Below are positions 1 through 64,000 of a stretch of DNA of 64,000 bases, piece by piece (position 1 is the stretch's first letter; each line of letters starts with the position of its first letter). Below the pieces are notes generated by a model. It was not told the origin of the DNA and did no database searches. It saw nothing but the letters and a program-made list of their open reading frames with translations. Source of the stretch: Gemmatimonadota bacterium (GTDB lineage: Bacteria; Gemmatimonadota; Gemmatimonadetes; Gemmatimonadales; Gemmatimonadaceae). Both the position numbers and the translations under genes were made by a program. The stretch lies in NCBI GenBank assembly GCA_003134685.1, contig PLCA01000005.1, positions 558,001 to 622,000 of the forward strand, read 5' to 3'.

Positions 1-455
1 TCGCGGGTTGGGCAGCTGTTTCGAACGGCGTCAATCACGCAGTAATCTGGCAGCCCTCGTCGCAAGCGTCGCATGTGGCTATGCGAGCGCCAACCGCGGT
101 GAATGTGCGTGTATCGAGTACACCCAGCGCTCCATGCCTCGCGGACCTTCGTTCCATCACGTCGCGCCAAGCTCTCTTCTCGTGTGTGGTCAGCGCCGAT
201 CGCAAGCGGTGAGAGGTTCGTCGTCCCAGCCGAATTAACGCCTTCTTTCCATCCCCCTGCTCTGGTCCGACGCATAGTATTCAGGCGATCCGACGGCCTA
301 TTGTTTCGTGCCGCCGGGCGACGCAGTTGAGTGCCGTGAGAGCGCGAGGGCGCTGCTCGAACGGTCCTCACACAAGGGGGTAGCAGATGCACAGAACGAG
401 ATTGGTCGCGCTCGTCGCGGCTCCATCCTGGATTCAGCGGTACGAGGAGGTAGGT
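1..455. other. No recognisable gene
   Basis: The first 455 bases contain only short overlapping open frames with arginine- and serine-rich composition, typical of chance frames in high-GC DNA. None resembles a known family. A truncated or decayed gene at the left edge cannot be excluded, but nothing in the sequence supports one. Confidence 0.5.
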
Positions 456-884
456 ATGCGGAAGATTTCTGGTTTGCTTGGGGCTCTCATTCTGGGGCTC
501 GGTGTCGTTTCATGCGGCGGCGGCTCCTCGACTGGCGTGGGTGGCGGAGGAGGCGGCGGTGGTGGAGGCGGAGGAAACTGTCCTGCCAACACGTTTTGCA
601 TGGGAGCGGCGAACTTTGTAACCACCGCTGGAACGACTACGTTGTCGATTCCGGCCAACACCCCGGTGACATGGACGAACGATTCCGGGATCACCCACAA
701 CGTAACCTTCGACGATCCCGCGACGGCCCTCGCGGTCGGAACCGGAAGCCCTGGCAACATACCCGATAACTCGAGTGGTTCCAACGAGCGTCAGTTCGCC
801 GTCAGCGGGAGTAGCCATCCCTTCCACTGCACGATTCACGGGACGAGCACGACGGGTATGCGCGGCACCGTCACAGTCCAATAG
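456..884 (+). CDS. Cupredoxin-domain lipoprotein
   Basis: A 142-aa secreted lipoprotein. The ATG at 456 is chosen over an upstream in-frame ATG at 387 because a GAGGAGG ribosome site lies just before it and it starts a clean signal peptide ending in the lipobox LGVVSC (Cys20). A run of about twelve glycines follows as a flexible linker. The rest is a small beta-domain with a type-1 copper signature: a His in THNVTF near residue 77, then Cys125, His128 and Met135 in the C-terminal HCTIHG...GM segment. By family knowledge these proteins bind copper and transfer electrons in the cell envelope. The redox partner is unknown and the neighbours do not suggest one. Confidence 0.8.
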   Translation: MRKISGLLGALILGLGVVSCGGGSSTGVGGGGGGGGGGGGNCPANTFCMGAANFVTTAGTTTLSIPANTPVTWTNDSGITHNVTFDDPATALAVGTGSPGNIPDNSSGSNERQFAVSGSSHPFHCTIHGTSTTGMRGTVTVQ

Positions 885-950
885 TCAGCTAGTCCCACAT
901 CGTAACCAACGAGTTCAACGGGCGCCCACAGGTGCTCGTCAGGTGATCGG

Positions 951-1358
951 ATGAACAGCTGGACGAGAGTATTTCTGCTGGCCTCGCTACTCGTTGGTTG
1001 CCACCATCCACTGGAGCCGTGGGAAGAGATCGATCTTTCGAAAGCCGAGAAGATCGAACCAAGCGCGCAATACGTCGCGTGGTGGAGTGAGCTCGAGACG
1101 TGCTCGGGCCTGTCAGGCGACGTTCACGCGGTCTCTTTCTACGTGGTCCCCAACGATTCGACCATTCAGGTCGGAAGCGAATCTTATTGGGGATACTGGA
1201 TCAAGAACGGAAACAAGATTGTCCTTGCGGGAGCCCACGCTTACAGCGAAAAACTGGTTAAGCACGAGGAGATGCACGCCCTGCTCCACTCCGCATTACA
1301 TCCGCCGGCGTACTTCAACGGTCCGTGCGGCGATCTCACATACGCTAACGAAGGATAG
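951..1358 (+). CDS. Small putative lipoprotein with an HExxH metallopeptidase-like motif
   Basis: A 135-aa protein with a signal peptide ending in the lipobox LLVGC (Cys17). Near the C-terminus, residues 105-109 are HEEMH, the zincin-type HExxH arrangement, followed by further histidines at 113 and 117 and a cysteine at 126. The length is far below that of most zinc peptidases, so it may be a minimal peptidase or a metal-binding relic. I do not recognise a named family. It is transcribed in the same direction as the cupredoxin lipoprotein 66 bp upstream and could share its transcript. The stop is 6 bp from the convergent stop of the aldolase-like gene. Confidence 0.6.
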   Translation: MNSWTRVFLLASLLVGCHHPLEPWEEIDLSKAEKIEPSAQYVAWWSELETCSGLSGDVHAVSFYVVPNDSTIQVGSESYWGYWIKNGNKIVLAGAHAYSEKLVKHEEMHALLHSALHPPAYFNGPCGDLTYANEG

Positions 1359-1364
1359 CCGGCT

Positions 1365-2372
1365 CTAGCGTACTTTCCCACGTGCAGCGACCTTCCAGCT
1401 TCCTTCCACTCGGCCGCGGCGACCGTACCAGATTTCGTCGTGCAGGTTGACAGTCGGGCAGACATGGCTTGGCACCACCCAGACTTTCTCCCCGATGTGG
1501 GCCGGCCCATGGATCTCCACGTAGCCGTGCTCCTCATTCAGCTTGCGCATGGTCCATGGGTGCCCGACGACGAGGCCGAACGTTCCGGAACCGACAGTCT
1601 GATCACTCGAGAACGTTTTTGACCCCGCGTCGATCACGCACTGGCCCGGTACCGCGGTGCTGACGACCGTGGTGAGCACTCGGAGCGCGCAGTCCGCCTC
1701 GACGCAGGCTTTCGCCTCGATGCTGCTCGCGTCATAGAAGACGTAGGTGCCAGGTCGGATCTCGGTTGTCCTCGGAATTAGCGGCGTTTTCGAAGCACCT
1801 GGCGTCGAGCCTCCAGAGACAATCTTCGCCTGGAAGCCCGACGCGGAGAGCGCATCGAGGACGGCGTCGATCCTGACGCACGCCGCCCGGAAGCCTGCCT
1901 CGTCGAGCCACGACGGCCAATAGAAGATCCCCTGGAAATCCGAGCACGCCTTCGCGATCTCGACTGCCTGGTCGGGCGATTGCGCGCCACAGCGGCCCAC
2001 GCCGACATCGATCTCCACCAGCGTCTCGATTCCCTCGAGGTCACGAGCGATCTCGACCGAATCGACCGCAACCTTCACGCGTCTCGTCTTCGCCAGCTCT
2101 CTCAAACGCGGCAGCTTCGCCTTCACAAGCGGGTAGGCGACAAGCACATCTTCGCCGGGCAACACTTCAGCCTCGCCCAATTTGGCGACCGTGATCCCGA
2201 TTGCGCCCGCATCGAGCTGCATCTGAGCAATCTCGGGGATCTTGTGGGTCTTCACGTGAGGCCGGAGCTCGACACCCCACGCACGACACTGCTCCTGCAT
2301 CCGAGCGATGTTGTGCTCGAGGACGTCAAGGTCGACATAGAGGGCGGGTGTGTCGAGGTCGAGCGCGTCCAT
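1365..2372 (-). CDS. D-threonine aldolase / D-serine dehydratase-like PLP enzyme (DSD1 family)
   Basis: A 335-aa protein of the alanine-racemase-fold PLP family. The N-terminal segment HVKTHKIPE carries the expected PLP lysine. The C-terminal segment SHVCPTVNLHD carries the His and Cys that bind the metal in the DSD1/D-threonine aldolase group. Start: the ATG at 2372 shares one base with the TAA of ridA (TAATG), so it is translationally coupled. A longer frame upstream exists only because the tandem repeat inside ridA is open in this frame. Known members cleave D-threonine or dehydrate D-serine; sequence alone does not decide which. The permease/RidA context fits amino-acid catabolism. Confidence 0.8.
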   Translation of the reverse strand: MDALDLDTPALYVDLDVLEHNIARMQEQCRAWGVELRPHVKTHKIPEIAQMQLDAGAIGITVAKLGEAEVLPGEDVLVAYPLVKAKLPRLRELAKTRRVKVAVDSVEIARDLEGIETLVEIDVGVGRCGAQSPDQAVEIAKACSDFQGIFYWPSWLDEAGFRAACVRIDAVLDALSASGFQAKIVSGGSTPGASKTPLIPRTTEIRPGTYVFYDASSIEAKACVEADCALRVLTTVVSTAVPGQCVIDAGSKTFSSDQTVGSGTFGLVVGHPWTMRKLNEEHGYVEIHGPAHIGEKVWVVPSHVCPTVNLHDEIWYGRRGRVEGSWKVAARGKVR

Positions 2373-2430
2373 TATCGAGCCCTCTTCGATCGAGCCCTCT
2401 TCGATCGAGCTTTCTTCGATCGAGCTTTCT
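2371..2430. repeat. 15-bp tandem repeat at the ridA / aldolase junction
   Basis: There are four consecutive 15-bp units of the form TCGATCGAGCYYTCT at 2371-2385 (first five bases diverged), 2386-2400, 2401-2415 and 2416-2430. The array encodes the extreme C-terminus of RidA, a lysine/arginine-alanine-serine tail, and ends on the shared TAATG of the next gene. The last two copies are identical, suggesting recent slippage or expansion. Because the unit is 15 bp, copy-number changes keep both reading frames. Confidence 0.9.
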
Positions 2431-2800
2431 TCGCGATGCATTCGATCTCGACGGCGATGCCGCCCGGAAGCGCGCCCGCCTGGATCGTGGTGCGTGCCGG
2501 AAACGGCGCCGAGAAGAAAGTCGCGTAAACCTCGTTCATCGCGGCAAAATCGTTGATGTCGCGAAGATAAACGTTGCACTTCATAACGTCATCGAGTGAT
2601 GAGCCCGCCGCCTGGAGAATCGCCCGGACGTTCTCAAACGTCCGCTTCGTTTCCGAACGCACATCCCCAAGCTCCAGCTTTCCGGTCAACGGATTGGTGC
2701 ACCCCTGTCCGGCGACGAAAATGAAATCTCCCTCGATGACTGCCTGCGAATACGGACCAATCGGCCTCGGCGCCTTGTCGGTCATAATGGCGTTTCTCAC
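2372..2800 (-). CDS. ridA: RidA-family enamine/imine deaminase with a basic tail
   Basis: A 142-aa RidA (YjgF/UK114) protein that hydrolyses reactive enamines and imines released by PLP enzymes. Family signatures are KAPRPIGPYSQAV near the N-terminus, FVAGQG, and the C-terminal RTTIQAGALPGG segment that holds the conserved arginine. The GTG at 2800 is chosen because it forms a 4-bp GTGA overlap with the permease stop and gives the usual N-terminal spacing. The protein is about 15 residues longer than typical because the last residues (KKARSKKARSKRARSKRAR) come from a tandem DNA repeat. The tail is strongly basic and not a normal part of the family. It lies between a permease and a PLP enzyme. 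Confidence 0.9.
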   Translation of the reverse strand: MRNAIMTDKAPRPIGPYSQAVIEGDFIFVAGQGCTNPLTGKLELGDVRSETKRTFENVRAILQAAGSSLDDVMKCNVYLRDINDFAAMNEVYATFFSAPFPARTTIQAGALPGGIAVEIECIAKKARSKKARSKRARSKRAR

Positions 2801-4146
2801 GGTGTCCTCTTCAATCGTTTCCAAAGGTGATGAACCGGGAATCCCGCTAGGGCAATGGCGAGTCCATAGATCGGCGAAAAGTTGCCAACTTGAATCTCTC
2901 CCCAGACGATGGCCGACACACCAACGACGGTGCCAAACACGAAGAAGAGGGGCACCCACGGATAGCCCGGCGTGTGGTACGGCCTCAGGGCTGTTGCCAT
3001 CTTCCGTCGCAGGACGAACACCGCTCCGACGGCAAAAATCAGCGCGGCCCACTCGACGACCACGAAGTAGGTCGTGAGCGTATCGAAATCCTTGAGGGCG
3101 AGGACCATGATAATCGCGACCACCCCCTGGAGCAGCAGCGCCGCCCACGGCGTGGACCAGCGCCGATGGGTTTTCCCGAGAAACGAGAAAATCAGGCCAT
3201 CGCGCGCCATCGCGTAGGCGACCCGCGGCTTTGCGAGGAGGTTGCCGTTGAGCGCGCCGAAGACGCTCGTCATGATCGCGAGCAGGATGAAAACGCCACC
3301 GGCGGGTCCTGCAATCGCCGTCATGACCGTTCGCGCGATGGCTTCCTTTTGCCGCGCCATGATGCTAACCGGCATCATGTACAGGTAGGCCAGGTTCGCG
3401 CCGATGTAAAGCGTGACGATGACCAGCATCCCTGTGATGATGATCCGCTTCATCATGCGCTCGGGGGCGACGACCTCGCCTGCGATCATGCTGACCGCCA
3501 CCCAGCCATCGTAAGTCCATATGACAGATGCGACCGCTCTCGCCAGCCCGCCGCCGTGCACGACGCCGCCCTCGGTAATGTGGGAGAGACTGCCGTGTCC
3601 CAACAGAAACGCGCCGAGGATGATCGCCACGAGCGCGGTCACCTTCACCAGGGTGGTCACTTCGCTCACGGCTGCCCCGACTCGCGCCCCACGCACGTTG
3701 GCGCACGTGAGAATGACGATGGCCGCGATCGCGATGATTTGTACGGTCGGGACGTCCACCACCCTGCCGAGCAGGTTGAGCAGGAATTCCGCGAAGACGG
3801 TGGCAAGCGCGGCAACAGCGGTGGGCGTCGTGACGAGCACGTACAACCAGCCAAATACGAACGCGGCGGCATCGCCATACGCCTCGCGCAGGAACACGTA
3901 TACGCCACCGGCCCGCGGCAGCAGCGAGCTCAGTTCCGCGACCGCGAGCGCTCCACAAATGCTGATCAGACCGAACGCCGTCCAGAGTCCCATGATGACG
4001 AGCGGATTCGGGACGAGACCGGCGATCGTGGGGGGTTTCCGGAAGATCCCCCCACCGATTGTGATGCCGACGATAAGGGCCGTTCCGCCGGCGAACCCGA
4101 TGACGCGCCGGAGATCGTGCGCCTGGGAATGAACGGGAGTAGTCAA
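2797..4146 (-). CDS. APC-superfamily amino acid permease
   Basis: An integral membrane protein of about 449 aa with roughly 12 hydrophobic helices. The first helix carries the glycine-rich GFAGGTALIVGITIGGGIF motif that binds substrate in the amino acid/polyamine/organocation superfamily (LAT-like). It probably imports or exchanges an amino acid. The start is uncertain. I use TTG at 4146, which leaves the full first helix. In-frame upstream there is no ATG or GTG before the preceding stop, only a GTA codon overlapping that stop. It is co-transcribed with ridA (4-bp overlap) and the aldolase-like gene, so the operon probably handles uptake and breakdown of one amino acid. Confidence 0.85.
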   Translation of the reverse strand: MTTPVHSQAHDLRRVIGFAGGTALIVGITIGGGIFRKPPTIAGLVPNPLVIMGLWTAFGLISICGALAVAELSSLLPRAGGVYVFLREAYGDAAAFVFGWLYVLVTTPTAVAALATVFAEFLLNLLGRVVDVPTVQIIAIAAIVILTCANVRGARVGAAVSEVTTLVKVTALVAIILGAFLLGHGSLSHITEGGVVHGGGLARAVASVIWTYDGWVAVSMIAGEVVAPERMMKRIIITGMLVIVTLYIGANLAYLYMMPVSIMARQKEAIARTVMTAIAGPAGGVFILLAIMTSVFGALNGNLLAKPRVAYAMARDGLIFSFLGKTHRRWSTPWAALLLQGVVAIIMVLALKDFDTLTTYFVVVEWAALIFAVGAVFVLRRKMATALRPYHTPGYPWVPLFFVFGTVVGVSAIVWGEIQVGNFSPIYGLAIALAGFPVHHLWKRLKRTP

Positions 4147-4160
4147 GGAAGACTGTGTCG

Positions 4161-5807
4161 TTACTGCAATCCGTACACGACGACCCGGTTGGTGAAAGTC
4201 GGCAGGTACACGTGTCCGTTGGCGATCGTCGGAGCGGCGAATTTCGCGTAATAGCCACCTGCGTCGCGGGGCTTCTGTTGATTGTTCCAAAGCTCCTTGC
4301 TTATGTCATTCGCGTCGAACGCTCTCAGTATCCCAGGGCTTACGGTATGTTCGGCATCACCGCTGGATGCGTATGACGCCCACAGAATGCCGGTCCCGTC
4401 TTGGGAGCCGTTGGACGAAACCGACAAGACCGCCCCGCTTTGCCCGGTCGGTCCCGCTGCGCTGGACACAACCTGGCTCTGTGGGCTCAGCAAGTTGCTG
4501 GCGCGGTCGAACGGGATGGCGCGCAACGGATCATTCTCGGACCATACGTAGACGAATTCCTTCGAGCTCCCTTTGTAGTAGGCAGCCTGACAATGCATGT
4601 TGGCATTGCTGCTCAGCGGAACTACTTGCTGCACCTGGTTGGAGGATGGCAGGTAGCCGCCCATGTCATCCCTGTTCAGAAGATAGAGATTCCCGTCCTT
4701 ACCCCCGGTCAGGTAAAGGGCTGAATTGGGAATCAGGAACGCACCCATCCCTCCGTAATCCAGGTCATTGTCGTTGAGGAACTGGTAATTGAAGGGCGTG
4801 AAGTAACTCGCCACCCGCAGAGTCGAACCGGTCGGCGTGAGTTTGAGGGCGCTTGAGCCGCGATTGGTCAGGCTGGTGGGATCACCATTGTCCCCCACGG
4901 TGCCGTTGCCTGTCACCACGTACAGGTTGCCTGCCGCATCTGCGGCCATCCCGGTTCCGCTTTCCCACATCCCCGCCGCGTATCCGTTGGGCGTCGCATT
5001 GTAGACGACCCGTTGCCCCAGCGTCGCGGCGTCGTATCCCAGTATCCATCCATGATACGGGCCCCAATCGCAGTGGGATGAAAAGGTCACGTACACGACG
5101 CCGTTGAGCAGCGTCAATCCCTGACGCTGGTTCTGTCGCTGGGCATCGAAACCAATCACTCCGTTGACGCTTCCGTCGCCATTTCCGCTCGAGGTGGCGG
5201 TAATTTGCGTCGGGCTGCCGGCGATCTCACTCCCATCGACGATGTTCACGCCGTGCAGGAACTGAACGAACGTGCCTCCCGTGGTACTGCGGGCAACGAA
5301 ATACATCGTCCCCGTTCCAGCATCGATCACCGGGGTACCAACGATCCCGATGTTGCCGCTGAAATCCCGATACGAGCCAGAACACGCCCCTGTCATGTCG
5401 CCGTGTTGCGGCGGCCGCATGCCTGCCGCTGTGAAGCTCTTTTGCCAATACAGTGTGCCGTTGTCTCCGTCAAACGCATAAAGCGTGTTGTTGACCGTGG
5501 CGACGAGGACGACGTTGTGGTCGCCGCCGCCGACGTTGACATGGCCGACCACCAGCGGCTGGGCATACACCTGATCGTCCACGGGGAGCGTGAACACCTC
5601 GCCAAATTGCTGACCGTTGACATTGGTGGTAGTCAACGCGGTTTCGTTGTCGTTCCAGCCTGCGCGGCTGTTGTCATTGTGCTGCGTCAGCACTGACACA
5701 GACTGCGGATTCGGCTTCGGTTTTGTCACACTGGCGGGCGCGGAACTGTCCCTGCAGGTGGTGAGCAACAGAAAAACGAACGACAGAGGCAGCTTGCGTC
5801 GTGTCAT
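4161..5807 (-). CDS. PQQ-type beta-propeller lipoprotein
   Basis: A 548-aa exported protein with a signal peptide ending in LLTTC, a lipobox with the modified Cys at about residue 18. The body consists of repeated PQQ-like propeller blades, for example NTLYAFDGDNGTLYWQKSF, GTPVIDAGTGTMYFVA, GILRAFDANDISKELWN and GHVYLPTFTNRVVVYGL. Such propellers occur in quinoprotein dehydrogenases, but also in non-enzymatic scaffolds. I see no clear dehydrogenase metal-site evidence, so an enzymatic role is not claimed. It lies upstream of the permease with only 14 bp between them and may be in the same transcript. Confidence 0.75.
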   Translation of the reverse strand: MTRRKLPLSFVFLLLTTCRDSSAPASVTKPKPNPQSVSVLTQHNDNSRAGWNDNETALTTTNVNGQQFGEVFTLPVDDQVYAQPLVVGHVNVGGGDHNVVLVATVNNTLYAFDGDNGTLYWQKSFTAAGMRPPQHGDMTGACSGSYRDFSGNIGIVGTPVIDAGTGTMYFVARSTTGGTFVQFLHGVNIVDGSEIAGSPTQITATSSGNGDGSVNGVIGFDAQRQNQRQGLTLLNGVVYVTFSSHCDWGPYHGWILGYDAATLGQRVVYNATPNGYAAGMWESGTGMAADAAGNLYVVTGNGTVGDNGDPTSLTNRGSSALKLTPTGSTLRVASYFTPFNYQFLNDNDLDYGGMGAFLIPNSALYLTGGKDGNLYLLNRDDMGGYLPSSNQVQQVVPLSSNANMHCQAAYYKGSSKEFVYVWSENDPLRAIPFDRASNLLSPQSQVVSSAAGPTGQSGAVLSVSSNGSQDGTGILWASYASSGDAEHTVSPGILRAFDANDISKELWNNQQKPRDAGGYYAKFAAPTIANGHVYLPTFTNRVVVYGLQ

Positions 5808-6028
5808 GAGCGATCCGCAGCGGGTTCATTGTGGAACTCGAATGTCTATCGCCCGCAGAGTCTGACATCGGCGCGCCGAGGGTACGCTGCGATCGTGTAC
5901 CAGAAGAATTGACATCACGGCCACGTGGGGAGCAAGCACGCCACCGCGCAGCGCGTGCGCTGGGAACTAGGCTCATGTCTACCGGCGCGGCGTTGACGCG
6001 GCTGGCGAGGCAAGCCACACTTCGCGCT

Positions 6029-7735
6029 ATGCGAATTCACCTCCTTCTTCTCGCTATAGCGACCGCTGCGCGCGTCGCGGCGCAGTCGCCCCGGACCACA
6101 CCGGACTTCGGTCCCAACGTCACGATCTTCGACCCCGCCACCCCCACCGCGAAAATTCAGTCCACGGTCGACTCGATCTTCGCGTCACAGGAGTCGAGTG
6201 AGTTCGGCGCTGCGCGGTATGCGCTCTTGTTCAAGCCCGGGAAGTACGATGTCGATGCCCGAATCGGCTTCTATACCCAGGTGTCCGGGCTCGGCCTCTC
6301 GCCGAACGACGTCGTCATCAATGGCGGCATGCGCGCCGATGCCCGCTGGAGAAAGGGGAACGCAACGCTGAACTTCTGGCGGGACGTGGAGAACATGTCG
6401 ATCGTTCCCGCGGGCGGCTTCGACCGATGGGCCGTTTCACAGGCGGCGCCAATGCGACGCATGCACATCCGCGGCGACCTCGTGCTCGATGATGGGGGCT
6501 GGTCGAGCGGCGGCTTCCTTGCCGACTCGAAGGTGGACGGACAGGTGAGGTCCGGGAGCCAGCAGCAGTGGCTCACGCGTAACAGCGAGCTCGGAAGTTG
6601 GAGTGGATCGAACTGGAACATGGTGTTCGTGGGCACCGAGCGTGCGCCGACGAACAGCTTTCCGGATCCGCCGTACACAACAATCGATGCAGCTCCTGTG
6701 ATCCGCGAGAAACCGTTCCTCTTCGTCGACCGCCGCGGCGCGTGGAAGGTTTTTGTCCCGGCGCTCCGTTCGAACGCGGAAGGTACCAGCTGGATCTCTG
6801 GAAAGCCGCGCGGCGTGGCTCGTCCCCTGAGCGAGTTCGTCATCGTCAAGCCGGGCACGTCCGCCGCGACGATGAACGGCGCGCTTGCGCGTAACAAGAG
6901 CCTCATCGTCACGCCGGGCGTGTACCACCTGGATATTCCGCTTCACATCACGCGGGAGAACACGATCGTGCTCGGTCTCGGCCTGGCGACTCTCATACCG
7001 GACGGCGGCGTCAGCGCGATCGATGTGGACGACGTAGACGGCGTGACACTCGCCGGCCTTCTCATCGAGGCGGGTCCGGCCAACTCGCCAGTCCTCGTGC
7101 AGATCGGGGCATCAGGCTCGTCCACGAGGCACGCATCTAATCCAACGCTGCTCAGTGATGTCTTCGTTCGCGTCGGCGGCGCCGGCGCCGGGAGGGCAAC
7201 ACGCTCGGTCGAGATCAACAGCCACGACGTTATCGGCGACCATCTGTGGCTCTGGCGGGCCGATCATGGCAACGGAGTGGGGTGGACGTCCAACACGGCC
7301 GCGAACGGGCTGGTCGTGAACGGCAACGACGTGACGATGTATGGCTTGTTCGTGGAGCATTACCAGCAGCACCAGGTGCAATGGAACGGCAACGGCGGGC
7401 GCACCTACATGTTCCAGAACGAGATGCCGTACGACGTGCCCGATCAGGCTGAGTGGATGAGTGGCACGACGCAGGGATTTGCCGCTTATCGGGTCGATGC
7501 CGCGGTCACGAGCCATGAAGCGTGGGGACTCGGGAGCTACTGCTTCTTCAACAAGAATCCCGCCGTGGTCGCAGATCACGCCTTCGAGGTGCCCGTCGCT
7601 CCGGGTGTACGACTGCGGAACATGGTGACAGTGTCGCTCGGGGGCGGCCGCGGCACGATCGCGCACGTTGTCAACCAGACGGGGGCCGCGGCGAAGGCGG
7701 GGGCGACTGTTCAGAAACTCGTCATCAGTCCGTAA
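6029..7735 (+). CDS. Secreted right-handed beta-helix protein
   Basis: A 568-aa protein with a signal peptide beginning MRIHLLLLAIATAARVAAQ. The ATG at 6029 is preferred over 66 upstream in-frame codons because those codons look non-coding and would bury the signal peptide. The sequence has regular short beta-strand turns, such as VDDVDGVTLAGLLIEAGPAN and GLVVNGNDVTMYGLFVEHY, typical of pectate-lyase or GH55-like beta-helices. Relatives are often mislabelled adenylyl cyclase or coagulation factor 5/8. It is probably an extracellular polysaccharide-active or binding protein; substrate unknown. It diverges from the propeller gene across a 220-bp spacer. Confidence 0.65.
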   Translation: MRIHLLLLAIATAARVAAQSPRTTPDFGPNVTIFDPATPTAKIQSTVDSIFASQESSEFGAARYALLFKPGKYDVDARIGFYTQVSGLGLSPNDVVINGGMRADARWRKGNATLNFWRDVENMSIVPAGGFDRWAVSQAAPMRRMHIRGDLVLDDGGWSSGGFLADSKVDGQVRSGSQQQWLTRNSELGSWSGSNWNMVFVGTERAPTNSFPDPPYTTIDAAPVIREKPFLFVDRRGAWKVFVPALRSNAEGTSWISGKPRGVARPLSEFVIVKPGTSAATMNGALARNKSLIVTPGVYHLDIPLHITRENTIVLGLGLATLIPDGGVSAIDVDDVDGVTLAGLLIEAGPANSPVLVQIGASGSSTRHASNPTLLSDVFVRVGGAGAGRATRSVEINSHDVIGDHLWLWRADHGNGVGWTSNTAANGLVVNGNDVTMYGLFVEHYQQHQVQWNGNGGRTYMFQNEMPYDVPDQAEWMSGTTQGFAAYRVDAAVTSHEAWGLGSYCFFNKNPAVVADHAFEVPVAPGVRLRNMVTVSLGGGRGTIAHVVNQTGAAAKAGATVQKLVISP

Positions 7736-7755
7736 CGAGCGCACGTCGGGCAGTG

Positions 7756-9189
7756 ATGACTAAACGCGGGATTCTAAGGGCCGGATTGTGGGGTCTGGCG
7801 ATCGTTGTCCTGTTGGTCGGGGTGGCGGGAGCTTTCGCGCTCTCCCTCCATCACAAATTCAGTCCCGATCCACCGTCCAACGATTTTCCCAGGCCTGCCA
7901 ACGCGCTCGAAGCGCAACAGCAGGACATCGAACAATTCTCGCGCCTGCTTGCAATGGATCGGTCATTTTCGCCTGCAGCGCGCGCCGAAGCCAACCGCCA
8001 GATCGCCGAACTGAAATCCGAACATGCACCGCTCGACAGGGGAAGATTCCATGTTGCGCTGCTGCGCATCACAGCGCTCGCCGACAACGGTCATACAAAC
8101 CTCTACTACGGTGAAGGTGGCTCGCAGAACTACACGCCCCTACGCGTGGTGCTGTTTGCCGACGGACTTTATGTACTGCGGGCAAAATCTGCGTATGGGG
8201 ATCTTCTGGGCGCGCGCGTCGAAAGCATAGAAGGCAGGCCGACGCGCGACGTGATCTCAGCCCTCGAACAGCTGCATGGGGGGACTGAGGGCTGGCGGCG
8301 CGCCCAAGCCGCGATTTACGTCCAGTCGCCCGAAATTCTTTACGGCGACGCGATCGGTTTGCGCTCCGACCAGACGCACTGGACGTTCCGTCTGCCCAGC
8401 GGCAGCGAGGTGACGCGCACGCTGCCAGGTGAAATCTCCGGCGAGAACGAGCCACACGCAGACATGACGCGCTGGCTGTCGCCACAAAAGATGAAAGGCG
8501 AGGCCTCGAACTGGGTCGCGCTGTTTTCCAATGACGCTGACTTGCCACTGTCGCTGCGCGACTTCAACAGCGCTTTCCGCCGAGCATGGATCGATGACGG
8601 TTGCACACTTTTCATACAGCTCAAGGCGATCGCGGATGCGGACAAGCAGCATATCGGCGACTTCCTCAGGGGCACGACGGATGAGATGCGCGCGCATCGT
8701 CCCTGCAACATCATTCTCGATATGCGATTCAATACCGGAGGCGACTATACGAAGGCGGCTCGTTTCGCATCGCACCTGCCGGATTTCGTGCCGCCAAGCG
8801 GACGAATCTATGTTCTGACGAGCCCGCAGACCTTTTCCGCCGCTATTACGACGATAGCCTTCGTGAAGCAGGCGGCGGGATCTCGCGCAATCATCCTTGG
8901 CGAACCCGTCGGCGATCGGCTTACCTTTTATGGTGAGGGCAATGCAGGGTGTCTTCCCCATGAAGACCTTTGCCTGCACTTCACCACTGGAAAGCATGAC
9001 TATGCGCACCGCTGTGACGACTGGGACCGGTGCTATTGGCTGAATTGGATCTTTGCGGTGCAAGTCAAATCGCTGGCTCCGGACGAGACGATCAAGATGA
9101 CCTTCGCCGACTATACGGCGCGGCGCGATCCGGTGTTCGAGCGGGCTGTCGCGCTGACGACTTCCTCCTCCCATCGAATCAGGCCCTAA
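7756..9189 (+). CDS. S41-like (C-terminal processing protease-fold) membrane-anchored protein
   Basis: A 477-aa protein with one N-terminal transmembrane helix (about residues 9-31). The C-terminal half matches the tail-specific protease fold: NIILDMRFNTGGDYTKAARF corresponds to the conserved LDLRxNxGG strand, and YVLTSPQTFSAAITTIAFV to the segment carrying the nucleophile serine. A disulphide-prone tail has several cysteines. The usual catalytic lysine is not obvious, so activity is uncertain. The ATG at 7756 is 20 bp after the preceding stop. The gene is flanked by two other exported proteins, so an envelope role is likely. Confidence 0.65.
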   Translation: MTKRGILRAGLWGLAIVVLLVGVAGAFALSLHHKFSPDPPSNDFPRPANALEAQQQDIEQFSRLLAMDRSFSPAARAEANRQIAELKSEHAPLDRGRFHVALLRITALADNGHTNLYYGEGGSQNYTPLRVVLFADGLYVLRAKSAYGDLLGARVESIEGRPTRDVISALEQLHGGTEGWRRAQAAIYVQSPEILYGDAIGLRSDQTHWTFRLPSGSEVTRTLPGEISGENEPHADMTRWLSPQKMKGEASNWVALFSNDADLPLSLRDFNSAFRRAWIDDGCTLFIQLKAIADADKQHIGDFLRGTTDEMRAHRPCNIILDMRFNTGGDYTKAARFASHLPDFVPPSGRIYVLTSPQTFSAAITTIAFVKQAAGSRAIILGEPVGDRLTFYGEGNAGCLPHEDLCLHFTTGKHDYAHRCDDWDRCYWLNWIFAVQVKSLAPDETIKMTFADYTARRDPVFERAVALTTSSSHRIRP

Positions 9190-9281
9190 GCGCGACTGGA
9201 TGTGCCGCGGGACTTGGCTATTATGGTGCGGTCACCAAGTCCAAACTTTGCGCCAGCACGCCAGCCCTGAACCCGCTAATC

Positions 9282-9956
9282 ATGAACTACCGCAAACACT
9301 CGCCAGCCTTGCTCGCGCTCATAGCGCTACCGTTGATCGCCGCTGCGTGCAAGGACAAAACGCCGCCGCCTTCTCCAGGGGCCGCCGTGCCCACTCCGCC
9401 CTCGCCCCCACTTGATGCGGCGTCCCCCGAGTCATTTCGGGTGAAGTTTGTGACCACCAAGGGCGATTTCACCGTAGAAGTCACCCGCGGGTGGGCGCCA
9501 AAAGGCGCCGACCGGTTCTACCGTTTGGTGACCGAAGGCTACTTCAAGGACATCCGCTTTTTTCGTGTTTTGCCGGGGTTCATGGCGCAGTTCGGCGCGA
9601 GCGGCAATCCCGAGCTCAACGCAAGAATGGCCAACCTGCAGATTCCCGATGATCCCGTAACGCAGAGCAACAAGCGCGGAATGGTCACCTTCGCTATGGC
9701 GGGCCCCAATACTCGGTCGAACCAGTTCTTCATCAACTATGGCGACAACGCCCGGCTCGACTCGCAGGGCTTTCCTCCTTTTGGCAAAGTGGTCGACGGC
9801 ATGAAAGCGGTGGATGCGATGTTCGGCGGGTACGGCGAGGGCGCACCAAATGGCCTGGGACCGAGCCAGGACTCGATCGCGGCAAAAGGGAATGAATATT
9901 TGCAGCGTGCGTTTCCCAAACTCGACTACATCAAGTCGGCCACGCTCGTGAAGTAG
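9282..9956 (+). CDS. Cyclophilin-type peptidyl-prolyl isomerase lipoprotein
   Basis: A 224-aa lipoprotein. A signal peptide ends at the lipobox IAAAC (Cys22), followed by a proline-rich linker and then a cyclophilin domain from about residue 53. Cyclophilin landmarks are RFFRVLPGFMAQFG, GMVTFAMAGPNTRSNQFFINYG and FPPFGKVVDGMKAVD. It should catalyse proline cis/trans isomerisation of envelope proteins. The ATG at 9282 is selected because it begins the signal peptide; the longer frame overlaps the S41-like gene. The gene ends before a strong GC hairpin and faces the tmRNA gene. Confidence 0.9.
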   Translation: MNYRKHSPALLALIALPLIAAACKDKTPPPSPGAAVPTPPSPPLDAASPESFRVKFVTTKGDFTVEVTRGWAPKGADRFYRLVTEGYFKDIRFFRVLPGFMAQFGASGNPELNARMANLQIPDDPVTQSNKRGMVTFAMAGPNTRSNQFFINYGDNARLDSQGFPPFGKVVDGMKAVDAMFGGYGEGAPNGLGPSQDSIAAKGNEYLQRAFPKLDYIKSATLVK

Positions 9957-9988
9957 GCGTTCACCGAGCAAGCCCCTGAAAACACGAA

Positions 9989-10014
9989 CGCCGGCGCCTT
10001 TTTGGGCGCCGGCG
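9989..10014. terminator. Strong GC hairpin between convergent cyclophilin and tmRNA genes
   Basis: A perfect 10-bp stem (CGCCGGCGCC with GGCGCCGGCG) encloses a six-base TTTTTG loop. It sits 32 bp after the cyclophilin stop and 24 bp beyond the tmRNA 3' end, so it could terminate both transcripts. Neither side has a long T-tract directly after the stem; on the minus strand a short GTTTT follows after five bases. I therefore call it a probable terminator, not a textbook one. Confidence 0.6.
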
Positions 10015-10037
10015 AACGGTACGGGAGGTTCTGAAAA

Positions 10038-10394
10038 TGGAGGCGCGGGGATTCGAACCCCGGTCCGAGACAAGATCGACCACAGCGTCTACGTGCGTGT
10101 TCCATTGATTGAGGTCTCCAGCCGCTGGCCAATGGACAGCCCACTTCTGGACAAGTCTTTCTTGATTTCGCCGACTACCTGAAGACGCGATAGCCGACTA
10201 TCCCAAATTTTCGATACCCTTAAAGCCGCCTTGGGAGGGCTTCAATATGGGCAGGTGCAGCAACTCCTAAGAGTTACGCAGCCAGGGCCAAGTTTTGGTT
10301 GGCAGTTGAAAAAATCCCCAGAGGTTTTACCAGGACCTGAGAACCTGGGCACGCGGCCACAGCTTCACTAACCCCGTCGAAGCCAGTCGCCCCC
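10038..10394 (-). ncRNA. ssrA: Transfer-messenger RNA (tmRNA)
   Basis: tmRNA rescues stalled ribosomes and tags the truncated proteins. The 5' end GGGGGCGACTGGCTTCGACG and the 3' end CGCCTCCA form a 7-bp acceptor stem with one G-U pair. The T arm CGGGG-TTCGAAT-CCCCG is intact. The tag reading frame at 10274-10303 encodes ANQNLALAA followed by TAA, with the usual ALAA-type end recognised by ClpXP. The terminal CCA is not encoded (the discriminator A is followed by TTTT), so it must be added after transcription. The 357-nt length is normal. A near-consensus promoter lies 8 bp upstream of the mature 5' end. Confidence 0.97.
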
Positions 10395-10402
10395 GTTCAC
10401 CA

Positions 10403-10431
10403 AGTATAGCCGCAACCGGGGCGGAAGTCAA
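10403..10431 (-). promoter_or_regulatory. Sigma70-type promoter of tmRNA
   Basis: On the minus strand, TTGACT (10431-10426), a 17-bp spacer and TATACT (10408-10403) precede the tmRNA 5' end by 8 bp. Both hexamers are within one base of consensus, so initiation probably occurs at or very near the mature 5' end. Confidence 0.9.
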
Positions 10432-10505
10432 TCGAAATCGAATTAACAATCTGGTTGAGGCGCGATTGCTAAGGCGCTACAAACCAATGCCTTATACGAC
10501 TTGAT

Positions 10506-11555
10506 TCAAGCAGCGGCCGATGCCGAGTCGAGGTCGTCGCTTTCGGCGGTGAGTGCCGCCACAACGAGGGCCTCGGCGTAGCGATGCGGGTTCGCCAGAT
10601 ACGACGCGAATACATCCTCAACCTCGGACAGACTCTCGACCGCGTGCAGCTTTCGCCTCAGCTCAGCTGACCCCGGGACGCCTTTGACGTACCAGCCGAG
10701 GTGCTTCCGGAACTCAATTGCCGCGCCTCGGGGGTCGGCCTCGTACTCCTCCGCCATGCGCGCGTGCTCGAGCGCGATCTCGAACCGGCGCTCGATCGGC
10801 GGCGCCTCCGGCTTGGGCTTCCCTTCCAGCAACGCCCGCGTCTGGTCGAAGATCCAGGGCTGACCGAATGACCCACGGGCAATCATGATGGCCGCGCACC
10901 CGGTGTCCCGCTGGAGCCGAACCGCATCCTCGGCCGTCTTGATGTCGCCGTTACCGATCACGGGGATTTCCAAAGCGGCTGCTACCGCCGCGATTTCCTC
11001 CCACCGTGCCCTGCCGGTGTACATCTGCGTTCGGGTGCGGGGGTGTAGCGCCAGCGCCTTCGCGCCGGCGTCCTGACAACGAAGCGCGATCTCCACCGGC
11101 ACCCGCGCCTCCTCGCTCCAGCCGCTCCGGATCTTCACCGTCACCGGCAAGTGCGTGCTCGACGACACCGAGCGGATCACCGACTCAACCAACGACAAAT
11201 CCTTGAGACAGCCAGACCCACCGTTCCGTCGAACGACCTTCTTCACGGGGCAGCCGAAGTTGATGTCGATGAACTCGGGTTGAAACACATCGGTGACCAG
11301 CCGAGCGGCCTCTCCCATTGCCAGGGGATCGGCGCCGAAGATCTGGACACCAATCGGGCGCTCATCTGCGCCGAAGCGCAGCTTGTCCAGCGTCGCCGCA
11401 TTCTCTCGCCTGATGCCCTCGGCCGAGAGAAACTCGGTGACCACGACGTCGGCGCCAAAGCGGCGGCAGAGCCTCCTGAACGGAGACTCCGACACACCGG
11501 CCATCGGCGCGAGGTAGAGCGGGACGTCGTCCCGAACGTTGAATGGAAATCGCAT
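10506..11555 (-). CDS. dusB: tRNA-dihydrouridine synthase
   Basis: A 349-aa FMN-dependent enzyme that reduces uridine to dihydrouridine in the tRNA D-loop. Seen directly: the N-terminal LYLAPMAGVSESPFRRL barrel start, DINFGCPVKKV at about 97-107 with the conserved cysteine, the KIRSGW strand, and the ALHPRTRTQMYTGRARW and GNGDIKTAEDA phosphate/FMN-binding segments. The start at 11555 (ATG) gives the standard N-terminus; the longer frame adds 31 unlike residues. It is transcribed divergently from the EIIA gene. The overall motif set fits DusB better than DusA or DusC, but subfamily assignment is by similarity only. Confidence 0.93.
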   Translation of the reverse strand: MRFPFNVRDDVPLYLAPMAGVSESPFRRLCRRFGADVVVTEFLSAEGIRRENAATLDKLRFGADERPIGVQIFGADPLAMGEAARLVTDVFQPEFIDINFGCPVKKVVRRNGGSGCLKDLSLVESVIRSVSSSTHLPVTVKIRSGWSEEARVPVEIALRCQDAGAKALALHPRTRTQMYTGRARWEEIAAVAAALEIPVIGNGDIKTAEDAVRLQRDTGCAAIMIARGSFGQPWIFDQTRALLEGKPKPEAPPIERRFEIALEHARMAEEYEADPRGAAIEFRKHLGWYVKGVPGSAELRRKLHAVESLSEVEDVFASYLANPHRYAEALVVAALTAESDDLDSASAAA

Positions 11556-11602
11556 CTCAGTACAAGCTAAGTGAGACACCCAAGTGCTTGCAACATCAAC
11601 GT

Positions 11603-11631
11603 TTGACTCCCGCGCCAGCCACGCGTAACTT
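11603..11631 (+). promoter_or_regulatory. Predicted promoter of the EIIA gene
   Basis: TTGACT (11603-11608), a 17-bp spacer and TAACTT (11626-11631) lie about 40 bp before the ATG of the PTS IIA gene, which also has a GGGGAG ribosome site. Confidence 0.65.
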
Positions 11632-11672
11632 CCGTCGTTCGCGCGCACAAACTGGCCACTGTCGGGGAGCTG

Positions 11673-12125
11673 ATGGAACTACGCGATTTTTTTGCTGAAG
11701 ACGCGATCAGGCTGGAGCTCGAGGGAATCGCCAAGGACGAGATTCTCAAGGAACTGATCGGCCTCCTCGGCCTCGACGACAAGTCGGAAGGGATGTTGTT
11801 CAAGATGTTGAAGCGCCGCGAGAACCTCGGATCGACGGGCATCGGTCGCGGGATCGCGATTCCCCACTGCCGCTCGCTGGTCGTGTCGAAATTGCGCGTC
11901 GCGTTCGGGAGAAAGAGCGTGGGCGTAGACTTCAAGGCGATAGACGACAAGCCGGTGTTTTTCTTTTTCCTGATCGTCGCGCCGCCGCTCGAAGTTTCCA
12001 ACCAATACTTGCCGGTACTCGGGAAGATCGCGCAGTTCAGCAAGGAGCCGGACGTGCCCGAGCGGTTGTTGAAGCTGAAGGAGCCGAGGGAGTTTATGCA
12101 GCTTCTAGAGGAGAAGAACCTCTAG
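11673..12125 (+). CDS. PTS EIIA domain protein (EIIA-Ntr/fructose type)
   Basis: A 150-aa single EIIA domain. The phosphorylatable histidine is His65 in GIAIPHCRS, within the family-specific pattern RENLGSTGIGRGIAIPH. The region FFFFLIVAPPLEVSNQYLPVLGKIAQ follows as expected. Without adjacent EIIB or EIIC genes, a regulatory (nitrogen-PTS, PtsN-like) role is more likely than sugar transport. In other bacteria such proteins control potassium uptake, sigma54 genes or stress responses depending on phosphorylation. Whether this one does so cannot be read here. Confidence 0.88.
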   Translation: MELRDFFAEDAIRLELEGIAKDEILKELIGLLGLDDKSEGMLFKMLKRRENLGSTGIGRGIAIPHCRSLVVSKLRVAFGRKSVGVDFKAIDDKPVFFFFLIVAPPLEVSNQYLPVLGKIAQFSKEPDVPERLLKLKEPREFMQLLEEKNL

Positions 12126-12199
12126 GAAAACTGAACAGAACGGGATCTGAGATCTGAACTGCGGAAGAGAACGGGCTCCGAGATCTGAACTGCGGAAGA

Positions 12200-12259
12200 G
12201 AACGGGATCTGAGATCTGAGAAGCTCAGATCTCAGAACTTAGTCACTGCGCTCTGACCC
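12200..12259 (+). repeat. Left terminal inverted repeat of element A
   Basis: It begins GAACGGGATCTGAGATC, contains a hairpin-forming palindrome and ends with the core TAGTCACTGCGCTCTGACCC. The core and outer GAACGGG are shared with elements at 43.4 and 46.8 kb. Confidence 0.85.
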
Positions 12260-12355
12260 CACTCGGCACTCCTCCTGACGTAACTCGCGACGCGTCGGAT
12301 TGCCCTCCAATCGAAACGATGTCGCCATTTCCAATTGTTAACGCTTTCCTTGGGC

Positions 12356-12760
12356 GTGAGCGATTTCAAGAATCTCAAGGTTTGGCGTAAGGCCCATGCA
12401 CTTGCGCTGAATGTCCATCGCGCGACGGTGCAGATACGAGGAGCCCAGTTTGTATCGCTTCGAGGTCAGCTGATTCGCGCCGCCTTTTCAATTCCGACCA
12501 ACATCGTTGAAGGAAACGGCCAGGAGAGCGCTCAACAGTTTGCGCGCTTCGTGCGCTTCTCGCTCAACTCGACCTCGGAACTCGAGTACCACTTGATCGC
12601 CGCGCGAGACGTACGGGTGATCACGGCCACTGACTTCGACTCACTGACCAGCCAGACCGTAGAAGTTAGAAAGATGCTTTACGGTTTACTTCGTCACCTC
12701 GACCGCGTGAGATTGGATCCGGCGGCTCCGAAGGGTCCGAGCGCAGTGACTAGATCCTGA
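12356..12760 (+). CDS. Four-helix-bundle protein (23S rRNA IVS / S23 family)
   Basis: A 134-aa protein of the S23/IVP family, matching its hallmarks: DFKNLKVWRKAHALAL at the N-terminus, LRGQLIRAAFSIPTNIVEGNG in helix 2, and the helical SELEYHLIAARD segment. The GTG at 12356 is chosen because family members start directly at the (M)xDFxxLxVW motif. Homologues were first found in intervening sequences of 23S rRNA genes, and the same fold forms the Avd accessory protein of diversity-generating retroelements. Biochemical function is not established; nucleic-acid binding is likely from the basic surface. The last ten codons lie in the right inverted repeat, tying the gene physically to the element. 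Confidence 0.88.
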   Translation: MSDFKNLKVWRKAHALALNVHRATVQIRGAQFVSLRGQLIRAAFSIPTNIVEGNGQESAQQFARFVRFSLNSTSELEYHLIAARDVRVITATDFDSLTSQTVEVRKMLYGLLRHLDRVRLDPAAPKGPSAVTRS

Positions 12761-12792
12761 GATCTGTGCTTCTCAGATCTCGGATCCCGTTC
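12733..12792 (-). repeat. Right terminal inverted repeat of element A
   Basis: The reverse complement reads GAACGGGATCCGAGATC and ends in TAGTCACTGCGCTCGGACCC, pairing with 12200-12259. Its inner 28 bp encode the C-terminus and stop codon of the four-helix-bundle protein. Confidence 0.85.
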
Positions 12793-12826
12793 CTTTGATC
12801 TCTTGCGACAAGATGCCAGAAGACTT

Positions 12827-14371
12827 CTACTCCCACTCGATTGTAGCCGGCGGCTTGGAGCTAACATCGTAAACAACGCGGTTTATCCCCGGCACCTGAT
12901 TGATGATCCGGGTTGATATCCGCGCGAGCACCTCGTGCGGGAACGGGTACCAATCCGCGGTCATTCCGTCCGTGCTCGTCACTGCGCGCAATCCGAGGAC
13001 GTTCTCGTAGGTCCGCTCGTCGCCGAGGACACCGACACTTCGCACGGGCAGCAGCACCGCGAAAGCCTGCCATATCTCGTCGTACAGCCCTGCCTCGCGA
13101 ATCTCCTCGAGATAAAGCGCATCCGCCTTTCGAAGTAAGTCCAACTTCGGCTTGGTGACTTCGCTGAGGATACGAATGGCGAGACCGGGGCCGGGGAATG
13201 GATGTCGGGCGACCATCTCCTCGGGGAGTCCGAGCTCGCGTCCGACGTTTCTGACTTCGTCCTTGAACAACTCCCGCAGCGGCTCGATCAGCTTGAACTT
13301 CATTCCCGGCTTGAGTCCACCGACGTTGTGGTGAGTCTTGATCGTCACCGATGGGCCACCGCGCGGGGAGAATGACTCGATGACATCAGGATAGAGCGTT
13401 CCCTGCACCAGGAAGTCGACATCATCGCCGACCTTGGCGGCGGCATCCTCGAACACATCGATGAAGGTGTGCCCGATTGCTGTCCGCTTCTTCTCGGGAT
13501 CCTCGACGCCGGCGAGCGCGCTCAGAAAACGCTGCTCCGCATCAATCGTGATCAGTTTGATTCCCTGATTCGCGCGGAATGTTCGCTCGACCTGTTCCCG
13601 CTCGTGGAGTCGGAGCAAGCCGGTGTCGACGAAGATGCATGTCAGCTGCTCCCCGACTGCGCGATGCACCAGAGCGGCGGCCACTGATGAATCAACCCCA
13701 CCCGACAATCCGCAGATCACTCTAGACTTGCCGACCATCTTCCTGATGCGGGAGATCTCTTCCTCAATGAAGGCGCCGGCAGTCCACGTGGGTTCGGCTT
13801 TGCACACACCGAACAGAAAGTTCGAGATGATCTCTCCGCCGCGCGGTGTGTGCGCTACTTCCGGGTGGAATTGCACTCCGAAGATTTGCCGAGTTTCGTG
13901 GCGGAATGCGCTGATCGGATTCCCGTTGCTTTCCGCCGTCACGCGATAACCCTTCGGCGGCTTCTCGATATGGTCACCGTGACTCATCCAGGCCGTGACG
14001 GGCTCCTTGGTGGAGAAGCCCGCGAACAACCCTTTCGGCTCCAGAATCTTCATCTCCGCGCGACCGTACTCGCGGCGATCGGTGCGGATCACCTGTCCGC
14101 CTTCGATGTGCGCGATGAGCTGCATCCCATAGCAGATGCCGAGCACGGGGGCGATGTCGAAGATGGCGGGGTCGGCGAGCGGTACGTTGTCACCGTAAAC
14201 CGAGTTGGGTCCACCACTCAGGATGATGCCGGTGGGCTTCCATTCGCGAATCCACTCGACCGTGCGGCTGGGCGGATGGATCTCCGAATACACGCGCGCC
14301 TCGCGCACCCGCCGGGCAATCAGTTGCGTGAATTGTGAGCCGAAATCGACGATGAGGATCCGGCTGCTCAT
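12827..14371 (-). CDS. guaA: GMP synthase (glutamine-hydrolysing)
   Basis: A 514-aa enzyme that aminates XMP to GMP. The N-terminal class-I glutamine amidotransferase has its nucleophile Cys80 in LGICYGMQ and the His/Glu pair in QFHPEVAHT. The ATP pyrophosphatase domain has the PP-loop [14 protein letters not shown]. The C-terminal dimerisation domain ends with the conserved PPATIEWE. The ATG at 14371 makes a 4-bp ATGA overlap with the phosphoesterase gene upstream. It is the last gene of a long minus-strand operon. Confidence 0.97.
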
Positions 14372-14856
14372 AGAGTGATGTTTTCTACTTCTCCGGTGTC
14401 CGTGTCGAGAATCATCGCGGTGCATTTGCCGTGGATCCAGCCGCATGCCTCACCCGGATTGATCACGAGCGTAGTCCCAACTTTCTTGGTGCCTTGCAGG
14501 TGGGAGGAGCCGTGGACCACGAAGTCGTGGGACTCGATGGACCGGCCGCTCACTTCCGCAATGTCGTGAACGATCAGCACACGCTTCCCTCCCACTTCGA
14601 AGCTGTGGGGCGATTCGTAGATCTCCGTTCCCATTCCGCGCGCCGCGTACGCGCTCAGAGACTCGCGATCACCGTCGTTCCGGCCGAACACGCCGAGGAG
14701 TGCCATGCCCTTCTGATGAAAGGGGGAGAGGGAGAACGGGGAGCAATAGTCGCCCGCGTGCATCACCATCGTGATGCCCTTGGAATTAAATCGTTCCAGG
14801 AGGTCGGCGATGGCGGGAACGCGGTCGTGCGTGTCGGCCATAACTCCGATCCGCAC
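14368..14856 (-). CDS. YfcE/MJ0936-type metallophosphoesterase
   Basis: A 162-aa calcineurin-like phosphoesterase. Metal-binding motifs occur in order: [34 protein letters not shown] and HGSSHLQG. Related proteins hydrolyse phosphodiesters such as bis-pNPP or cyclic nucleotides; the natural substrate is unknown. The GTG at 14856 is preferred because it shares one base with the lysA stop (TAGTG) and gives the usual MRIGVxxDTH start; a further in-frame GTG lies at 14871. It overlaps guaA by 4 bp. Confidence 0.85.
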
Positions 14857-16157
14857 TAGGAATTCCTCCACGCGGGGGAATTGTTGTCGTTGCGGACGAG
14901 ATCGTCGTAGGTCTCACGCCGGGTTATCACCGCGAATCTGGTTCCGTCAACCAGCACCTCCGCGGGGCGTGGGCGCGCGTTGTAGTTTGAGGACATTACG
15001 AATCCGTAGGCACCAGTCGATTGCACCGCAAGAAGATCTCCCGGCTGCGCGTCGTCGATCTGCCGGTCGAGGGCGAGAAAGTCTCCGCTCTCGCAGATTG
15101 GGCCGACGACGTCGGCCACGGTGGTGCGTCCGGTTGGATTCACCGCCTCGATCCGGTGGAACGCGTTGTAGTGGGATGGTCGGAGAAGATCCGTCATGCC
15201 CGCGTCGGCGATGATGAACTCCTTGCCGCCGCTTCGCTTTCTGTAGAGCACGCGGGTCAGGAGGACACCGGCGTTGCCGACCAGGAAACGGCCGGGCTCG
15301 AGGATGATCCTGAGCCCGGAGCCACCCACTAGCGCGCCGATCACTTCCCCGAAGTGACCGATGTCGACCGTACTCTCCGCGTCGTAGGTGACAGCAAGCC
15401 CGCCACCGATGTCGAGGTATTCCAGCCGGGCTTTGGTGTCGCGCTCAATCTCGCGGCGCAGGTGAAGCAGACGCTGCACTCCCACCTCGTATGGCGCGAA
15501 TTGCGAGATCTGGGAACCGACGTGCATGTCGAGGCCGAGCAGGTGGACGTTCTTGAGATTTGCAGCGACCTTGGCAACGGACAGCGCCTCGTCGAACGGA
15601 ATCCCAAACTTCATTCCCTTTTCGCCCGTGCGCGTGTACGGGTGCGGAGTGTCCACCAGCACCTCCGGATTCACGCGCACCGCAACGGGAGCGACGAGGC
15701 CCAGCCGCTTCGCCACGGCATCGAGCACTTGCAACTCCTGCTCGGACTCCACATTGAAGAGAAGCACATCCGCGCGGAGCGCCTCTTCCATCTCCCGCTC
15801 CGTTTTCCCGACGCCGCTGAAAACGATATCCCGTCCGGAGTACCCCGCCTTGAGCGCGCGAAACAGCTCGCCGCCGGAAACAATATCCAGGCCGGCGCCG
15901 AGCTCACGGAGGAGGGCGAGTATCGCGATGCTCGAATTTGCTTTCGCGCTGTAGTGAAGACGCATGTCGAGCTTCCCCATCGCTTCGCGAAGCCGGCGGT
16001 ACTGGTCCCGGATGGCCGCCGAGCTGTACACGTAACACGGCGTTCCGATCGCGCGCGCGATGACGTCAAGGGAGACGCCCTCGCAGCGAAGTCCGGACGC
16101 GTCTCTCGGAAACGCCTCGAAAGGCGCAGCCGTTTCCTTTACTCGAGCAGGCGACAC
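14856..16157 (-). CDS. lysA: Diaminopimelate decarboxylase
   Basis: A PLP enzyme of about 433 aa catalysing the last step of lysine synthesis. The PLP lysine is in LHYSAKANSS. The substrate and cofactor segments LDMHVGSQI, YLDIGGGLAV, LEPGRFLVGNAG and GPICESGD are all present in the usual order. The start is not certain: the GTG at 16157, 12 bp after the proS stop, is the best candidate. A frame continuing into proS exists only as an overlap. Its supply of lysine and removal of meso-DAP link it to cell-wall synthesis. Confidence 0.93.
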   Translation of the reverse strand: MSPARVKETAAPFEAFPRDASGLRCEGVSLDVIARAIGTPCYVYSSAAIRDQYRRLREAMGKLDMRLHYSAKANSSIAILALLRELGAGLDIVSGGELFRALKAGYSGRDIVFSGVGKTEREMEEALRADVLLFNVESEQELQVLDAVAKRLGLVAPVAVRVNPEVLVDTPHPYTRTGEKGMKFGIPFDEALSVAKVAANLKNVHLLGLDMHVGSQISQFAPYEVGVQRLLHLRREIERDTKARLEYLDIGGGLAVTYDAESTVDIGHFGEVIGALVGGSGLRIILEPGRFLVGNAGVLLTRVLYRKRSGGKEFIIADAGMTDLLRPSHYNAFHRIEAVNPTGRTTVADVVGPICESGDFLALDRQIDDAQPGDLLAVQSTGAYGFVMSSNYNARPRPAEVLVDGTRFAVITRRETYDDLVRNDNNSPAWRNS

Positions 16158-16168
16158 CTCTCGGGCGC

Positions 16169-17638
16169 TCAGTACGCCTTTGCCCACAGCGCCTCGGCGA
16201 TCGACGCGCTCCCGCACTTCAGGCACGTCTTGGGCGGCTCGGCGGATCTGAACTCCTCGTCGGGAAGAACGCGAATCGTGGCCTTGGTCTCTTCCTTGAT
16301 TGCGGCCTCGCACTTGGCGTCACCGCACCACCCCGCGTACACGAACCCGCCGTCTCCCTCCATCACCTCACGAAAACGGGCGTAGGTGATTCCACCGCGG
16401 ATGCTGTTGTGCTCCCGTCGCTCGCGCGCGTCGATCAGCATCGTCTCCTGAATCAGATGCAGGAGGTCGGCGGCATCCTCACCCACCGATGAAAGCGAAA
16501 CAGCGCGCTTCACGCCCGTGTCGCGGCGCACCAGAATCGCCTGGTTCTGATCGAGATCCCTCGGTCCGATCTCCAGACGCAAAGGAATTCCGCGCAGCTC
16601 CCACTCGAAGTACTTGGCGCCGGGCTTGATTCCGTCGCGATCGTCGACATGCACGCGCAGACGGCCCGGGATCCGCCGCTCCCAGCTGAGCAAGCTTTCC
16701 TTGATCAGATGCGCGGCCGCCTTGACACGACCCTTGTCCTCTTCCGAGCGCCAGATCGGAACGATCACGATCTCGATCGGCGCGAGCAGCGGCGGCACGC
16801 GGAGTCCGTTGTCATCTCCGTGCGTCATCACCAACCCGCCGATGAGGCGGGTCGAGACGCCCCAGCTCGTGTTCCACGCGAATTCAATTCCCCCCGCCTC
16901 AGTCTGGAACCTGAGATCGAAGGCCTTGGCGAAGTTCTGTCCGAGGTCGTGGGACGTGCCGGACTGGAGCGCCTTGTTGTCCTGCATCATCGCTTCGCAC
17001 GAGTATGTCTGCAGAGCCCCCGCGAACCTTTCGGCGTCCGTCTTTACGCCGGTCACGACCGGCATCGCCATGTAGCCTTCCATGAAATCGCGATAGACGC
17101 CGAGCATCCGCCTCGCCTCCTCACCGGCCTCTTCATGTGTGGCGTGCGCGGTGTGGCCCTCCTGCCAGAGGAACTCGAGCGTGCGCAGAAAAAGCCGCGT
17201 GCGCATCTCCCAGCGGACGACGTTCGCCCACTGGTTGATGAGTATGGGAAGATCGCGATAGCTCTGCACCCACTTGGCGTACATCGCGTAGATGATCGTC
17301 TCCGAAGTGGGGCGGACGATGAGCGGCTCCTCGAGCTTCTTTCCTCCGCCGTGTGTCACGACAGCGGTCTCCGGCGCGAAGCCCTCGACGTGCTCCGCCT
17401 CCTTCTTCATGAAGCTCTCTGGAATGAAGAGCGGGAAGTAGGCGTTCTCGTGCCCCGTCTCCTTGAACATCGTGTCGAGCTGGTGCTGCATCCGCTCCCA
17501 AATTCCGTAACCGCGCGGCCTGATGACCATGCAGCCGCGCACGGGCGAGTAGTCGGCCAGCTCGGCCTTGAGCACAACTTCGTTATACCAGGCGCTGAAA
17601 TCTTCTGAGCGTTTCGTCAGCTTCTTATCGTCTGCCAT
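16169..17638 (-). CDS. proS: Prolyl-tRNA synthetase, short archaeal/eukaryote-type
   Basis: A 489-aa class II synthetase that charges tRNA-Pro. It belongs to the class-3 form that lacks the bacterial editing insertion. Motif 1 surrounds GCMVIRPRGYGIWERMQ, motif 2 is RTRLFLRTLEFLWQEGHTAHAT and motif 3 is near THGDDNGLRVPPLLAP. The C-terminal zinc-binding extension (CGDAKC ... CLKCGSASI) and terminal tyrosine are typical of this type. It lies in an operon with hisS (8-bp gap upstream) and lysA. Confidence 0.95.
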   Translation of the reverse strand: MADDKKLTKRSEDFSAWYNEVVLKAELADYSPVRGCMVIRPRGYGIWERMQHQLDTMFKETGHENAYFPLFIPESFMKKEAEHVEGFAPETAVVTHGGGKKLEEPLIVRPTSETIIYAMYAKWVQSYRDLPILINQWANVVRWEMRTRLFLRTLEFLWQEGHTAHATHEEAGEEARRMLGVYRDFMEGYMAMPVVTGVKTDAERFAGALQTYSCEAMMQDNKALQSGTSHDLGQNFAKAFDLRFQTEAGGIEFAWNTSWGVSTRLIGGLVMTHGDDNGLRVPPLLAPIEIVIVPIWRSEEDKGRVKAAAHLIKESLLSWERRIPGRLRVHVDDRDGIKPGAKYFEWELRGIPLRLEIGPRDLDQNQAILVRRDTGVKRAVSLSSVGEDAADLLHLIQETMLIDARERREHNSIRGGITYARFREVMEGDGGFVYAGWCGDAKCEAAIKEETKATIRVLPDEEFRSAEPPKTCLKCGSASIAEALWAKAY

Positions 17639-17646
17639 TGGCGTTC

Positions 17647-18930
17647 TTACAATGAGTTCAAGAATGCATCGAGAGCTACGCTGCGCTCGGATCCATCTGC
17701 CAGCGTCTTCACGGTCACCTTTCCATTTGCATAATCATCGCGGCGAAGCAGCACCACGCTTTTCACGCCGGCGCTCGACGCGGTCTTGAGCTGGCGTGCC
17801 AGAGTCTGCGCCTTGAGCGCGTATTCCACGCTCCGCGACTTGGCGCGCAACTGGCCCGCGACCGTCATCACGTCGGATAGCATCGACTCATCGTCGGCGG
17901 CAACCCAGTACTCGGTCCCCAGCTCCGGAGTTGGCAGCAGATCACGCGACCGAAGCAGCTCGGTGAGCACGACGTCGCCCATCCCGAAACCAAGAGCCGG
18001 AAGATCCACGCCCCCAATCGTCAAAAGGAGATCGTCGTAGCGCCCGCCGCCGCAGATCGCGCGAAACTCCCCCTTCGCGTCGAACAGCTCGAACACCTTC
18101 CCTGTATAGTAAGCGAGCCCGCGCACGATTGAGAGGTCGAATTCGATCCACTCTCCGACGCCGAGGGCGTCGAGAAAGTTCATGTACTCGCGCATGTGCG
18201 TGACTGTTTCCATCACGTCGGGCGAGTTTCTAAATTCCGCCGCCAGCGCGTTGAGGTCAGTGGAGCTGTCGAGGATGCGCGACACGCCGGCTCGCGCTTC
18301 CGCGCTGGCGACAGCCTTCTCGACTTTGCCGAGCGTTACGTCGCGGGGCTCGCGGCCGGTTTTGTCGATCGCGGCGAACACGGCCGGCAGCTCCGCTTTT
18401 TTTACTCCAACCTGCGAGAGAACCGCGGTGAGAAGCTTCCGGTCCGACACTCGAGCGCGAACATCGCGCGAGGTGAGTCCGACGGCGCGCATCACGTCGA
18501 TCGCAACCGCGAGGAGCTCCGCGTCCGCTGCAACAGATGCTTCGCCGAGGATGTCGACGTTGAGCTGAAAGTGCTCGCGCAGCCTTCCCTTCTGTTGCCG
18601 CTCGTATCGGAACAGTTGGGGAACCGAGAACCACCGAATGGGCTTCCGCATGGCGTTCGCTTTCGCGGCGACCATGCGTGCCAGCGTGGGCGTCATCTCG
18701 GGGCGAAGCGCGACTTCGCGACCGCCCTTGTCGGTGAAGGCGTACAACTGGCCGACGATCTCATCGCCGCTCTTCTTGGTGTAGAGCTCGAGCGACTCCA
18801 GGGGCGGACCATCGTATTCGACGAACCCGTATCTCCGCGCGACGTCGCGCCAGACCGACATGAGATAGTTGCGGGTGGCGAGCTGCTCGGGGTAAAAGTC
18901 TCGAAATCCTGGTAAAGCTCCCTGTGACAT
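17647..18930 (-). CDS. hisS: Histidyl-tRNA synthetase
   Basis: A 427-aa class II enzyme that charges tRNA-His. The N-terminal motif is GALPGFRDFYPEQLATRNYL. Motif 2 is WFSVPQLFRYERQQKGRLREHFQLNVDILG. The histidine-specific loop RGLAYYTGKVFELFD is present, followed by the C-terminal anticodon-binding domain. It follows folC by 9 bp and precedes proS by 8 bp. Confidence 0.95.
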   Translation of the reverse strand: MSQGALPGFRDFYPEQLATRNYLMSVWRDVARRYGFVEYDGPPLESLELYTKKSGDEIVGQLYAFTDKGGREVALRPEMTPTLARMVAAKANAMRKPIRWFSVPQLFRYERQQKGRLREHFQLNVDILGEASVAADAELLAVAIDVMRAVGLTSRDVRARVSDRKLLTAVLSQVGVKKAELPAVFAAIDKTGREPRDVTLGKVEKAVASAEARAGVSRILDSSTDLNALAAEFRNSPDVMETVTHMREYMNFLDALGVGEWIEFDLSIVRGLAYYTGKVFELFDAKGEFRAICGGGRYDDLLLTIGGVDLPALGFGMGDVVLTELLRSRDLLPTPELGTEYWVAADDESMLSDVMTVAGQLRAKSRSVEYALKAQTLARQLKTASSAGVKSVVLLRRDDYANGKVTVKTLADGSERSVALDAFLNSL

Positions 18931-18939
18931 AGAGGAAAG

Positions 18940-20217
18940 CTACGCGGCGAACGGAGACACCTGCAAGCGCGACATCGCGTCGCCCACAGTGTGAAACGAG
19001 CCGGTGATGAGCAGTGTTTCGGACCGTGCCTGCCCCAGCGCAAGCGCCGCATCCATGTCCGGCTCCAGATCTGCCTCGAAGCCCTGCGCCCGCGCAAAGG
19101 AGCGCGCCTCCGCCGGGTCCCACCTGCGCTCCGCGGGAGCGGACGGCGCGTTGGTGAAAAGGAAGCGATCGACCGCCGGCGCGAGCTCGCGGATGATTCC
19201 TTTCCAATCCTTGTCGGCAAGAACGGCGACCAGAGCAGTTCGGGGCGAGGGCGGATTGATGGCGCGAATTGTCTCGGCGACGGTGCGGGCGCCGTCCGGA
19301 TTGTGGGCGACGTCGAAGATGACTTTCCCTCTGCGCTCAAACCGGCCCGGCAGAAATACTCCGGCGAGCGCTTTGGAGATCTCTCCTGGCGGCGGCAGAT
19401 ATTCCTTTCCGATCGCGGCCAGGGTTGCGATCGCGGTGGCAGTGTTGCGCGCCTGGTGCGCTCCGAGCAGAGGCGTTGTTATGGTCTGGCCGTTGAGCGT
19501 GAACGACGTTCCAGTCGCGGACACCTGGACGTCGCTGATCGCGTATGCGTCCTCGAGAATTACAACCGGCGTCGCCACGGCCTCCTTTGCGCAATTGGCC
19601 AGCAGCTCGCGTATCGCCGGCGCCGGCTCGCCAATCACGGCGGGAATTCCTGCCTTGAAAATTCCGGCTTTTTCTTTCGCGATCGCTTCCAGAGTATCGC
19701 CGAGCAGATCCATATGATCGAGCCCGATCGACGTGACAGTCGCCACGCGTGGCACGAGCACATTCGTCGAGTCCAGGCGGCCGCCCAGTCCGGTCTCGAT
19801 CACCGCCAGATCTACCTCTCTCTTGGCAAGCCAGTCAAAGGCGAGAGCGGTCGTCACCTCGAAAAACGTTGCTCCCATTTCCTCGGCGGTGGGAATCCAG
19901 CGCTCGAGGAACTCGAGGACCTCCTCCTCAAAAATCGGCTGACCGTTGACCGTGACGCGTTCCCGGAAGTCAACGAGATGCGGAGAGGTGTATCGCCCGA
20001 CCACGAGCCCTCGGGCGCGCAACAGCGCTTCGCAGGTGGCAACGACGCTTCCCTTGCCGTTGGTGCCGGCGACATGGATAGCACTCAGCTTGCGCTGGGG
20101 CGAGCCGAGCTTGGCGAGAAGCGCTTCGGTGCGCTCGAGACCCGGTTTGATGCTGCCAGTGGTGCGGGCGAATAGTGCCTGGATCGCCTCGCCGTAGGGC
20201 GTCAGGTGGTCGTCCAC
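18940..20217 (-). CDS. folC: Folylpolyglutamate synthase / dihydrofolate synthase
   Basis: A 425-aa Mur-ligase-family protein that adds glutamate to folates. The ATP loop is VAGTNGKGSVVATCEALL. TSPHLVDFRERVTVNG forms the folate-binding region, followed by ETGLGGRLDSTN and LDHMDLLGDTLEAIAKEKAGIFK. The start overlaps accD by 16 bp, an accD-folC pairing common in many bacteria. Confidence 0.95.
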   Translation of the reverse strand: MDDHLTPYGEAIQALFARTTGSIKPGLERTEALLAKLGSPQRKLSAIHVAGTNGKGSVVATCEALLRARGLVVGRYTSPHLVDFRERVTVNGQPIFEEEVLEFLERWIPTAEEMGATFFEVTTALAFDWLAKREVDLAVIETGLGGRLDSTNVLVPRVATVTSIGLDHMDLLGDTLEAIAKEKAGIFKAGIPAVIGEPAPAIRELLANCAKEAVATPVVILEDAYAISDVQVSATGTSFTLNGQTITTPLLGAHQARNTATAIATLAAIGKEYLPPPGEISKALAGVFLPGRFERRGKVIFDVAHNPDGARTVAETIRAINPPSPRTALVAVLADKDWKGIIRELAPAVDRFLFTNAPSAPAERRWDPAEARSFARAQGFEADLEPDMDAALALGQARSETLLITGSFHTVGDAMSRLQVSPFAA

Positions 20218-21065
20218 CCTGCCGACGCTTCCTTGCCGCTCATATGGCGAAGCAGCTGACCCACCGTTTGCTTGAGCTCGGAGCGCGGGACCACGGAATC
20301 AACGATTCCATGCTCGAGCAAAAACTCGGCTGTCTGGAATCCTTCGGGCAGCTCCTGTCCGATCGTCTGCTTGATCACGCGCGGACCAGCGAATCCGATC
20401 ACCGCTCCCGGCTCGGCGAGAATCGCGTCACCGAGCATCGAGAAGCTCGCGCTCACGCCTCCAGTGGTGGGGTTCGTGAGAATCGAGACGTAGGGAACGC
20501 GCCGCTCCGAGAGCTGAGAGAGAATCGCCGCGGCCTTTGCCATCTGCATGAGCGAGAGCACGCCCTCCTGCATCCGTGCGCCGCCGGACGCGGAGATGAT
20601 GATGAGTGGATACTTGCGCTCGATCGCCAGCTGTCCGAGTCGCGCGATCTTCTCACCGACGACCGACCCCATCGACCCGCCCATGAACGCGAAGTCCATG
20701 ACCGCGAGACAGACCGGCATTCCGCCGAGCTTCCCCGTGAAGGTGAGAATCGCGTCGCCCTCACCGGCCGCGCTGGTCGCCTTCTTGAGGCGAGCGGGGT
20801 ATTCGGGAAAGCCCAGCGGATCCGTGGAGCGAATGTCCAGCTCTGTCTCTTCAGATGTCCCCTCGTCGAGCAGGATTGCCGCGTACTCGCTGGCGCGAAT
20901 GCGGCGATGGAATCCGCAGTTCGGACACACATTGAGGTTGCGCACGAACTTCTCGCGGAGGTCGGTGTGACCACAGCGGTCGCACTTCTCCCAGGCGTCG
21001 GGCGGAATCTCGTGTTTTTCGTGCCGCGGCAGGCGGGGCTTTTTTTCTTTGCGGAACCATGCCAT
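20202..21065 (-). CDS. accD: Acetyl-CoA carboxylase carboxyltransferase subunit beta
   Basis: A 287-aa subunit that, with AccA, transfers the carboxyl group from biotin to acetyl-CoA. The N-terminal zinc ribbon reads CDRCGHTDLREKFVRNLNVCPNCG. Further on are FMGGSMGSVVGEK and the oxyanion-hole region ISASGGARMQEG. Full length, with ATG at 21065. It begins the operon leading to guaA. Its promoter should lie in the repeat-rich spacer to its right. Confidence 0.96.
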   Translation of the reverse strand: MAWFRKEKKPRLPRHEKHEIPPDAWEKCDRCGHTDLREKFVRNLNVCPNCGFHRRIRASEYAAILLDEGTSEETELDIRSTDPLGFPEYPARLKKATSAAGEGDAILTFTGKLGGMPVCLAVMDFAFMGGSMGSVVGEKIARLGQLAIERKYPLIIISASGGARMQEGVLSLMQMAKAAAILSQLSERRVPYVSILTNPTTGGVSASFSMLGDAILAEPGAVIGFAGPRVIKQTIGQELPEGFQTAEFLLEHGIVDSVVPRSELKQTVGQLLRHMSGKEASAGWTTT

Positions 21066-21203
21066 GCGCGCAATTTACGCGAGCGCGGGTGAGTTTGCAG
21101 CGGTTTGGCCCGTACTCGGGTTCGGCGGCTTGCGCGCGCTAATCGACCGGCCGATCTTCTCGGCGGGCTAGCGCATCGCGCAGTATTGAATCGTCGCCGG
21201 TCA

Positions 21204-21684
21204 GTCGGGCGAGGATGTCCTCTTCGGGAGCTCTCGCCTGCAGCGTCGCCTTGCGGCTCGCTGCACCGCGCCGCCTTGCAGCGGCGCTGGCTCCGGCCGC
21301 TCCCTCAGAGGACATTCTCACCCTCCTTCCCACGGGATCCGTGACTGTAGCCGGCGCGATTCGCCGCGAGGAATGCCACGCGGTCTCACCCCTCGCGCGA
21401 TAGCGCGCCGAGCGTAGCTCGGCATCCCCGCGCAAACTTGCCGCGCGTCCGCTGACGCGTCCGGGACCAAGGACCGCAACCCAACCCCCCTACCGCGATC
21501 GCCGCTTGCGCTCACGGGCGAACGGCAGCGGAAACTGCGCGCGCTGTTAAGGTCTCAGGCAGGGAGGCGAGGGATGTCCTCTGAGGGAGCGGCCGCAGCC
21601 AGCGCGGCTGCAAGGCCGCGCGGTGCAGCGAGCCGCAAGGCGAAGCGGCAGGCGAGAGCTCCCGAAGAGGACATCCCTCGCCGA
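21204..21684. mobile_element. Composite palindromic element (element F1)
   Basis: This fills most of the 679-bp accD-rodA spacer. Two 117-bp modules, 21204-21320 and 21568-21684, are near-identical in inverted orientation. Each module is itself bounded by an inverted pair of the type GATGTCCTC / GAGGACATC. The 250 bp between them carry a hairpin (GCCGAGCGTAGCTCGGC, 21407-21423). A related element with the same ends and central hairpin lies at 60.7 kb. Open frames here are by-products of repeat composition. No transposase gene is present, so it resembles a non-autonomous mobile element. Confidence 0.75.
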
Positions 21685-21744
21685 CCCCGCGCGATGCACC
21701 AAGAGAAAGCGCGCACCACGATGCCCGATCGGCCGAGCTGGCAA

Positions 21745-22992
21745 CTAGCGGCGGAGCGACAATGCGCTGCCGCGGCCCTCGCCCGAGATGCGCATCAGGA
21801 TGCCGACGGCGAGCCAACTCGCGAGCATGAACGACCCGCCATAGCTGAAGAACGGAAGCGGGATTCCGGTGATCGGCATCAGGTTGAGAGTCATGCCGAC
21901 GTTCACCAGCACGTGAACGAACCAGCCCGACATCAATCCGAACGCGACCAGGCTGCTGTAGGAATCGTTCGCGCGCTCCGCGATCTTCGTGATGCGGAGG
22001 AAAAGCCAGAGAAAGAGGGCCAGCGCGATGGTCACACCGACAAAGCCGAGCTCTTCTCCTACAACGGAGAAGATGAAGTCCGTGTGCTGCTCGGGCAGAA
22101 ACGCCAGACGCTTCTGCGTTCCGAGCGTGAACCCCTTGCCGAACCATCCACCGGATCCGATCGCGACCTTCGATTGAATGACGTGGTAACCGGATGCGCG
22201 CGGATCGGCGGACGGATCGATGAACACCTTCAATCGGTTCTGCTGGTACGGCGCCAGCTTCTCCCACATCATCGGCGCGACGACGCCCGTGGCGACGTTC
22301 AACACCATTAGTACGATTCCCTCGATCAGGTACGGCCGGTACCAGAGGACGAGGGCGAGCAGGACGAAGAACCAGGCGCCCCAGAGGCCGACGCTGAACG
22401 AGAGAACGAGACTTATCGCGGGGCTGGCGATCAGGATCAGAAGTGGCCACGCCACGCCTGCCCAGAAGAGCATCGCGAAGAAGATTCCGATGAAAACAAT
22501 GCCGGTGCCCAGGTCGGGCTGAAGCATGATGATTCCCCACGGAATGCCGACGATAAGCGCGGGCTTCCACAGATCGAGCAGTGACTTCGGCGTTTCACGC
22601 TGGTTGGAGAGCACTTTCGCGAGCATGAGCACGACGGTCACTTTCGCGATCTCGGAAGGCTGACCGATGCGGTGGCTCCCGATCGCGAGCCAGCTCTTCG
22701 TGCTCGCGGCGGTTCCGGCTCCCTTCCCGATCACAAGAGTCAGTCCGAGCAGGAAGATCGAAAACGCGTACAGCGGCGTCGTCATCCATTCGATGAATCG
22801 AACCGAGGAATGTCCGACGGAGTAGGCGACGCCCAATCCGATCAAAAGCCAGAGGATTTGCGACTTGTAGAGAGTAGCGACGGCGGTAGGCGTGTCAGTC
22901 TGTCCCGCCGAATAGACCATGGCCACACCGAACAACGAAAGGATCCCGGCTGCGGCGAGGAGACGGAAATCCGAAACGATGGGGCGACTCAT
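21745..22992 (-). CDS. rodA: Rod-shape-determining peptidoglycan glycosyltransferase
   Basis: A 415-aa SEDS-family membrane protein that polymerises peptidoglycan glycan strands in the elongasome. About ten hydrophobic helices are visible. Conserved SEDS segments include WLAIGSHRIGQPSEIAKV, LLQPDLGTGIVF and PITGIPLPFFSYGGSFMLAS. Its start shares one base or so with the mrdA stop, indicating co-translation with its partner transpeptidase. It is the last gene of the ald-mre operon. Confidence 0.96.
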   Translation of the reverse strand: MSRPIVSDFRLLAAAGILSLFGVAMVYSAGQTDTPTAVATLYKSQILWLLIGLGVAYSVGHSSVRFIEWMTTPLYAFSIFLLGLTLVIGKGAGTAASTKSWLAIGSHRIGQPSEIAKVTVVLMLAKVLSNQRETPKSLLDLWKPALIVGIPWGIIMLQPDLGTGIVFIGIFFAMLFWAGVAWPLLILIASPAISLVLSFSVGLWGAWFFVLLALVLWYRPYLIEGIVLMVLNVATGVVAPMMWEKLAPYQQNRLKVFIDPSADPRASGYHVIQSKVAIGSGGWFGKGFTLGTQKRLAFLPEQHTDFIFSVVGEELGFVGVTIALALFLWLFLRITKIAERANDSYSSLVAFGLMSGWFVHVLVNVGMTLNLMPITGIPLPFFSYGGSFMLASWLAVGILMRISGEGRGSALSLRR

Positions 22993-24758
22993 CAGCCCTC
23001 GTCCATCACTGCCTTGATCGGCCCGACCTTCAGAAAATGGCCGATGATCGCTGATGCGATGTGTGCCGCACGCGAGCCATGCAATCCGAATTCAAGAAGA
23101 ACCGCGACGACGATCTTCGGCTTGTCAGCCGGAGCGAAGCCGACGAACCAGCCATGATCGTCACCGCCGGTGTTCTGCGCCGTGCCCGTCTTGCCGGCGA
23201 GGGTGAGACCCTGAATCGCGGATGCGCCCGCGGTGCCGCCTGCTTCCAAAACCGCCTTCAGTCCCTCCAGCACCACGGAATCCTGCAGGCTTGTCAGGGT
23301 GAACACCTGCTTCCGCTGCGGTACCAGGTGAGCGATCTCAGGACGCGGCGCCATACCCTTGGCCGCGAACGCGCTATAGAGCTTCGCCATATTGACGACG
23401 GTCTGCGAGTTCGCTCCCTGCCCGATCGCCAGGTTCAACGTCTCGGCGTTGCTCCACCCTCGCGCGCCGTACTTCTTGTTGTAATAGTCGATCGCGTAGG
23501 GCCAGCGCGCCTGCGTCTCCTCAGGCAGATCGATGCCTGACTTGTCGCGCATGGTCAGGCTGATCCCTCCTGCGATGAACCTCGCGAGACCGATCTTCAG
23601 CCCGAGCTGATAGAAGTACACGTCGCACGAGTGCTTGATCGCGCCCTCGAGACTGAGCGAGCCGTGGCCCTTCTTCTCCCAGCAGCGGAAGTAGCGGTTG
23701 CCGAACTGGTAACCACCGGTGCAAGGCACGGGCATGTGGTCATCCACGCCGACGACGCCCTCCTCGAGGCCGATGATCGAGGTGGCGAGCTTGAACGTCG
23801 AGCCGGGCGGATACGTTCCCTGAATCGCCTTGTTTACGAGAGGGCGCCGCTTGTCATCGAGGAGCTTCTTGTAATACTCCACAGGAATCCCGCCGGTGAA
23901 CTTGTTCGGATCCCAGCTCGGCGCGCTGTAGAGCGCGAGGACTTCGCCGGTATTCGGGTCGATCGCAACCGCGCCACCCTGCAGCGAATCGGCGAAGAGG
24001 CCCACCGTGAACTTCTGGAGATCGAGATCGATGTTCGTGTAGAGCGGCGGCGCGCCTTCCGCGCTCAGATCAGGCCTTGGCCCCTCGCCCCTCACGGGGC
24101 GGCCACGCGCATCGACCTCGTCGAAGCGTACGCCTTCCTTGCCGTGGAGTATCGGCTCGTACTGTTTCTCGAGCCCGGCCTTCCCGATCTGTTGTCCGGG
24201 TTTGTAGCTCGCGTACTTCGGATCGTTGAGATCCGATTCAGTAATCTCGCCCGTGTAGCCGACGAACGACGCCACTACTGGTCCGTCGGGATAGTATCGC
24301 TTCGGAACTGATTGGATGATCAGTCGCGGAAAATCGAGCCGATGCTCCTCGAGAACCGAAACGATGTCGATGGTCGCGTCAGGGAGAATGACCGTCGGTC
24401 TCGTCGGCGCGCGGCGATAGCGGCTAATGGCTTTGTTGATGTCGTTCTGTCCGAGCTGAAGCGTCGGCGCCAGCTGTGCGAGCGCGCTGCGCAAGCTGTC
24501 GACGCTCGGCGCCGTGATCGAGACGGAGTACGCGGGAAGATTCTCAGCGATCACCTCGCCGTGCCGGTCGTAGATGATTCCGCGCGGCGCGGGCAGAGGA
24601 ATCGGACGCAGCCGATTCTCCTCCGACTGCATCACGTACTGCTTGTACTGGATGACCTGCGTCTTGAAAAACGCCCCGACGAGAAGCACGAATCCGATCG
24701 CGAGGGCCATCGAGCTCATCCTCGCTCTCCTGGCCACGTCGTTCGGATGAAAGCTCAT
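22992..24758 (-). CDS. mrdA: Penicillin-binding protein 2 (elongasome transpeptidase)
   Basis: A 588-aa class B PBP with one N-terminal transmembrane helix (MALAIGFVLLVGAFF). The dimerisation/allosteric domain follows, starting at PAPRGIIYDRHGEVIAEN. The transpeptidase domain has the active-site serine in PPGSTFKLA, an SxN-equivalent SCD in HSCDVYFYQLG and the KTGTAQN box. The ATG at 24758 forms an ATGA overlap with mreD; the longer frame runs back through mreD. It crosslinks peptidoglycan together with RodA. Confidence 0.95.
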   Translation of the reverse strand: MSFHPNDVARRARMSSMALAIGFVLLVGAFFKTQVIQYKQYVMQSEENRLRPIPLPAPRGIIYDRHGEVIAENLPAYSVSITAPSVDSLRSALAQLAPTLQLGQNDINKAISRYRRAPTRPTVILPDATIDIVSVLEEHRLDFPRLIIQSVPKRYYPDGPVVASFVGYTGEITESDLNDPKYASYKPGQQIGKAGLEKQYEPILHGKEGVRFDEVDARGRPVRGEGPRPDLSAEGAPPLYTNIDLDLQKFTVGLFADSLQGGAVAIDPNTGEVLALYSAPSWDPNKFTGGIPVEYYKKLLDDKRRPLVNKAIQGTYPPGSTFKLATSIIGLEEGVVGVDDHMPVPCTGGYQFGNRYFRCWEKKGHGSLSLEGAIKHSCDVYFYQLGLKIGLARFIAGGISLTMRDKSGIDLPEETQARWPYAIDYYNKKYGARGWSNAETLNLAIGQGANSQTVVNMAKLYSAFAAKGMAPRPEIAHLVPQRKQVFTLTSLQDSVVLEGLKAVLEAGGTAGASAIQGLTLAGKTGTAQNTGGDDHGWFVGFAPADKPKIVVAVLLEFGLHGSRAAHIASAIIGHFLKVGPIKAVMDEG

Positions 24759-25243
24759 GTGGAAGTCGGCTCGAGTAGCGGTCGCATGATGAAGAGTAAC
24801 AGAACGCCCACGGCCGCGGTTACCGCCGCTGAGAGTGGCGACCAAAGCAGTAGCTGCTGAAGCAGTTCGAATCCATGCACGCGTTGCTCACCGATGAAGT
24901 ACAGGATGTCGAACACCCACTTCCCGAGGAAAAAGAAGAAAGCGTTGAGCACGAGATTGTCGGCGAAGAACACAGCTTTGAGATAGGAAGCGCCGAAACC
25001 AACGACCGTCATCGCGAGCGCGCCGGCGCCGAGAGCGTCCGGTGCGAGCGAATCGGAAATCATGCCCAGCGCGAACCCGATCACGGCTGCCGTCGCCGGC
25101 CGGACGCGCACTGCCGCAAGCAGCAGCGCCAGAACCAGGAAGTCCATCGGCGCGCGCCAGCCGAGGAGAGGACGGAGCGTGTAGTGAAGGACGATGAAGA
25201 TGAGGAAGCTGATTATCGCGCGAATCGCTCCGCCCACGTTCAT
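24755..25243 (-). CDS. mreD: Rod-shape-determining protein MreD
   Basis: A 162-aa membrane protein with five or six hydrophobic segments and little polar sequence, as expected for MreD. The identity rests mainly on position between mreC (4-bp overlap) and mrdA (4-bp overlap), size and topology, because MreD is poorly conserved. It is a component of the elongasome linking MreB filaments to the wall synthases. Confidence 0.9.
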   Translation of the reverse strand: MNVGGAIRAIISFLIFIVLHYTLRPLLGWRAPMDFLVLALLLAAVRVRPATAAVIGFALGMISDSLAPDALGAGALAMTVVGFGASYLKAVFFADNLVLNAFFFFLGKWVFDILYFIGEQRVHGFELLQQLLLWSPLSAAVTAAVGVLLLFIMRPLLEPTST

Positions 25244-26385
25244 CGCGCTGCTCCCGGTCGATGCGGAATCGTGTCGGTTCTCACGGAATCGCGTCTGTTC
25301 GTATCGCGAGCCGCGGAGTCGCGGCGCGCGCGGGCGGCGGCTGTGTCTACGGGTCTCCGGATGGGAGCGGGTCTCGGAGCGACGGCCGGCGCCTTGGCGC
25401 TGTCGGTCACGCCGAGCGGAACACCACCATTCGAGCGCGCAATGCTGTCGAGCACGGCTCTGCGCGCGGCGGCCTCCGCCAGTGCCGCGGCCCTCGCCGC
25501 CGAATCACCCGACACGATGATGCGCTGCGTCGCCTGATCGACCTGAGCCACGTTCTGCCACACACCGTCGAACCCCTTGGCGAGCCGGTCGCGACGCAGG
25601 ATCATGACGGAATAGACGTCCGACGGATTGACCGCCGGACGCAGCAGATAGGTGCGCGCCCAGCCTTCGTTCGTCTTCATCTCTTCCAGTACCGTTCCAA
25701 TGGGAATGCCGCGCGGCCACACCCCGCCCCAGCCGGAGCTGACGATCACCGCGCCCGGCTTGAGTGTCGCTCTGAACGGAACCCCGCGCAGCTCGATCAG
25801 ATACCCACCCGTCGCCGATCCCGTGAGATGCGCCTGCGCGATCCCGAATGCGGTGCCGTCGGGCGACATCGCGCTGACGCGGAAATCCGGATGCGTCCAG
25901 AGCATGGCGTGGCTCATCGTGGGATCCACCTGATCCACCACACCGACCAAGCCCTCCGGAGCGATCACGGGACTGAGTCTGCTGACGCCAGCGCGCGAGC
26001 CGGCGCTTAGAATCACGGTGGTCTCGTCCCTGACGCCGCGGCCGTGCAGGGCTTCAGTGGGTATGAAGCCCCAGCGGAGGCGGGAGCCGAGCCCGATGAT
26101 CTTTCTCAGGCGGTCATTCTCGCTCTCGAGCGAGCCAGCTTTCATCGAGTTGAGCGAGAGGCTGTCGATGCTCGCCTGCTTGGCGTCCGCCAGGAGCAGC
26201 GACTGTCGGCCCCGCTCGGATCTTTCCTGGAGCATCACGAGCGGAGCAAGGAACGTACGCCGCATTCCTGTCGCGGCGGGATCGCGCATCGTGTTCGGAA
26301 GAGCACGGGCCGCGAGCGCCAGGACAATGCAGGTAGTTAGAACGATCAGGTCGAGCCGGGTGTTGCTTCTTATGGCGCGGGCCAA
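25240..26385 (-). CDS. mreC: Rod-shape-determining protein MreC
   Basis: A 381-aa bitopic protein. The N-terminal helix (LIVLTTCIVLALAARAL) is followed by a coiled-coil segment (SLLLADAKQASIDSL...LESENDRLRKIIGL) and the beta-rich MreC core, with SAGSRAGVSRLSPVIAPEGLVGVVDQV and ATLKPGAVIVSSGWGGVWPRGIPIGTV. After the core comes an unusual tail of about 80 residues rich in Ala, Arg, Asp and Pro, probably disordered in the periplasm. It is 8 bp downstream of mreB. Confidence 0.94.
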   Translation of the reverse strand: MARAIRSNTRLDLIVLTTCIVLALAARALPNTMRDPAATGMRRTFLAPLVMLQERSERGRQSLLLADAKQASIDSLSLNSMKAGSLESENDRLRKIIGLGSRLRWGFIPTEALHGRGVRDETTVILSAGSRAGVSRLSPVIAPEGLVGVVDQVDPTMSHAMLWTHPDFRVSAMSPDGTAFGIAQAHLTGSATGGYLIELRGVPFRATLKPGAVIVSSGWGGVWPRGIPIGTVLEEMKTNEGWARTYLLRPAVNPSDVYSVMILRRDRLAKGFDGVWQNVAQVDQATQRIIVSGDSAARAAALAEAAARRAVLDSIARSNGGVPLGVTDSAKAPAVAPRPAPIRRPVDTAAARARRDSAARDTNRRDSVRTDTIPHRPGAAR

Positions 26386-26393
26386 CTTTTACC

Positions 26394-27430
26394 TCAAGTC
26401 GCTAGGACGGACCAGTATTTCGCCTCATCATCAAGTATTCGGCCACAACCCCGCACCACACAGGTCAGAGGATCCTCGTCGACGTGGATCGGCAGACCGG
26501 TTTCCTGGGACAGCAGCACATCGAGGCCGCGAATGAGAGCGCCGCCGCCCGTCATCACGATGCCACGGTCCACGATATCGGCCGCAAGTTCGGGAGGGGT
26601 GATCTCCAGCGCGCGGCGTACCGCGTCGACGATCTGCTGAATCGGCTCCTGAACCGCGTCGCGGATCTCCGACGAATGCACGCGCACCGTCTTCGGGATA
26701 CCTGATACAAGATCCCTGCCTTTGACGTCCATTTCCCTCTCATCCCCGACTGGCGCCGCGGATCCGATCTGAATCTTCACCTGCTCAGCGGTCGATTCAC
26801 CGACGAGGAGGTTGTAGTTCTTGCGCATGAATTGAACGATCGCCATGTCGAGCTCGTCGCCACCCGTGCGGATCGAGGTATCGCTCACGATGCCCGACAG
26901 CGCGATCACAGCGATTTCGGTAGTTCCACCCCCGATGTCGATCACCATGTTGCCTGTGGGCGTCTCGACTGGCAGCCCCACGCCAATCGCCGCGGCCATG
27001 GGTTCGGCGACCATGAAGACTTCTTTGGCGCCGGCGCCAAGCGCCGAGTCGCGGACGGCGCGCTTCTCCACTTCGGTGATGCCGGAAGGAACGCAGACGA
27101 TCACGCGCGGCTTCACCTTGAAGACGTGGTTTTCAATGATCAGGGCGAGAAAATATCTCAGCATTTTCTCGGTGACGTCGAAGTCGGCGATGACGCCGTC
27201 CTTCATCGGTCTCACCGCGATGACGCCTTCAGGCGTGCGGCCAAGCATGCGCTTCGCCTCGAGTCCGACGCCTTTGATTTTTCTCGTCTCGCGATCGAGC
27301 GCGACGACCGAAGGCTCGTTCAGCACGATGCCTTCGCCCTTCACGTAGATCAATGTATTCGCGGTGCCGAGGTCCACGGCAATCGCATTCGCCGGAAACA
27401 GCGCACCCGGCTTAAAGAATGGCCAGCGCA

Positions 27431-27431
<1 letters not shown>
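26394..27431 (-). CDS. mreB: Rod-shape-determining actin-like protein MreB
   Basis: A 345-aa bacterial actin. Nucleotide-binding signatures: phosphate 1 [17 protein letters not shown], phosphate 2 [19 protein letters not shown] and the adenosine motif [15 protein letters not shown]. The ATG at 27431 shares a base with the ald stop (TAATG), so translation is coupled. It directs lateral wall synthesis in rod cells, with mreC, mreD, mrdA and rodA downstream in the same operon. Confidence 0.97.
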
Positions 27432-28546
<1,115 letters not shown>

Positions 28547-28608
28547 AATTAGTTCAGGGACTCTAATTTGATTGTGAATTAACAGATTCGTCGGTGCTAC
28601 TTGAACGT

Positions 28609-28792
28609 ATGACTACCGGCCGGGGGCTGTGGGCGGGTCGGCTTGGGGCTCCGTGCTGGCCGTTCCCCTGTGGGACACTATTCAAGTGGTTTGGCGTTAA
28701 TGATTCGCAAACCCCTGCGCCGGCTCGCGCGTACCAAACAGCTCGCCCGCAGCCCACCGCCGACCCGCCATCAGCCCCCGGCCGGTAGTCAT
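28609..28792. repeat. Long inverted repeat between ald and the M16 peptidase gene
   Basis: A 34-bp arm at 28609-28642, beginning ATGACTACCGGCCGGGGGCT, is repeated as its reverse complement at 28759-28792 with two mismatches. The arms enclose 116 bp of GC-rich sequence with weaker internal pairing. The whole 184 bp could fold into one large hairpin in RNA. It carries no gene. It differs in sequence from the other repeat families in the window. Confidence 0.8.
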
Positions 28793-28813
28793 AAGTTGCT
28801 GTTGACCCCGTGC

Positions 28814-30082
28814 TCACGCGGCGACCTTGGGACCCAGGCTCACCAGCGTCTGCTTTTCGGGCTGATAGTAAGTCTTGCAAATAGAGGCGACTGTTTCGGT
28901 GTCGATCGCATCGACCAGCGCCAAAACTTCGTCGAGCGTCCTGTACGGCTCCCCGTAAAGCTCCACCCCGGCGGCCCGATACATCCTCGACGACGGGCTC
29001 TCCAGAGACAGTGTAATCTGACCTTTTAGCTGGCTTTTTCCAGCGGTCAGCTCGTCCTCGCTCAAGCCGTTCGCAGCAAGCTTTTCCATCTCCTCGTTGA
29101 TCGCGTCGACCGCCGCTCGCGCGGTCTCGGGCGTCGTCCCGACGTAAACGCCGTGCACACCAGCGTCCTCGTGAAAGGACTGAAACGAGTAAACGGAGTA
29201 AGCCAGGCCCAGCTCTTCGCGGATGCGCTGAAAGAGGCGCGAGCTCATGCCACCGCCGAACAGCATTCCGACCATGCTCATCGCGTAGCGACGCGGGTCG
29301 CTGTGCTCGAACGCCGGGCTGCCGATCACGATGTGGGTCTGGGCCGTATCACGCTCGAAGTGCACAGCGCTCGGTAATTGCACGATTGGAGCCGGAGACT
29401 TGAGCGCGGGCAGCCCACCACGGGGGATGTCGGCCCAGCCACTCGCTTCCAGCGTCCCGATCAGCGCGTCGTGCTCGACGTTTCCGGCGGCTGCCACCAC
29501 GATCTGCTCGGGATGATACGCTCGCGAGTGAAGGGCCCGCAGATCGGTCTGGTCGAGCCCTCCCACCGTCTCGCGCGTTCCGAGAATGGAGTATCCGTAG
29601 GGATGCTTCCCCCACAGCTGAGCGTTGTGCAGCTCGAAGACGAGATCGTCGGGCGTGTCGTCGACGGTATTGATTTCCTCGAGCACGACCTTACGCTCGA
29701 GCGCGAGATCCGACGGCCGGAGCACGGGGCGAAAGACGAGATCAGCCAGAACATCGGCGGCCTGCGGAAGGTGCTCGTCAAGAACCCTGGCCTGATACGC
29801 CGTGTGCTCGCGAGAGGTGTAGGCGTCGAGCGAGCCGCCCAGCGTCTCGAGCGCGAGCGCGAGATCCCTGGCGCTCCTGGTGGGCGTGCCCTTGAACACC
29901 ATGTGCTCGAGCATGTGCGAGACGCCCATTTTTTCGGGACTCTCGTGGAGGGATGCGGCGCGAACCCACGCCCCCAAAGCGACCGACCGTACTCCCGGCA
30001 TGTGCTCCGAGAGTACGGTCAATCCGTTCCGGAGAACGGTACGTCGCAGGTCAGCTTCGGCGGACTGCGCGGCGAGCGTCAC
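28814..30082 (-). CDS. M16-family zinc peptidase
   Basis: A 422-aa insulinase/processing-peptidase-like protein. The inverted zinc motif HxxEH is HMLEH in GVSHMLEHMVFKGT, with the distal glutamate in LERKVVLEEINTVDD. The C-terminal M16C domain includes SPAFEHSDPRRYAMSMVGMLFGGGMSSRLFQ. The GTG at 30082 overlaps the pnp stop by 4 bp. The pnp-M16 pair is widespread in bacteria (PqqL/YmxG-like). The physiological substrate is unknown. Confidence 0.93.
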   Translation of the reverse strand: MTLAAQSAEADLRRTVLRNGLTVLSEHMPGVRSVALGAWVRAASLHESPEKMGVSHMLEHMVFKGTPTRSARDLALALETLGGSLDAYTSREHTAYQARVLDEHLPQAADVLADLVFRPVLRPSDLALERKVVLEEINTVDDTPDDLVFELHNAQLWGKHPYGYSILGTRETVGGLDQTDLRALHSRAYHPEQIVVAAAGNVEHDALIGTLEASGWADIPRGGLPALKSPAPIVQLPSAVHFERDTAQTHIVIGSPAFEHSDPRRYAMSMVGMLFGGGMSSRLFQRIREELGLAYSVYSFQSFHEDAGVHGVYVGTTPETARAAVDAINEEMEKLAANGLSEDELTAGKSQLKGQITLSLESPSSRMYRAAGVELYGEPYRTLDEVLALVDAIDTETVASICKTYYQPEKQTLVSLGPKVAA

Positions 30083-32331
30083 CCGCGCGAACGTCCCCCA
30101 CTGCCACCGCGCGATCCACTGCGGGGACGGCGGGGCCTGTCGCCACGATCCGATGAGCCGCCTTCGGATCCTTCGCTTCCCCCTTCATTCTCCGCGCCGA
30201 CGCCAGCGAGGTGTCCTTCACCGCCGCCGGAGGAGGAGGATTGGTCTCCTTCGGGCTTAGGTGAAAGTGCCTTCATCGAGAGGCGCAGGCGTCCACGCTC
30301 ATCGCGCTCGAGAAGCTTGACCTTGACGCGGTCACCCTTCTTCACGACGTCTTCCGTCTTCTCGGTGCGGCCGTGCTTGAGCTCGGAGATGTGAACCAGA
30401 CCTTCGGTGCCCGGCATGATCTCGACGAACGCGCCGAACGCGGTCGTGCTCTTGACGGTTCCTTCGTACGTGTCGCCAATGATCGGCTCCGCGGTGAGAG
30501 CCTGGATCATCTGACGCGCTCTTTCCATCGCCTCGCCGCCAACAGCGGCGATCGTGACCAAGCCAGCGTCGTCCACCGTGATCTCGGCGCCCGTCTCTTC
30601 CTGGATGCCGCGGATCGTCTTCCCCTTGGGGCCGATGAGATCGCCGATCTTCTCGGGGCTGATGTTCATCGTCACGATGCGCGGAGCGTACGGCGACAGA
30701 TCCGCGCGCGGCTGCGCCAGTGCCTTCGACATCTCTCCGAGAATGTGAAGTCTTCCTTCGCGCGCCTGCGCCATGGCTTCCTTCACGATCTGGAGATCGA
30801 GCCCTTCGACCTTGATGTCCATCTGGATCGAAGTGATTCCCTGCGCGGTTCCGGCGACCTTGAAGTCCATGTCGCCCAGATGATCCTCGGTGCCGAGGAT
30901 GTCTGTGAGGATCGCGTACTTGCTGCCTTCCTTGATGAGACCCATCGCCACGCCGGCGACGGCGGAGCGGAGCGGAACACCGGCATCGAAGAGAGCCAGT
31001 GAGCCACCACAGACCGACGCCATCGACGACGATCCATTCGACTCGAGAATGTCGGACACGATGCGGATCGTGTACGGGAACTCCTCGAACGCCGGCAGCA
31101 CGCCCTGGAGCGCGCGCTCGGCCAGGTTTCCGTGGCCGATCTCGCGACGGCTGGTGCCGCGCATCGGTCTCACTTCTCCGGTCGAGAACGGCGGGAAGTT
31201 GTAGTGGAGCATGAACGACTTGGTCGTCTCGCCTGCATCGTCGATGCTGTCGAGGCGCTGCACATCGTTCGCTGTGCCGAGCGTGACGGCGACGAGCGCC
31301 TGTGTCTGCCCGCGAGTGAATAGCGCCGAACCGTGAGCGCGCGGCAACACCGGGGTGTCGATCGTGATGGCCCGCACATCCTTCGTGCCGCGGCCGTCAA
31401 CTCGCTTGCCCGTATCCAGAACCTGCGACCGGAGCGCGTGGTACTCGGTGTCCTCGACGAGCGCCTTGACGTCCTTCGAGTTGTCCGGGAATTCAACGAT
31501 CAGCTGCTCGATCGCCTGCTTCTTCACCAGCTCTACGGCTTCGATGCGGGTGTGCTTCTCCTTCTGGTTGATCGCTTCGGCGATTTTTCCCTTCGCCAGC
31601 TCGTCAACACGGGCTTTGACAGCGGAGGGGGCCTCGACCTTCTTCCACGCCATTTTCGGAGCGCGGTTCTGGGCGAGCATCTCTTCCTGAATCGCGATCA
31701 GCTCCTGCACGCCGCGCTGACCAACTGTTAGCGCCTCGAGCATGTCGGCTTCGGTGACCTCGAGCGCTCCGCCTTCGACCATCATGATCGAGTCCTTCGA
31801 AGCGGCGAGGACGACGTCCATGTCGCTATACGGGAGCTGCTGGAATGTCGGGTTGAGGATCCACTTTTCCTGGACCCTGCCGACGCGCACGCCGGCGATT
31901 GGGCCCATGAATGGAATCTTCGACGAGTTGATCGCGTACGACGCGGCCACGAGCGCCATCACGTCAGCGTCGTTCTCCTGGTCGGCCGAGATAACGTAGA
32001 TGAAGACCTGGACTTCGTTCTTGAAGCCTTCCGGGAATAGCGGGCGGATCGATCTGTCGATGATTCGCGCCTTGAGGATTTCCGGATCGGAAGGCCGACC
32101 TTCGCGCTTGATGAAGCCGCCGGGAATCTTGCCCGCGGCGTAGGCTTTGTCCTTGTACTCTACGAGTAGCGGGAAAAACGGAAGGGGACTTTCGGTGTCA
32201 CTGACTGTCGCCGCGGCGAGGACCATCGTGTCGCCGAACTGGACAAGTGCTGATCCTGCGGCCTGCTTCGCCATGCGGCCTGTCTCGATGACGAGGCGTC
32301 TGCCGGCGAACGTTCTTTCGATGCGTTGCAT
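30079..32331 (-). CDS. pnp: Polynucleotide phosphorylase
   Basis: A 750-aa phosphorolytic 3'-5' exoribonuclease. It has two RNase PH domains (first near FAGRRLVIETGRMAKQAAGSA, second with TRGQTQALVAVTLG and GTSRREIGHGNLAERAL), then a KH domain (IGDLIGPKGKTIRGIQEETGA) and an S1 domain (YEGTVKSTTAFGAFVEIMPG). A low-complexity Gly/Ser/Arg tail follows. The ATG at 32331 is chosen over an upstream frame because it begins the conserved MQRIERTFAGR. It is probably co-transcribed with rpsO, as in many bacteria. Confidence 0.97.
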   Translation of the reverse strand: MQRIERTFAGRRLVIETGRMAKQAAGSALVQFGDTMVLAAATVSDTESPLPFFPLLVEYKDKAYAAGKIPGGFIKREGRPSDPEILKARIIDRSIRPLFPEGFKNEVQVFIYVISADQENDADVMALVAASYAINSSKIPFMGPIAGVRVGRVQEKWILNPTFQQLPYSDMDVVLAASKDSIMMVEGGALEVTEADMLEALTVGQRGVQELIAIQEEMLAQNRAPKMAWKKVEAPSAVKARVDELAKGKIAEAINQKEKHTRIEAVELVKKQAIEQLIVEFPDNSKDVKALVEDTEYHALRSQVLDTGKRVDGRGTKDVRAITIDTPVLPRAHGSALFTRGQTQALVAVTLGTANDVQRLDSIDDAGETTKSFMLHYNFPPFSTGEVRPMRGTSRREIGHGNLAERALQGVLPAFEEFPYTIRIVSDILESNGSSSMASVCGGSLALFDAGVPLRSAVAGVAMGLIKEGSKYAILTDILGTEDHLGDMDFKVAGTAQGITSIQMDIKVEGLDLQIVKEAMAQAREGRLHILGEMSKALAQPRADLSPYAPRIVTMNISPEKIGDLIGPKGKTIRGIQEETGAEITVDDAGLVTIAAVGGEAMERARQMIQALTAEPIIGDTYEGTVKSTTAFGAFVEIMPGTEGLVHISELKHGRTEKTEDVVKKGDRVKVKLLERDERGRLRLSMKALSPKPEGDQSSSSGGGEGHLAGVGAENEGGSEGSEGGSSDRGDRPRRPRSGSRGGSGGRSRG

Positions 32332-32411
32332 AATGTTGTGTTGTTTTCGCTTGTGTAGCACAAACCGCGCGGACGCCATTGTGCGCCGCGCGGTGAGATC
32401 AAAGAGTCAGG

Positions 32412-32672
32412 CTAGTATCGGAGTCCAAGGTCCGCGATGATCTTGCGGTAGCCTTCGAGGTCGGTACGCCTCAGGTAATCGAGGAGACGGCGCCGTTTTC
32501 CAACCATCTTGAGCAGCCCGCGACGGCTGTGGTGATCCTTCGCGTGGGTGCGGAAGTGGTCGGTGAGATAGTTGATTCTCGCGGTGAGAAGCGCGACCTG
32601 AACTGTGCTCGAGCCGCTGTCGTCTTTGTGGGTGCGGTACTTCTCTACGGTGGGTGTCTTCTCGAATGCCAT
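32412..32672 (-). CDS. rpsO: 30S ribosomal protein S15
   Basis: An 86-aa protein of normal length, binding 16S rRNA in the platform. The signature [34 protein letters not shown] is complete. Its promoter is visible at 32745-32773, about 75 bp upstream of the start. The rpsO-pnp order is conserved. Confidence 0.98.
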
Positions 32673-32744
32673 TATTTGGATTTGATCTCGCGCCCGCTCA
32701 TTTGCGGACGCCTGTATCTGGTTCTTAAATCGCTGTAGCCTTGT

Positions 32745-32773
32745 AACTTAGCGGGCAAAGGGAGGCAAGACAA
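32745..32773 (-). promoter_or_regulatory. Predicted rpsO promoter
   Basis: On the minus strand, TTGTCT (32773-32768), a 17-bp spacer ending in TTTGCCCGC and TAAGTT (32750-32745). The rpsU promoter at 60.6 kb has the same -10 and nearly the same spacer end. Confidence 0.65.
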
Positions 32774-32892
32774 GGCACCGGTCCCCACTTGCGCTCGGCG
32801 ACCGCGGCAATCGCTGTGACCCCGGAACGGAATGGTGGTTATTCCCCGTTGCCCAGGGCGCCCTCCGGTTCCGAAATCCCGGCTGGGGCGTC

Positions 32893-33399
32893 TTGAGAGC
32901 GACCCTTCACCCGGAGTCCGGATTGTTTTTACGAGGAGCCGCGCTCTTCGGCCTGTTGTCCCTGGCGCACCCGTTTCCAGCGCAAACGCTGCTCGACGGC
33001 AGTGCCCAGCCTTGCGCGGATGTAAAGGAGACGACGTCCGGCGTGCCCGGCGTTCACGTCTACGCGTTCAATGCAAGGAAAATTCCGGCGATCCGCAGGT
33101 CGCTATTCGTGCTCGACAGCCTCGACTGGGAGAGCGGTGACCCTGACGCGATACGCGCTGCCTCCAGGGAGTATGATCGACTCCTGTCGCTCGTGAGAAA
33201 TGCTCGTACGCTCGGATATGCAACCAGTAACGGAAATGGCGATTTCGAGATCACGGTAACCCAGACAGACTCGGTGCTTGTCTTTGGTGAAGCCAAATGG
33301 CCGGGCGAACCGTTCTACTATTCAAGCAAAGTGGTTGGCGCGACTGGACAGGAAGAAGTGAGAGTAGTTCTGCTCATGTGCAGCCAGCAGCTGCTCTAG
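32893..33399 (+). CDS. Small secreted protein, carboxypeptidase-regulatory-like fold
   Basis: A 168-aa protein on the strand opposite to its neighbours. It probably has a signal peptide (LFLRGAALFGLLSLAHPFPAQ). The start may be TTG at 32893 or 32923; no good ribosome site decides. The mature part has the pattern VPGVHVYAFNA ... GYATSNGNGDFEITVTQTDSVLVFGEA, like the Ig-like carboxypeptidase-regulatory domains that occur in bacterial surface proteins. No catalytic residues are apparent. Its stop codon shares a CTAG tetranucleotide with the xseA stop on the other strand. Confidence 0.55.
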   Translation: MRATLHPESGLFLRGAALFGLLSLAHPFPAQTLLDGSAQPCADVKETTSGVPGVHVYAFNARKIPAIRRSLFVLDSLDWESGDPDAIRAASREYDRLLSLVRNARTLGYATSNGNGDFEITVTQTDSVLVFGEAKWPGEPFYYSSKVVGATGQEEVRVVLLMCSQQLL

Positions 33400-34616
33400 C
33401 TATCGCGGACGGGCGCGGAGTCCAGGTTTTCATCAACCACCACCTTTTCGCTCCTGGCGCTAATCCGCCCATCGCGAAGCAGAAGCTTGAACTCGAGGCC
33501 GGGTGAGAACTGGCGCGCTGAAGTGAGTGCGCGTCCCTGCTCATCACGCGCAACCGCATAGCCGCGCGAAAGCGTCGCGAGCGGGCTCAGCGCATTGAGC
33601 CGCGCCGCGGACGTGCCGAGCAACGCCCTCTTGCGAGTCACGATTCGTGTGGACGATTGCGCGACTGAGCGCGCCAGTCGGCCGAGATGGTGGCGAGCGT
33701 ACTGAATCCTCCCCACCAGCGCGTCGGAGAGATTTCGTTTCGCCAGCGACAATGTCTTGTTCACCTCGTCGCGCGAAGCGCATGCGGCAGCAGCCGCGGC
33801 AGAGGGCGTCGGCGCTCGCAGGTCGGCGACGGCGTCGCAGATCGTGATATCTACCTCGTGCCCAACGGCGGAGATCACCGGAACGGGGGACGCCACGACG
33901 GCGCGCGCGACGCGCTCGTCGTTGAACGCCCACAGATCTTCCTTGCTGCCACCGCCTCGTCCGACGATCACGACGTCGGCTTTTCCCCAGCGCGATACTC
34001 GCCTGAGAGCGGCCGCAATTTCCAGCTCTGCGCCATCGCCCTGAACCCTGGTCGGACACAGAACGAGGCGGGCGCCGAGATTCCGCTTCCTCATTACCGC
34101 CACGATGTCTCTGAGCGCGGCACCGTCGGGACTCGTCACCACGGCTACGATTCTCGGAAAATGTGGAATCGCGCGCTTGCGCGCTTCGTCGAGCAACCCC
34201 TCGCGACGCAGCTTCGCCAGCGTTACTTCCATCGCCTTTCGCCACAGCCCGTCACCCTCGGCGTCGATGCGTGTGACCTTGAGCTGGAGATCCGTGCGCG
34301 CAGTATAGACGGTCATCTGCCCGAACAGCACCACCTGCATTCCATCATCGGGCGGCGCCGGCATGCGATGCTGATCACCAGACCAGACGACGCAGCGAAT
34401 CTGAGCAGCCCGGTCGCGCAGGCTGAAATACCAGTGTCCGTTCCGGTGCTGCTTGAAGTCGCTGATCTCGCCGCGGACCCAGACTGGGCGCAGGCGTGAT
34501 TCGATCACCTCGCGCGTCACGAGCGCGAGGTCCCCCACCGACAACGGATTGTCCGCCGCGCTGCCGGGTGGGACTGCGCGCGGAGACGCGAAGAGATCGA
34601 AGGGAACTGCTTTCAT
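33396..34616 (-). CDS. xseA: Exodeoxyribonuclease VII large subunit
   Basis: A 406-aa subunit of the single-strand-specific exonuclease VII. An N-terminal OB domain ([24 protein letters not shown]) is followed by the catalytic domain with [33 protein letters not shown] and [16 protein letters not shown], and the C-terminal coiled-coil ends in [13 protein letters not shown]. The small subunit gene xseB is not next to it in this window. The start overlaps folD by 4 bp. Confidence 0.95.
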
Positions 34617-35497
34617 CGGGCCGTCATCTCGGCGGCGCGAACCGTGTTCGACATCAGCATCGCGATCGTCATCGGTCCAACACCGCCCGGAACCGGGGTG
34701 ATCTTGGACGCCACCTCCCGAACGGACTCGAAATCGACGTCGCCGACGAGCTTCGTTCCACTCTTGGACCGCGCATCAGCGACGCGATTCGTTCCGACGT
34801 CGATCACGACCGCGCCCGGCTTCACCATGTCGGCCGTGACCATGCGCGGGCGCCCAGCGGCGACGATCAGAATGTCGGCGGCTCGCGTGTGTGATTTGAG
34901 ATCCGCCGTATGACGGTGACAGACGGTCACGGTGCAGTTCGCGTTCTCATTGTCCTGCATCATCAACGCGGCCATCGGCTTGCCCACGATGTTGCTGCGC
35001 CCGATCACCACGCAGCTCTTCCCCGGCGTTTTCACGCCTGACTCTTTCAGCAGCACCTGGATTCCCGCCGGCGTGCAGGAAATGAATCCGTCGCGCTCAC
35101 CGATCAGCATCTTTCCGACATTGACGGGATGAAATCCATCCACGTCCTTGGCCGGGTTGATCCTTCTGATCACGGCGTCGGGGTCTATCTGCTTCGGGAG
35201 CGGCATCTGTATCAATATGCCGTGGATTTTGGGATCGGCATTGAGGGCGTCGACGCGGCTCAACAGGTCGGCCTGCGAGGTGTCGGCGGGCAACCGCACG
35301 TTGAGACTGTACATGCCCGCTTCCTCGGCCGCCTTCGCCTTTGCGCTCGTATAGACGGCGCTCGCGGGGTCGTCCCCAACCATCACGACGGCGAGGCCGG
35401 GCCTCACTCCCCGCGCTACGAGTTTCTTTGCCCGTTCCGCCGCATCCGCCCGGACCCTTTTCGCGATCGCCCGGCCATCGATCAGCTCAGCGGGCAA
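34613..35497 (-). CDS. folD: Methylenetetrahydrofolate dehydrogenase / cyclohydrolase
   Basis: A 294-aa bifunctional folate enzyme supplying 10-formyl-THF. The catalytic lysine motif is [16 protein letters not shown]. The family signatures [40 protein letters not shown] and [14 protein letters not shown] are all present. The start overlaps rny by 11 bp and the stop overlaps xseA by 4 bp, a compact folD-xseA arrangement seen in many bacteria. Confidence 0.96.
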
Positions 35498-37076
35498 AGT
35501 CCACTGCTCTCGTCTCCCGGATCAGCACGACCTTGATCTGTCCCGGGTACTGGAGCTCGGCCTCGATGCGACGAGCAATCTCCTCGGTCAGCGTTGCCAT
35601 GCGCGGATCGTCGACCTCCTCCGGCACCACGATCACGCGGACCTCGCGGCCGGCCTGAATGGCGAACACCTTCTCGATTCCACGGTAGCTCGCCGCAATC
35701 TTCTCGAGACCCTCGAGCCGCTTGACGTAGGTCTCGAACGCCTCGCGTCGAGCACCAGGCCGGGCGCCGGAGATCGCATCGGCTGCCTGCACCAGCACCG
35801 AGATCTCGCTCTCGTGGGGCACGTCGTCGTGGTGGGCGGCAATGCAGTTGACGACGATCGGGTTCTCCCCGTACTTGGTCGCCATCTCGACTCCCAGCTG
35901 AACGTGAGTCCCTTCGTGCTCGTGGGTCAGCACCTTGCCCACGTCATGAAGCAATGCGCCCCTGCGGGCCATCGGAACATCGAGCCCCAGCTCGGCGGCC
36001 ATGATTCCGGCCAACCAGGCGACCTCCTTCGAGTGGTTCAGAATGTTCTGGCCGTAGCTGGTGCGCCAGCGCATGCGCCCGATCAGCTTCACCAGCTCCG
36101 GATTCAGTCCGTGGACGCCAGTCTCGTATGCCGCCTGCTCACCCGTCTCGACGATCGATGCGTCGACTTCCAGCCTCGACTTGTTGACGACTTCTTCGAT
36201 GCGTCCGGGGTGGATGCGCCCGTCGGCGACCAGCTTCTCAAGGGAAAGCCGCGCGATCTCGCGGCGTATCGGGTCGAAGCACGACACCACTACGGTGTCC
36301 GGCGTGTCGTCGATGATCACGTCCACTCCGGTGGCGAGCTCGAACGCGCGAATGTTCCTGCCCTCGCGGCCGATGATTCGCCCCTTCATCTCGTCGTTGG
36401 GAAGCGAGACGGCTGATACCGTGGCCTCCACGCTCTGTTCGGCCGCGATTCTCTGGATCGCCAGCGCGATGATCTTCTTCGCCTCGCGCTCGGCGTTTCG
36501 TTTGGCGGACTCGCGGATCTCGCGGATCTTGTTTGCCGCGTCGGCCTGCGCCTCCTCCTCCATGCGATGCATCAGCTCCGCCTTCGCGTCGGCGGCGGAG
36601 ATTCCGGCGAGCTGCTCCAGCCGGCGCCGTTCCTCGCCCAGCATCTTGTCCAGCTCCTGCTCGCGGTCGGCCAGTGTTTTTTCGCGGTTGCCGAGGGTCT
36701 CGGTGCGTCGCGTTGTCTCGCGCTCGCGCTGCTCCAGGAGGTCGTACTTGCGATTGAGCTGGCCTTCCTTTTCGTCGACCTTGCGTTCCTCGCGCTCGAT
36801 TTCCTCGCGCCGGGAGCGCATCTCGACCTCCCATTCCTCCCGGAGCTTCATCACCTCTTCCTTGCCACTGAGGATGGCGGTCTTGCGAAGGCTCTCAGCC
36901 TCGCGCTCCGCGTCGCCAACGATTCTCTTGGCGGTCTCCTCAGCGGTCGCGCGCGCCTGCTGCTGGCGCCGGAGCTCAGTCTTAACACCCAACTTCCTGC
37001 CAACAAAGAAAAAAACCGCGCCGGCAATTGCAAACAGAAGTATGCCAGCTACGGCTAACCAAGCTGTGTTCGTCAT
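35487..37076 (-). CDS. rny: Ribonuclease Y
   Basis: A 529-aa membrane-anchored endoribonuclease that initiates mRNA decay. It has an N-terminal transmembrane helix ([21 protein letters not shown]), then a long charged coiled coil to about residue 200, a KH domain ([21 protein letters not shown]) and an HD phosphohydrolase domain ([20 protein letters not shown]). The ATG at 37076 starts the membrane helix directly; 12 upstream codons in the longer frame look non-coding. It follows a candidate 6S RNA. Confidence 0.96.
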
Positions 37077-37233
37077 GTCGTCGGATCTATGTTGGGCCCG
37101 CGGCAACGCCACAGGCGGCCCCTAACGCGCCGGAAAGTCGTCGCGTAGTTGAGTTAAACTAATGTCGGTTCTCGGTTTGGGCGAGAGGAAAGTGTTTGGT
37201 CTGGGGGCTATCCGGCTCGCTGACATCCACAAA

Positions 37234-37431
37234 ACCAAAGCAGGGGGCTCTCAGCCTCGCAGCCAGATCGCTCGGAGCTTTTCCGTCGGCGTATGGAGCT
37301 GCGGAGTCGGGATTGTAACGGACTCATTGAGATTTCGAGGATGCGCGCGATGCTGGTCCGCCCGCATCTCCGCGCCAGTTATGAAGGCTCCCAGCGATTC
37401 GGCTGCAAAGCCTTCAGCCCCCTGCTTCGGT
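37234..37431 (-). ncRNA. Candidate 6S RNA (long hairpin downstream of zapA)
   Basis: The 385-bp space between zapA and rny has no credible gene but folds almost completely on itself. ACCGAAGCAGGGGGCT (from 37431 down) pairs with AGCCCCCTGCTTTGGT at the other end, interrupted by small internal loops. GCAGCC, ATCGCT and GGAGC also pair, followed by inner helices GGCG/CGCC, GGAG/CTCC and TGCGG/CCGCA. The 198-nt length and single long interrupted rod match 6S RNA, which mimics an open promoter to bind RNA polymerase. In proteobacteria ssrS also lies next to zapA. Strand is inferred from that synteny. It could instead be another palindromic repeat. Confidence 0.5.
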
Positions 37432-37461
37432 ATTGTAGATACCGGCTGTGCTGCGAGACGC

Positions 37462-37758
37462 TTACTCTTTCCTTTTCGCCGGTGGGAGCCAGGGCCTGAT
37501 CTCCGCGCCCAGCCGCTTCATGGAGCCCGCGAGGTCCTCGCCCGCTTCGCGGGCATCGAAGAGCTCGTCAGTGATGCTGAGCGCGGCCAGGATCGCGCCC
37601 TTCTGGGCCTCGACGATGTTGCCAGCGCGCATCGTCTCACGGATGACGTTGTCCACGTGCTCGGCCACGGCGCGCGTGCGCTCGGGGCTCGCATCGCTCC
37701 TGATGGAATACTCGTCGCCGAGGATTGTGACGCGGACGACATTCTTTTTCGTGGTCAA
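37462..37758 (-). CDS. zapA: Cell division protein ZapA
   Basis: A 98-aa protein that bundles FtsZ. The N-terminal beta-hairpin (VRVTILGDEYSIRSDASPER) and the long helix AVAEHVDNVIRETM ... AILAALSITDELFDA match the family at normal length. The ATG overlaps the stop of the coiled-coil gene upstream by 4 bp. It is the last protein gene before the 6S-like RNA. Confidence 0.92.
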   Translation of the reverse strand: MTTKKNVVRVTILGDEYSIRSDASPERTRAVAEHVDNVIRETMRAGNIVEAQKGAILAALSITDELFDAREAGEDLAGSMKRLGAEIRPWLPPAKRKE

Positions 37759-38051
37759 CGCGCCCCCGCCACATCATGCTGTTGGCGCAGAAAGCGAACG
37801 CGGTCGATCATCTGCTGGGTCCGGGCGCGCGCCGCATCGAGCCGGCTCGTGAGTCCGGCGTTCTCCGTCTCAAGAAATTGAACGCGCTCCGGGGACACTA
37901 CTCCCTTCACGCCGGTGGACTCGAGGCTCTTGATACGCGCCTCCGCTTGCAGCGCACGGCGGCGGAACGAGGCGAGCTCGTCACCGAGATGCTTCACCAG
38001 CTGCTCCAGCTCCGCGAATGCGGCTACTTCAGGCCGTACGCTGTCGGACAC
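37755..38051 (-). CDS. Small coiled-coil protein of unknown function
   Basis: A 98-aa protein starting with GTG at 38051, overlapping the pheT stop by 23 bp and zapA by 4 bp. Heptad-like helices (ELEQLVKHLGDELASFRRRALQAEARIKSLE and FLETENAGLTSRLDAARARTQQMIDRVRFLRQQ) cover most of its length. No enzymatic motif is seen. Size, coiled-coil character and coupling to zapA make a ZapB-like or other divisome role attractive, but this is inference from context. Confidence 0.7.
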   Translation of the reverse strand: MSDSVRPEVAAFAELEQLVKHLGDELASFRRRALQAEARIKSLESTGVKGVVSPERVQFLETENAGLTSRLDAARARTQQMIDRVRFLRQQHDVAGAR

Positions 38052-40443
38052 CCAGTTCTCCCTCTAGTGCGTTGACAATCTTCGCCGTTCTCGCTTGCAC
38101 TTCCTGGTCCTTTAGTGTGCGCTCGGGATGACGGAACGTCAACGCCCACGCCAGACTCCGCGATCCTTCGGGAATACCCTGACCACTGAATTCATCGAAC
38201 AGAGTAAGACTCTCGAGCAGCTCGCCCGCTTCTTTCCTGATGACGGCGTCGATCTGCGCGGCGGTGACGAGCGAAGGCGCCAGCAGAGCGAGATCGACCT
38301 GAACTCGCGGAGTCGCCGGAATCGCCTTATACACATGGCTAATAGCGGGTCCCTGCTCGATCGCTTCGAGGTTGATCTCCAAACCGAAAGCGGGCTTCGC
38401 CCAAACTGGAGCATCGACCGTCAGCCGTCGCGCCGAACCGACCACATGGCCGTCCGCTGAGATTTCCCAGAGCGTTTCGCCGGAGCCAGGAACGAGCTTC
38501 ACCACCGCCGAGGGAAACGCAGCCACGGCCGCTGTTTCGGCGAGGAACTTGATGTCCCACTCGTCGTAGCTCGGTTGTATGGCCTTGGTGAAATGCGTCG
38601 GCGAGCGCTGACCCATCACCAGCGCCGCGACGTGCATTTCTTCGCGCGGAACCGCGGCCTTCTTCGGCCCAGGAAGCGCTGCCGGATCTTGCCCTTCGAA
38701 AAAAGCCGTGCCGATCTCGAACAGGCGAATGTTGCCCTGCATGCGAGCGAGGTTGTACTCGGCGCGAGAAACGAGAGTCCTCATCAGGTCGCCGCGCAGA
38801 AATGCTTCGTCCTCCGCCAGCGGATTGGTGACCCGGACTGTTGCTCCCTTCCCCTCCGCCACGAACGGCATCGGCCTGATTTCGTTGAGACCGGCAGCGA
38901 CGAGCGCTTCCTGCACGCGTTTCGTGACAGCGACGAGCGGCGCATCGGGCACAGCGCTGGGCCTGAACGGTCGCAGCTCCGAGGAGAACGAGTCGTAGCC
39001 TCGAAGGCGCGCGATCTCTTCGGCCAGATCCACGTCGCCATGTACGTCGTGCCGCCAGCTCGGAGGTGAAACCTTGAGGACATCCTTTGCCTCTGGCGCG
39101 ATCCTGAATCCGACCGTCCTGAGACTCTTCTCTACTTCGTTCGCCTCGACCGGCTCGCCGAGCAGTCGCGCCACGCGCGGGAGCTTGAGGGAGATTGGTT
39201 GCGGGCGCTTGGGGAGCGGATACAAGTCGACCGGATTCCCCTGGGGAATTCCGCCCGCGACCGACAGGATCAGTCGCACCGCGTAGTCGACGAGCCCTGG
39301 AATCGCATCGGCGTCCACACCACGCTCGAAGCGATAGCTGGCGTCGGTTGAGATTCCCAGCTTTCGACGGGTGGCGCGAATGCGGGCGGGATTGAACGCG
39401 GCAACCTCGAGAAAAATCTCGGTTGTCGATTCGGAAACTTCGCTGCCGCTGCCGCCGATGATCCCGGCGATGGCCTGCGCGCGCTCCGCATCTCCAATCA
39501 CCACGGCGCCGGGGGGAAGCGTCCTGTCGACTCCATCCAGCGTCTTGATCAGCTCTTCGCCGCGCGTTTTCCTCACGACGACGGTTCCTCGCGCGATTTT
39601 CTCGAGATCGAACGCGTGCATCGGCTGCCCGAACCCGAGCAGCATGTAGTTGGTGACATCGACGACATTGTTGATCGAGCGCGATCCGACCGACTGCAGC
39701 CGCTGAACGAGCCAGTCGGGGCTGGGACCGATTTTGAGTCCGGTGAGCACCGCGCCGGCGTACCGCATGCAGCCGTCTGTGTCTTCCAGCTTGACCGTGA
39801 CGTCTCCGACTTTCCCCGAAGTCGCCTTAACCGTATGCGTGCGAATGACGAACGGTTTTTCCTCCGCGATCTCGGGACGCGTCACAGTGCCCTGCGTCGC
39901 GGCGGCGATCTCGCGCGCGAGGCCCTCGTGCGACAGAAGATCGGGACGATTCGGAAGCACGTCGATCACGAGTCGCGTGTCGCCCATCGGCATCGCGTCG
40001 AGAAACCTCGTCCCCGGCTCCACTGTAAGCGTCAGTGGCATAATGCCCTCCTTGTCTTCTCCGAGCCCGAGCTCCTTGGCCGAGCACAGCATGCCTTCCG
40101 AGTTCTCGCCGCGAATCTTTCGCTTCTCGATCTTCACGCCCCCGGGGAGCGTGGCTCCGACGGGCGCGAACGGGTAGAGCGTGTTGACGGCGACGTTTGC
40201 GGCGCCACACACGACGTCCAGCAGAGTCCCCGTGCCGGCATCGACTTTCGTGACCCAGAGGTGATCGGAGTTCGGATGCCGCGCCACCTCGACGACGCGA
40301 CCGACCACGATATCGCCCAAATCCTGGCGCAGAGCGACAAGATCGTCCACCGTCGCGCAGCGTGATGTGAGCAGATCGCGCAGCTCAACGGGAGTGAGCT
40401 TGAACGGGACGAACGCGCGCAACCACTCGTAGGAGGCGTTCAC
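38029..40443 (-). CDS. pheT: Phenylalanyl-tRNA synthetase beta subunit
   Basis: An 804-aa subunit. The N-terminal tRNA-binding OB domain (VGRVVEVARHPNSDHLWVTKVD) is followed by the B3/B4 editing domain, the B5 domain and the C-terminal ferredoxin-fold anticodon-binding domain (PATPRVQVDLALLAPSLVTAAQID). The GTG at 40443 is chosen because it overlaps the pheS stop by 4 bp (GTGA) and begins VNASYEWLRAF, the usual N-terminus. A longer open frame runs back through pheS and is spurious. Confidence 0.96.
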   Translation of the reverse strand: MNASYEWLRAFVPFKLTPVELRDLLTSRCATVDDLVALRQDLGDIVVGRVVEVARHPNSDHLWVTKVDAGTGTLLDVVCGAANVAVNTLYPFAPVGATLPGGVKIEKRKIRGENSEGMLCSAKELGLGEDKEGIMPLTLTVEPGTRFLDAMPMGDTRLVIDVLPNRPDLLSHEGLAREIAAATQGTVTRPEIAEEKPFVIRTHTVKATSGKVGDVTVKLEDTDGCMRYAGAVLTGLKIGPSPDWLVQRLQSVGSRSINNVVDVTNYMLLGFGQPMHAFDLEKIARGTVVVRKTRGEELIKTLDGVDRTLPPGAVVIGDAERAQAIAGIIGGSGSEVSESTTEIFLEVAAFNPARIRATRRKLGISTDASYRFERGVDADAIPGLVDYAVRLILSVAGGIPQGNPVDLYPLPKRPQPISLKLPRVARLLGEPVEANEVEKSLRTVGFRIAPEAKDVLKVSPPSWRHDVHGDVDLAEEIARLRGYDSFSSELRPFRPSAVPDAPLVAVTKRVQEALVAAGLNEIRPMPFVAEGKGATVRVTNPLAEDEAFLRGDLMRTLVSRAEYNLARMQGNIRLFEIGTAFFEGQDPAALPGPKKAAVPREEMHVAALVMGQRSPTHFTKAIQPSYDEWDIKFLAETAAVAAFPSAVVKLVPGSGETLWEISADGHVVGSARRLTVDAPVWAKPAFGLEINLEAIEQGPAISHVYKAIPATPRVQVDLALLAPSLVTAAQIDAVIRKEAGELLESLTLFDEFSGQGIPEGSRSLAWALTFRHPERTLKDQEVQARTAKIVNALEGELGVRQRTA

Positions 40444-41468
40444 CTGGAGATCTGGTAAAGGAATCTCACGTCTGAATCGTAGAGAATCCGGATGTCGGGG
40501 ATGTCGTAGCGGAGCATCGCAATGCGCGCCGGTCCCATGCCGAACGCCCAGCCGGTGTAGCGATCGGCATCGAGCCCCGCGGCATTGATGACGGACGGAT
40601 GCACCATCCCCGAGCCGAGTATCTCCATCCAGCCGGTTCCCTTGCAGCCCGGACAGCCTGACCCATGGCACAGCTGGCACTCCACGTCCATCTCGGCCGA
40701 CGGCTCGGTGAACGGGAAATAGCTCGGGCGGAAGCGCGTCTTCGTCTTGCCGAAGAATTCATTGGCGAAATGCGTTAGCGTCGCCTTGAGATCGACGAAG
40801 CTGACCCCTTCATCGATTGCCAGCCCTTCGACCTGGGCGAACATCGGCGCGTGCGACGCGTCGAAGAAATCGCGGCGGTAGGCATTGCCCGGGCTCAGAA
40901 CCCTTATAGGCGGCTTGAATTTCTGCATCGTGCGGATCTGCACGGGCGAGGTGTGCGTTCTCAGCATCACGTTCTCGCCCAGGTATAGCGTGTCGTGCAG
41001 GTCGAGCGCGGGGTGATCGGCCGGGAAGTTGAGTGCGGTGAAGTTGTACCACTCCGTCTCGGCCTCCGGCCCCAGCGCGATCGTGAAGCCGAGCCCGCGG
41101 AAGATTTCCTCGATCTCCTCGATGACGAGCGTGACGGGGTGCTTGGATCCCTGCCACTGGCGCCGCGCGGGCATCGTGAGGTCGACGTTTCTCTGCGAGG
41201 AGCTGGCCGCGTCGAGCTGCCGGCGCCGATCGTCGAGTCGCGTCTCGAGTTTCAGTTTTACGGCATTGATCAGCGAGCCGCCCTCGCGCAGCTCTTCGGG
41301 CGCAAGCGACGGCAGCTGCTTGAAGAGCTCAGGCAACCGTCCTGACTTTCTCCCGAGGAGCGACGTGCGGGCATCTTCGAGCAAGGAGGCCGTGGTCGCG
41401 GCGTCGATGCGCTTCTCGCCCTCAGCGGCGAGCGTTGTGACGAGCTGCTGGAATTCCGAAAGCGTCAC
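40440..41468 (-). CDS. pheS: Phenylalanyl-tRNA synthetase alpha subunit
   Basis: A 342-aa catalytic subunit. An N-terminal coiled coil that contacts tRNA is followed by the class II core: motif 1 near HPVTLVIEEIEEIFRGLGF, motif 2 RVLSPGNAYRRDFFDASH and motif 3 GWAFGMGPARIAMLRYDIPDIR. An internal CQLCHGSGCPGCKGTGW insert is typical of bacterial PheS. It is coupled to pheT. Gap to rplT is 93 bp. Confidence 0.97.
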   Translation of the reverse strand: MTLSEFQQLVTTLAAEGEKRIDAATTASLLEDARTSLLGRKSGRLPELFKQLPSLAPEELREGGSLINAVKLKLETRLDDRRRQLDAASSSQRNVDLTMPARRQWQGSKHPVTLVIEEIEEIFRGLGFTIALGPEAETEWYNFTALNFPADHPALDLHDTLYLGENVMLRTHTSPVQIRTMQKFKPPIRVLSPGNAYRRDFFDASHAPMFAQVEGLAIDEGVSFVDLKATLTHFANEFFGKTKTRFRPSYFPFTEPSAEMDVECQLCHGSGCPGCKGTGWMEILGSGMVHPSVINAAGLDADRYTGWAFGMGPARIAMLRYDIPDIRILYDSDVRFLYQISR

Positions 41469-41561
41469 GATTCAGAGTTTGGGTGGGCAAACGCAAAAGA
41501 ACTCCACCGCGCTGTTCTTACATTAGCGCCGGTAGAGTCCTTTCGAAATCCTTGGGAGGCG

Positions 41562-41924
41562 TTACGCGGCGTCGAGAGCTGACCTCGCCTTTTCGGCGAG
41601 AGCGGTAAACGCGGTGGAATCGTTGACAGCGATGTCGGACAGAACCTTTCGGTCGATTTCAATGCCCGCCTTCTTGAGGCCGTGCATGAACACCGAGTAC
41701 GACATCCCGTGTTGGTGTGCGCCCGCATTGATGCGGAGGATCCACAGCTTGCGGAAATCACGTTTCTTGTTCTTGCGATCGCGGTACGCATACTTCCAGC
41801 CGCGCTCGACGTTCTCCTTGGCCGCCTTCCACAGCTTGCTCCGGGCGCCGAAGGCACCGCGGGCTGCCTTCATCACCTGCTTCTTGCGCTTCAAGCGCGC
41901 GACATTCGATCTAACGCGTGGCAT
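41562..41924 (-). CDS. rplT: 50S ribosomal protein L20
   Basis: A 120-aa protein, normal length, with the conserved [25 protein letters not shown] start and the [24 protein letters not shown] region. L20 is an early 50S assembly factor. In several bacteria it represses the infC-rpmI-rplT mRNA, which fits the attenuator seen before infC here. Confidence 0.98.
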
Positions 41925-41936
41925 TGGTCTATTCCT

Positions 41937-42134
41937 CTAGGCCTGAAGGAGGCGCTTGATGTTCCTGGTTTCGCCCGGAGTCTGGATGATCGTGGCCTGA
42001 CGCAGACGGCGCTTTCTCTTCGACGATTTCTTGGTAAGGATGTGGCTCTTGAACGCTCTCATGCGCTTCACCTTTCCCGAACCGGTGATCTTGAAGCGCT
42101 TTCTTGCGCCCTTGTGGGATTTCATCTTCGGCAT
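41937..42134 (-). CDS. rpmI: 50S ribosomal protein L35
   Basis: A 65-aa basic protein with the family start [24 protein letters not shown]. It lies between infC and rplT in the standard order, 12 bp before rplT. Confidence 0.98.
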
Positions 42135-42209
42135 TGCTGTTCCTTCGTGTGTAGATCCCGGCGTTGATCGCCGGGCTCGCTATGGACTTTCGGCAGACCG
42201 CGACGCTCG

Positions 42210-42725
42210 CTACTTGGGCGCGAGTATCATGGTCATGAACTTTCCTTCGAACTTTGGGTCGGTTTCGATCTTCGCCACATCGGCGAGCTCCGTAGCGACC
42301 CGATTGACCACCTGACGCCCGAGCTCGGGGTGGGCGATCTGTCTGCCCCGGAACATCAGCGTCACCTTCACTTTGTTTCCGTCCTTCAGGAACTCCCGCG
42401 CGTGACGGGTCTTGGTCATGAAGTCGTGCTCTTCGATTCCGGGCCGGTACTTCACTTCTTTCAGGTGAATCACGTGCTGCTTTTTCTTCGCCTGGCGCGC
42501 CATCTTCGCCTGCTCGAACTTGAATTTCCCGTAGTCCATGATGCGGGCCACGGGGGGCCTCGCCATTGGTGCGACTTCGACGAGATCGAGTCCCTGCTCG
42601 ATTGCCTGCGCAAGGGCTGCATCTACGTCCATGATTCCGAGCTGCGCCCCATCGGCAGCTATGACTCTGATGGGACTGATGCGGATCTGTTTGTTGACGC
42701 GTACGCGCTTGGTGGTGTCCTGGAT
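42210..42725 (-). CDS. infC: Translation initiation factor IF-3
   Basis: A 171-aa factor that checks initiator tRNA pairing. The N-domain is RVNKQIRISPIRVI ... LGIMDVDAALAQA and the C-domain KEVKYRPGIEEHDFMTKTRHAREFL. I place the start at an ATC codon (42725-42723). AAAGAGG lies 5 bases before it, no ATG or GTG gives a normal N-terminus, and infC genes in many bacteria use rare AUU/AUC/AUA starts for autoregulation. A TTG at 42752 would put the start within the terminator T-tract. A promoter and attenuator precede it. Confidence 0.93.
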   Translation of the reverse strand: MQDTTKRVRVNKQIRISPIRVIAADGAQLGIMDVDAALAQAIEQGLDLVEVAPMARPPVARIMDYGKFKFEQAKMARQAKKKQHVIHLKEVKYRPGIEEHDFMTKTRHAREFLKDGNKVKVTLMFRGRQIAHPELGRQVVNRVATELADVAKIETDPKFEGKFMTMILAPK

Positions 42726-42745
42726 ACGAGCCTCTTTACTCGGAG

Positions 42746-42780
42746 AAAACAAAAACGCGGACCCCTTTTCGGAGTCCGCG
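42746..42780 (-). terminator. Attenuator/terminator in the infC leader
   Basis: On the minus strand, CGCGGACTCC-GAAAA-GGGGTCCGCG (42780-42756) forms a 9- to 10-bp stem with one mismatch, followed by TTTTTGTTTT. It ends about 20 bases before the infC start and lies about 125-150 nt downstream of the predicted transcription start. No gene upstream would need termination here, so it fits an attenuator such as the L20-controlled leader known from Firmicutes. Confidence 0.8.
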
Positions 42781-42905
42781 CAACAAAATGCCGCCCTGCC
42801 GGGGCGCCATCCGTGGCTAGAACTCCTTCAGCACTCCTCAGAATTCGAGGGCCAGAGGGTGGGGTGATCCGCCCGGATCTCCCGCTTATCACATTGTCAG
42901 GACGT

Positions 42906-42934
42906 AAGATAGGACTGACTGTCGTGACATGCAA
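42906..42934 (-). promoter_or_regulatory. Predicted infC operon promoter
   Basis: On the minus strand, TTGCAT (42934-42929), a 17-bp spacer and TATCTT (42911-42906). The resulting leader to infC is roughly 175 nt and contains a 9-bp hairpin followed by the terminator hairpin. Confidence 0.7.
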
Positions 42935-42983
42935 GGGATCAGGCCCGCTTACGTGCGGTTCCTTCGCCGCCTAGATTCGCGGG

Positions 42984-43409
42984 ATGCCAAAGAAAGTCAT
43001 CGGTGGCAAGGTCGAGAAGCGAATCCCGATTGACGGCATTGGGGGCGTCTTCATCTACGCCAACGATGCGAAGGCGCTCTCGAACTGGTACGCCCACCAT
43101 TTCGGGCTGAAGCTCGAGACCTACGAGGACGGCAAGGTCTACGGCACCGAGTTCAAGTACCGGCGCCTCGGCGATTCCTCCAAAGTGGACTCGACCGTGT
43201 TCTCGATCTCGCAGGCCAAGACGACGCTCCCGACCGACCGCCGCGAGGCAGTGATCAACTACCGGGTGCGTGACCTTCAGCCGTTTCTGGAGCAGCTGAA
43301 AGCCGACGGCATCGAGATCGAGAAGACCGAGGACTTCGACTACGGCCGATTCGCGTGGATCAAGGATCCCGAGGGGAATCGGATCGAGCTGTACCAGCCT
43401 CTCAACTGA
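42984..43409 (+). CDS. VOC-family (glyoxalase/dioxygenase fold) protein
   Basis: A 141-aa single VOC domain with two beta-alpha-beta-beta-beta modules: GGVFIYANDAKALSNWYAHHFGLKLE and the C-terminal FDYGRFAWIKDPEGNRIELYQP. The latter carries the conserved metal-ligand glutamate of the family (NRIELYQ). The family covers glyoxalase I, bleomycin/fosfomycin resistance proteins and dioxygenases. This length and motif set do not identify a substrate. It diverges from the infC operon. Confidence 0.85.
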   Translation: MPKKVIGGKVEKRIPIDGIGGVFIYANDAKALSNWYAHHFGLKLETYEDGKVYGTEFKYRRLGDSSKVDSTVFSISQAKTTLPTDRREAVINYRVRDLQPFLEQLKADGIEIEKTEDFDYGRFAWIKDPEGNRIELYQPLN

Positions 43410-43423
43410 TAACTGGCGACTGG

Positions 43424-43688
43424 ATCAACTGCAGCTGAATATCAACTGCAACTGAATATCAACTGCAACTGAACGGGCGGGAGGCGTCAGAGGCATAGAC
43501 GCCAGTTTGTTAGTTCACTACGCCCTGACTTTACCAGGCCCGAATCAGGGCACAAGCAACTGCCTTTGCTCAGAACGCCATAGAGGCAAGTCCGGGCGTA
43601 GTGAACTGTCGAACTGGAAACTCTGCCTCTGACGCCTCGCGCCCGTTCAGTTGCAGTTACCAGCTTCCGCCCGTTCAGTTGCAGTTAC
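43424..43688. mobile_element. ORF-less S23-family repeat element (element C)
   Basis: This fills the 289-bp spacer between the VOC and MBL genes. On the left are three 17-bp direct repeats (ATCAACTGCAACTGAAT type, from 43424, 43441 and 43458). Inverted ends of 61 bp lie at 43471-43531 and 43588-43648, both starting GAACGGGCG and carrying GAGGCGTCAGAGGC and the core AGTTCACTACGCCC. Two CGCCCGTTCAGTTGCAGTTAC repeats follow on the right. Outer linker and inner core match element A, but no protein is encoded. Confidence 0.75.
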
Positions 43689-43698
43689 GGTTACAGTC

Positions 43699-44583
43699 CT
43701 AAGCCACGCCATCCTTTAGACGGTAGGCTTTCCCGTCGTGCTCAACCCGCCCCCATGCAACGGCCGCGTCGTGCTCGAAAATCACGAGCCAGTTCTCGTC
43801 GACCGCTTGCTTAAGGATCCTTCGCTTGGTCTCGAGCGTGACCAGAGGCTCGACGTCATAGCCCATGATCCACGGCAGCGGCAGGTGCGCGTGCGTCGGA
43901 ACGATATCGCCGAGGTAGAAGGCGCGGTCCCCGGATGACTCGATGAGTACGCTCTGGTGGAAGGGAGTGTGGCCCGGCGTGGGAATCACACGAACCCCCT
44001 TCACGATTTCCTTTTCGCGCGAGACCCACTCGATCTTGTCCGCCTGGTCCAGCGGTACCCAGTTCCGCTCGAAGTAGCTGGCCGCCGTCCGCTCGTTCGA
44101 ATTCATTGCGTACTCGTACTCGCCTCGCCTTACGATGTACGTCGCGTTCGGAAAGCTGACCTCCAGTGATCCGTCCGGACGATTGCGCGTGTTGCCACCG
44201 GCGTGGTCGAAGTGGAGATGGGTGTTGATCACGATGGAGATGTCGGTTGGCGCGACCCCGATCTCCTTTAGGCCATCTTCGAGCATAGTCCCGCCGTCCG
44301 CGCCCTCGTTTTCGAGGCCGTAGATGTCCTTGAACTTCTCGTTCTCCTTGTTGCCGGCGCCAGTGTCGATGAGGATGAGGCCCGACGGATGCTCGATGAG
44401 CAGGCAGCGCATGCCGAGCTGGATCCTGTTCCGTTCGTCAGCTGGGATGCGCCTTTCCCAGAGGGGCTTCGGAACGACGCCGAACATGGCGCCGCCGTCG
44501 AGCCTCTGACCGCCGGCCTGGATCGCGTGAACGGTGAAGCTGCCGATCTTGCGGCGCGAGACGAGGGGACTGGGCGCGGTCAC
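43699..44583 (-). CDS. Metallo-beta-lactamase-fold hydrolase
   Basis: A 294-aa MBL-fold protein. The metal-binding HxHxDH motif is NTHLHFDHAGGN, with later ligands in TPGHTPFHQSV, YLGDIVPTHAHLP and a C-terminal His in FEHDAAVAWG. Such proteins include lactonases and various hydrolases; the exact substrate is not evident. The GTG at 44583 overlaps the exonuclease stop by 4 bp and is preferred over a longer frame inside that gene. Confidence 0.88.
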   Translation of the reverse strand: MTAPSPLVSRRKIGSFTVHAIQAGGQRLDGGAMFGVVPKPLWERRIPADERNRIQLGMRCLLIEHPSGLILIDTGAGNKENEKFKDIYGLENEGADGGTMLEDGLKEIGVAPTDISIVINTHLHFDHAGGNTRNRPDGSLEVSFPNATYIVRRGEYEYAMNSNERTAASYFERNWVPLDQADKIEWVSREKEIVKGVRVIPTPGHTPFHQSVLIESSGDRAFYLGDIVPTHAHLPLPWIMGYDVEPLVTLETKRRILKQAVDENWLVIFEHDAAVAWGRVEHDGKAYRLKDGVA

Positions 44584-45506
44584 GCCGTCGTGTCGCGTGT
44601 TACTGGAGTGGGCAACCCGGAGGGTCTCCGCTTCTTCCGACGCACCGCCGGAGCCCTGAGCAGCGTCTGGAGCTCGCCCCAGGTGCCACAGCCGCGATCG
44701 GCGAGATCGGACATCATGCGCAGCAGACACTTCGCGGTCGCGAGCGCGTCGCCGGCGGCGCGATGCCGATTCCGGATCTCGACCCCGTAGTATCGGGCCA
44801 CGTAGTCGAGCGAGCGGCGCGAGAGCTGGGGCAGGACCTTGCGGGCGATCTTCACGGTGCAGAGGCGACGCCCCCGCAGCTGGCGGCCAGTGGAGCGCGA
44901 CACCTCTGTCGTCACGAATCGCCAATCGAACGTGGCGTTGTGCGCGACGAACACATTTCCCTCGAGCACACGCAACACGTCAGGGGCGATGCAGTCGAAC
45001 GTAGGCGCGTTCTTCACCATGTCCCAGGTGATGTTCGTCAGCTGTGTGACGAAGGGCGGAATCGAGCGCTGCGGATTGACGAGCGTCTCGTAGAGCTCGA
45101 CGATCTCGCCGCCCTTGACGACCACCGCGGCGAACTCCGTGATGCGATCGCCCAGCAAGGATCGGCCGCCGGTCGTCTCGGTGTCTACCACCACGTAGGA
45201 CAGCGCGCAAAGTGACTCGTCCGCTGAATGACCGTACGAGCGGGGGCGTTCTCGAGTGACGGCGTAAGGATTCACCGTCAGATCGGCCAGCATCCATCGT
45301 CCGTCCGCGTTGTGGACGAACTGCCGCCGCCCCGCGAACATCGCGTGCGCCATGTGCTCGGCGACAATTCGTGGAGCACCGGGAAGGCTGCAGACGTGCC
45401 CGATCAAGTCCACCACGTCGGCCGGACCCCGCGAGAGATAGTCGAGCGCGCGCGTCGTGAGCAGAGTGTCTTCGGGCTCGGAGTAAACTCCGCGCGTCAG
45501 ATCCAC
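44580..45506 (-). CDS. DnaQ-like 3'-5' exonuclease with N-terminal extension
   Basis: A DEDDh-type exonuclease of about 308 aa. Exo I is VVVDTETTGGRSLLGDRITEFAAV, Exo II is VAHNATFDWRFV and Exo III is NRHRAAGDALAT. About 100 residues precede the catalytic domain. The extension includes TRALDYLSRGPADVVDLIGHV, resembling the extension of stand-alone PolC-epsilon-like proteins. I use the GTG at 45506, which overlaps the arginine deiminase stop by 10 bp; an ATG at 45539 would also be possible. It may act in proofreading or DNA repair. Confidence 0.85.
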   Translation of the reverse strand: MDLTRGVYSEPEDTLLTTRALDYLSRGPADVVDLIGHVCSLPGAPRIVAEHMAHAMFAGRRQFVHNADGRWMLADLTVNPYAVTRERPRSYGHSADESLCALSYVVVDTETTGGRSLLGDRITEFAAVVVKGGEIVELYETLVNPQRSIPPFVTQLTNITWDMVKNAPTFDCIAPDVLRVLEGNVFVAHNATFDWRFVTTEVSRSTGRQLRGRRLCTVKIARKVLPQLSRRSLDYVARYYGVEIRNRHRAAGDALATAKCLLRMMSDLADRGCGTWGELQTLLRAPAVRRKKRRPSGLPTPVTRDTTA

Positions 45507-46732
45507 GGATCGTCTCGCGTGATTGGGCACGTCATGCAATGCGGGCCGCCGCCACCGCGGACCAGCTCGCCACCTTCGAACGTAATGACGGCGCGCTGGT
45601 TCGGCGGAATATCAGCATCGCTCGACAGGAAGTCGGACGCAGAGATCATCTTGAAGCCAGCTTTTTCCAGCTCTCTCAATGTCGTCTCGTTTCGCGCGTA
45701 CGACGTGATTACTCCGGGCCGCAGGGTCGTGTTGTTGCAACCGGACGCCCACTGCTCACGATCCTGGACGATCCTCTTCGATCCTCCGCAAAGAATCGGC
45801 TCCATCGGCAACCCGCAGGCCTTGAGCGCCGCGAACAGGTCGGGTTGCTCCTTCATGTGGCTGTCACCCTTTTTCCATTGAAGAATCGGCAGGCGGTACG
45901 GTCCGATGAAGTGGGGCGGATAAATCACGCACAGCTCCCGGTCGACGTGCGTGAAGATCATGTCGAGATGAATGGCGGTCGCCTCCTGCGGCATCACGAC
46001 GACGATGAGGTTGATGACCTCGGTCTGCTCGAACAGGATCGTAGCGAGGCTGTCGATTCCCGCCGGGCTCGATCTTTCGCTGAAGCCGATGACCAGCACG
46101 TCTTCCCGGAGCGGATGCACGTCCCCGCCCTCGAGGGTGTGGTTGAGACGGCGCTCGACCGACCCATCGTAGACGATCCCCTTGTTACTGAGCTTTGGAT
46201 GAGACGTGAACAGCGCCTTCATGATCAGCTCCTCCGTCCACCGCGCGTGAAAGCGCATCGAGCCGATCATCATGTTCTGATTGATCGCCATCGCGGAATC
46301 GCGTGTGAAAAACAGGTTGGGGAGCGGCGGAAGCGAGTAGCTGGATTCGTTGAGCGTGCGCGACAGCGGTCCTGGCTCCTCTTCCTTTCCCTCGATGAGG
46401 AGGTTCACGACGGCCGCGGGTGGCAGTCCGCGGAGATCCGAAGCAAGGGGCTCGAGCGGAACCACATCGAGGGTCTCACGAATGATCAGCTCCCGGACCT
46501 CCGGATCCTCGAGCACGTCGGTGAGCAGGTCGCGTACGTGCAGCACCTCGCAGAAGCGCTCGAGCACCTGAACGAAGCGCCGGTGCTCGCGCTTGGCGAG
46601 ATCGGCGTCGACGATGTCGTCGTACAGAAAGTCCGCTCTGGTGCTGGGTGTTACGGCGAGCAGCTCGTTGCCGGGGCTATGGACCAGAACGGTGCGGAGC
46701 GCACCGATTTCGGAGGTGACGTGAACAGGCAT
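45497..46732 (-). CDS. arcA: Arginine deiminase
   Basis: A 411-aa guanidino-group-modifying enzyme converting arginine to citrulline and ammonia. Active-site segments in order: NLFFTRDSAMAI, the EGGDVH motif (LNHTLEGGDVHPL), HLDMIFTHVD with the catalytic His, and the nucleophile Cys in the C-terminal GPHCMTCPI. The ATG at 46732 gives the usual start; the longer frame adds 11 residues. No carbamate kinase or ornithine carbamoyltransferase gene is near, so ATP production by a full ADI pathway cannot be claimed from this window. Confidence 0.94.
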   Translation of the reverse strand: MPVHVTSEIGALRTVLVHSPGNELLAVTPSTRADFLYDDIVDADLAKREHRRFVQVLERFCEVLHVRDLLTDVLEDPEVRELIIRETLDVVPLEPLASDLRGLPPAAVVNLLIEGKEEEPGPLSRTLNESSYSLPPLPNLFFTRDSAMAINQNMMIGSMRFHARWTEELIMKALFTSHPKLSNKGIVYDGSVERRLNHTLEGGDVHPLREDVLVIGFSERSSPAGIDSLATILFEQTEVINLIVVVMPQEATAIHLDMIFTHVDRELCVIYPPHFIGPYRLPILQWKKGDSHMKEQPDLFAALKACGLPMEPILCGGSKRIVQDREQWASGCNNTTLRPGVITSYARNETTLRELEKAGFKMISASDFLSSDADIPPNQRAVITFEGGELVRGGGGPHCMTCPITRDDPWI

Positions 46733-46774
46733 CCGTAGAAGATAACGTGCGATCGAATGGGGCACGGATGCGGG

Positions 46775-47058
46775 AACTGAACGGGATCCGAGATCTCAGA
46801 AGCATAGATCTCAGTAGGTAGGCACTACGCTCCGACCGTATCGGGCGCCCCTCCTACCACTACCACCGCCTGTACCATAACGCCACTCAGATATGTCGCA
46901 ATGTAGTTCCTAAGCCCTGGCATCTACGCTTCTCAGATCTCGGATCACGTTCAGTTTGCAGTTGCTTCTCAGATCTCGGATCACGTTCAGTTTGCAGTTG
47001 CTTCTCAGATCTCGGATTACGTTCAGTTGCAGTTGAGATCTCGGATCACGTTCAGTTG
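46775..47058. mobile_element. ORF-less S23-family repeat element (element B)
   Basis: This 284-bp element lies between the arginine deiminase and rex genes. The left end reads AACTGAACGGGATCCGAGAT and continues to the core TAGGCACTACGCTCCGACC. The right side carries three 36-bp tandem units (46928, 46964, 47000; the last is one base short) of GCTTCTCAGATCTCGGAT...CAGTT plus a partial unit ending at 47058. In reverse complement these match the left end and element A. No gene is present. The right end abuts the predicted -35 box of rex. Confidence 0.8.
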
Positions 47059-47087
47059 TTGCCCCTACCCGGCCATTCCGATTAGTT
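47059..47087 (+). promoter_or_regulatory. Predicted rex promoter
   Basis: TTGCCC (47059-47064), a 17-bp spacer and TTAGTT (47082-47087). The -10 box touches the Rex operator, so a bound Rex dimer would block RNA polymerase. The hexamers are only moderate matches. Confidence 0.45.
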
Positions 47088-47104
47088 TGTGAACTAATTC
47101 ACAA
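47087..47104 (+). promoter_or_regulatory. Rex operator
   Basis: TTGTGAACTAATTCACAA is a perfect inverted repeat (TTGTGAA, four bases, TTCACAA), matching the well-known Rex-binding consensus. It ends 8 bp before the rex start codon, so rex very probably represses itself and responds to the NADH/NAD+ ratio. Confidence 0.93.
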
Positions 47105-47112
47105 GCGCCAAA

Positions 47113-47739
47113 TTGAAGCGGATAGCTGAATCCACAGTCAGGCGACTTTCCCTTTACCTGAGCTTCCTCGAAGGGATCGACCGCCAGGGTCTCAAGACCA
47201 TCTCGAGCGACGAGCTCGCGCGGCTCGGCGGGACGACGTCCGCTCAGGTGCGAAAGGATCTCTCGCTCTTCGGCTCCTTCGGCAAGCGGGGGCTCGGCTA
47301 CTCCGTCCCCGAGCTTTCCGGAAAGCTGCGCGAGATCCTCGGACTCGGAAAGCAGTGGCGTGTCTGCATCATCGGCGCCGGAAAGATCGGCGCCGCCCTC
47401 GCCCGCTACCGTGGGTTCGCTGAGCGCGGATTCAACGTTACCGCTGTCTACGACAGCGACGAGGCGAAGATCGGAAAGCGATGGGAGAACCTAACCGTCA
47501 GACCGATATCCGAGCTCGAGAAGGACGCGACGAAGCAGGACTTCGACATCGCGGTCGTGGCGACTCCGGCGGAGAACACTCCTGCCGTGGTGAAGCAGGT
47601 CGTGCGCGCGGGGATCAAGGCCATTCTGAATTTTGCGCCGGTGCAGCTGTCCGTTCCCTCGGATGTAACTGTCAGGAACGTCAACATGGCGATGGAGCTG
47701 GAGGGGCTGTCGTTTGCGCTGAGCAACCGGAGCGAATAA
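47113..47739 (+). CDS. rex: Redox-sensing transcriptional repressor Rex
   Basis: A 208-aa regulator. The N-terminal winged helix (IAESTVRRLSLYLSFLEGI ... SDELARLGGTTSAQVRKDLSLFGSFGKRGLGY) is followed by a Rossmann domain with IIGAGKIGAALA that senses NADH/NAD+. The start is TTG at 47113, which gives the standard MKRIxExTVRRL N-terminus. A perfect Rex operator lies just upstream. It is an isolated plus-strand gene among minus-strand operons, and convergent with ksgA. Confidence 0.96.
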   Translation: MKRIAESTVRRLSLYLSFLEGIDRQGLKTISSDELARLGGTTSAQVRKDLSLFGSFGKRGLGYSVPELSGKLREILGLGKQWRVCIIGAGKIGAALARYRGFAERGFNVTAVYDSDEAKIGKRWENLTVRPISELEKDATKQDFDIAVVATPAENTPAVVKQVVRAGIKAILNFAPVQLSVPSDVTVRNVNMAMELEGLSFALSNRSE

Positions 47740-47796
47740 CTCGAACTGAACGAGAAGTGAGCGCCGGCTTTCAAGTTTGATGGCTATCTGACAGCA

Positions 47797-48606
47797 TCAC
47801 AGGAGCCCGAACAGCACCGCAAACTTTTCCGGACTGAGCACTTCCGGCCGCGCGGCCGAGTCAATTCCGGCGCGCTCGAGCAAGACCGCGACCTGGTCCG
47901 ATGACAATCCCCGAGCAGTTCGCAGCACTCGCTGCATCTGCTTCCTCCGCAGCCCGAACGCCGCCTGTACGAATGCGCGGAATGCGGGGAGTGATTCGAT
48001 TGGCACGAGTGGACGCGCACGCGGCGTGAGCCGGACCACCGCCGACTCCACCTTGGGCGGAGGGCGGAAGGCGCTCGCGGGTACAGTCATTACCTGCTCC
48101 ACGTGCGCCACCGCGGCGACGTTTACCGACAGCGCTCCGTAACTCTCCGTGTCCTCGCGCGCCGCCATCCTCTCGGCCACCTCGCGCTGAACGAGAAAAA
48201 CAGAGCGCCTCGGAATCGGCGGCTCCAGCGACCTGAACACAATCGGGGTCGTGATGTTGTATGGAACGTTGCCAATGAGCAGGAAATCATCTCCCGCGGC
48301 TCCGCGCAGATCGGCGTCGAGAAAATCTCCCTCGACGATCTCCACATTCGGCCGGCCGCTGTACTTGTCGCGCAGCTCCTTCGCCAATGCGCGATCGATC
48401 TCCACCGCTATCAGTCTTCCGCTTCGCTCAGCGAGGATGTTGGTAAGCGATCCGCGGCCGGGCCCTATCTCTACGACCGTGTCATCAGGGGTGGGCGCGA
48501 GCGCATCGACGATCGCGGTGAGAATCTTCTCGTCGGAAAGAAAGTGCTGCCCGAATTTCTTGAGCGCCGGCGGATGTCGGCCACGCCCGCCGGGCGCGCG
48601 CGGCAC
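47797..48606 (-). CDS. rsmA: 16S rRNA dimethyladenosine transferase
   Basis: A 269-aa SAM-dependent methyltransferase (KsgA) that dimethylates two adjacent adenines near the 16S rRNA 3' end. Motifs: KKFGQHFLSD at the N-terminus, VVEIGPGRGSLT for SAM binding and the catalytic IGNVPYNITTPI. Start is GTG at 48606, two bases after the phosphatase stop. Confidence 0.95.
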   Translation of the reverse strand: MPRAPGGRGRHPPALKKFGQHFLSDEKILTAIVDALAPTPDDTVVEIGPGRGSLTNILAERSGRLIAVEIDRALAKELRDKYSGRPNVEIVEGDFLDADLRGAAGDDFLLIGNVPYNITTPIVFRSLEPPIPRRSVFLVQREVAERMAAREDTESYGALSVNVAAVAHVEQVMTVPASAFRPPPKVESAVVRLTPRARPLVPIESLPAFRAFVQAAFGLRRKQMQRVLRTARGLSSDQVAVLLERAGIDSAARPEVLSPEKFAVLFGLL

Positions 48607-48608
48607 GC

Positions 48609-50195
48609 TCAGCTCCTGACCACCACGAGCGTAAGGTCGTCTCGTAACGGCACCGCGCGCGTGTGGACTTCGAGCATTTTGAAAACCCTGTCCACGATCA
48701 CCTTCGTAGGGTTCTCGCGGTTCTCCTTGATCAGCTCGAGCACGCGCTCCTCGCCGAGGCGCTCGTCGCGCGAGTTGCGGGCATCGCTGACGCCGTCCGT
48801 GAAAAGAACGAGCAGGTCCTTCCTGCCGACCCAGCTGAGCGAGGCGGTGCTCGGAACCTCGTCGAGCATGCCGAGCGGCGGATTCACGGCCGACAAGCGA
48901 GTGGACGTTCCCTCTTCGCTGATGACGAACGCGTGCGGATGACCGGTGTTGGCGTAGGTGAGCCTTCCCTTCTCCGGATCGACGACGCCGTAGAACATCG
49001 AGATGAACATCTCCGTGGTCTCGAGCTCTTCGCGCAACGAGTGAACGAGTGCGCCGAGCATCTCACCGGGATTTACGAAGTTCTGCGCGTGGATGGCCGA
49101 GGCGCTCATGGCGAGGGCCATGATCAACGCGGCGCGATACCCATGGCCTGACACATCGCCGATCATCACGCCGGTGGCCTTGTCGCGGAGCTTGAACAGC
49201 TGGTAGAAGTCGCCGCCCACGCTCTCGGCAGGCACGACGCGGGCGGTCACTTCCGCCTCCGGCGAGACTCCATCGGTCGAAGGCAGCAGCTTCATCTGCA
49301 GGTCGTGCGCGAGACTCATTTCCTGGAGCAAGCGCTGCCGATCGAGCGAGGCACTAACCAGGCGCGCGTTCTGAATCGCCGTTCCGATCTGGGTAGCGAT
49401 CGCGGTCACGAGCTTCTGATCGCCGGCGGTGAAGGGCTGCCTCGACCGCCGGTCGGCCAGATTCACGACGCCCAGAGGTTGACCACCGGTTGGTGTCGTC
49501 CACATAATCGGCACGGAGAGCATCTCGCCACGGCCGTAGGGTGACTCGGTCCCGAAGGTAACGCCCTTACCGACGACGATGAGCGGGTGCTGCGTGCGGA
49601 ACACGCGCGCCGAGACGCTCACCGGGTCGTCGGCGCTGATCGGCGGAATCTCTTCCTTTGGAACTCCGAGCGCGGCGACGGCCTGCAGCGTATTCGTCCG
49701 CGCGTCGTGGACGAGGATCGACGCAACGCGCGCGCCCACGGTCTCCGAGATCTCCGTCAGGATTGTCGCCGCCGCGTCTTCGAGGGTGACGGTTCGGCCG
49801 AGAATCTCGCCGATGGTATAGAGGAGATTGATTTCCTCGTAGCGTTCGGCGAGCTCCGTCGCTGCGTGCTCGACTTCGAGCGCGGCCTGCGTGAACTGCG
49901 TCACGACCGGCATCAGCAGCTTGATGTGGCGATCCTCCGGCGAGAACGATGGATCGCACGGCCCGACCGTCAGCCAGATTTTCTTAACAGATGGAACGCG
50001 CGTTACGATCTGCGTTCCGAAATTCGTCGGAATGGATTGACCGGGCTCGTCCGGCAGGACGTCCGGCATCTGAACCTTGGGGCTGGAACGGGCGATGACA
50101 GTCGGGCTCGAACGGCCGTCGCCGATCCCCCACACGGCGGCCTCACAGTGCGTCCCTTCGCGAAACGCAATGAGGACCGCCTCGAGCTCTTTCAC
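48609..50195 (-). CDS. GAF-domain PP2C-type (SpoIIE/RsbU) phosphatase
   Basis: A 528-aa signalling protein. An N-terminal sensor region is followed by a GAF domain (about residues 150-310, with LLYTIGEILGRTVTLEDAAATIL and PLGVVNLADRRSRQPFT) and a PP2C-SIG domain at the C-terminus: ESVGGDFYQLF, MIGDVSGHGYRAALIMA, TYANTGHPHAFVI and LLVLFTDGVSDARN provide the metal-binding aspartates. It should dephosphorylate the STAS anti-anti-sigma factor. The GTG at 50195 overlaps the RsbW-like stop by 4 bp. Confidence 0.93.
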   Translation of the reverse strand: MKELEAVLIAFREGTHCEAAVWGIGDGRSSPTVIARSSPKVQMPDVLPDEPGQSIPTNFGTQIVTRVPSVKKIWLTVGPCDPSFSPEDRHIKLLMPVVTQFTQAALEVEHAATELAERYEEINLLYTIGEILGRTVTLEDAAATILTEISETVGARVASILVHDARTNTLQAVAALGVPKEEIPPISADDPVSVSARVFRTQHPLIVVGKGVTFGTESPYGRGEMLSVPIMWTTPTGGQPLGVVNLADRRSRQPFTAGDQKLVTAIATQIGTAIQNARLVSASLDRQRLLQEMSLAHDLQMKLLPSTDGVSPEAEVTARVVPAESVGGDFYQLFKLRDKATGVMIGDVSGHGYRAALIMALAMSASAIHAQNFVNPGEMLGALVHSLREELETTEMFISMFYGVVDPEKGRLTYANTGHPHAFVISEEGTSTRLSAVNPPLGMLDEVPSTASLSWVGRKDLLVLFTDGVSDARNSRDERLGEERVLELIKENRENPTKVIVDRVFKMLEVHTRAVPLRDDLTLVVVRS

Positions 50196-50614
50196 TTCCG
50201 GTGCAACGTCAGGCGAACGACGTTGCCTTTGTCCCGGAAGCTCTCGACACGGTCCATCAGCTGCCGCATCAGGAACAGTCCGCGGCCTTCCTCTTTGGTA
50301 AGGTTTTCCTCGGTGGTGCAGTCGCGCGTGCACTCGTCGACGTCGAATCCAGGTCCGTCATCCACGACCTCGAAGACGAGATCCGTGTCGCTGATGATCG
50401 CCCTGACCCGAACCTGTTTTCCACCCGTGGCTTCGTTCCCACGCAGGATGGCGTTGGAGAGCGCTTCGGACAGCGCCACCGGAATGTTGAGAGAGCATTT
50501 GGCTGGTGAAATCTTGAGCTCGCGACAGCGTTGCCGCGCGAGCTCCACTACGCCTTCTATGTATTCGACCTCGCTGGGTATCTGTAGGTCGAAGGCGACC
50601 CGGGGTTCCCCCAT
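50192..50614 (-). CDS. RsbW/SpoIIAB-like serine kinase (anti-sigma type)
   Basis: A 140-aa GHKL ATPase. The N-box is IPVALSEALSNAILRGNEA, the G1 box VVDDGPGFDVDE and the G2 box EEGRGLFLMRQLMD. It should phosphorylate the STAS protein and bind either it or a sigma factor, in partner-switching fashion. It is translationally coupled on both sides: TAATG with the STAS gene and GTGA with the PP2C gene. No sigma factor gene is adjacent, so the target is unknown. Confidence 0.93.
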   Translation of the reverse strand: MGEPRVAFDLQIPSEVEYIEGVVELARQRCRELKISPAKCSLNIPVALSEALSNAILRGNEATGGKQVRVRAIISDTDLVFEVVDDGPGFDVDECTRDCTTEENLTKEEGRGLFLMRQLMDRVESFRDKGNVVRLTLHRK

Positions 50615-50946
50615 TAAAAGCTCTCTAGCGCGCGCTCCCGGGTATCGGAGATCTGGAACAGGGTGTCGAGCTTCGTGAGCTCGAAGAGTGTCTGGAGGTC
50701 GTCATTGAGATTGGCCAGACGAAGCTCGCCCCCTTGCTCCCGAATCTTCTTCGACAACGAGACGAGCACGCCGAGACCGGAGCTGTCGATGTAGCCGGTC
50801 TGGCTGAAGTCGATCAGGAATTTTTTCTCGCCCTTCTCGAGCTCGTCGAGGACCTTCTGCTTCAGCTCCTGACGATTCCCCACAATCAGCTGACCTTCGA
50901 CATCCACCACGACGACCTCTCCCTGTTTCTTGATCGAGAAACTCAT
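50614..50946 (-). CDS. STAS-domain anti-anti-sigma factor
   Basis: A 110-aa single STAS domain. The phosphorylatable serine is in DFSQTGYIDSSGLGVLVSL, the standard site. It is the first gene of the STAS-kinase-phosphatase module. The module architecture is the complete partner switch: STAS switched off by the RsbW-like kinase, on by the phosphatase. In Gram-negative bacteria such modules often control responses other than sigma-B. Confidence 0.94.
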   Translation of the reverse strand: MSFSIKKQGEVVVVDVEGQLIVGNRQELKQKVLDELEKGEKKFLIDFSQTGYIDSSGLGVLVSLSKKIREQGGELRLANLNDDLQTLFELTKLDTLFQISDTRERALESF

Positions 50947-50975
50947 TCAGTAATCTCCAGTGTGGTTCTGCTCGC

Positions 50976-51887
50976 TCAAGGCGCGTGCTGCTCGTCGCGC
51001 CCGGCCGATTGTAGCGCTACAATTGCGGCCACGTTAATAATGTCCTCCCGCTCGGCCCCGCGCGAGAGATCGGAGACAGGACGTGCGAAACCCTGAAGGA
51101 TCGGCCCCACTGCCTGCGCACCGCCAACTCGCTGCACCAACTTGTAGGCGATGTTCCCCGCATCCAGCGACGGAAACACCAGCACATTGGCTCTTCCCGC
51201 GACCGGACTGGACGGTGATTTCCGGGCGGCAACCGCGGGAGCCAGCGCGGCATCACCTTGCAATTCTCCGTCCACCGCGAGGTCGGGCGCGCGTGCCCTG
51301 ATTATGCGGAGGGCATCACGCACGAGGTCGACGCTTGCCCCCTTGGCGCTGCCGAGGGTGCTGAAGGAAAGCAGGGCGACGAGCGGCTCGTCGCCGACGA
51401 TGAGCCTCCGGTCGGCGGCCGCGGCGATCGCGATGTCGGCGAGGTCCTCAGCCATCGGGTAAGGAATGACCGCGCAGTCCGTGAAGGTCAGCACTTCATT
51501 CACGCTGGCACCTGGCGGAGAGACCATATAAAACGCGCTCGAAACGAGTCGCACGTTGGGAGCCACGCCAATAATTCGTAGCGCGCTCCGCAAGACATCG
51601 CTGGTCGTATACACGGCGCCCGCGACGCAGGCGTCGGCCTCACCAGCGGCCACAAGCCGATGCGCAAACTCGAGGGTCGAGCCGTTCTCGGCCTGGATGG
51701 ACTGGAGGCCAGCGCGCGAGGCGGTCTCGGCCAGTCGCAGACTATCGACGACGAGAAGCGGGATCGCCATTCCAGCTCTGGCGATCTCAATGGCGGCGGA
51801 CAGGATTCGCTCGTCGCCGCTCTCCGGAAATGCTATCGTCCGCTTGAGCTCGGTCGCGCGTGCGCGGATTCGCTCAACGAATGTCAA
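50976..51887 (-). CDS. pta: Phosphate acetyltransferase / phosphotransbutyrylase family
   Basis: A 303-aa enzyme converting acetyl-CoA and phosphate to acetyl phosphate. Seen: [45 protein letters not shown] and [22 protein letters not shown]. It is the short, single-domain form. The start is TTG at 51887, lying inside a degenerate copy of a 36-bp repeat that is tandemly repeated upstream. No ackA is adjacent. Confidence 0.9.
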
Positions 51888-51893
51888 CCGGGG

Positions 51894-51988
51894 CCAACCT
51901 TGGATTCATTCAACGGAGATCAAGCGCGGCCAACCTTGGATTCATTCAACGGAGTTCATGCGCAGCCAACCTTGGATTCATTCAACCA
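51894..51988. repeat. 36-bp tandem repeat upstream of pta
   Basis: Units beginning CCAACCTTGGATTCATTCAA start at 51894, 51930 and 51966 (the last partial). The preceding 36 bp (51858-51893), covering the pta start codon, is a recognisable degenerate copy. The array fills most of the 114-bp coaD-pta spacer. Confidence 0.9.
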
Positions 51989-52001
51989 ACATGAGTTGCA
52001 A

Positions 52002-52505
52002 TCAATCCTTGGGGCGGATCGGCCCGTCCTTGAACTTCTTGGCCAGCGCCTTTGCGATGGCTGGATGGACGAGTCCGTCGAGATTGCCGCCGTGCTGAGC
52101 GACTTCACGCACGACGCTCGAGCTAATGTAGGTCGTCTCGACAGACGGAACCATGAACACCGTCTCGAAGTCCTCCGACATGTGGCGGTTCATGAGGGCC
52201 ATCTGGAACTCGTACTCGAAGTCGCTGACGGCGCGAAGTCCCCGGATGTTGAACTTGGCGTTCAACTTCTTCGCGAAATTGACGAGGAGGCCTTCGAACT
52301 GCGTCACCTCCACGCGTTTGTTGTCGGCGGTGGCGGCACGTATCAGCTTGACGCGCTCTTCCACTGAAAAGAGGGCTCGCTTCGACGAATTCACGGCCAC
52401 CGCAACGACGAGACGGTCGACGAACTCGCAGCTCCTCCGGATCAGGTCCTCGTGCCCGCGCGTAATGGGGTCGAAGCTTCCAGCATAGATCGCCGTCGTT
52501 ACCAC
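52002..52505 (-). CDS. coaD: Phosphopantetheine adenylyltransferase
   Basis: A 167-aa enzyme of coenzyme A synthesis. The nucleotidyltransferase motif is YAGSFDPITRGHEDLIRR, with ISSSVVREVAQHGG near the C-terminus in the ATP-binding loop. The GTG at 52505 follows the rsmD stop by one base. A longer frame into rsmD is spurious. The rsmD-coaD pair is widespread. Confidence 0.95.
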   Translation of the reverse strand: MVTTAIYAGSFDPITRGHEDLIRRSCEFVDRLVVAVAVNSSKRALFSVEERVKLIRAATADNKRVEVTQFEGLLVNFAKKLNAKFNIRGLRAVSDFEYEFQMALMNRHMSEDFETVFMVPSVETTYISSSVVREVAQHGGNLDGLVHPAIAKALAKKFKDGPIRPKD

Positions 52506-52506
52506 G

Positions 52507-53028
52507 TCATTCCTCGCTGCGGTAGAAGGTGATTGCCGTCGAGCCATACTTGCGCGTGTCTCCACCCTCGGGCATCGCGGCATTCGCCGCGTGCTCGACG
52601 CTCAGCACTCGGCTGAAAGGCGATTTCATCCAGCGCTCCGTCAGTCGGACTGCCTCGCCGCTCGCATAAGGTGGATCGGCGAACGTTACATCGTAAGCCA
52701 ACGCGTCGAGGGCTTCCGCGAACGCCAGCGCCGGCTTTCGATGGACCGTCGCGAGCTGACCCGCGCCGAGCGCCTCGATGTTCTCCTGGAGGGTGCGAAA
52801 GCTACCGGGATCCTTCTCGACGAAGTCGGCGCTGACTGCTCCGCGGGACAGGGCTTCAAGGCCGAGAGCGCCCGTGCCGGCGTAGAGATCGAGCACGCGC
52901 GCATGTGGGAGGTCGCGCTGGAGGATGCTCATCCAGGCTTCGCGAACGCTGTCGAGCGTAGGCCTCACGTCGGAGCCGGGTGGCGCGGTGATCTTCCGAC
53001 CGCGCCAGCGTCCCGCGACTATCCGCAC
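52507..53028 (-). CDS. rsmD: 16S rRNA (guanine-966-N2) methyltransferase
   Basis: A 173-aa SAM-dependent methyltransferase. SAM motif: VLDLYAGTGALGLEALSRGA. Catalytic motif: VTFADPPYASGEA. GRKITAPPGSDVRPTLDSVREAWMSIL is the typical N-terminus. The GTG at 53028, 11 bp after the recJ stop, is the best start. Confidence 0.94.
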   Translation of the reverse strand: MRIVAGRWRGRKITAPPGSDVRPTLDSVREAWMSILQRDLPHARVLDLYAGTGALGLEALSRGAVSADFVEKDPGSFRTLQENIEALGAGQLATVHRKPALAFAEALDALAYDVTFADPPYASGEAVRLTERWMKSPFSRVLSVEHAANAAMPEGGDTRKYGSTAITFYRSEE

Positions 53029-53038
53029 GTAGCGTCGC

Positions 53039-54772
53039 TCACGCGTCGCTCGGTCGAATGTCCGCGACTCTCGCCTGGAGGAAGCTCTCTCCCCGATAAT
53101 CGTCGCGCTCGAGCCTGAACGCGACGTCGACCTTGGTGCCCGGTAGGAATTCAGCCGCGCGGCTGGCCAGTCCCCATCCAATCGCGTCGAGCGATCCCGT
53201 TCCGGTGTCCAGCACCAGCTTGAGCCCATCCTTGCCAACGGTGCGCGGTGGCCGTGCGATAGTGACGTTGCGCGCCAGTAGAACCGGCGTCGGATTTCCG
53301 ATTCCGAACGGCTCGAAGTGACGAAACAGTGATTCGAGCCGACCGTCGATCCCATCGATGCTCACCTCGAGATCCACGCGTATCTCGGGGACGAGATCGG
53401 CTGGCGTCAATGCCGACCGCGCGATTTCGTTGAATTTTGCCGCGAACTCCGGCACCTTGTCGCGCGCGATTGTCACCCCGGCTGCGACCCGATGTCCGCC
53501 GAATCGAAGCAGGTACTCCCTCGCCTGCCCCAGCGCGCCGTGGAGATCGAACTTCGGAATCGACCGGCCGGATCCTTTGCCCTGGTCGCCTGAGAGTGCG
53601 ATGAGCACCGTCGGTCTTCCGAATTCTTCCACCAGGCGCGAGGCGACGATACCGATCACTCCCGGATGCCAGCTGTCGTCGGCCAGAACGATGGAGAACA
53701 TCTCGTCGAGGTCCATCGCCAGCACTTTCTCGCGGGCCTGCTCCAGCGTCGCGCGATCGATGTCCTGACGCCGCTGATTGAGCTCCTCGAGCTCGCGGGC
53801 GATCGTGTTGGCCTCGTGCTCATTCTCCGTGAGCAGCAGCTCCACTCCCCGAATCGCGTGCCCCAGCCTGCCCGCAGCATTGAGCCTGGGCGCGAGTATG
53901 AAACCGATTCTGCCGGCCGTGAGCTGCTTTCCATCGAGGCCGGCGGCCCTCAGCAGCGCGCGCATTCCAATGTTGCGCGTGTCGGCCAGCATCTTGAGAC
54001 CGTAGCGCACGAAAACGCGATTCTCGCCACGGAGCGGCGCGACGTCCGCGATCGTCGCCAGCGCGACAAGATCCAGCATCGCCCAGACGAAGTTGTCGTT
54101 GGCGCCGAGCTCGCGGGCGAGAGCGAGGGCGAGCTTGAAGGTTACGCCGACGGCGGCGAGGTCCTTGTCCGGATAAGCGTCGCCGGGCCGTTTGGGATTG
54201 AGAACCGCGAGGCAATCCGGCAGATCACCACTTGGAAGGTGGTGGTCGGTGACGATGACGTCGATTCCCGATCCGCAAAGCCGCGCGACGGGAGCAACCG
54301 CTCCCGTGCCGCAGTCGCACGTGACCACGACCTTCGCTTCCGCCGTGATCGCGGCATCGACTCCGGCATCGCTCAGGTCGTATCCGTCCTCGATCCGGCG
54401 GGGAATGAAAGGCATCGCCTTCCCTCCCAAACCGCGGATCACACGCGTAAGGATCGTCGTGGAGCAGATCCCGTCGACGTCATAGTCGCCGTGGATGAAG
54501 ACCAGCTCCTCCTCGCGCACAGCGCGCGCCAGGCGCTCGACGGCTTTGTCCATCGAGAGGAAGCCGAGGGGATCGTGAAGCCGATCGAGCTTCGGACGCA
54601 GAAATAGCTTCGCCTCCTCGGCCGTCACGTGGCCTCGGATGAGCAGGAGCCGGCAGACGATTTCCGGCAGCGACAGCGCCGTCATGAGCGCCCTGACCGC
54701 TTCTTCGTCCGGGGGTTTGGGAAGAATCCAGCGCGCAAGTCGAGCGGGCCGGTCCGACGCGACAGTCGTCAT
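53039..54772 (-). CDS. recJ: Single-stranded-DNA-specific exonuclease RecJ
   Basis: A 577-aa DHH-family 5'-3' exonuclease for recombination and mismatch repair. Metal motifs: IHGDYDVDGICS, VTDHHLPSGDLP and CDCGTGAVA. The DHHA1 domain carries LRFGGHRVAAGVTI. An OB domain follows (ESLFRHFEPFGIGNPTPVLLARNV). Normal length. ATG overlaps the zinc-ribbon gene stop by 4 bp. Confidence 0.96.
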   Translation of the reverse strand: MTTVASDRPARLARWILPKPPDEEAVRALMTALSLPEIVCRLLLIRGHVTAEEAKLFLRPKLDRLHDPLGFLSMDKAVERLARAVREEELVFIHGDYDVDGICSTTILTRVIRGLGGKAMPFIPRRIEDGYDLSDAGVDAAITAEAKVVVTCDCGTGAVAPVARLCGSGIDVIVTDHHLPSGDLPDCLAVLNPKRPGDAYPDKDLAAVGVTFKLALALARELGANDNFVWAMLDLVALATIADVAPLRGENRVFVRYGLKMLADTRNIGMRALLRAAGLDGKQLTAGRIGFILAPRLNAAGRLGHAIRGVELLLTENEHEANTIARELEELNQRRQDIDRATLEQAREKVLAMDLDEMFSIVLADDSWHPGVIGIVASRLVEEFGRPTVLIALSGDQGKGSGRSIPKFDLHGALGQAREYLLRFGGHRVAAGVTIARDKVPEFAAKFNEIARSALTPADLVPEIRVDLEVSIDGIDGRLESLFRHFEPFGIGNPTPVLLARNVTIARPPRTVGKDGLKLVLDTGTGSLDAIGWGLASRAAEFLPGTKVDVAFRLERDDYRGESFLQARVADIRPSDA

Positions 54773-55473
54773 CCCACTTCCGCGTACAACAACACGCCGC
54801 AGGCTTCACACACTTCAATTTCTCCGGTGCCCGCCATCATGTTCCGGCGCTGCAGCGGGATGGCGGTGTCGCAGTTCCCACACGAGCCGCCGCGCAATGC
54901 ATACAGTGCCATCGTCCTCTTTCCCCTGATCCGATCGTACTTGCCGAGCATTGGACGCGAAACCGCGCCCGCCCTTCCACCTCGGTCACGCTTCGCATCT
55001 TCCATCTGTGAAATGAGCGCTGCCCGCTTGGACTCGATCTCGGGACGAGCCTCCTGCTGCTCGTGCTCGACCGCCGCGAGCGCCTGCTTCGATGCCACTA
55101 TCGCGGCGTTCATCTCGGTGATTCGGCGTCCGAGAATCGCGAGCTCGCCCTCATCCTCTGCCATCAGGCGCCGAGTGGATTCGACCTGCGCCGTGGCGGC
55201 CGTCGCTTCGCGCATCCGCTTCACGTCCTCGAGCTGATGGAGATTTCGCTCCTGTAGCGTCTTGTGCTGGGAAAGTCGCGCCTGGAGCTCGCGCTGCTTC
55301 TTTTCTTCCACCTGGATCACCGTTTGCGCGCGCATCAACGCGGCGGCCGCGTGATCGCGTTTCTTGTCGAGCTCCGCGAGCTGCGGGTCGAGTGCGCGGA
55401 TCTGGGATTCGATTTCACGGATCTTCAGATCGTCCACCTGCAGCGCCAGCAGCGCCTCAACTTCCTGTAACAT
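54769..55473 (-). CDS. Coiled-coil protein with C-terminal C4 zinc ribbon (DUF164-like)
   Basis: A 234-aa protein. Residues 1 to about 170 form one long coiled coil (LKIREIESQIRALDPQLAELDKKRDHA...). The C-terminal zinc ribbon has two CxxC pairs, CGNCDTAIP and CEACGVLLY. Members of this family have been linked to translation, division or flagellar regulation in different bacteria; the role here is unknown. Upstream copies of a 42-bp repeat duplicate its first codons. It lies between dnaG and recJ. Confidence 0.85.
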   Translation of the reverse strand: MLQEVEALLALQVDDLKIREIESQIRALDPQLAELDKKRDHAAAALMRAQTVIQVEEKKQRELQARLSQHKTLQERNLHQLEDVKRMREATAATAQVESTRRLMAEDEGELAILGRRITEMNAAIVASKQALAAVEHEQQEARPEIESKRAALISQMEDAKRDRGGRAGAVSRPMLGKYDRIRGKRTMALYALRGGSCGNCDTAIPLQRRNMMAGTGEIEVCEACGVLLYAEVG

Positions 55474-55588
55474 CGAACCTCCGAGTCGTCACCAGCGCCT
55501 CACCTCCTGTCGCATCAAACTTCCTAGCCGTCACCCGCTCCGCAATTCCTGTCTTATCCAACTTCTGAGTCATCATCGCGCCCCCGTT
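55463..55588. repeat. 42-bp degenerate tandem repeat at the dnaG / zinc-ribbon junction
   Basis: Copies begin TCCTGT at 55463, 55505 and 55547, each 42 bp, with roughly 70-75 percent identity by eye. The first copy includes the start codon of the zinc-ribbon gene; the last runs into the dnaG 3' end. Confidence 0.8.
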
Positions 55589-57393
55589 CGTCTGAATTTC
55601 TTGAAATACCTTTTGCCCGTTGTTTCCAGCTCCTTCCCGATCTCCTTCTTCTCCGCAATCAGCTTGTCTTTCTCCGCGCCATCAGCCAGTGGAATGATCC
55701 GATCGAGCTCTTCCGCGCGCCGATCGAGGTCGCGTGCTCTGAGGGTTGCGAAGCTGTCGCTGATCGTGCGCTCCGGATCCATCTGGATCGCGCCCTCAGC
55801 GAGAAGGTCCTCGACGGTCGCGATCGTGTCCTCATCAAGATTCGCAGTGACCTCCTCAATTGTTGAGTCGGGATCGGCCGCTATCAGCGCGCGATAGATC
55901 GCCCGGTACTGCGGATCGCGCAGACTCTGCGCGCCCAGCTTCTCCGCGATCTGCTCGAGGCGGGACCGGTTGAGGAGGATCGCGCGAATGATCTCACGCT
56001 CGGCCGAGTCGCCCCGCTCGGATCGCTGCACGCGCCTCTCGCCGCGACGCGCGCGCAGCGCGGGAGAAATGCGGGGCGCCGGTGGCGGGGAGGAAACGGA
56101 AATCGCTGGAGTCGCCTTGCCGCGCATCTCCCGCTCGAGAACCTCGCGGGCAACTCCGCTGACCTCGCTCGCCCTCGATAGATACAGGTCGCGCATGATC
56201 TCGTCCGCGGTCGCGCGCAACGTTGGAAGCAGGCGGTCGAGAGCGCGCCGCTTTTTGTGGAGCTCGCCGAACATTCCTGCGCGCTCGAGCAGCTGAATCT
56301 TTCGCTCGAACACGTCGATTGCGTCTCTGAGGCGGGCGGTGAGAGCCGCGGCGCCGTGCGCCTTGACGAAAGTGTCGGGATCATCGCCCTCGGGCAGCGT
56401 CACGACACGAACCGAAACGCCCTGTCGCAACAGCTCGTCGCCGGAGCGGAACGTCGCCTGCAACCCGGCCTTGTCGCTGTCATAGAGGAGGAAGACGTTC
56501 TTCGTGAGCTTCCTCAGCGCCGCCGCCTGCGCATCCGTGAGCGCGGTGCCCATTGCCGCGACAACGGTCGTTGCGCCGGCGGCCATCAACCTGACGACGT
56601 CGAAGTATCCCTCGACGACCAGCACCTGGTCCTCACGCCGGATGTCGTTCTTCGCCCAGTTGAGTCCGTAGAGCGTTTTCCCCTTGGAGAACACCGGCGA
56701 CTCCGGCGAATTCAGATACTTGGGCTCTCCCTGTCCAAGGATTCGGCCGCCGAATCCGATGTTGCGTCCCATCGAATCGAGAATCGGGAACATGAGCCGG
56801 CCGCGAAAGCGTGGGCGCGGCTCGCTTCCGTCCTCGCCCTGAATCAGAAGTCCTGCGGCCGCCATGCGCGTCTCGTCGAAGCCGAGCGTCCCCATGTAAT
56901 TCCGGAGCAGGCCGATCTCGCGCGGAGCGAATCCAATATTGAACTGGTCCGCGACTTCGCGCGAAATGTCGCGCTGGGTGAGATAGTCGCGCGCCTGAGC
57001 GCCGAGGGGATCGTCCCAGAGAATCTTCTGGAAGTAGCCGGCGGCGGTGGCGTTCACCTCCCACAGCGGCTCGCGCGGATCCGGCCCCTCGCGTCGCGTG
57101 TCGACTTCTCGAACCTCGATGCCCGATTTCTCCCCGACCATCTTGACCGCCGCCGGCCATTCGACGCCGAGTCGCTTCTGCAGGAAGTGGAAGACATCTC
57201 CGCCCTCGTGGCAGACGAAGCAATAGTACATCCGCTTCTTCGGGGAGACGGAGAAATTGCGATGCGTTCCCTGGTGAAAGGGACACGGCCCGCGGAAGTC
57301 GGTGCCCTGCCGCTTGAGGTTCACGTATTCGCCGACGATCTGCACAATATCGGCCGAATCGCGCACCTGCTCGACGACTTCGTCGGGAATCAT
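55573..57393 (-). CDS. dnaG: DNA primase
   Basis: A 606-aa primase. The N-terminal zinc finger is CPFHQGTHRNFSVSPKKRMYYCFVCHEGGD. The TOPRIM core has VLVVEGYFDVVRLMAAG and FLLYDSDKAGLQAT. The C-terminal helicase-binding domain follows an Ala/Pro/Arg-rich linker at about 420-450. The ATG at 57393 lies 37 bp from the mutS2 stop. In many bacteria dnaG sits with rpsU and rpoD; here rpsU-yqeY-mutS2-dnaG is a variant of that cluster. Confidence 0.96.
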   Translation of the reverse strand: MIPDEVVEQVRDSADIVQIVGEYVNLKRQGTDFRGPCPFHQGTHRNFSVSPKKRMYYCFVCHEGGDVFHFLQKRLGVEWPAAVKMVGEKSGIEVREVDTRREGPDPREPLWEVNATAAGYFQKILWDDPLGAQARDYLTQRDISREVADQFNIGFAPREIGLLRNYMGTLGFDETRMAAAGLLIQGEDGSEPRPRFRGRLMFPILDSMGRNIGFGGRILGQGEPKYLNSPESPVFSKGKTLYGLNWAKNDIRREDQVLVVEGYFDVVRLMAAGATTVVAAMGTALTDAQAAALRKLTKNVFLLYDSDKAGLQATFRSGDELLRQGVSVRVVTLPEGDDPDTFVKAHGAAALTARLRDAIDVFERKIQLLERAGMFGELHKKRRALDRLLPTLRATADEIMRDLYLSRASEVSGVAREVLEREMRGKATPAISVSSPPPAPRISPALRARRGERRVQRSERGDSAEREIIRAILLNRSRLEQIAEKLGAQSLRDPQYRAIYRALIAADPDSTIEEVTANLDEDTIATVEDLLAEGAIQMDPERTISDSFATLRARDLDRRAEELDRIIPLADGAEKDKLIAEKKEIGKELETTGKRYFKKFRRTGAR

Positions 57394-57430
57394 TTCGACT
57401 CCGCCACGCGCGCGACGACTTCGTCAGGTA

Positions 57431-59809
57431 TCACTTCAGCTCGACCACGGTGACGCCCGCCGCGCCCTCATTCCAGGCTCCAATCCGAAAATTCGTAACC
57501 CTCGATTCCTTGCGCAGCATTTCGGCCACGCGCTCGCGAAGAGCCCCGGTACCCTTGCCGTGGATGATGCGAATCGACTTGAGGTCCGCGCGGATCGCTG
57601 CGTCGACGGCATGCATAACGATGGCCTCGATCTCGCCGACACGCAGCCCGCGCAGATCGATCTCGCTCGCCGCATCGACTTCCGGAAGATCTCCACGAAC
57701 CGCCACGGCGACTTCCGGAGCCGCCGTCTCGCGCTGGGCCGGGCGCAGTGAACTTCGCGGCAGGGCCAGCTTCATCACGCCCACCGCCACGACCGCATCA
57801 TCGTCGCGGATCTCCACGACTCGTCCGATTCGACCACCAAGCGTCTCCACCTCGACGAAATCACCGATGCTCACCTCGGCCGGGTCGTGGCGCTCAGGCT
57901 CACTCTCCGTTTCGCGACCGAGACGATCCAGCTCGCGACCCTGCTCGTTGGCGAGGGTTTCCACCCGCTTTCTCGCTTCGCGCGCCGCTTCTTCGCCCAG
58001 CTCGGACGCGGACTTCAGCTCGCGAATCGTGCGCTCGACTTCACCGCGCGCTTCGAGAAGATACTGTCTCGCCTCGCGTCGTGACGCCTGTTCGACCTCG
58101 CGCTCCCGCTCCCGGACATTTCTTTCGCGCTCCGCCACCCTGCGCGTGCGCTCCTTTGCGTCTTCGGCGATTTCGCTCGTTTCCCGTTCGGTCAGCGCCA
58201 GCGTTTTCTCGCGCGCCTCCAGCTCCCCCAGGAGCGCCGTGACCTTCCTCTCGCCGGCAGGAATCCGTTCCTCGGCCCTCGCCAGAATCTCACTCGGGAG
58301 ATTCAGCCGCCGGGCAATGCTGATTCCGTAGGAGCGGCCGGGCACCCCCTTGGTGAGCCGATACGTCGGAGCAAGCGCGACCGGATCGAATTGGAGCGAC
58401 GCATTCACGACGCCCTCGACCTCGGTCGCCAGCTCCTTCAGCGCGCCGAGGTGCGTGGTGGCGATCGAGAGCGTGCGACGCGCCGTAAGCGCTTCGAGAA
58501 TCGCACCCCCCAGCGCCGCCCCTTCGATTGGATCGGTGCCGGAGCCCAGCTCGTCGATGAGAACGAGAGAGTGCTCGGTAGCCGAGCTCAACACCTCGGC
58601 GAGGTTCTTGAGATGCGCGCTGAACGTCGAGAGGCTGGCCAGGATGGACTGCTCGTCTCCGACATCGGCGTAGATATTGTCGAAGATCGCGATGCGCGAT
58701 CCGACATCAACCGGCGCCGGAATCCCGGATTGCACCAGCGCCGAGAACAGCCCGAGCGCCTTGAGCAACACCGTCTTGCCGCCAGTGTTCGGACCGGAGA
58801 TGAGAAGCGTCCTCTCGTTCGGCAGCATCTCGAGATCGAAGGGAACGACGTCGATTCCCTGGGCAACGAGGAGCGGGTGGCGGCCCTCGACTACGGCGAA
58901 GCCCTCCGTTGGATCGGACAGCTCCGCCGGAGCGCAGCGGAACTCGATCGCGTAACGCGCGCGCGCGACGAGGGAATCGAGCGTGATCAGCGCTTCGAGC
59001 GATGCTCCAAGGGCCTCGCGGTGCGGGCGAAGCTTCTCCGTCAGCTCCGAAAGAATCCGGTCAATCTCTTCGACTTCTTCGATCTGCAGCTCACGAATGC
59101 GATTCCCCGCCTCGACCGCCGCCGGCGGCTCGACGAAGAGTGTTCCGCCCGTCGCCGATGCGTCGTGCACGATTCCACCCACAACGCCCTGCGCTTCGCG
59201 CCGAACCGGAATCACGAAGCGTCCGTTGCGCACCGTTACGGACATGTCTGCGACCCGCTGATGCGGCTCGAGCTTGGCCATGGCGCGCTCGAGGAGCTTG
59301 ACCAGCTCCCCCTGGGAGCCCTTCAGCTCACGCCTGATTTTCTTGAGCGTCGAAGACGCGTCATCGCGAACCTGGCCGTCCTCGTCGATCGCGCGCTCGA
59401 TCGTGTCCTCGATGTTCTTGTTGGCGACAAGGGGTTCGATCTGCGCGGCGAGAACAGCCGCGACAATCGGAGACGCCCGTTCACCGCGCAAGGAATCGCG
59501 CGTGATGCGCGAGCTGCGAAGCAGCGCGCCGAGGACAAGGAGATCCGGTGGGGCGAGCGACGCGCCTTCGACGCGTAGACGCAGCAGCGCCGAGCGCGCG
59601 TCGGGGACGCCGTGCAGATGCCACGGCTCCTCGGCCGCTACGAGCGAGCGCACGGCGGCCACACGCGTGTGCTCTCTTTCGATGACGTCCCGGTCGGTTG
59701 CCGGGCATAGCTCTCTCACCCGCTCGCCGCCGAGCGGAGACGTCGCTCTCTCGGAAATGAGGGCGAGAGTGCGCGGAAACTCAATGACATTCAGCGCGTG
59801 CGAATTCAT
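57431..59809 (-). CDS. mutS2: Endonuclease MutS2
   Basis: A 792-aa MutS-family ATPase. Walker A is LISGPNTGGKTVLLKALG, Walker B LVLIDELGSGTDPIEG, and there is a long coiled coil (about 510-640). The C-terminal Smr nuclease domain is IRIIHGKGTGALRERVAEML, with LRGLRVGEIEAIV before it. In other bacteria MutS2 suppresses recombination or rescues collided ribosomes. The ATG at 59809 begins the conserved N-terminus; 11 upstream codons lie in a tandem repeat and are not included. Confidence 0.95.
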   Translation of the reverse strand: MNSHALNVIEFPRTLALISERATSPLGGERVRELCPATDRDVIEREHTRVAAVRSLVAAEEPWHLHGVPDARSALLRLRVEGASLAPPDLLVLGALLRSSRITRDSLRGERASPIVAAVLAAQIEPLVANKNIEDTIERAIDEDGQVRDDASSTLKKIRRELKGSQGELVKLLERAMAKLEPHQRVADMSVTVRNGRFVIPVRREAQGVVGGIVHDASATGGTLFVEPPAAVEAGNRIRELQIEEVEEIDRILSELTEKLRPHREALGASLEALITLDSLVARARYAIEFRCAPAELSDPTEGFAVVEGRHPLLVAQGIDVVPFDLEMLPNERTLLISGPNTGGKTVLLKALGLFSALVQSGIPAPVDVGSRIAIFDNIYADVGDEQSILASLSTFSAHLKNLAEVLSSATEHSLVLIDELGSGTDPIEGAALGGAILEALTARRTLSIATTHLGALKELATEVEGVVNASLQFDPVALAPTYRLTKGVPGRSYGISIARRLNLPSEILARAEERIPAGERKVTALLGELEAREKTLALTERETSEIAEDAKERTRRVAERERNVREREREVEQASRREARQYLLEARGEVERTIRELKSASELGEEAAREARKRVETLANEQGRELDRLGRETESEPERHDPAEVSIGDFVEVETLGGRIGRVVEIRDDDAVVAVGVMKLALPRSSLRPAQRETAAPEVAVAVRGDLPEVDAASEIDLRGLRVGEIEAIVMHAVDAAIRADLKSIRIIHGKGTGALRERVAEMLRKESRVTNFRIGAWNEGAAGVTVVELK

Positions 59810-59820
59810 GCGAAGTCCAG

Positions 59821-59887
59821 CTGAGCAGAGAACGCAGAGCATCGGCGCAGCCCGTACTGAGCAGAGAACGCAGAACTTCGGCGCAGC
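59821..59887. repeat. 36-bp direct repeat between yqeY and mutS2
   Basis: CTGAGCAGAGAACGCAGA occurs at 59821 and 59857, each followed by a near-identical CGGCGCAGC segment. Period is 36 bp. The pair fills most of the 79-bp spacer between the yqeY stop and mutS2 start. Confidence 0.85.
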
Positions 59888-59888
59888 T

Positions 59889-60332
59889 TCACCCCTGCTT
59901 GCTCAGCTCCTCTCGAGCGATGGCATTGATAGCGCTGCCATCTGCACGACCTTTGAACTGGGGAAGAACTTTGCCCATGACTGCTCCGATCTGCGTCGCG
60001 CCGCCAGCGATTGCCGCTTTCACCGCGGCTCGCAGCTCGGCGTCGCCAACCTGAGCGGGGAGATATTTCTCGAGCGCGGTTGCTTCGGCCGTCTCCTTGT
60101 CAGCGAGATCCTGGCGACCGCCCTTCGTGTACATCTCCACCGATTCCTTCCTGCGCTTGATGGATTTGCGCAGGACGTCGATTACTTCCGCATCCACCGG
60201 CTCGCGCTTCAGCTCGATCTTTTTGTTCTTGATCTCGGAGAGGACGGTGCTGAGGAGGAGCGTGCCAGGCTTGTCCTGGGATTTGCGGGCCGAATTGAGA
60301 TCGCCCTGTAATCGGGCGAGGAGCTCGGACAT
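59889..60332 (-). CDS. yqeY: GatB/YqeY domain protein
   Basis: A 147-aa protein corresponding to the tRNA-binding tail domain of GatB, as a stand-alone protein. Landmarks: DLNSARKSQDKPGTLLLSTVLSEIKNKKIE and GAVMGKVLPQFKGRADGSAINAIAREEL. The exact function is not established; a role in tRNA-dependent amidation is suspected. It lies 3 bp downstream of rpsU, a conserved pairing. Confidence 0.94.
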   Translation of the reverse strand: MSELLARLQGDLNSARKSQDKPGTLLLSTVLSEIKNKKIELKREPVDAEVIDVLRKSIKRRKESVEMYTKGGRQDLADKETAEATALEKYLPAQVGDAELRAAVKAAIAGGATQIGAVMGKVLPQFKGRADGSAINAIAREELSKQG

Positions 60333-60335
60333 TCC

Positions 60336-60524
60336 CTAGACGTGGCGGGTGCGACGATTCTTACGCATCGCCGTATTCAGCTTGCGCTTTCTGCGCTCGC
60401 TGGGCTTCTCGTAATGACGATGCTTGCGGAGATCGGAGAGGATACCCGCCTTTTCGCACTTCTTCTTGAAGCGCTTGAGCGCGCGCTCAAAGTTCTCGTC
60501 GTCATGGATTATGACTTCCGACAA
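60336..60524 (-). CDS. rpsU: 30S ribosomal protein S21
   Basis: A 62-aa small basic protein with [48 protein letters not shown], typical for S21. S21 helps anti-Shine-Dalgarno access. It has its own promoter at 60578-60606 and starts the operon leading through mutS2 and dnaG. Confidence 0.97.
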
Positions 60525-60577
60525 ATTCTACTTCCCCCCTTCGTGGCGTTTGTGCGCCGGCTTGGGACAGACTGTTA

Positions 60578-60606
60578 AACTTAGGCGGGGCAAACGGTTG
60601 GGTCAA
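60578..60606 (-). promoter_or_regulatory. Predicted rpsU promoter
   Basis: On the minus strand, TTGACC (60606-60601), a 17-bp spacer and TAAGTT (60583-60578). The spacer end TTTGCCCCGCC closely matches that of the rpsO promoter. Confidence 0.75.
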
Positions 60607-60670
60607 GCAAAACCCTCGCTTTCGCCGTGGCTTATTCTTGGCGCTCCTAACCGCAGGCCACGGCTGGTGC

Positions 60671-61170
60671 GTCGGATGGTGTCCTCTTCGGCTCCAGACT
60701 CTCGCTCGTGGCGCCACCGACATTTTGCGCGCGACGTAAGGGTCGGTTCGCATTGCTGGGTCATACCGATCTCTCTGTCGCTCGTGGGTTGTCGCCTACG
60801 AGGACACCCTCCGACTTCCCTTGGGCACCCACGTGGAGTCTCGTGCCTGTGTGGCGCCTCGCCCGCACCCGGACGGGTTTTGCTTGATCCCACTTCGCCC
60901 CGCCCGCGCATAGCGGGCCGAGCAACGCTCGGCAGGCCCGCCATGAAGGTGGGGATCAGATCGCGCGCTGGACGGGCGGCGCTGACGCGCCGGGCGCTTC
61001 GCGCCGCAGCAGTCAACGAGCCGCCCGGTGCCGTTGAGAGTCTGTGCAGGGAGGCGAGGGTGTCCTCAGAGGGAGCGGCCGGAGCCAGCGCCGCTGCAAG
61101 GCGGCGCGGTGACGCGAGCCGAAAGGCGAAGCGGCAGGCGAGAGCTCCCGAAGAGGACACCCTCGCCGAC
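60671..61170. mobile_element. Composite palindromic element (element F2)
   Basis: This fills most of the 680-bp spacer between rpsU and the HIT gene. The right module (61054-61170) is about 90 percent identical to the 117-bp modules of element F1. The left module (60671 to about 60826) is diverged but keeps the palindromic ends GGTGTCCTC / GAGGACACC. A central hairpin GCCGAGCAACGCTCGGC (60917-60933) corresponds to that in F1. The several long open frames across it are repeat-derived and not counted as genes. Confidence 0.7.
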
Positions 61171-61204
61171 CAAGCGCAGCGACGCAACTGGAACCTGGCA
61201 GCTC

Positions 61205-61546
61205 TTAACCTGGCGGCCATGTCATGGGCCGCCCGCCGAGCAGATGCAGGTGCAGATGATCCACGCTCTGACCACCGTCCTTACCCGTGTTGATCACAGT
61301 CCTGTACCCGCTCTTCGCGATCTTCTCCTGCCGCGCGATCGCCGACGCGAGCGAAACCATCTGGCCCAACAGGTACGAGTCGGCCGTATCATCGAGCGAA
61401 GCGATGTGCTTCTTCGTGATTATCAGAATGTGAACCGGCGCCTGCGGATTGACATCGCGAAACGCCGCGATTTCCTTGTTGCTCGCTAGCATCTGGGCGG
61501 GGACCTCCCCGCGCGCGATCCGACAGAAGATGCAGGGGTCAGACAT
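61205..61546 (-). CDS. HIT-family (HINT-like) nucleotide hydrolase
   Basis: A 113-aa protein with the zinc-like CIFCRIARGEVPA start and the histidine triad DHLHLHLLGG near the end. HINT proteins hydrolyse purine nucleoside phosphoramidates. Its ATG overlaps the rsmE stop by 8 bp. It is the last gene of the dnaJ-prmA-rsmE transcript. Confidence 0.95.
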   Translation of the reverse strand: MSDPCIFCRIARGEVPAQMLASNKEIAAFRDVNPQAPVHILIITKKHIASLDDTADSYLLGQMVSLASAIARQEKIAKSGYRTVINTGKDGGQSVDHLHLHLLGGRPMTWPPG

Positions 61547-62285
61547 TGGATTGCCTCGATGTTACTTGCGATGCGGCGGCGATCGCCACCGCGGCCATAC
61601 CCGCGGTCTCAAAACGTAGCGTGCTCGACCCAAGCTTCACAGGGAGAAACGCGGCGCCGATGAAGAGATCCCGCTCCGCCGGCTCCATTCCGCCCTCTGG
61701 TCCGAGAGCGATCGTGATCGGAATGTGCATCGGAACGCCTGCAATCGGCTCTCCATCCTTCGTGAGCAGAAGGCGCGTTCCGAGCGGCGCGGCCGTAATG
61801 GCGCGTTCGACAGTCGCCTCCGGAAACATGTCGGGCAGCCATCCGCCGCCACTCTGAATGAGCGCCGAGGTCATGCGCGCAAGCACCTTCGCCTGGAACG
61901 TCGGGCCCTCGCCGCGCGGCGACACGCTCTTCGAGCGACGCCAGATCACCGGCCGCCAGCTCGTCACACCCAGCTCCACCACCTTCTCCGCCAGCCACAG
62001 CATCCGGTCCCTGTCGGCGACGGGCGCCAGCAGATGGATCATGGCCGGACGCGGTATCTCGCTCGTCTCGCTCACGTCGACGAGCGCCGAACTTCTCGAG
62101 ACCTTTACCAGCGTGCCGACCGCGGCGCTGCCGGCGCCGTCACGGAGCGCGATGCAATCGCCGACCGCGACCCTCGCGACGCGGATATGATGCGCGGCCT
62201 CGTCCGACAACGTCACCGTGCCACCGACGACGAGCGGCTCCGCGGCGAAGAACGTCGCTACCGCGGTGCTATCTGTACACTCCAC
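61539..62285 (-). CDS. rsmE: 16S rRNA (uracil-1498-N3) methyltransferase
   Basis: A SPOUT-class methyltransferase of about 248 aa. The knot motifs ITIALGPEGGMEPAERDLF and LGSSTLRFETAGMAAVAI are at the C-terminus; the N-terminal PUA-like domain includes SDEAAHHIRVARVAVGD. The start is uncertain. I use GTG at 62285, overlapping prmA by 28 bp. The usual N-terminus would begin close to the prmA stop, where only a GTA codon is in frame. Confidence 0.9.
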   Translation of the reverse strand: MECTDSTAVATFFAAEPLVVGGTVTLSDEAAHHIRVARVAVGDCIALRDGAGSAAVGTLVKVSRSSALVDVSETSEIPRPAMIHLLAPVADRDRMLWLAEKVVELGVTSWRPVIWRRSKSVSPRGEGPTFQAKVLARMTSALIQSGGGWLPDMFPEATVERAITAAPLGTRLLLTKDGEPIAGVPMHIPITIALGPEGGMEPAERDLFIGAAFLPVKLGSSTLRFETAGMAAVAIAAASQVTSRQSNV

Positions 62286-63076
62286 CAGGCGTCCTCCGTG
62301 TCCTCGCGCTCGATCATCCAACCGCCGGCATCCAGCGCGGACACCATCGCGGCGCGCTCTTCGCCAAGGATCCCGGCCAGAATCGCCTGACCCCCGCTCG
62401 CGAGCGACGACTTTATCATCGGCAGCATCGCGATGAGTACCGACGAGATGATGTTCGCGATCACGACGCGGACGGGAGCTAGAAGAGGGAGAAGTGTGAT
62501 CGCGTCACCTTCGATCACCTCGACGCGCCCGCCCACCGAATTGGCGAGGACATTCTCCTCGGCGTTCCCGATGGAGTCGTGCTCGATCTCAATGGCCGCG
62601 ACACGCGCGGCGCCGAGTTTGACGGCGGCAATCGAGAGAACCGCGCTGCCGGCACCGAGATCCGCAACGAAATCTCCGCGACGTACGACGCCCTGCATCA
62701 GTCGCATTGCGCCACGCGTGCTCGGATGCTCCCCGGTTCCGAACGCCATTACTGGGTCGACGATGACGGTCGTCTCAGGATCGAGACCGCTGGCGAGCCA
62801 CGGCGGAGCGATGACGAGACCGCCGACCTGGTGCGCCGATACAGATGCGCGCCACTGCGAGTAGTCGGTGTCCGGCGAATCCGCGATCGCGATGTCGGCG
62901 CGCGGATCGGCTCTCATCACCGCGCTGCGAATTTCATTAATGCGCGCGCCGGCTGGAAAGTGCGTGACCACGGCCACGCCGTCTTCCTGAACTCCCTGCG
63001 ATCCGGACTCGAAGAGCGCCGCGATCACTCCGTCGCGGTTGGACTCGGGAGTGATTCGCAGCGAGATCCAGCTCAC
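62258..63076 (-). CDS. prmA: Ribosomal protein L11 methyltransferase
   Basis: A 272-aa SAM-dependent enzyme. Signature PVMAFGTGEHPSTRGAMRL, SAM-binding VADLGAGSAVLSIAAVKLGA and the catalytic IANIISSVL region are present. The GTG at 63076 overlaps the dnaJ stop by 4 bp; the dnaJ-prmA-rsmE order is common. Confidence 0.94.
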   Translation of the reverse strand: MSWISLRITPESNRDGVIAALFESGSQGVQEDGVAVVTHFPAGARINEIRSAVMRADPRADIAIADSPDTDYSQWRASVSAHQVGGLVIAPPWLASGLDPETTVIVDPVMAFGTGEHPSTRGAMRLMQGVVRRGDFVADLGAGSAVLSIAAVKLGAARVAAIEIEHDSIGNAEENVLANSVGGRVEVIEGDAITLLPLLAPVRVVIANIISSVLIAMLPMIKSSLASGGQAILAGILGEERAAMVSALDAGGWMIEREDTEDAWWSVQIAPR

Positions 63077-64000
63077 GCGCCCAGCGATTCTCTGATTTTC
63101 GACCAGAGTCCCTTTGGTCGCGCGGGAGGCACTATCTGCACCTCACTGAGGCGGCGAATGAGCGCCGACTCTTCGTCGCTGAGATTCTCCGGGGTCCATA
63201 GCTGCAGCCTCACGTGCAGGTCGCCAAAGGAGCTGGAGTTGATCCTCGGCAAGCCGCGACCGCGAAGATTGAACACCTGCCCACTCTGAGTCCCCGCGGG
63301 GACTTGCAGCATCACACTCCCGGAAACCATCGGCGCATCGACGTTGGCGCCGAGCGCGAGCTGCGCGTAGGTCACGAGGACTTCAGTGTAGAGATCTTCC
63401 CCGTCCCGTTCAAAGCGTGGATCCTCCTCCACCTCGAAAACGACACGGATGTCGCCCCTCGGGCCGCCGCGCGGTCCGACCTGGCCGACGCCGCGCATAG
63501 TCATGTACTGGCCCGTTGAGACTCCGGCGGGAATGCGGATGAGGAGCTCTTTCTCGGCTCTGAGCCTCCCTTCGCCTTTGCATTTCTTGCACGGCAACGA
63601 GATCACGGTTCCCTCACCCGAGCAGGTGGGACACGGTGCGACGCTCACGACCTGGCCGAAAAAGGAGCGTTGCGCGCGACGCACTTCTCCGGTGCCGCGG
63701 CATGCACTGCACGTGACGGGTGACGACCCCGGCTCGGCGCCTCTTCCCTGACAGTGATCGCACGGCTCGAGCAGACGCACCGTGACCGTCTTCTCGGCGC
63801 CGCTCGCGACTTCGACCAGCGTCATCGGCATTGCGATGTCGATGTCCCTTCCCGCGCGGGGGCCGGACTCACGTCCGCCGCCTCCGCCGAACAGGTCGCC
63901 GAACCCGCCGAGGCCTCCGAGATCGCGCATGAAGATATTCAGCGCTTCCGAGAGATCCACATGGTGGAATCCGGCCGCGCCGCCCCGCAATCCGGCCTCG
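63073..64000 (-). CDS. dnaJ: Chaperone DnaJ, N-terminus outside the window
   Basis: The last 300-odd residues of the Hsp40 co-chaperone. The J-domain is beyond position 64000. Visible are the Gly/Phe-rich linker (GGLGGFGDLFGGGGG), the four zinc-binding CxxCxGxG repeats (CDHCQGRG, CSACRGTG, CPTCSGEG, CKKCKGEG) and the C-terminal substrate-binding domains (QYMTMRGVGQVG, GDLHVRLQLW). It would stimulate DnaK. It is coupled to prmA. Confidence 0.96.
   Translation of the reverse strand, partial: EAGLRGGAAGFHHVDLSEALNIFMRDLGGLGGFGDLFGGGGGRESGPRAGRDIDIAMPMTLVEVASGAEKTVTVRLLEPCDHCQGRGAEPGSSPVTCSACRGTGEVRRAQRSFFGQVVSVAPCPTCSGEGTVISLPCKKCKGEGRLRAEKELLIRIPAGVSTGQYMTMRGVGQVGPRGGPRGDIRVVFEVEEDPRFERDGEDLYTEVLVTYAQLALGANVDAPMVSGSVMLQVPAGTQSGQVFNLRGRGLPRINSSSFGDLHVRLQLWTPENLSDEESALIRRLSEVQIVPPARPKGLWSKIRESLGA

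Follow-up and report, generated by a model that had tools for sequence, protein, structure and literature searches.

What is a gene of the S23 (23S rRNA IVP) family doing alone between two inverted repeats in an intergenic spacer, and does such a unit move? S23/IVP proteins have been known since rRNA intervening sequences (IVSs) were described, and two structures have been solved; to our knowledge their role has long been unknown, and the heptanucleotide repeats of cyanobacteria and other bacteria are likewise known to us without a maker. The S23 gene of the window (the whole 64,000-nucleotide stretch analysed here) was located at 12356..12760 (+), with a GTG start at 12356, a stop at 12758-12760 and 134 aa; this conserved start was picked by aligning the gene with its relatives. 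In the profile search it matched PF05635 (E=4.9e-28, 97.9 bits, curated cut-off 33.8) and TIGR02436 (E=2.3e-27, 95.3 bits, curated cut-off 24), and it is a clear member of this four-helix-bundle (23S_rRNA_IVP/S23) family. Upstream lies a PTS EIIA-like gene (11673..12125, +) with orthologues in the genus, which served as locus anchor, and the convergent neighbour is a guaA-like gene (12827..14446, -). The element occupies the EIIA-guaA intergenic spacer and is not inside an rRNA gene.

The first-pass annotation had described S23 as the sole gene between 60-bp inverted repeats, with its 3' codons inside the right one, and both statements were confirmed. The left arm (family F1) lies at 12200..12259 (+) and the right arm at 12733..12792 (-); they are 90% complementary over 60 nt, and the last codons of the gene lie in the right arm. 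Other S23 members also have arm-encoded C-terminal residues, for example ...PPTAPGR in L011 and L050. The RNA fold of the whole element gave z = -8.2, with the S23 ORF in the loop between the complementary ends. This arrangement is shared with the rRNA IVSs of Leptospira and Coxiella, which carry one ORF of the same protein family in the same way; those sit in an rRNA helix such as H9, H25 or H45, whereas the window element lies between EIIA and guaA, is multicopy and has ORF-less derivatives; its own arms have a 7-nt pitch. rRNA IVSs have been called selfish and their mobility has been hypothesised (PMC4990558). We rejected the arms as a known RNA family, since no Rfam match was found in 11600-47200 of the window, and as a promoter or terminator, for which nothing rose above chance.

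Both arms contain five NAG triplets reading inward, in the left arm GAG-GAG-CAG-CAG-TAG at 12211, 12218, 12226, 12233 and 12240 (spacing 7/8/7/7) and in the right arm the same five on the minus strand. Among 50 distinct F1 arms the AG of these triplets was 98% conserved against 77% for the other columns, and all five triplets with 7/8/7/7 spacing were intact in 43; in 12 arms from several related families conservation was 99% in the AG columns and 69% in the remaining ones. At the same 7-nt pitch, AGC (family F4) or GGC (F5) takes the place of NAG in other arms of the genus. An identical triplet recurred at least four times at 7-nt steps in 36 of 75 genus arms; other steps gave 0-5 such arms, and shuffled sequences gave 0. 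Chains of (C/T/G)AG in a wider set comprised four units in 42 flanks, five in 46 and six in 6; like the other figures of the triplet and five-unit pattern, which was noticed before it was tested, these are descriptive.

A palindrome in each of the two arms had also been described, and as a general feature this did not hold. The fold z was -3.4 for the left arm, -1.9 for the right and -0.3 for an arm of the 46.8-kb copy described below, and the hairpin registers shift between families. The palindrome was rejected as the recognised feature because it is weak or absent in the 46.8-kb arm and because of these shifts; the feature common to the arms is the triplet array at 7-nt pitch, and about five such triplets are probably what is recognised. 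According to the passage of PMC10053308 that cites Lin et al. 2006 (XCC0516, PDB 2GSC), S23 proteins are pentamers. We consider it fairly probable from these patterns that S23 binds the arms: as a ring-shaped homopentamer it would take one triplet of the single-stranded arm (RNA or ssDNA) per subunit, and with one triplet bound per subunit each S23 clade would recognise its own repeat. The model for this is TRAP, a regulator in which a ring of 11 subunits binds one (G/U)AG repeat per subunit at a pitch of about 5 nt. The likeness concerns only the proposed logic (ring protein, one (N)AG triplet per subunit, fixed spacing) and is one of analogy, not membership, as TRAP differs in its unrelated fold, 11 subunits, pitch of about 5 nt and role as a regulator rather than a mobile element.

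The F1 element is not the only one of its kind in the window. The core TAGTCACTGCGCTCTGAC matched 3 times in the window with 0.02 expected. An ORF-less F1 element of two arms and a short spacer was found at 46779..46956 (+; 86% over 59 nt), an F2 element at 43461..43658 (+), an F4 element with AGC triplets at 37225..37440 (+) and an F5 element with GGC triplets at 28604..28797 (+), all three likewise ORF-less. Only F1 has its S23 partner inside the window; the partner is L009 on contig 11 of the window's genome (G000) for F2, L010 for F4, and L011, L012 and a broken gene in L030 for F5. The relatives at 43.4 and 46.8 kb had been taken as one family with the S23 unit, which was right for the copy at 46.8 kb and wrong for that at 43.4 kb; those at 28.6 and 37.2 kb had been missed and were found here. 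In L030 (5600-6050) the F5-type S23 gene is broken mid-frame, with two profile matches in different stretches, and the arms are still there.

The direct array reported left of the S23 element is real, and comprises three 31-bp units (12133..12225, +), each an outer half-arm plus an ACTGCG-type linker. A second outward array, of 36-bp half-arm units (46928..47064, +), adjoins the ORF-less F1 element. These two arrays and those in L018, L019, L022 and L028 extend outward from the element ends, and the outward half-arm arrays all stop at the same point near mid-arm.

The genome G000 (3.63 Mb, 16 contigs) contained seven S23 genes by profile search, one of them broken. Each one examined was flanked by its own matched arms, and the arms form at least five families of differing sequence. 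A genome search with the 60-bp end, counting copies with and without the gene, had been suggested for this locus; it revealed 29 matches to the F1 arm, mostly in ORF-less pairs of about 170 bp, and half-arm arrays like the 31-bp one also occur beside ORF-less copies. The idea of a single S23 protein serving a repeat family was borne out as to the ORF-less relatives, but not as to "single", for there are several S23 proteins with one repeat family each.

Orthologous sites were compared in congeners, as had also been proposed. At the EIIA-guaA locus the F1 S23 element was present in G000 and G016, and the spacer was empty (a few to about 45 bases) in G001, G004 and G012, where the end of guaA abuts the EIIA gene. 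The same spacer contained ORF-less inverted pairs from other families in G011 and G006, ORF-less inverted arrays in G013 and G015, and a GxxExxY gene with inverted arrays in G003 and G007. Two ORF-less copies of the window were also absent from several congeners: no element was found at the F2 site at 43.46 kb in L315, L317, L326 and L332, or at the F1 site at 46.8 kb in L321, L322, L323 and L325. Empty and filled spacers are too diverged at these sites to define a junction or target-site duplication. The ORF-less copies have terminal inverted repeats, no ORF, multiple copies and presence/absence at orthologous sites, as MITEs do. In G011, the arms of the ORF-less elements at L232 and L318 resemble those of this genome's own S23 gene, L081. 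Matches to the F1 arm numbered 29 in G000, 23 in G014, 16 in G016, 3 in G002 and 0 in 15 other congeners. Two of these genomes fit a dependence on S23 imperfectly: G002, with no S23 detected, yet has 3 degenerate F1 arms, and G014 (86% complete) has 23 matches with no F1-type S23 found.

This distribution bears on the reading of S23 as a TRAP-like RNA-binding regulator that moves no DNA. The arms would then be its binding sites, both in the S23 transcript and in further RNAs from intergenic regions, and copies would have been kept or spread for regulating their neighbours. The one-triplet-per-subunit geometry, the transcript's long inverted stem (fold z -8.2) and the position in a 3' spacer would suit such a regulator. 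However, the lineage-specific bursts (three congeners with 29, 23 and 16 matches, fifteen with none), the empty sites, the ORF-less copies at differing positions and the arms differing from element to element look selfish, and we consider the regulator unlikely.

The inverted arms are also found at S23 genes outside the genus. Across the order, 69 S23 loci were compared with mispaired flanks from different genomes (mean 14.2, 99th percentile 28, maximum 33), and their best inverted flank-to-flank match was mostly higher, with values up to 98. For 80 loci from other genomes and phyla, a sample drawn with a narrow alignment and biased to one S23 clade (motif NIAEGH[GA]R), the median was 23 against 13.3 in the control, 49 of 77 exceeding its 95th and 18 of 77 its 99th percentile. 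The arms in other phyla are heptamer arrays. Within 250 bp of S23 the self-match at lag 7 averaged 19.2, whereas lags other than 7 and its double, 14, gave about 5, and a lag-7 score of at least 14 was reached at 49 of 76 loci near S23 but in 3 of 76 far flanks. S23 loci on viral contigs show the same signal, and the cyanobacterial plasmid S23 genes lie between arrays of GGGTGTA, CAGGGAA, CAGGTGA or CAGAATT. In the window itself the arms are of a degenerate form that has the triplets only, and they gave no lag-7 array at the same threshold. A coding or composition artefact was excluded by the mispaired-flank, other-lag and far-flank controls.

The arrays are oriented with respect to the gene. 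Three or more YAG in a chain at lag 7 were found on the inward strand in 63 of 159 diverse, 26 of 72 viral and 13 of 14 cyanobacterial flanks, and on the outward strand in 12, 4 and 0 of these, respectively. The cyclic consensus of 166 arrays read inward was (Y)AG(G)NNT, with 3.65 bits compared with 2.50 (maximum 2.65) when orientation was randomised. Within a locus, the left heptamer differed from the right one at a mean of 0.78 positions, against 3.73 (minimum 3.24) when shuffled between loci.

Heptamer arrays also follow the presence of S23. In sampled DNA of each genome, 86 arrays were found in 1,081 kb from four S23-bearing genomes (3.7-15.5 per 100 kb) and one in 828 kb from four S23-less genomes. 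Two findings had been named in advance as speaking against the unit, equal numbers of repeats in S23-less genomes and an S23 gene at this locus in relatives without the repeats; the arrays were nearly absent from the former, and the latter was not seen. Dispersed arrays carried the heptamer of the same genome's S23 arms in 32 of 37 cases in G022, where a few of the arrays are the S23 arms themselves, and in 29 of 31 in G023, whose samples contain no S23 gene by coordinates; 0-3 shared a heptamer with the S23 arms of other genomes. In G025 only 6 of 15 dispersed arrays matched the resident S23 arms. On sequence comparison we regard the architecture, its breadth and its dependence on S23 as very probably established.

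Inverted arrays also flank the GxxExxY genes (TIGR04256) of the same relatives (L238 of G003, L241 of G007, L263-L292). In their flanks lag 7 was at background (4.3), and the highest mean was at lag 9 (9.0), followed by lag 10 (7.7); the array types include GCGGAGAAC, ACGCGGAAA and CACAGATG, with a pitch of about 9-10 nt. Since the pitch is 7 at S23, array pitch goes with the resident gene, and the GxxExxY genes may represent a second element system that runs in parallel, built around another resident protein. The arms might instead be spread by an unrelated and as yet unrecognised transposase or repair process, S23 being a passenger caught between them. More than one gene can evidently sit in such units, and we know of no catalytic site, catalytic function or strand-transfer activity of S23; against a passenger stand the dependence of pitch on the resident gene (S23 7, GxxExxY about 9-10), the orientation of arrays towards S23 fixed across phyla and the near-absence of arrays where there is no S23, which make this explanation quite unlikely.

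Could an enzyme acting in trans be responsible? RAYTs are Y1 HUH transposases, and a RAYT gene is flanked by repeats that are also dispersed gene-less, one repeat family per protein. The S23 gene resembles them in its inverted repeats, which are dispersed without the gene in the genome (29 arm matches in G000, ORF-less pairs), and differs in being a four-helix bundle (PF05635), with triplet-array arms in place of REP hairpins and no Y1 (HUH) transposase between the repeats or matched by Y1_Tnp in G000. The Avd protein of diversity-generating retroelements (DGRs) is a homologous four-helix-bundle protein (PMC10053308), and PF05635 is frequent in a DGR screen (PMC10053308); Avd works with a reverse transcriptase and template repeat, and a DGR has variable repeats besides, whereas G000 had no PF00078 match. 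The element might be mobilised, with S23 as an accessory like Avd, by a Y1 transposase of the RAYT/IS200 kind or by a reverse transcriptase of the group II intron or DGR type; the superficially REPIN-like arms and the homology to Avd would conform to this. The profile search revealed no match to RVT_1 (PF00078) or Y1_Tnp (PF01797) in G000 or most S23-rich relatives, so reverse transcriptase and RAYT in trans were both rejected, and we find such an enzyme very improbable. S23 is therefore the only element-encoded candidate mover, with host enzymes.

The STRRs and other heptanucleotide repeats are tandem heptamers in intergenic spacers, and tandem 7-bp units in intergenic DNA were found at S23 flanks generally and in cyanobacterial plasmids, whose S23 genes are flanked by such arrays. 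The TAACTGA repeat of Beggiatoaceae (PMC4679880) reads CAGTTAT on the other strand, which fits the YAGNNNN of S23 arrays. Descriptions of heptanucleotide repeats name no maker; one proposal is slippage, and a mobile agent in the form of a repeat-binding protein has been suggested in general terms (PMC4679880). The published accounts found differ from ours in giving no link to S23 or to inverted pairs, and no paper linking S23 to heptamer arrays was found in the literature searched, which lay outside subscription. That polymerase slippage, as in the proposal summarised in PMC4679880, makes the arrays and S23 elements merely favour inserting there is very improbable, as the arms are inverted, left-right matched and oriented towards the gene, the arrays are nearly absent from S23-less genomes, and insertion into a direct array would leave the same orientation on both sides.

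We prefer to read the window unit as a copy of a mobile element family whose sole gene is S23, with S23 driving the spread of its own arms, and we hold this reading, which the sequence patterns suggest, to be evenly poised. Inverted arms with about five short triplets at 7-nt pitch, read inward, flank S23, and ORF-less derivatives are dispersed; S23 would act in cis on the element that encodes it and in trans on the ORF-less copies. With neither a Y1 transposase nor a reverse transcriptase detected in the genome, the DNA steps would probably fall to the host's replication or repair enzymes, working on the S23-bound foldable single strand, and fast turnover of arms and arrays would give each lineage its own repeat family. 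The first-pass annotation had proposed an IVS-like intergenic unit in which S23 relates to its repeats as RAYTs do to REPINs. This is supported by the seven S23 genes with matched arms, the ORF-less copies, the empty sites, the near-absence of arrays in S23-less genomes and the arrays matching resident arms. Of its suggestion that S23 may bind or spread palindromic repeats, the dispersal stands and the palindrome gives way to about five triplets at 7-nt pitch, binding and spreading being what we infer.

The evidence points to S23 units as mobile elements of a kind not yet described, from which a puzzling group of repeats in bacteria could stem, and they may be the origin of cyanobacterial STRRs and other heptanucleotide repeats. 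More tentatively, and short of an even balance, we might speculate that S23 represents a novel type of mobility protein: a pentameric ring, itself no enzyme, that recognises five triplets spaced at a 7-nt pitch and relies on host enzymes to spread the inverted arms of its element; it would be the source of heptanucleotide arrays (STRR, TAACTGA, others) in many phyla, rRNA IVSs would be copies landed in rRNA, and GxxExxY would be a parallel system of about 9-10 nt. The link between S23 and arrays gives S23 proteins and heptanucleotide repeats one common testable explanation, and a concrete recognition rule is proposed, in which about five triplets follow one another at a 7-nt pitch, each subunit of the pentamer takes one of them, and the triplet is specific to the family.

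In association screens, S23 elements inserted close to CRISPR adaptation and DGR loci may pass for functional partners, which could account for the appearance of "23S rRNA IVP" genes there. On plasmid pANA02 of Anabaena sp. 90 (L337), S23 with inverted CAGGTGA arrays lies between cas6 and cas4 of a type I-D CRISPR-cas cluster, and insertion of this type could explain why "23S rRNA IVP" is listed among the associations of CRISPR adaptation modules (PMC10910872). Some cyanobacterial S23 genes belong to plasmid gene clusters, which we counted against our preferred explanation. On plasmids 1 and 2 of Calothrix brevissima (L333, L334) a phage integrase family gene is followed by the same S23 unit, which has GGGTGTA arrays; the two copies share flanking genes, which indicates shared ancestry and not movement, and recent transposition on the plasmids was rejected.

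The window contained further repeats. Another inverted-repeat family was found at 21204-21685 and 61043-61167, with arms of about 105-128 bp that are 88-91% identical and by inspection not S23-type. Short direct tandem arrays of 15-bp and 36-bp units, unrelated to the S23 arms, were located at 2374-2433 and 51866-51986.
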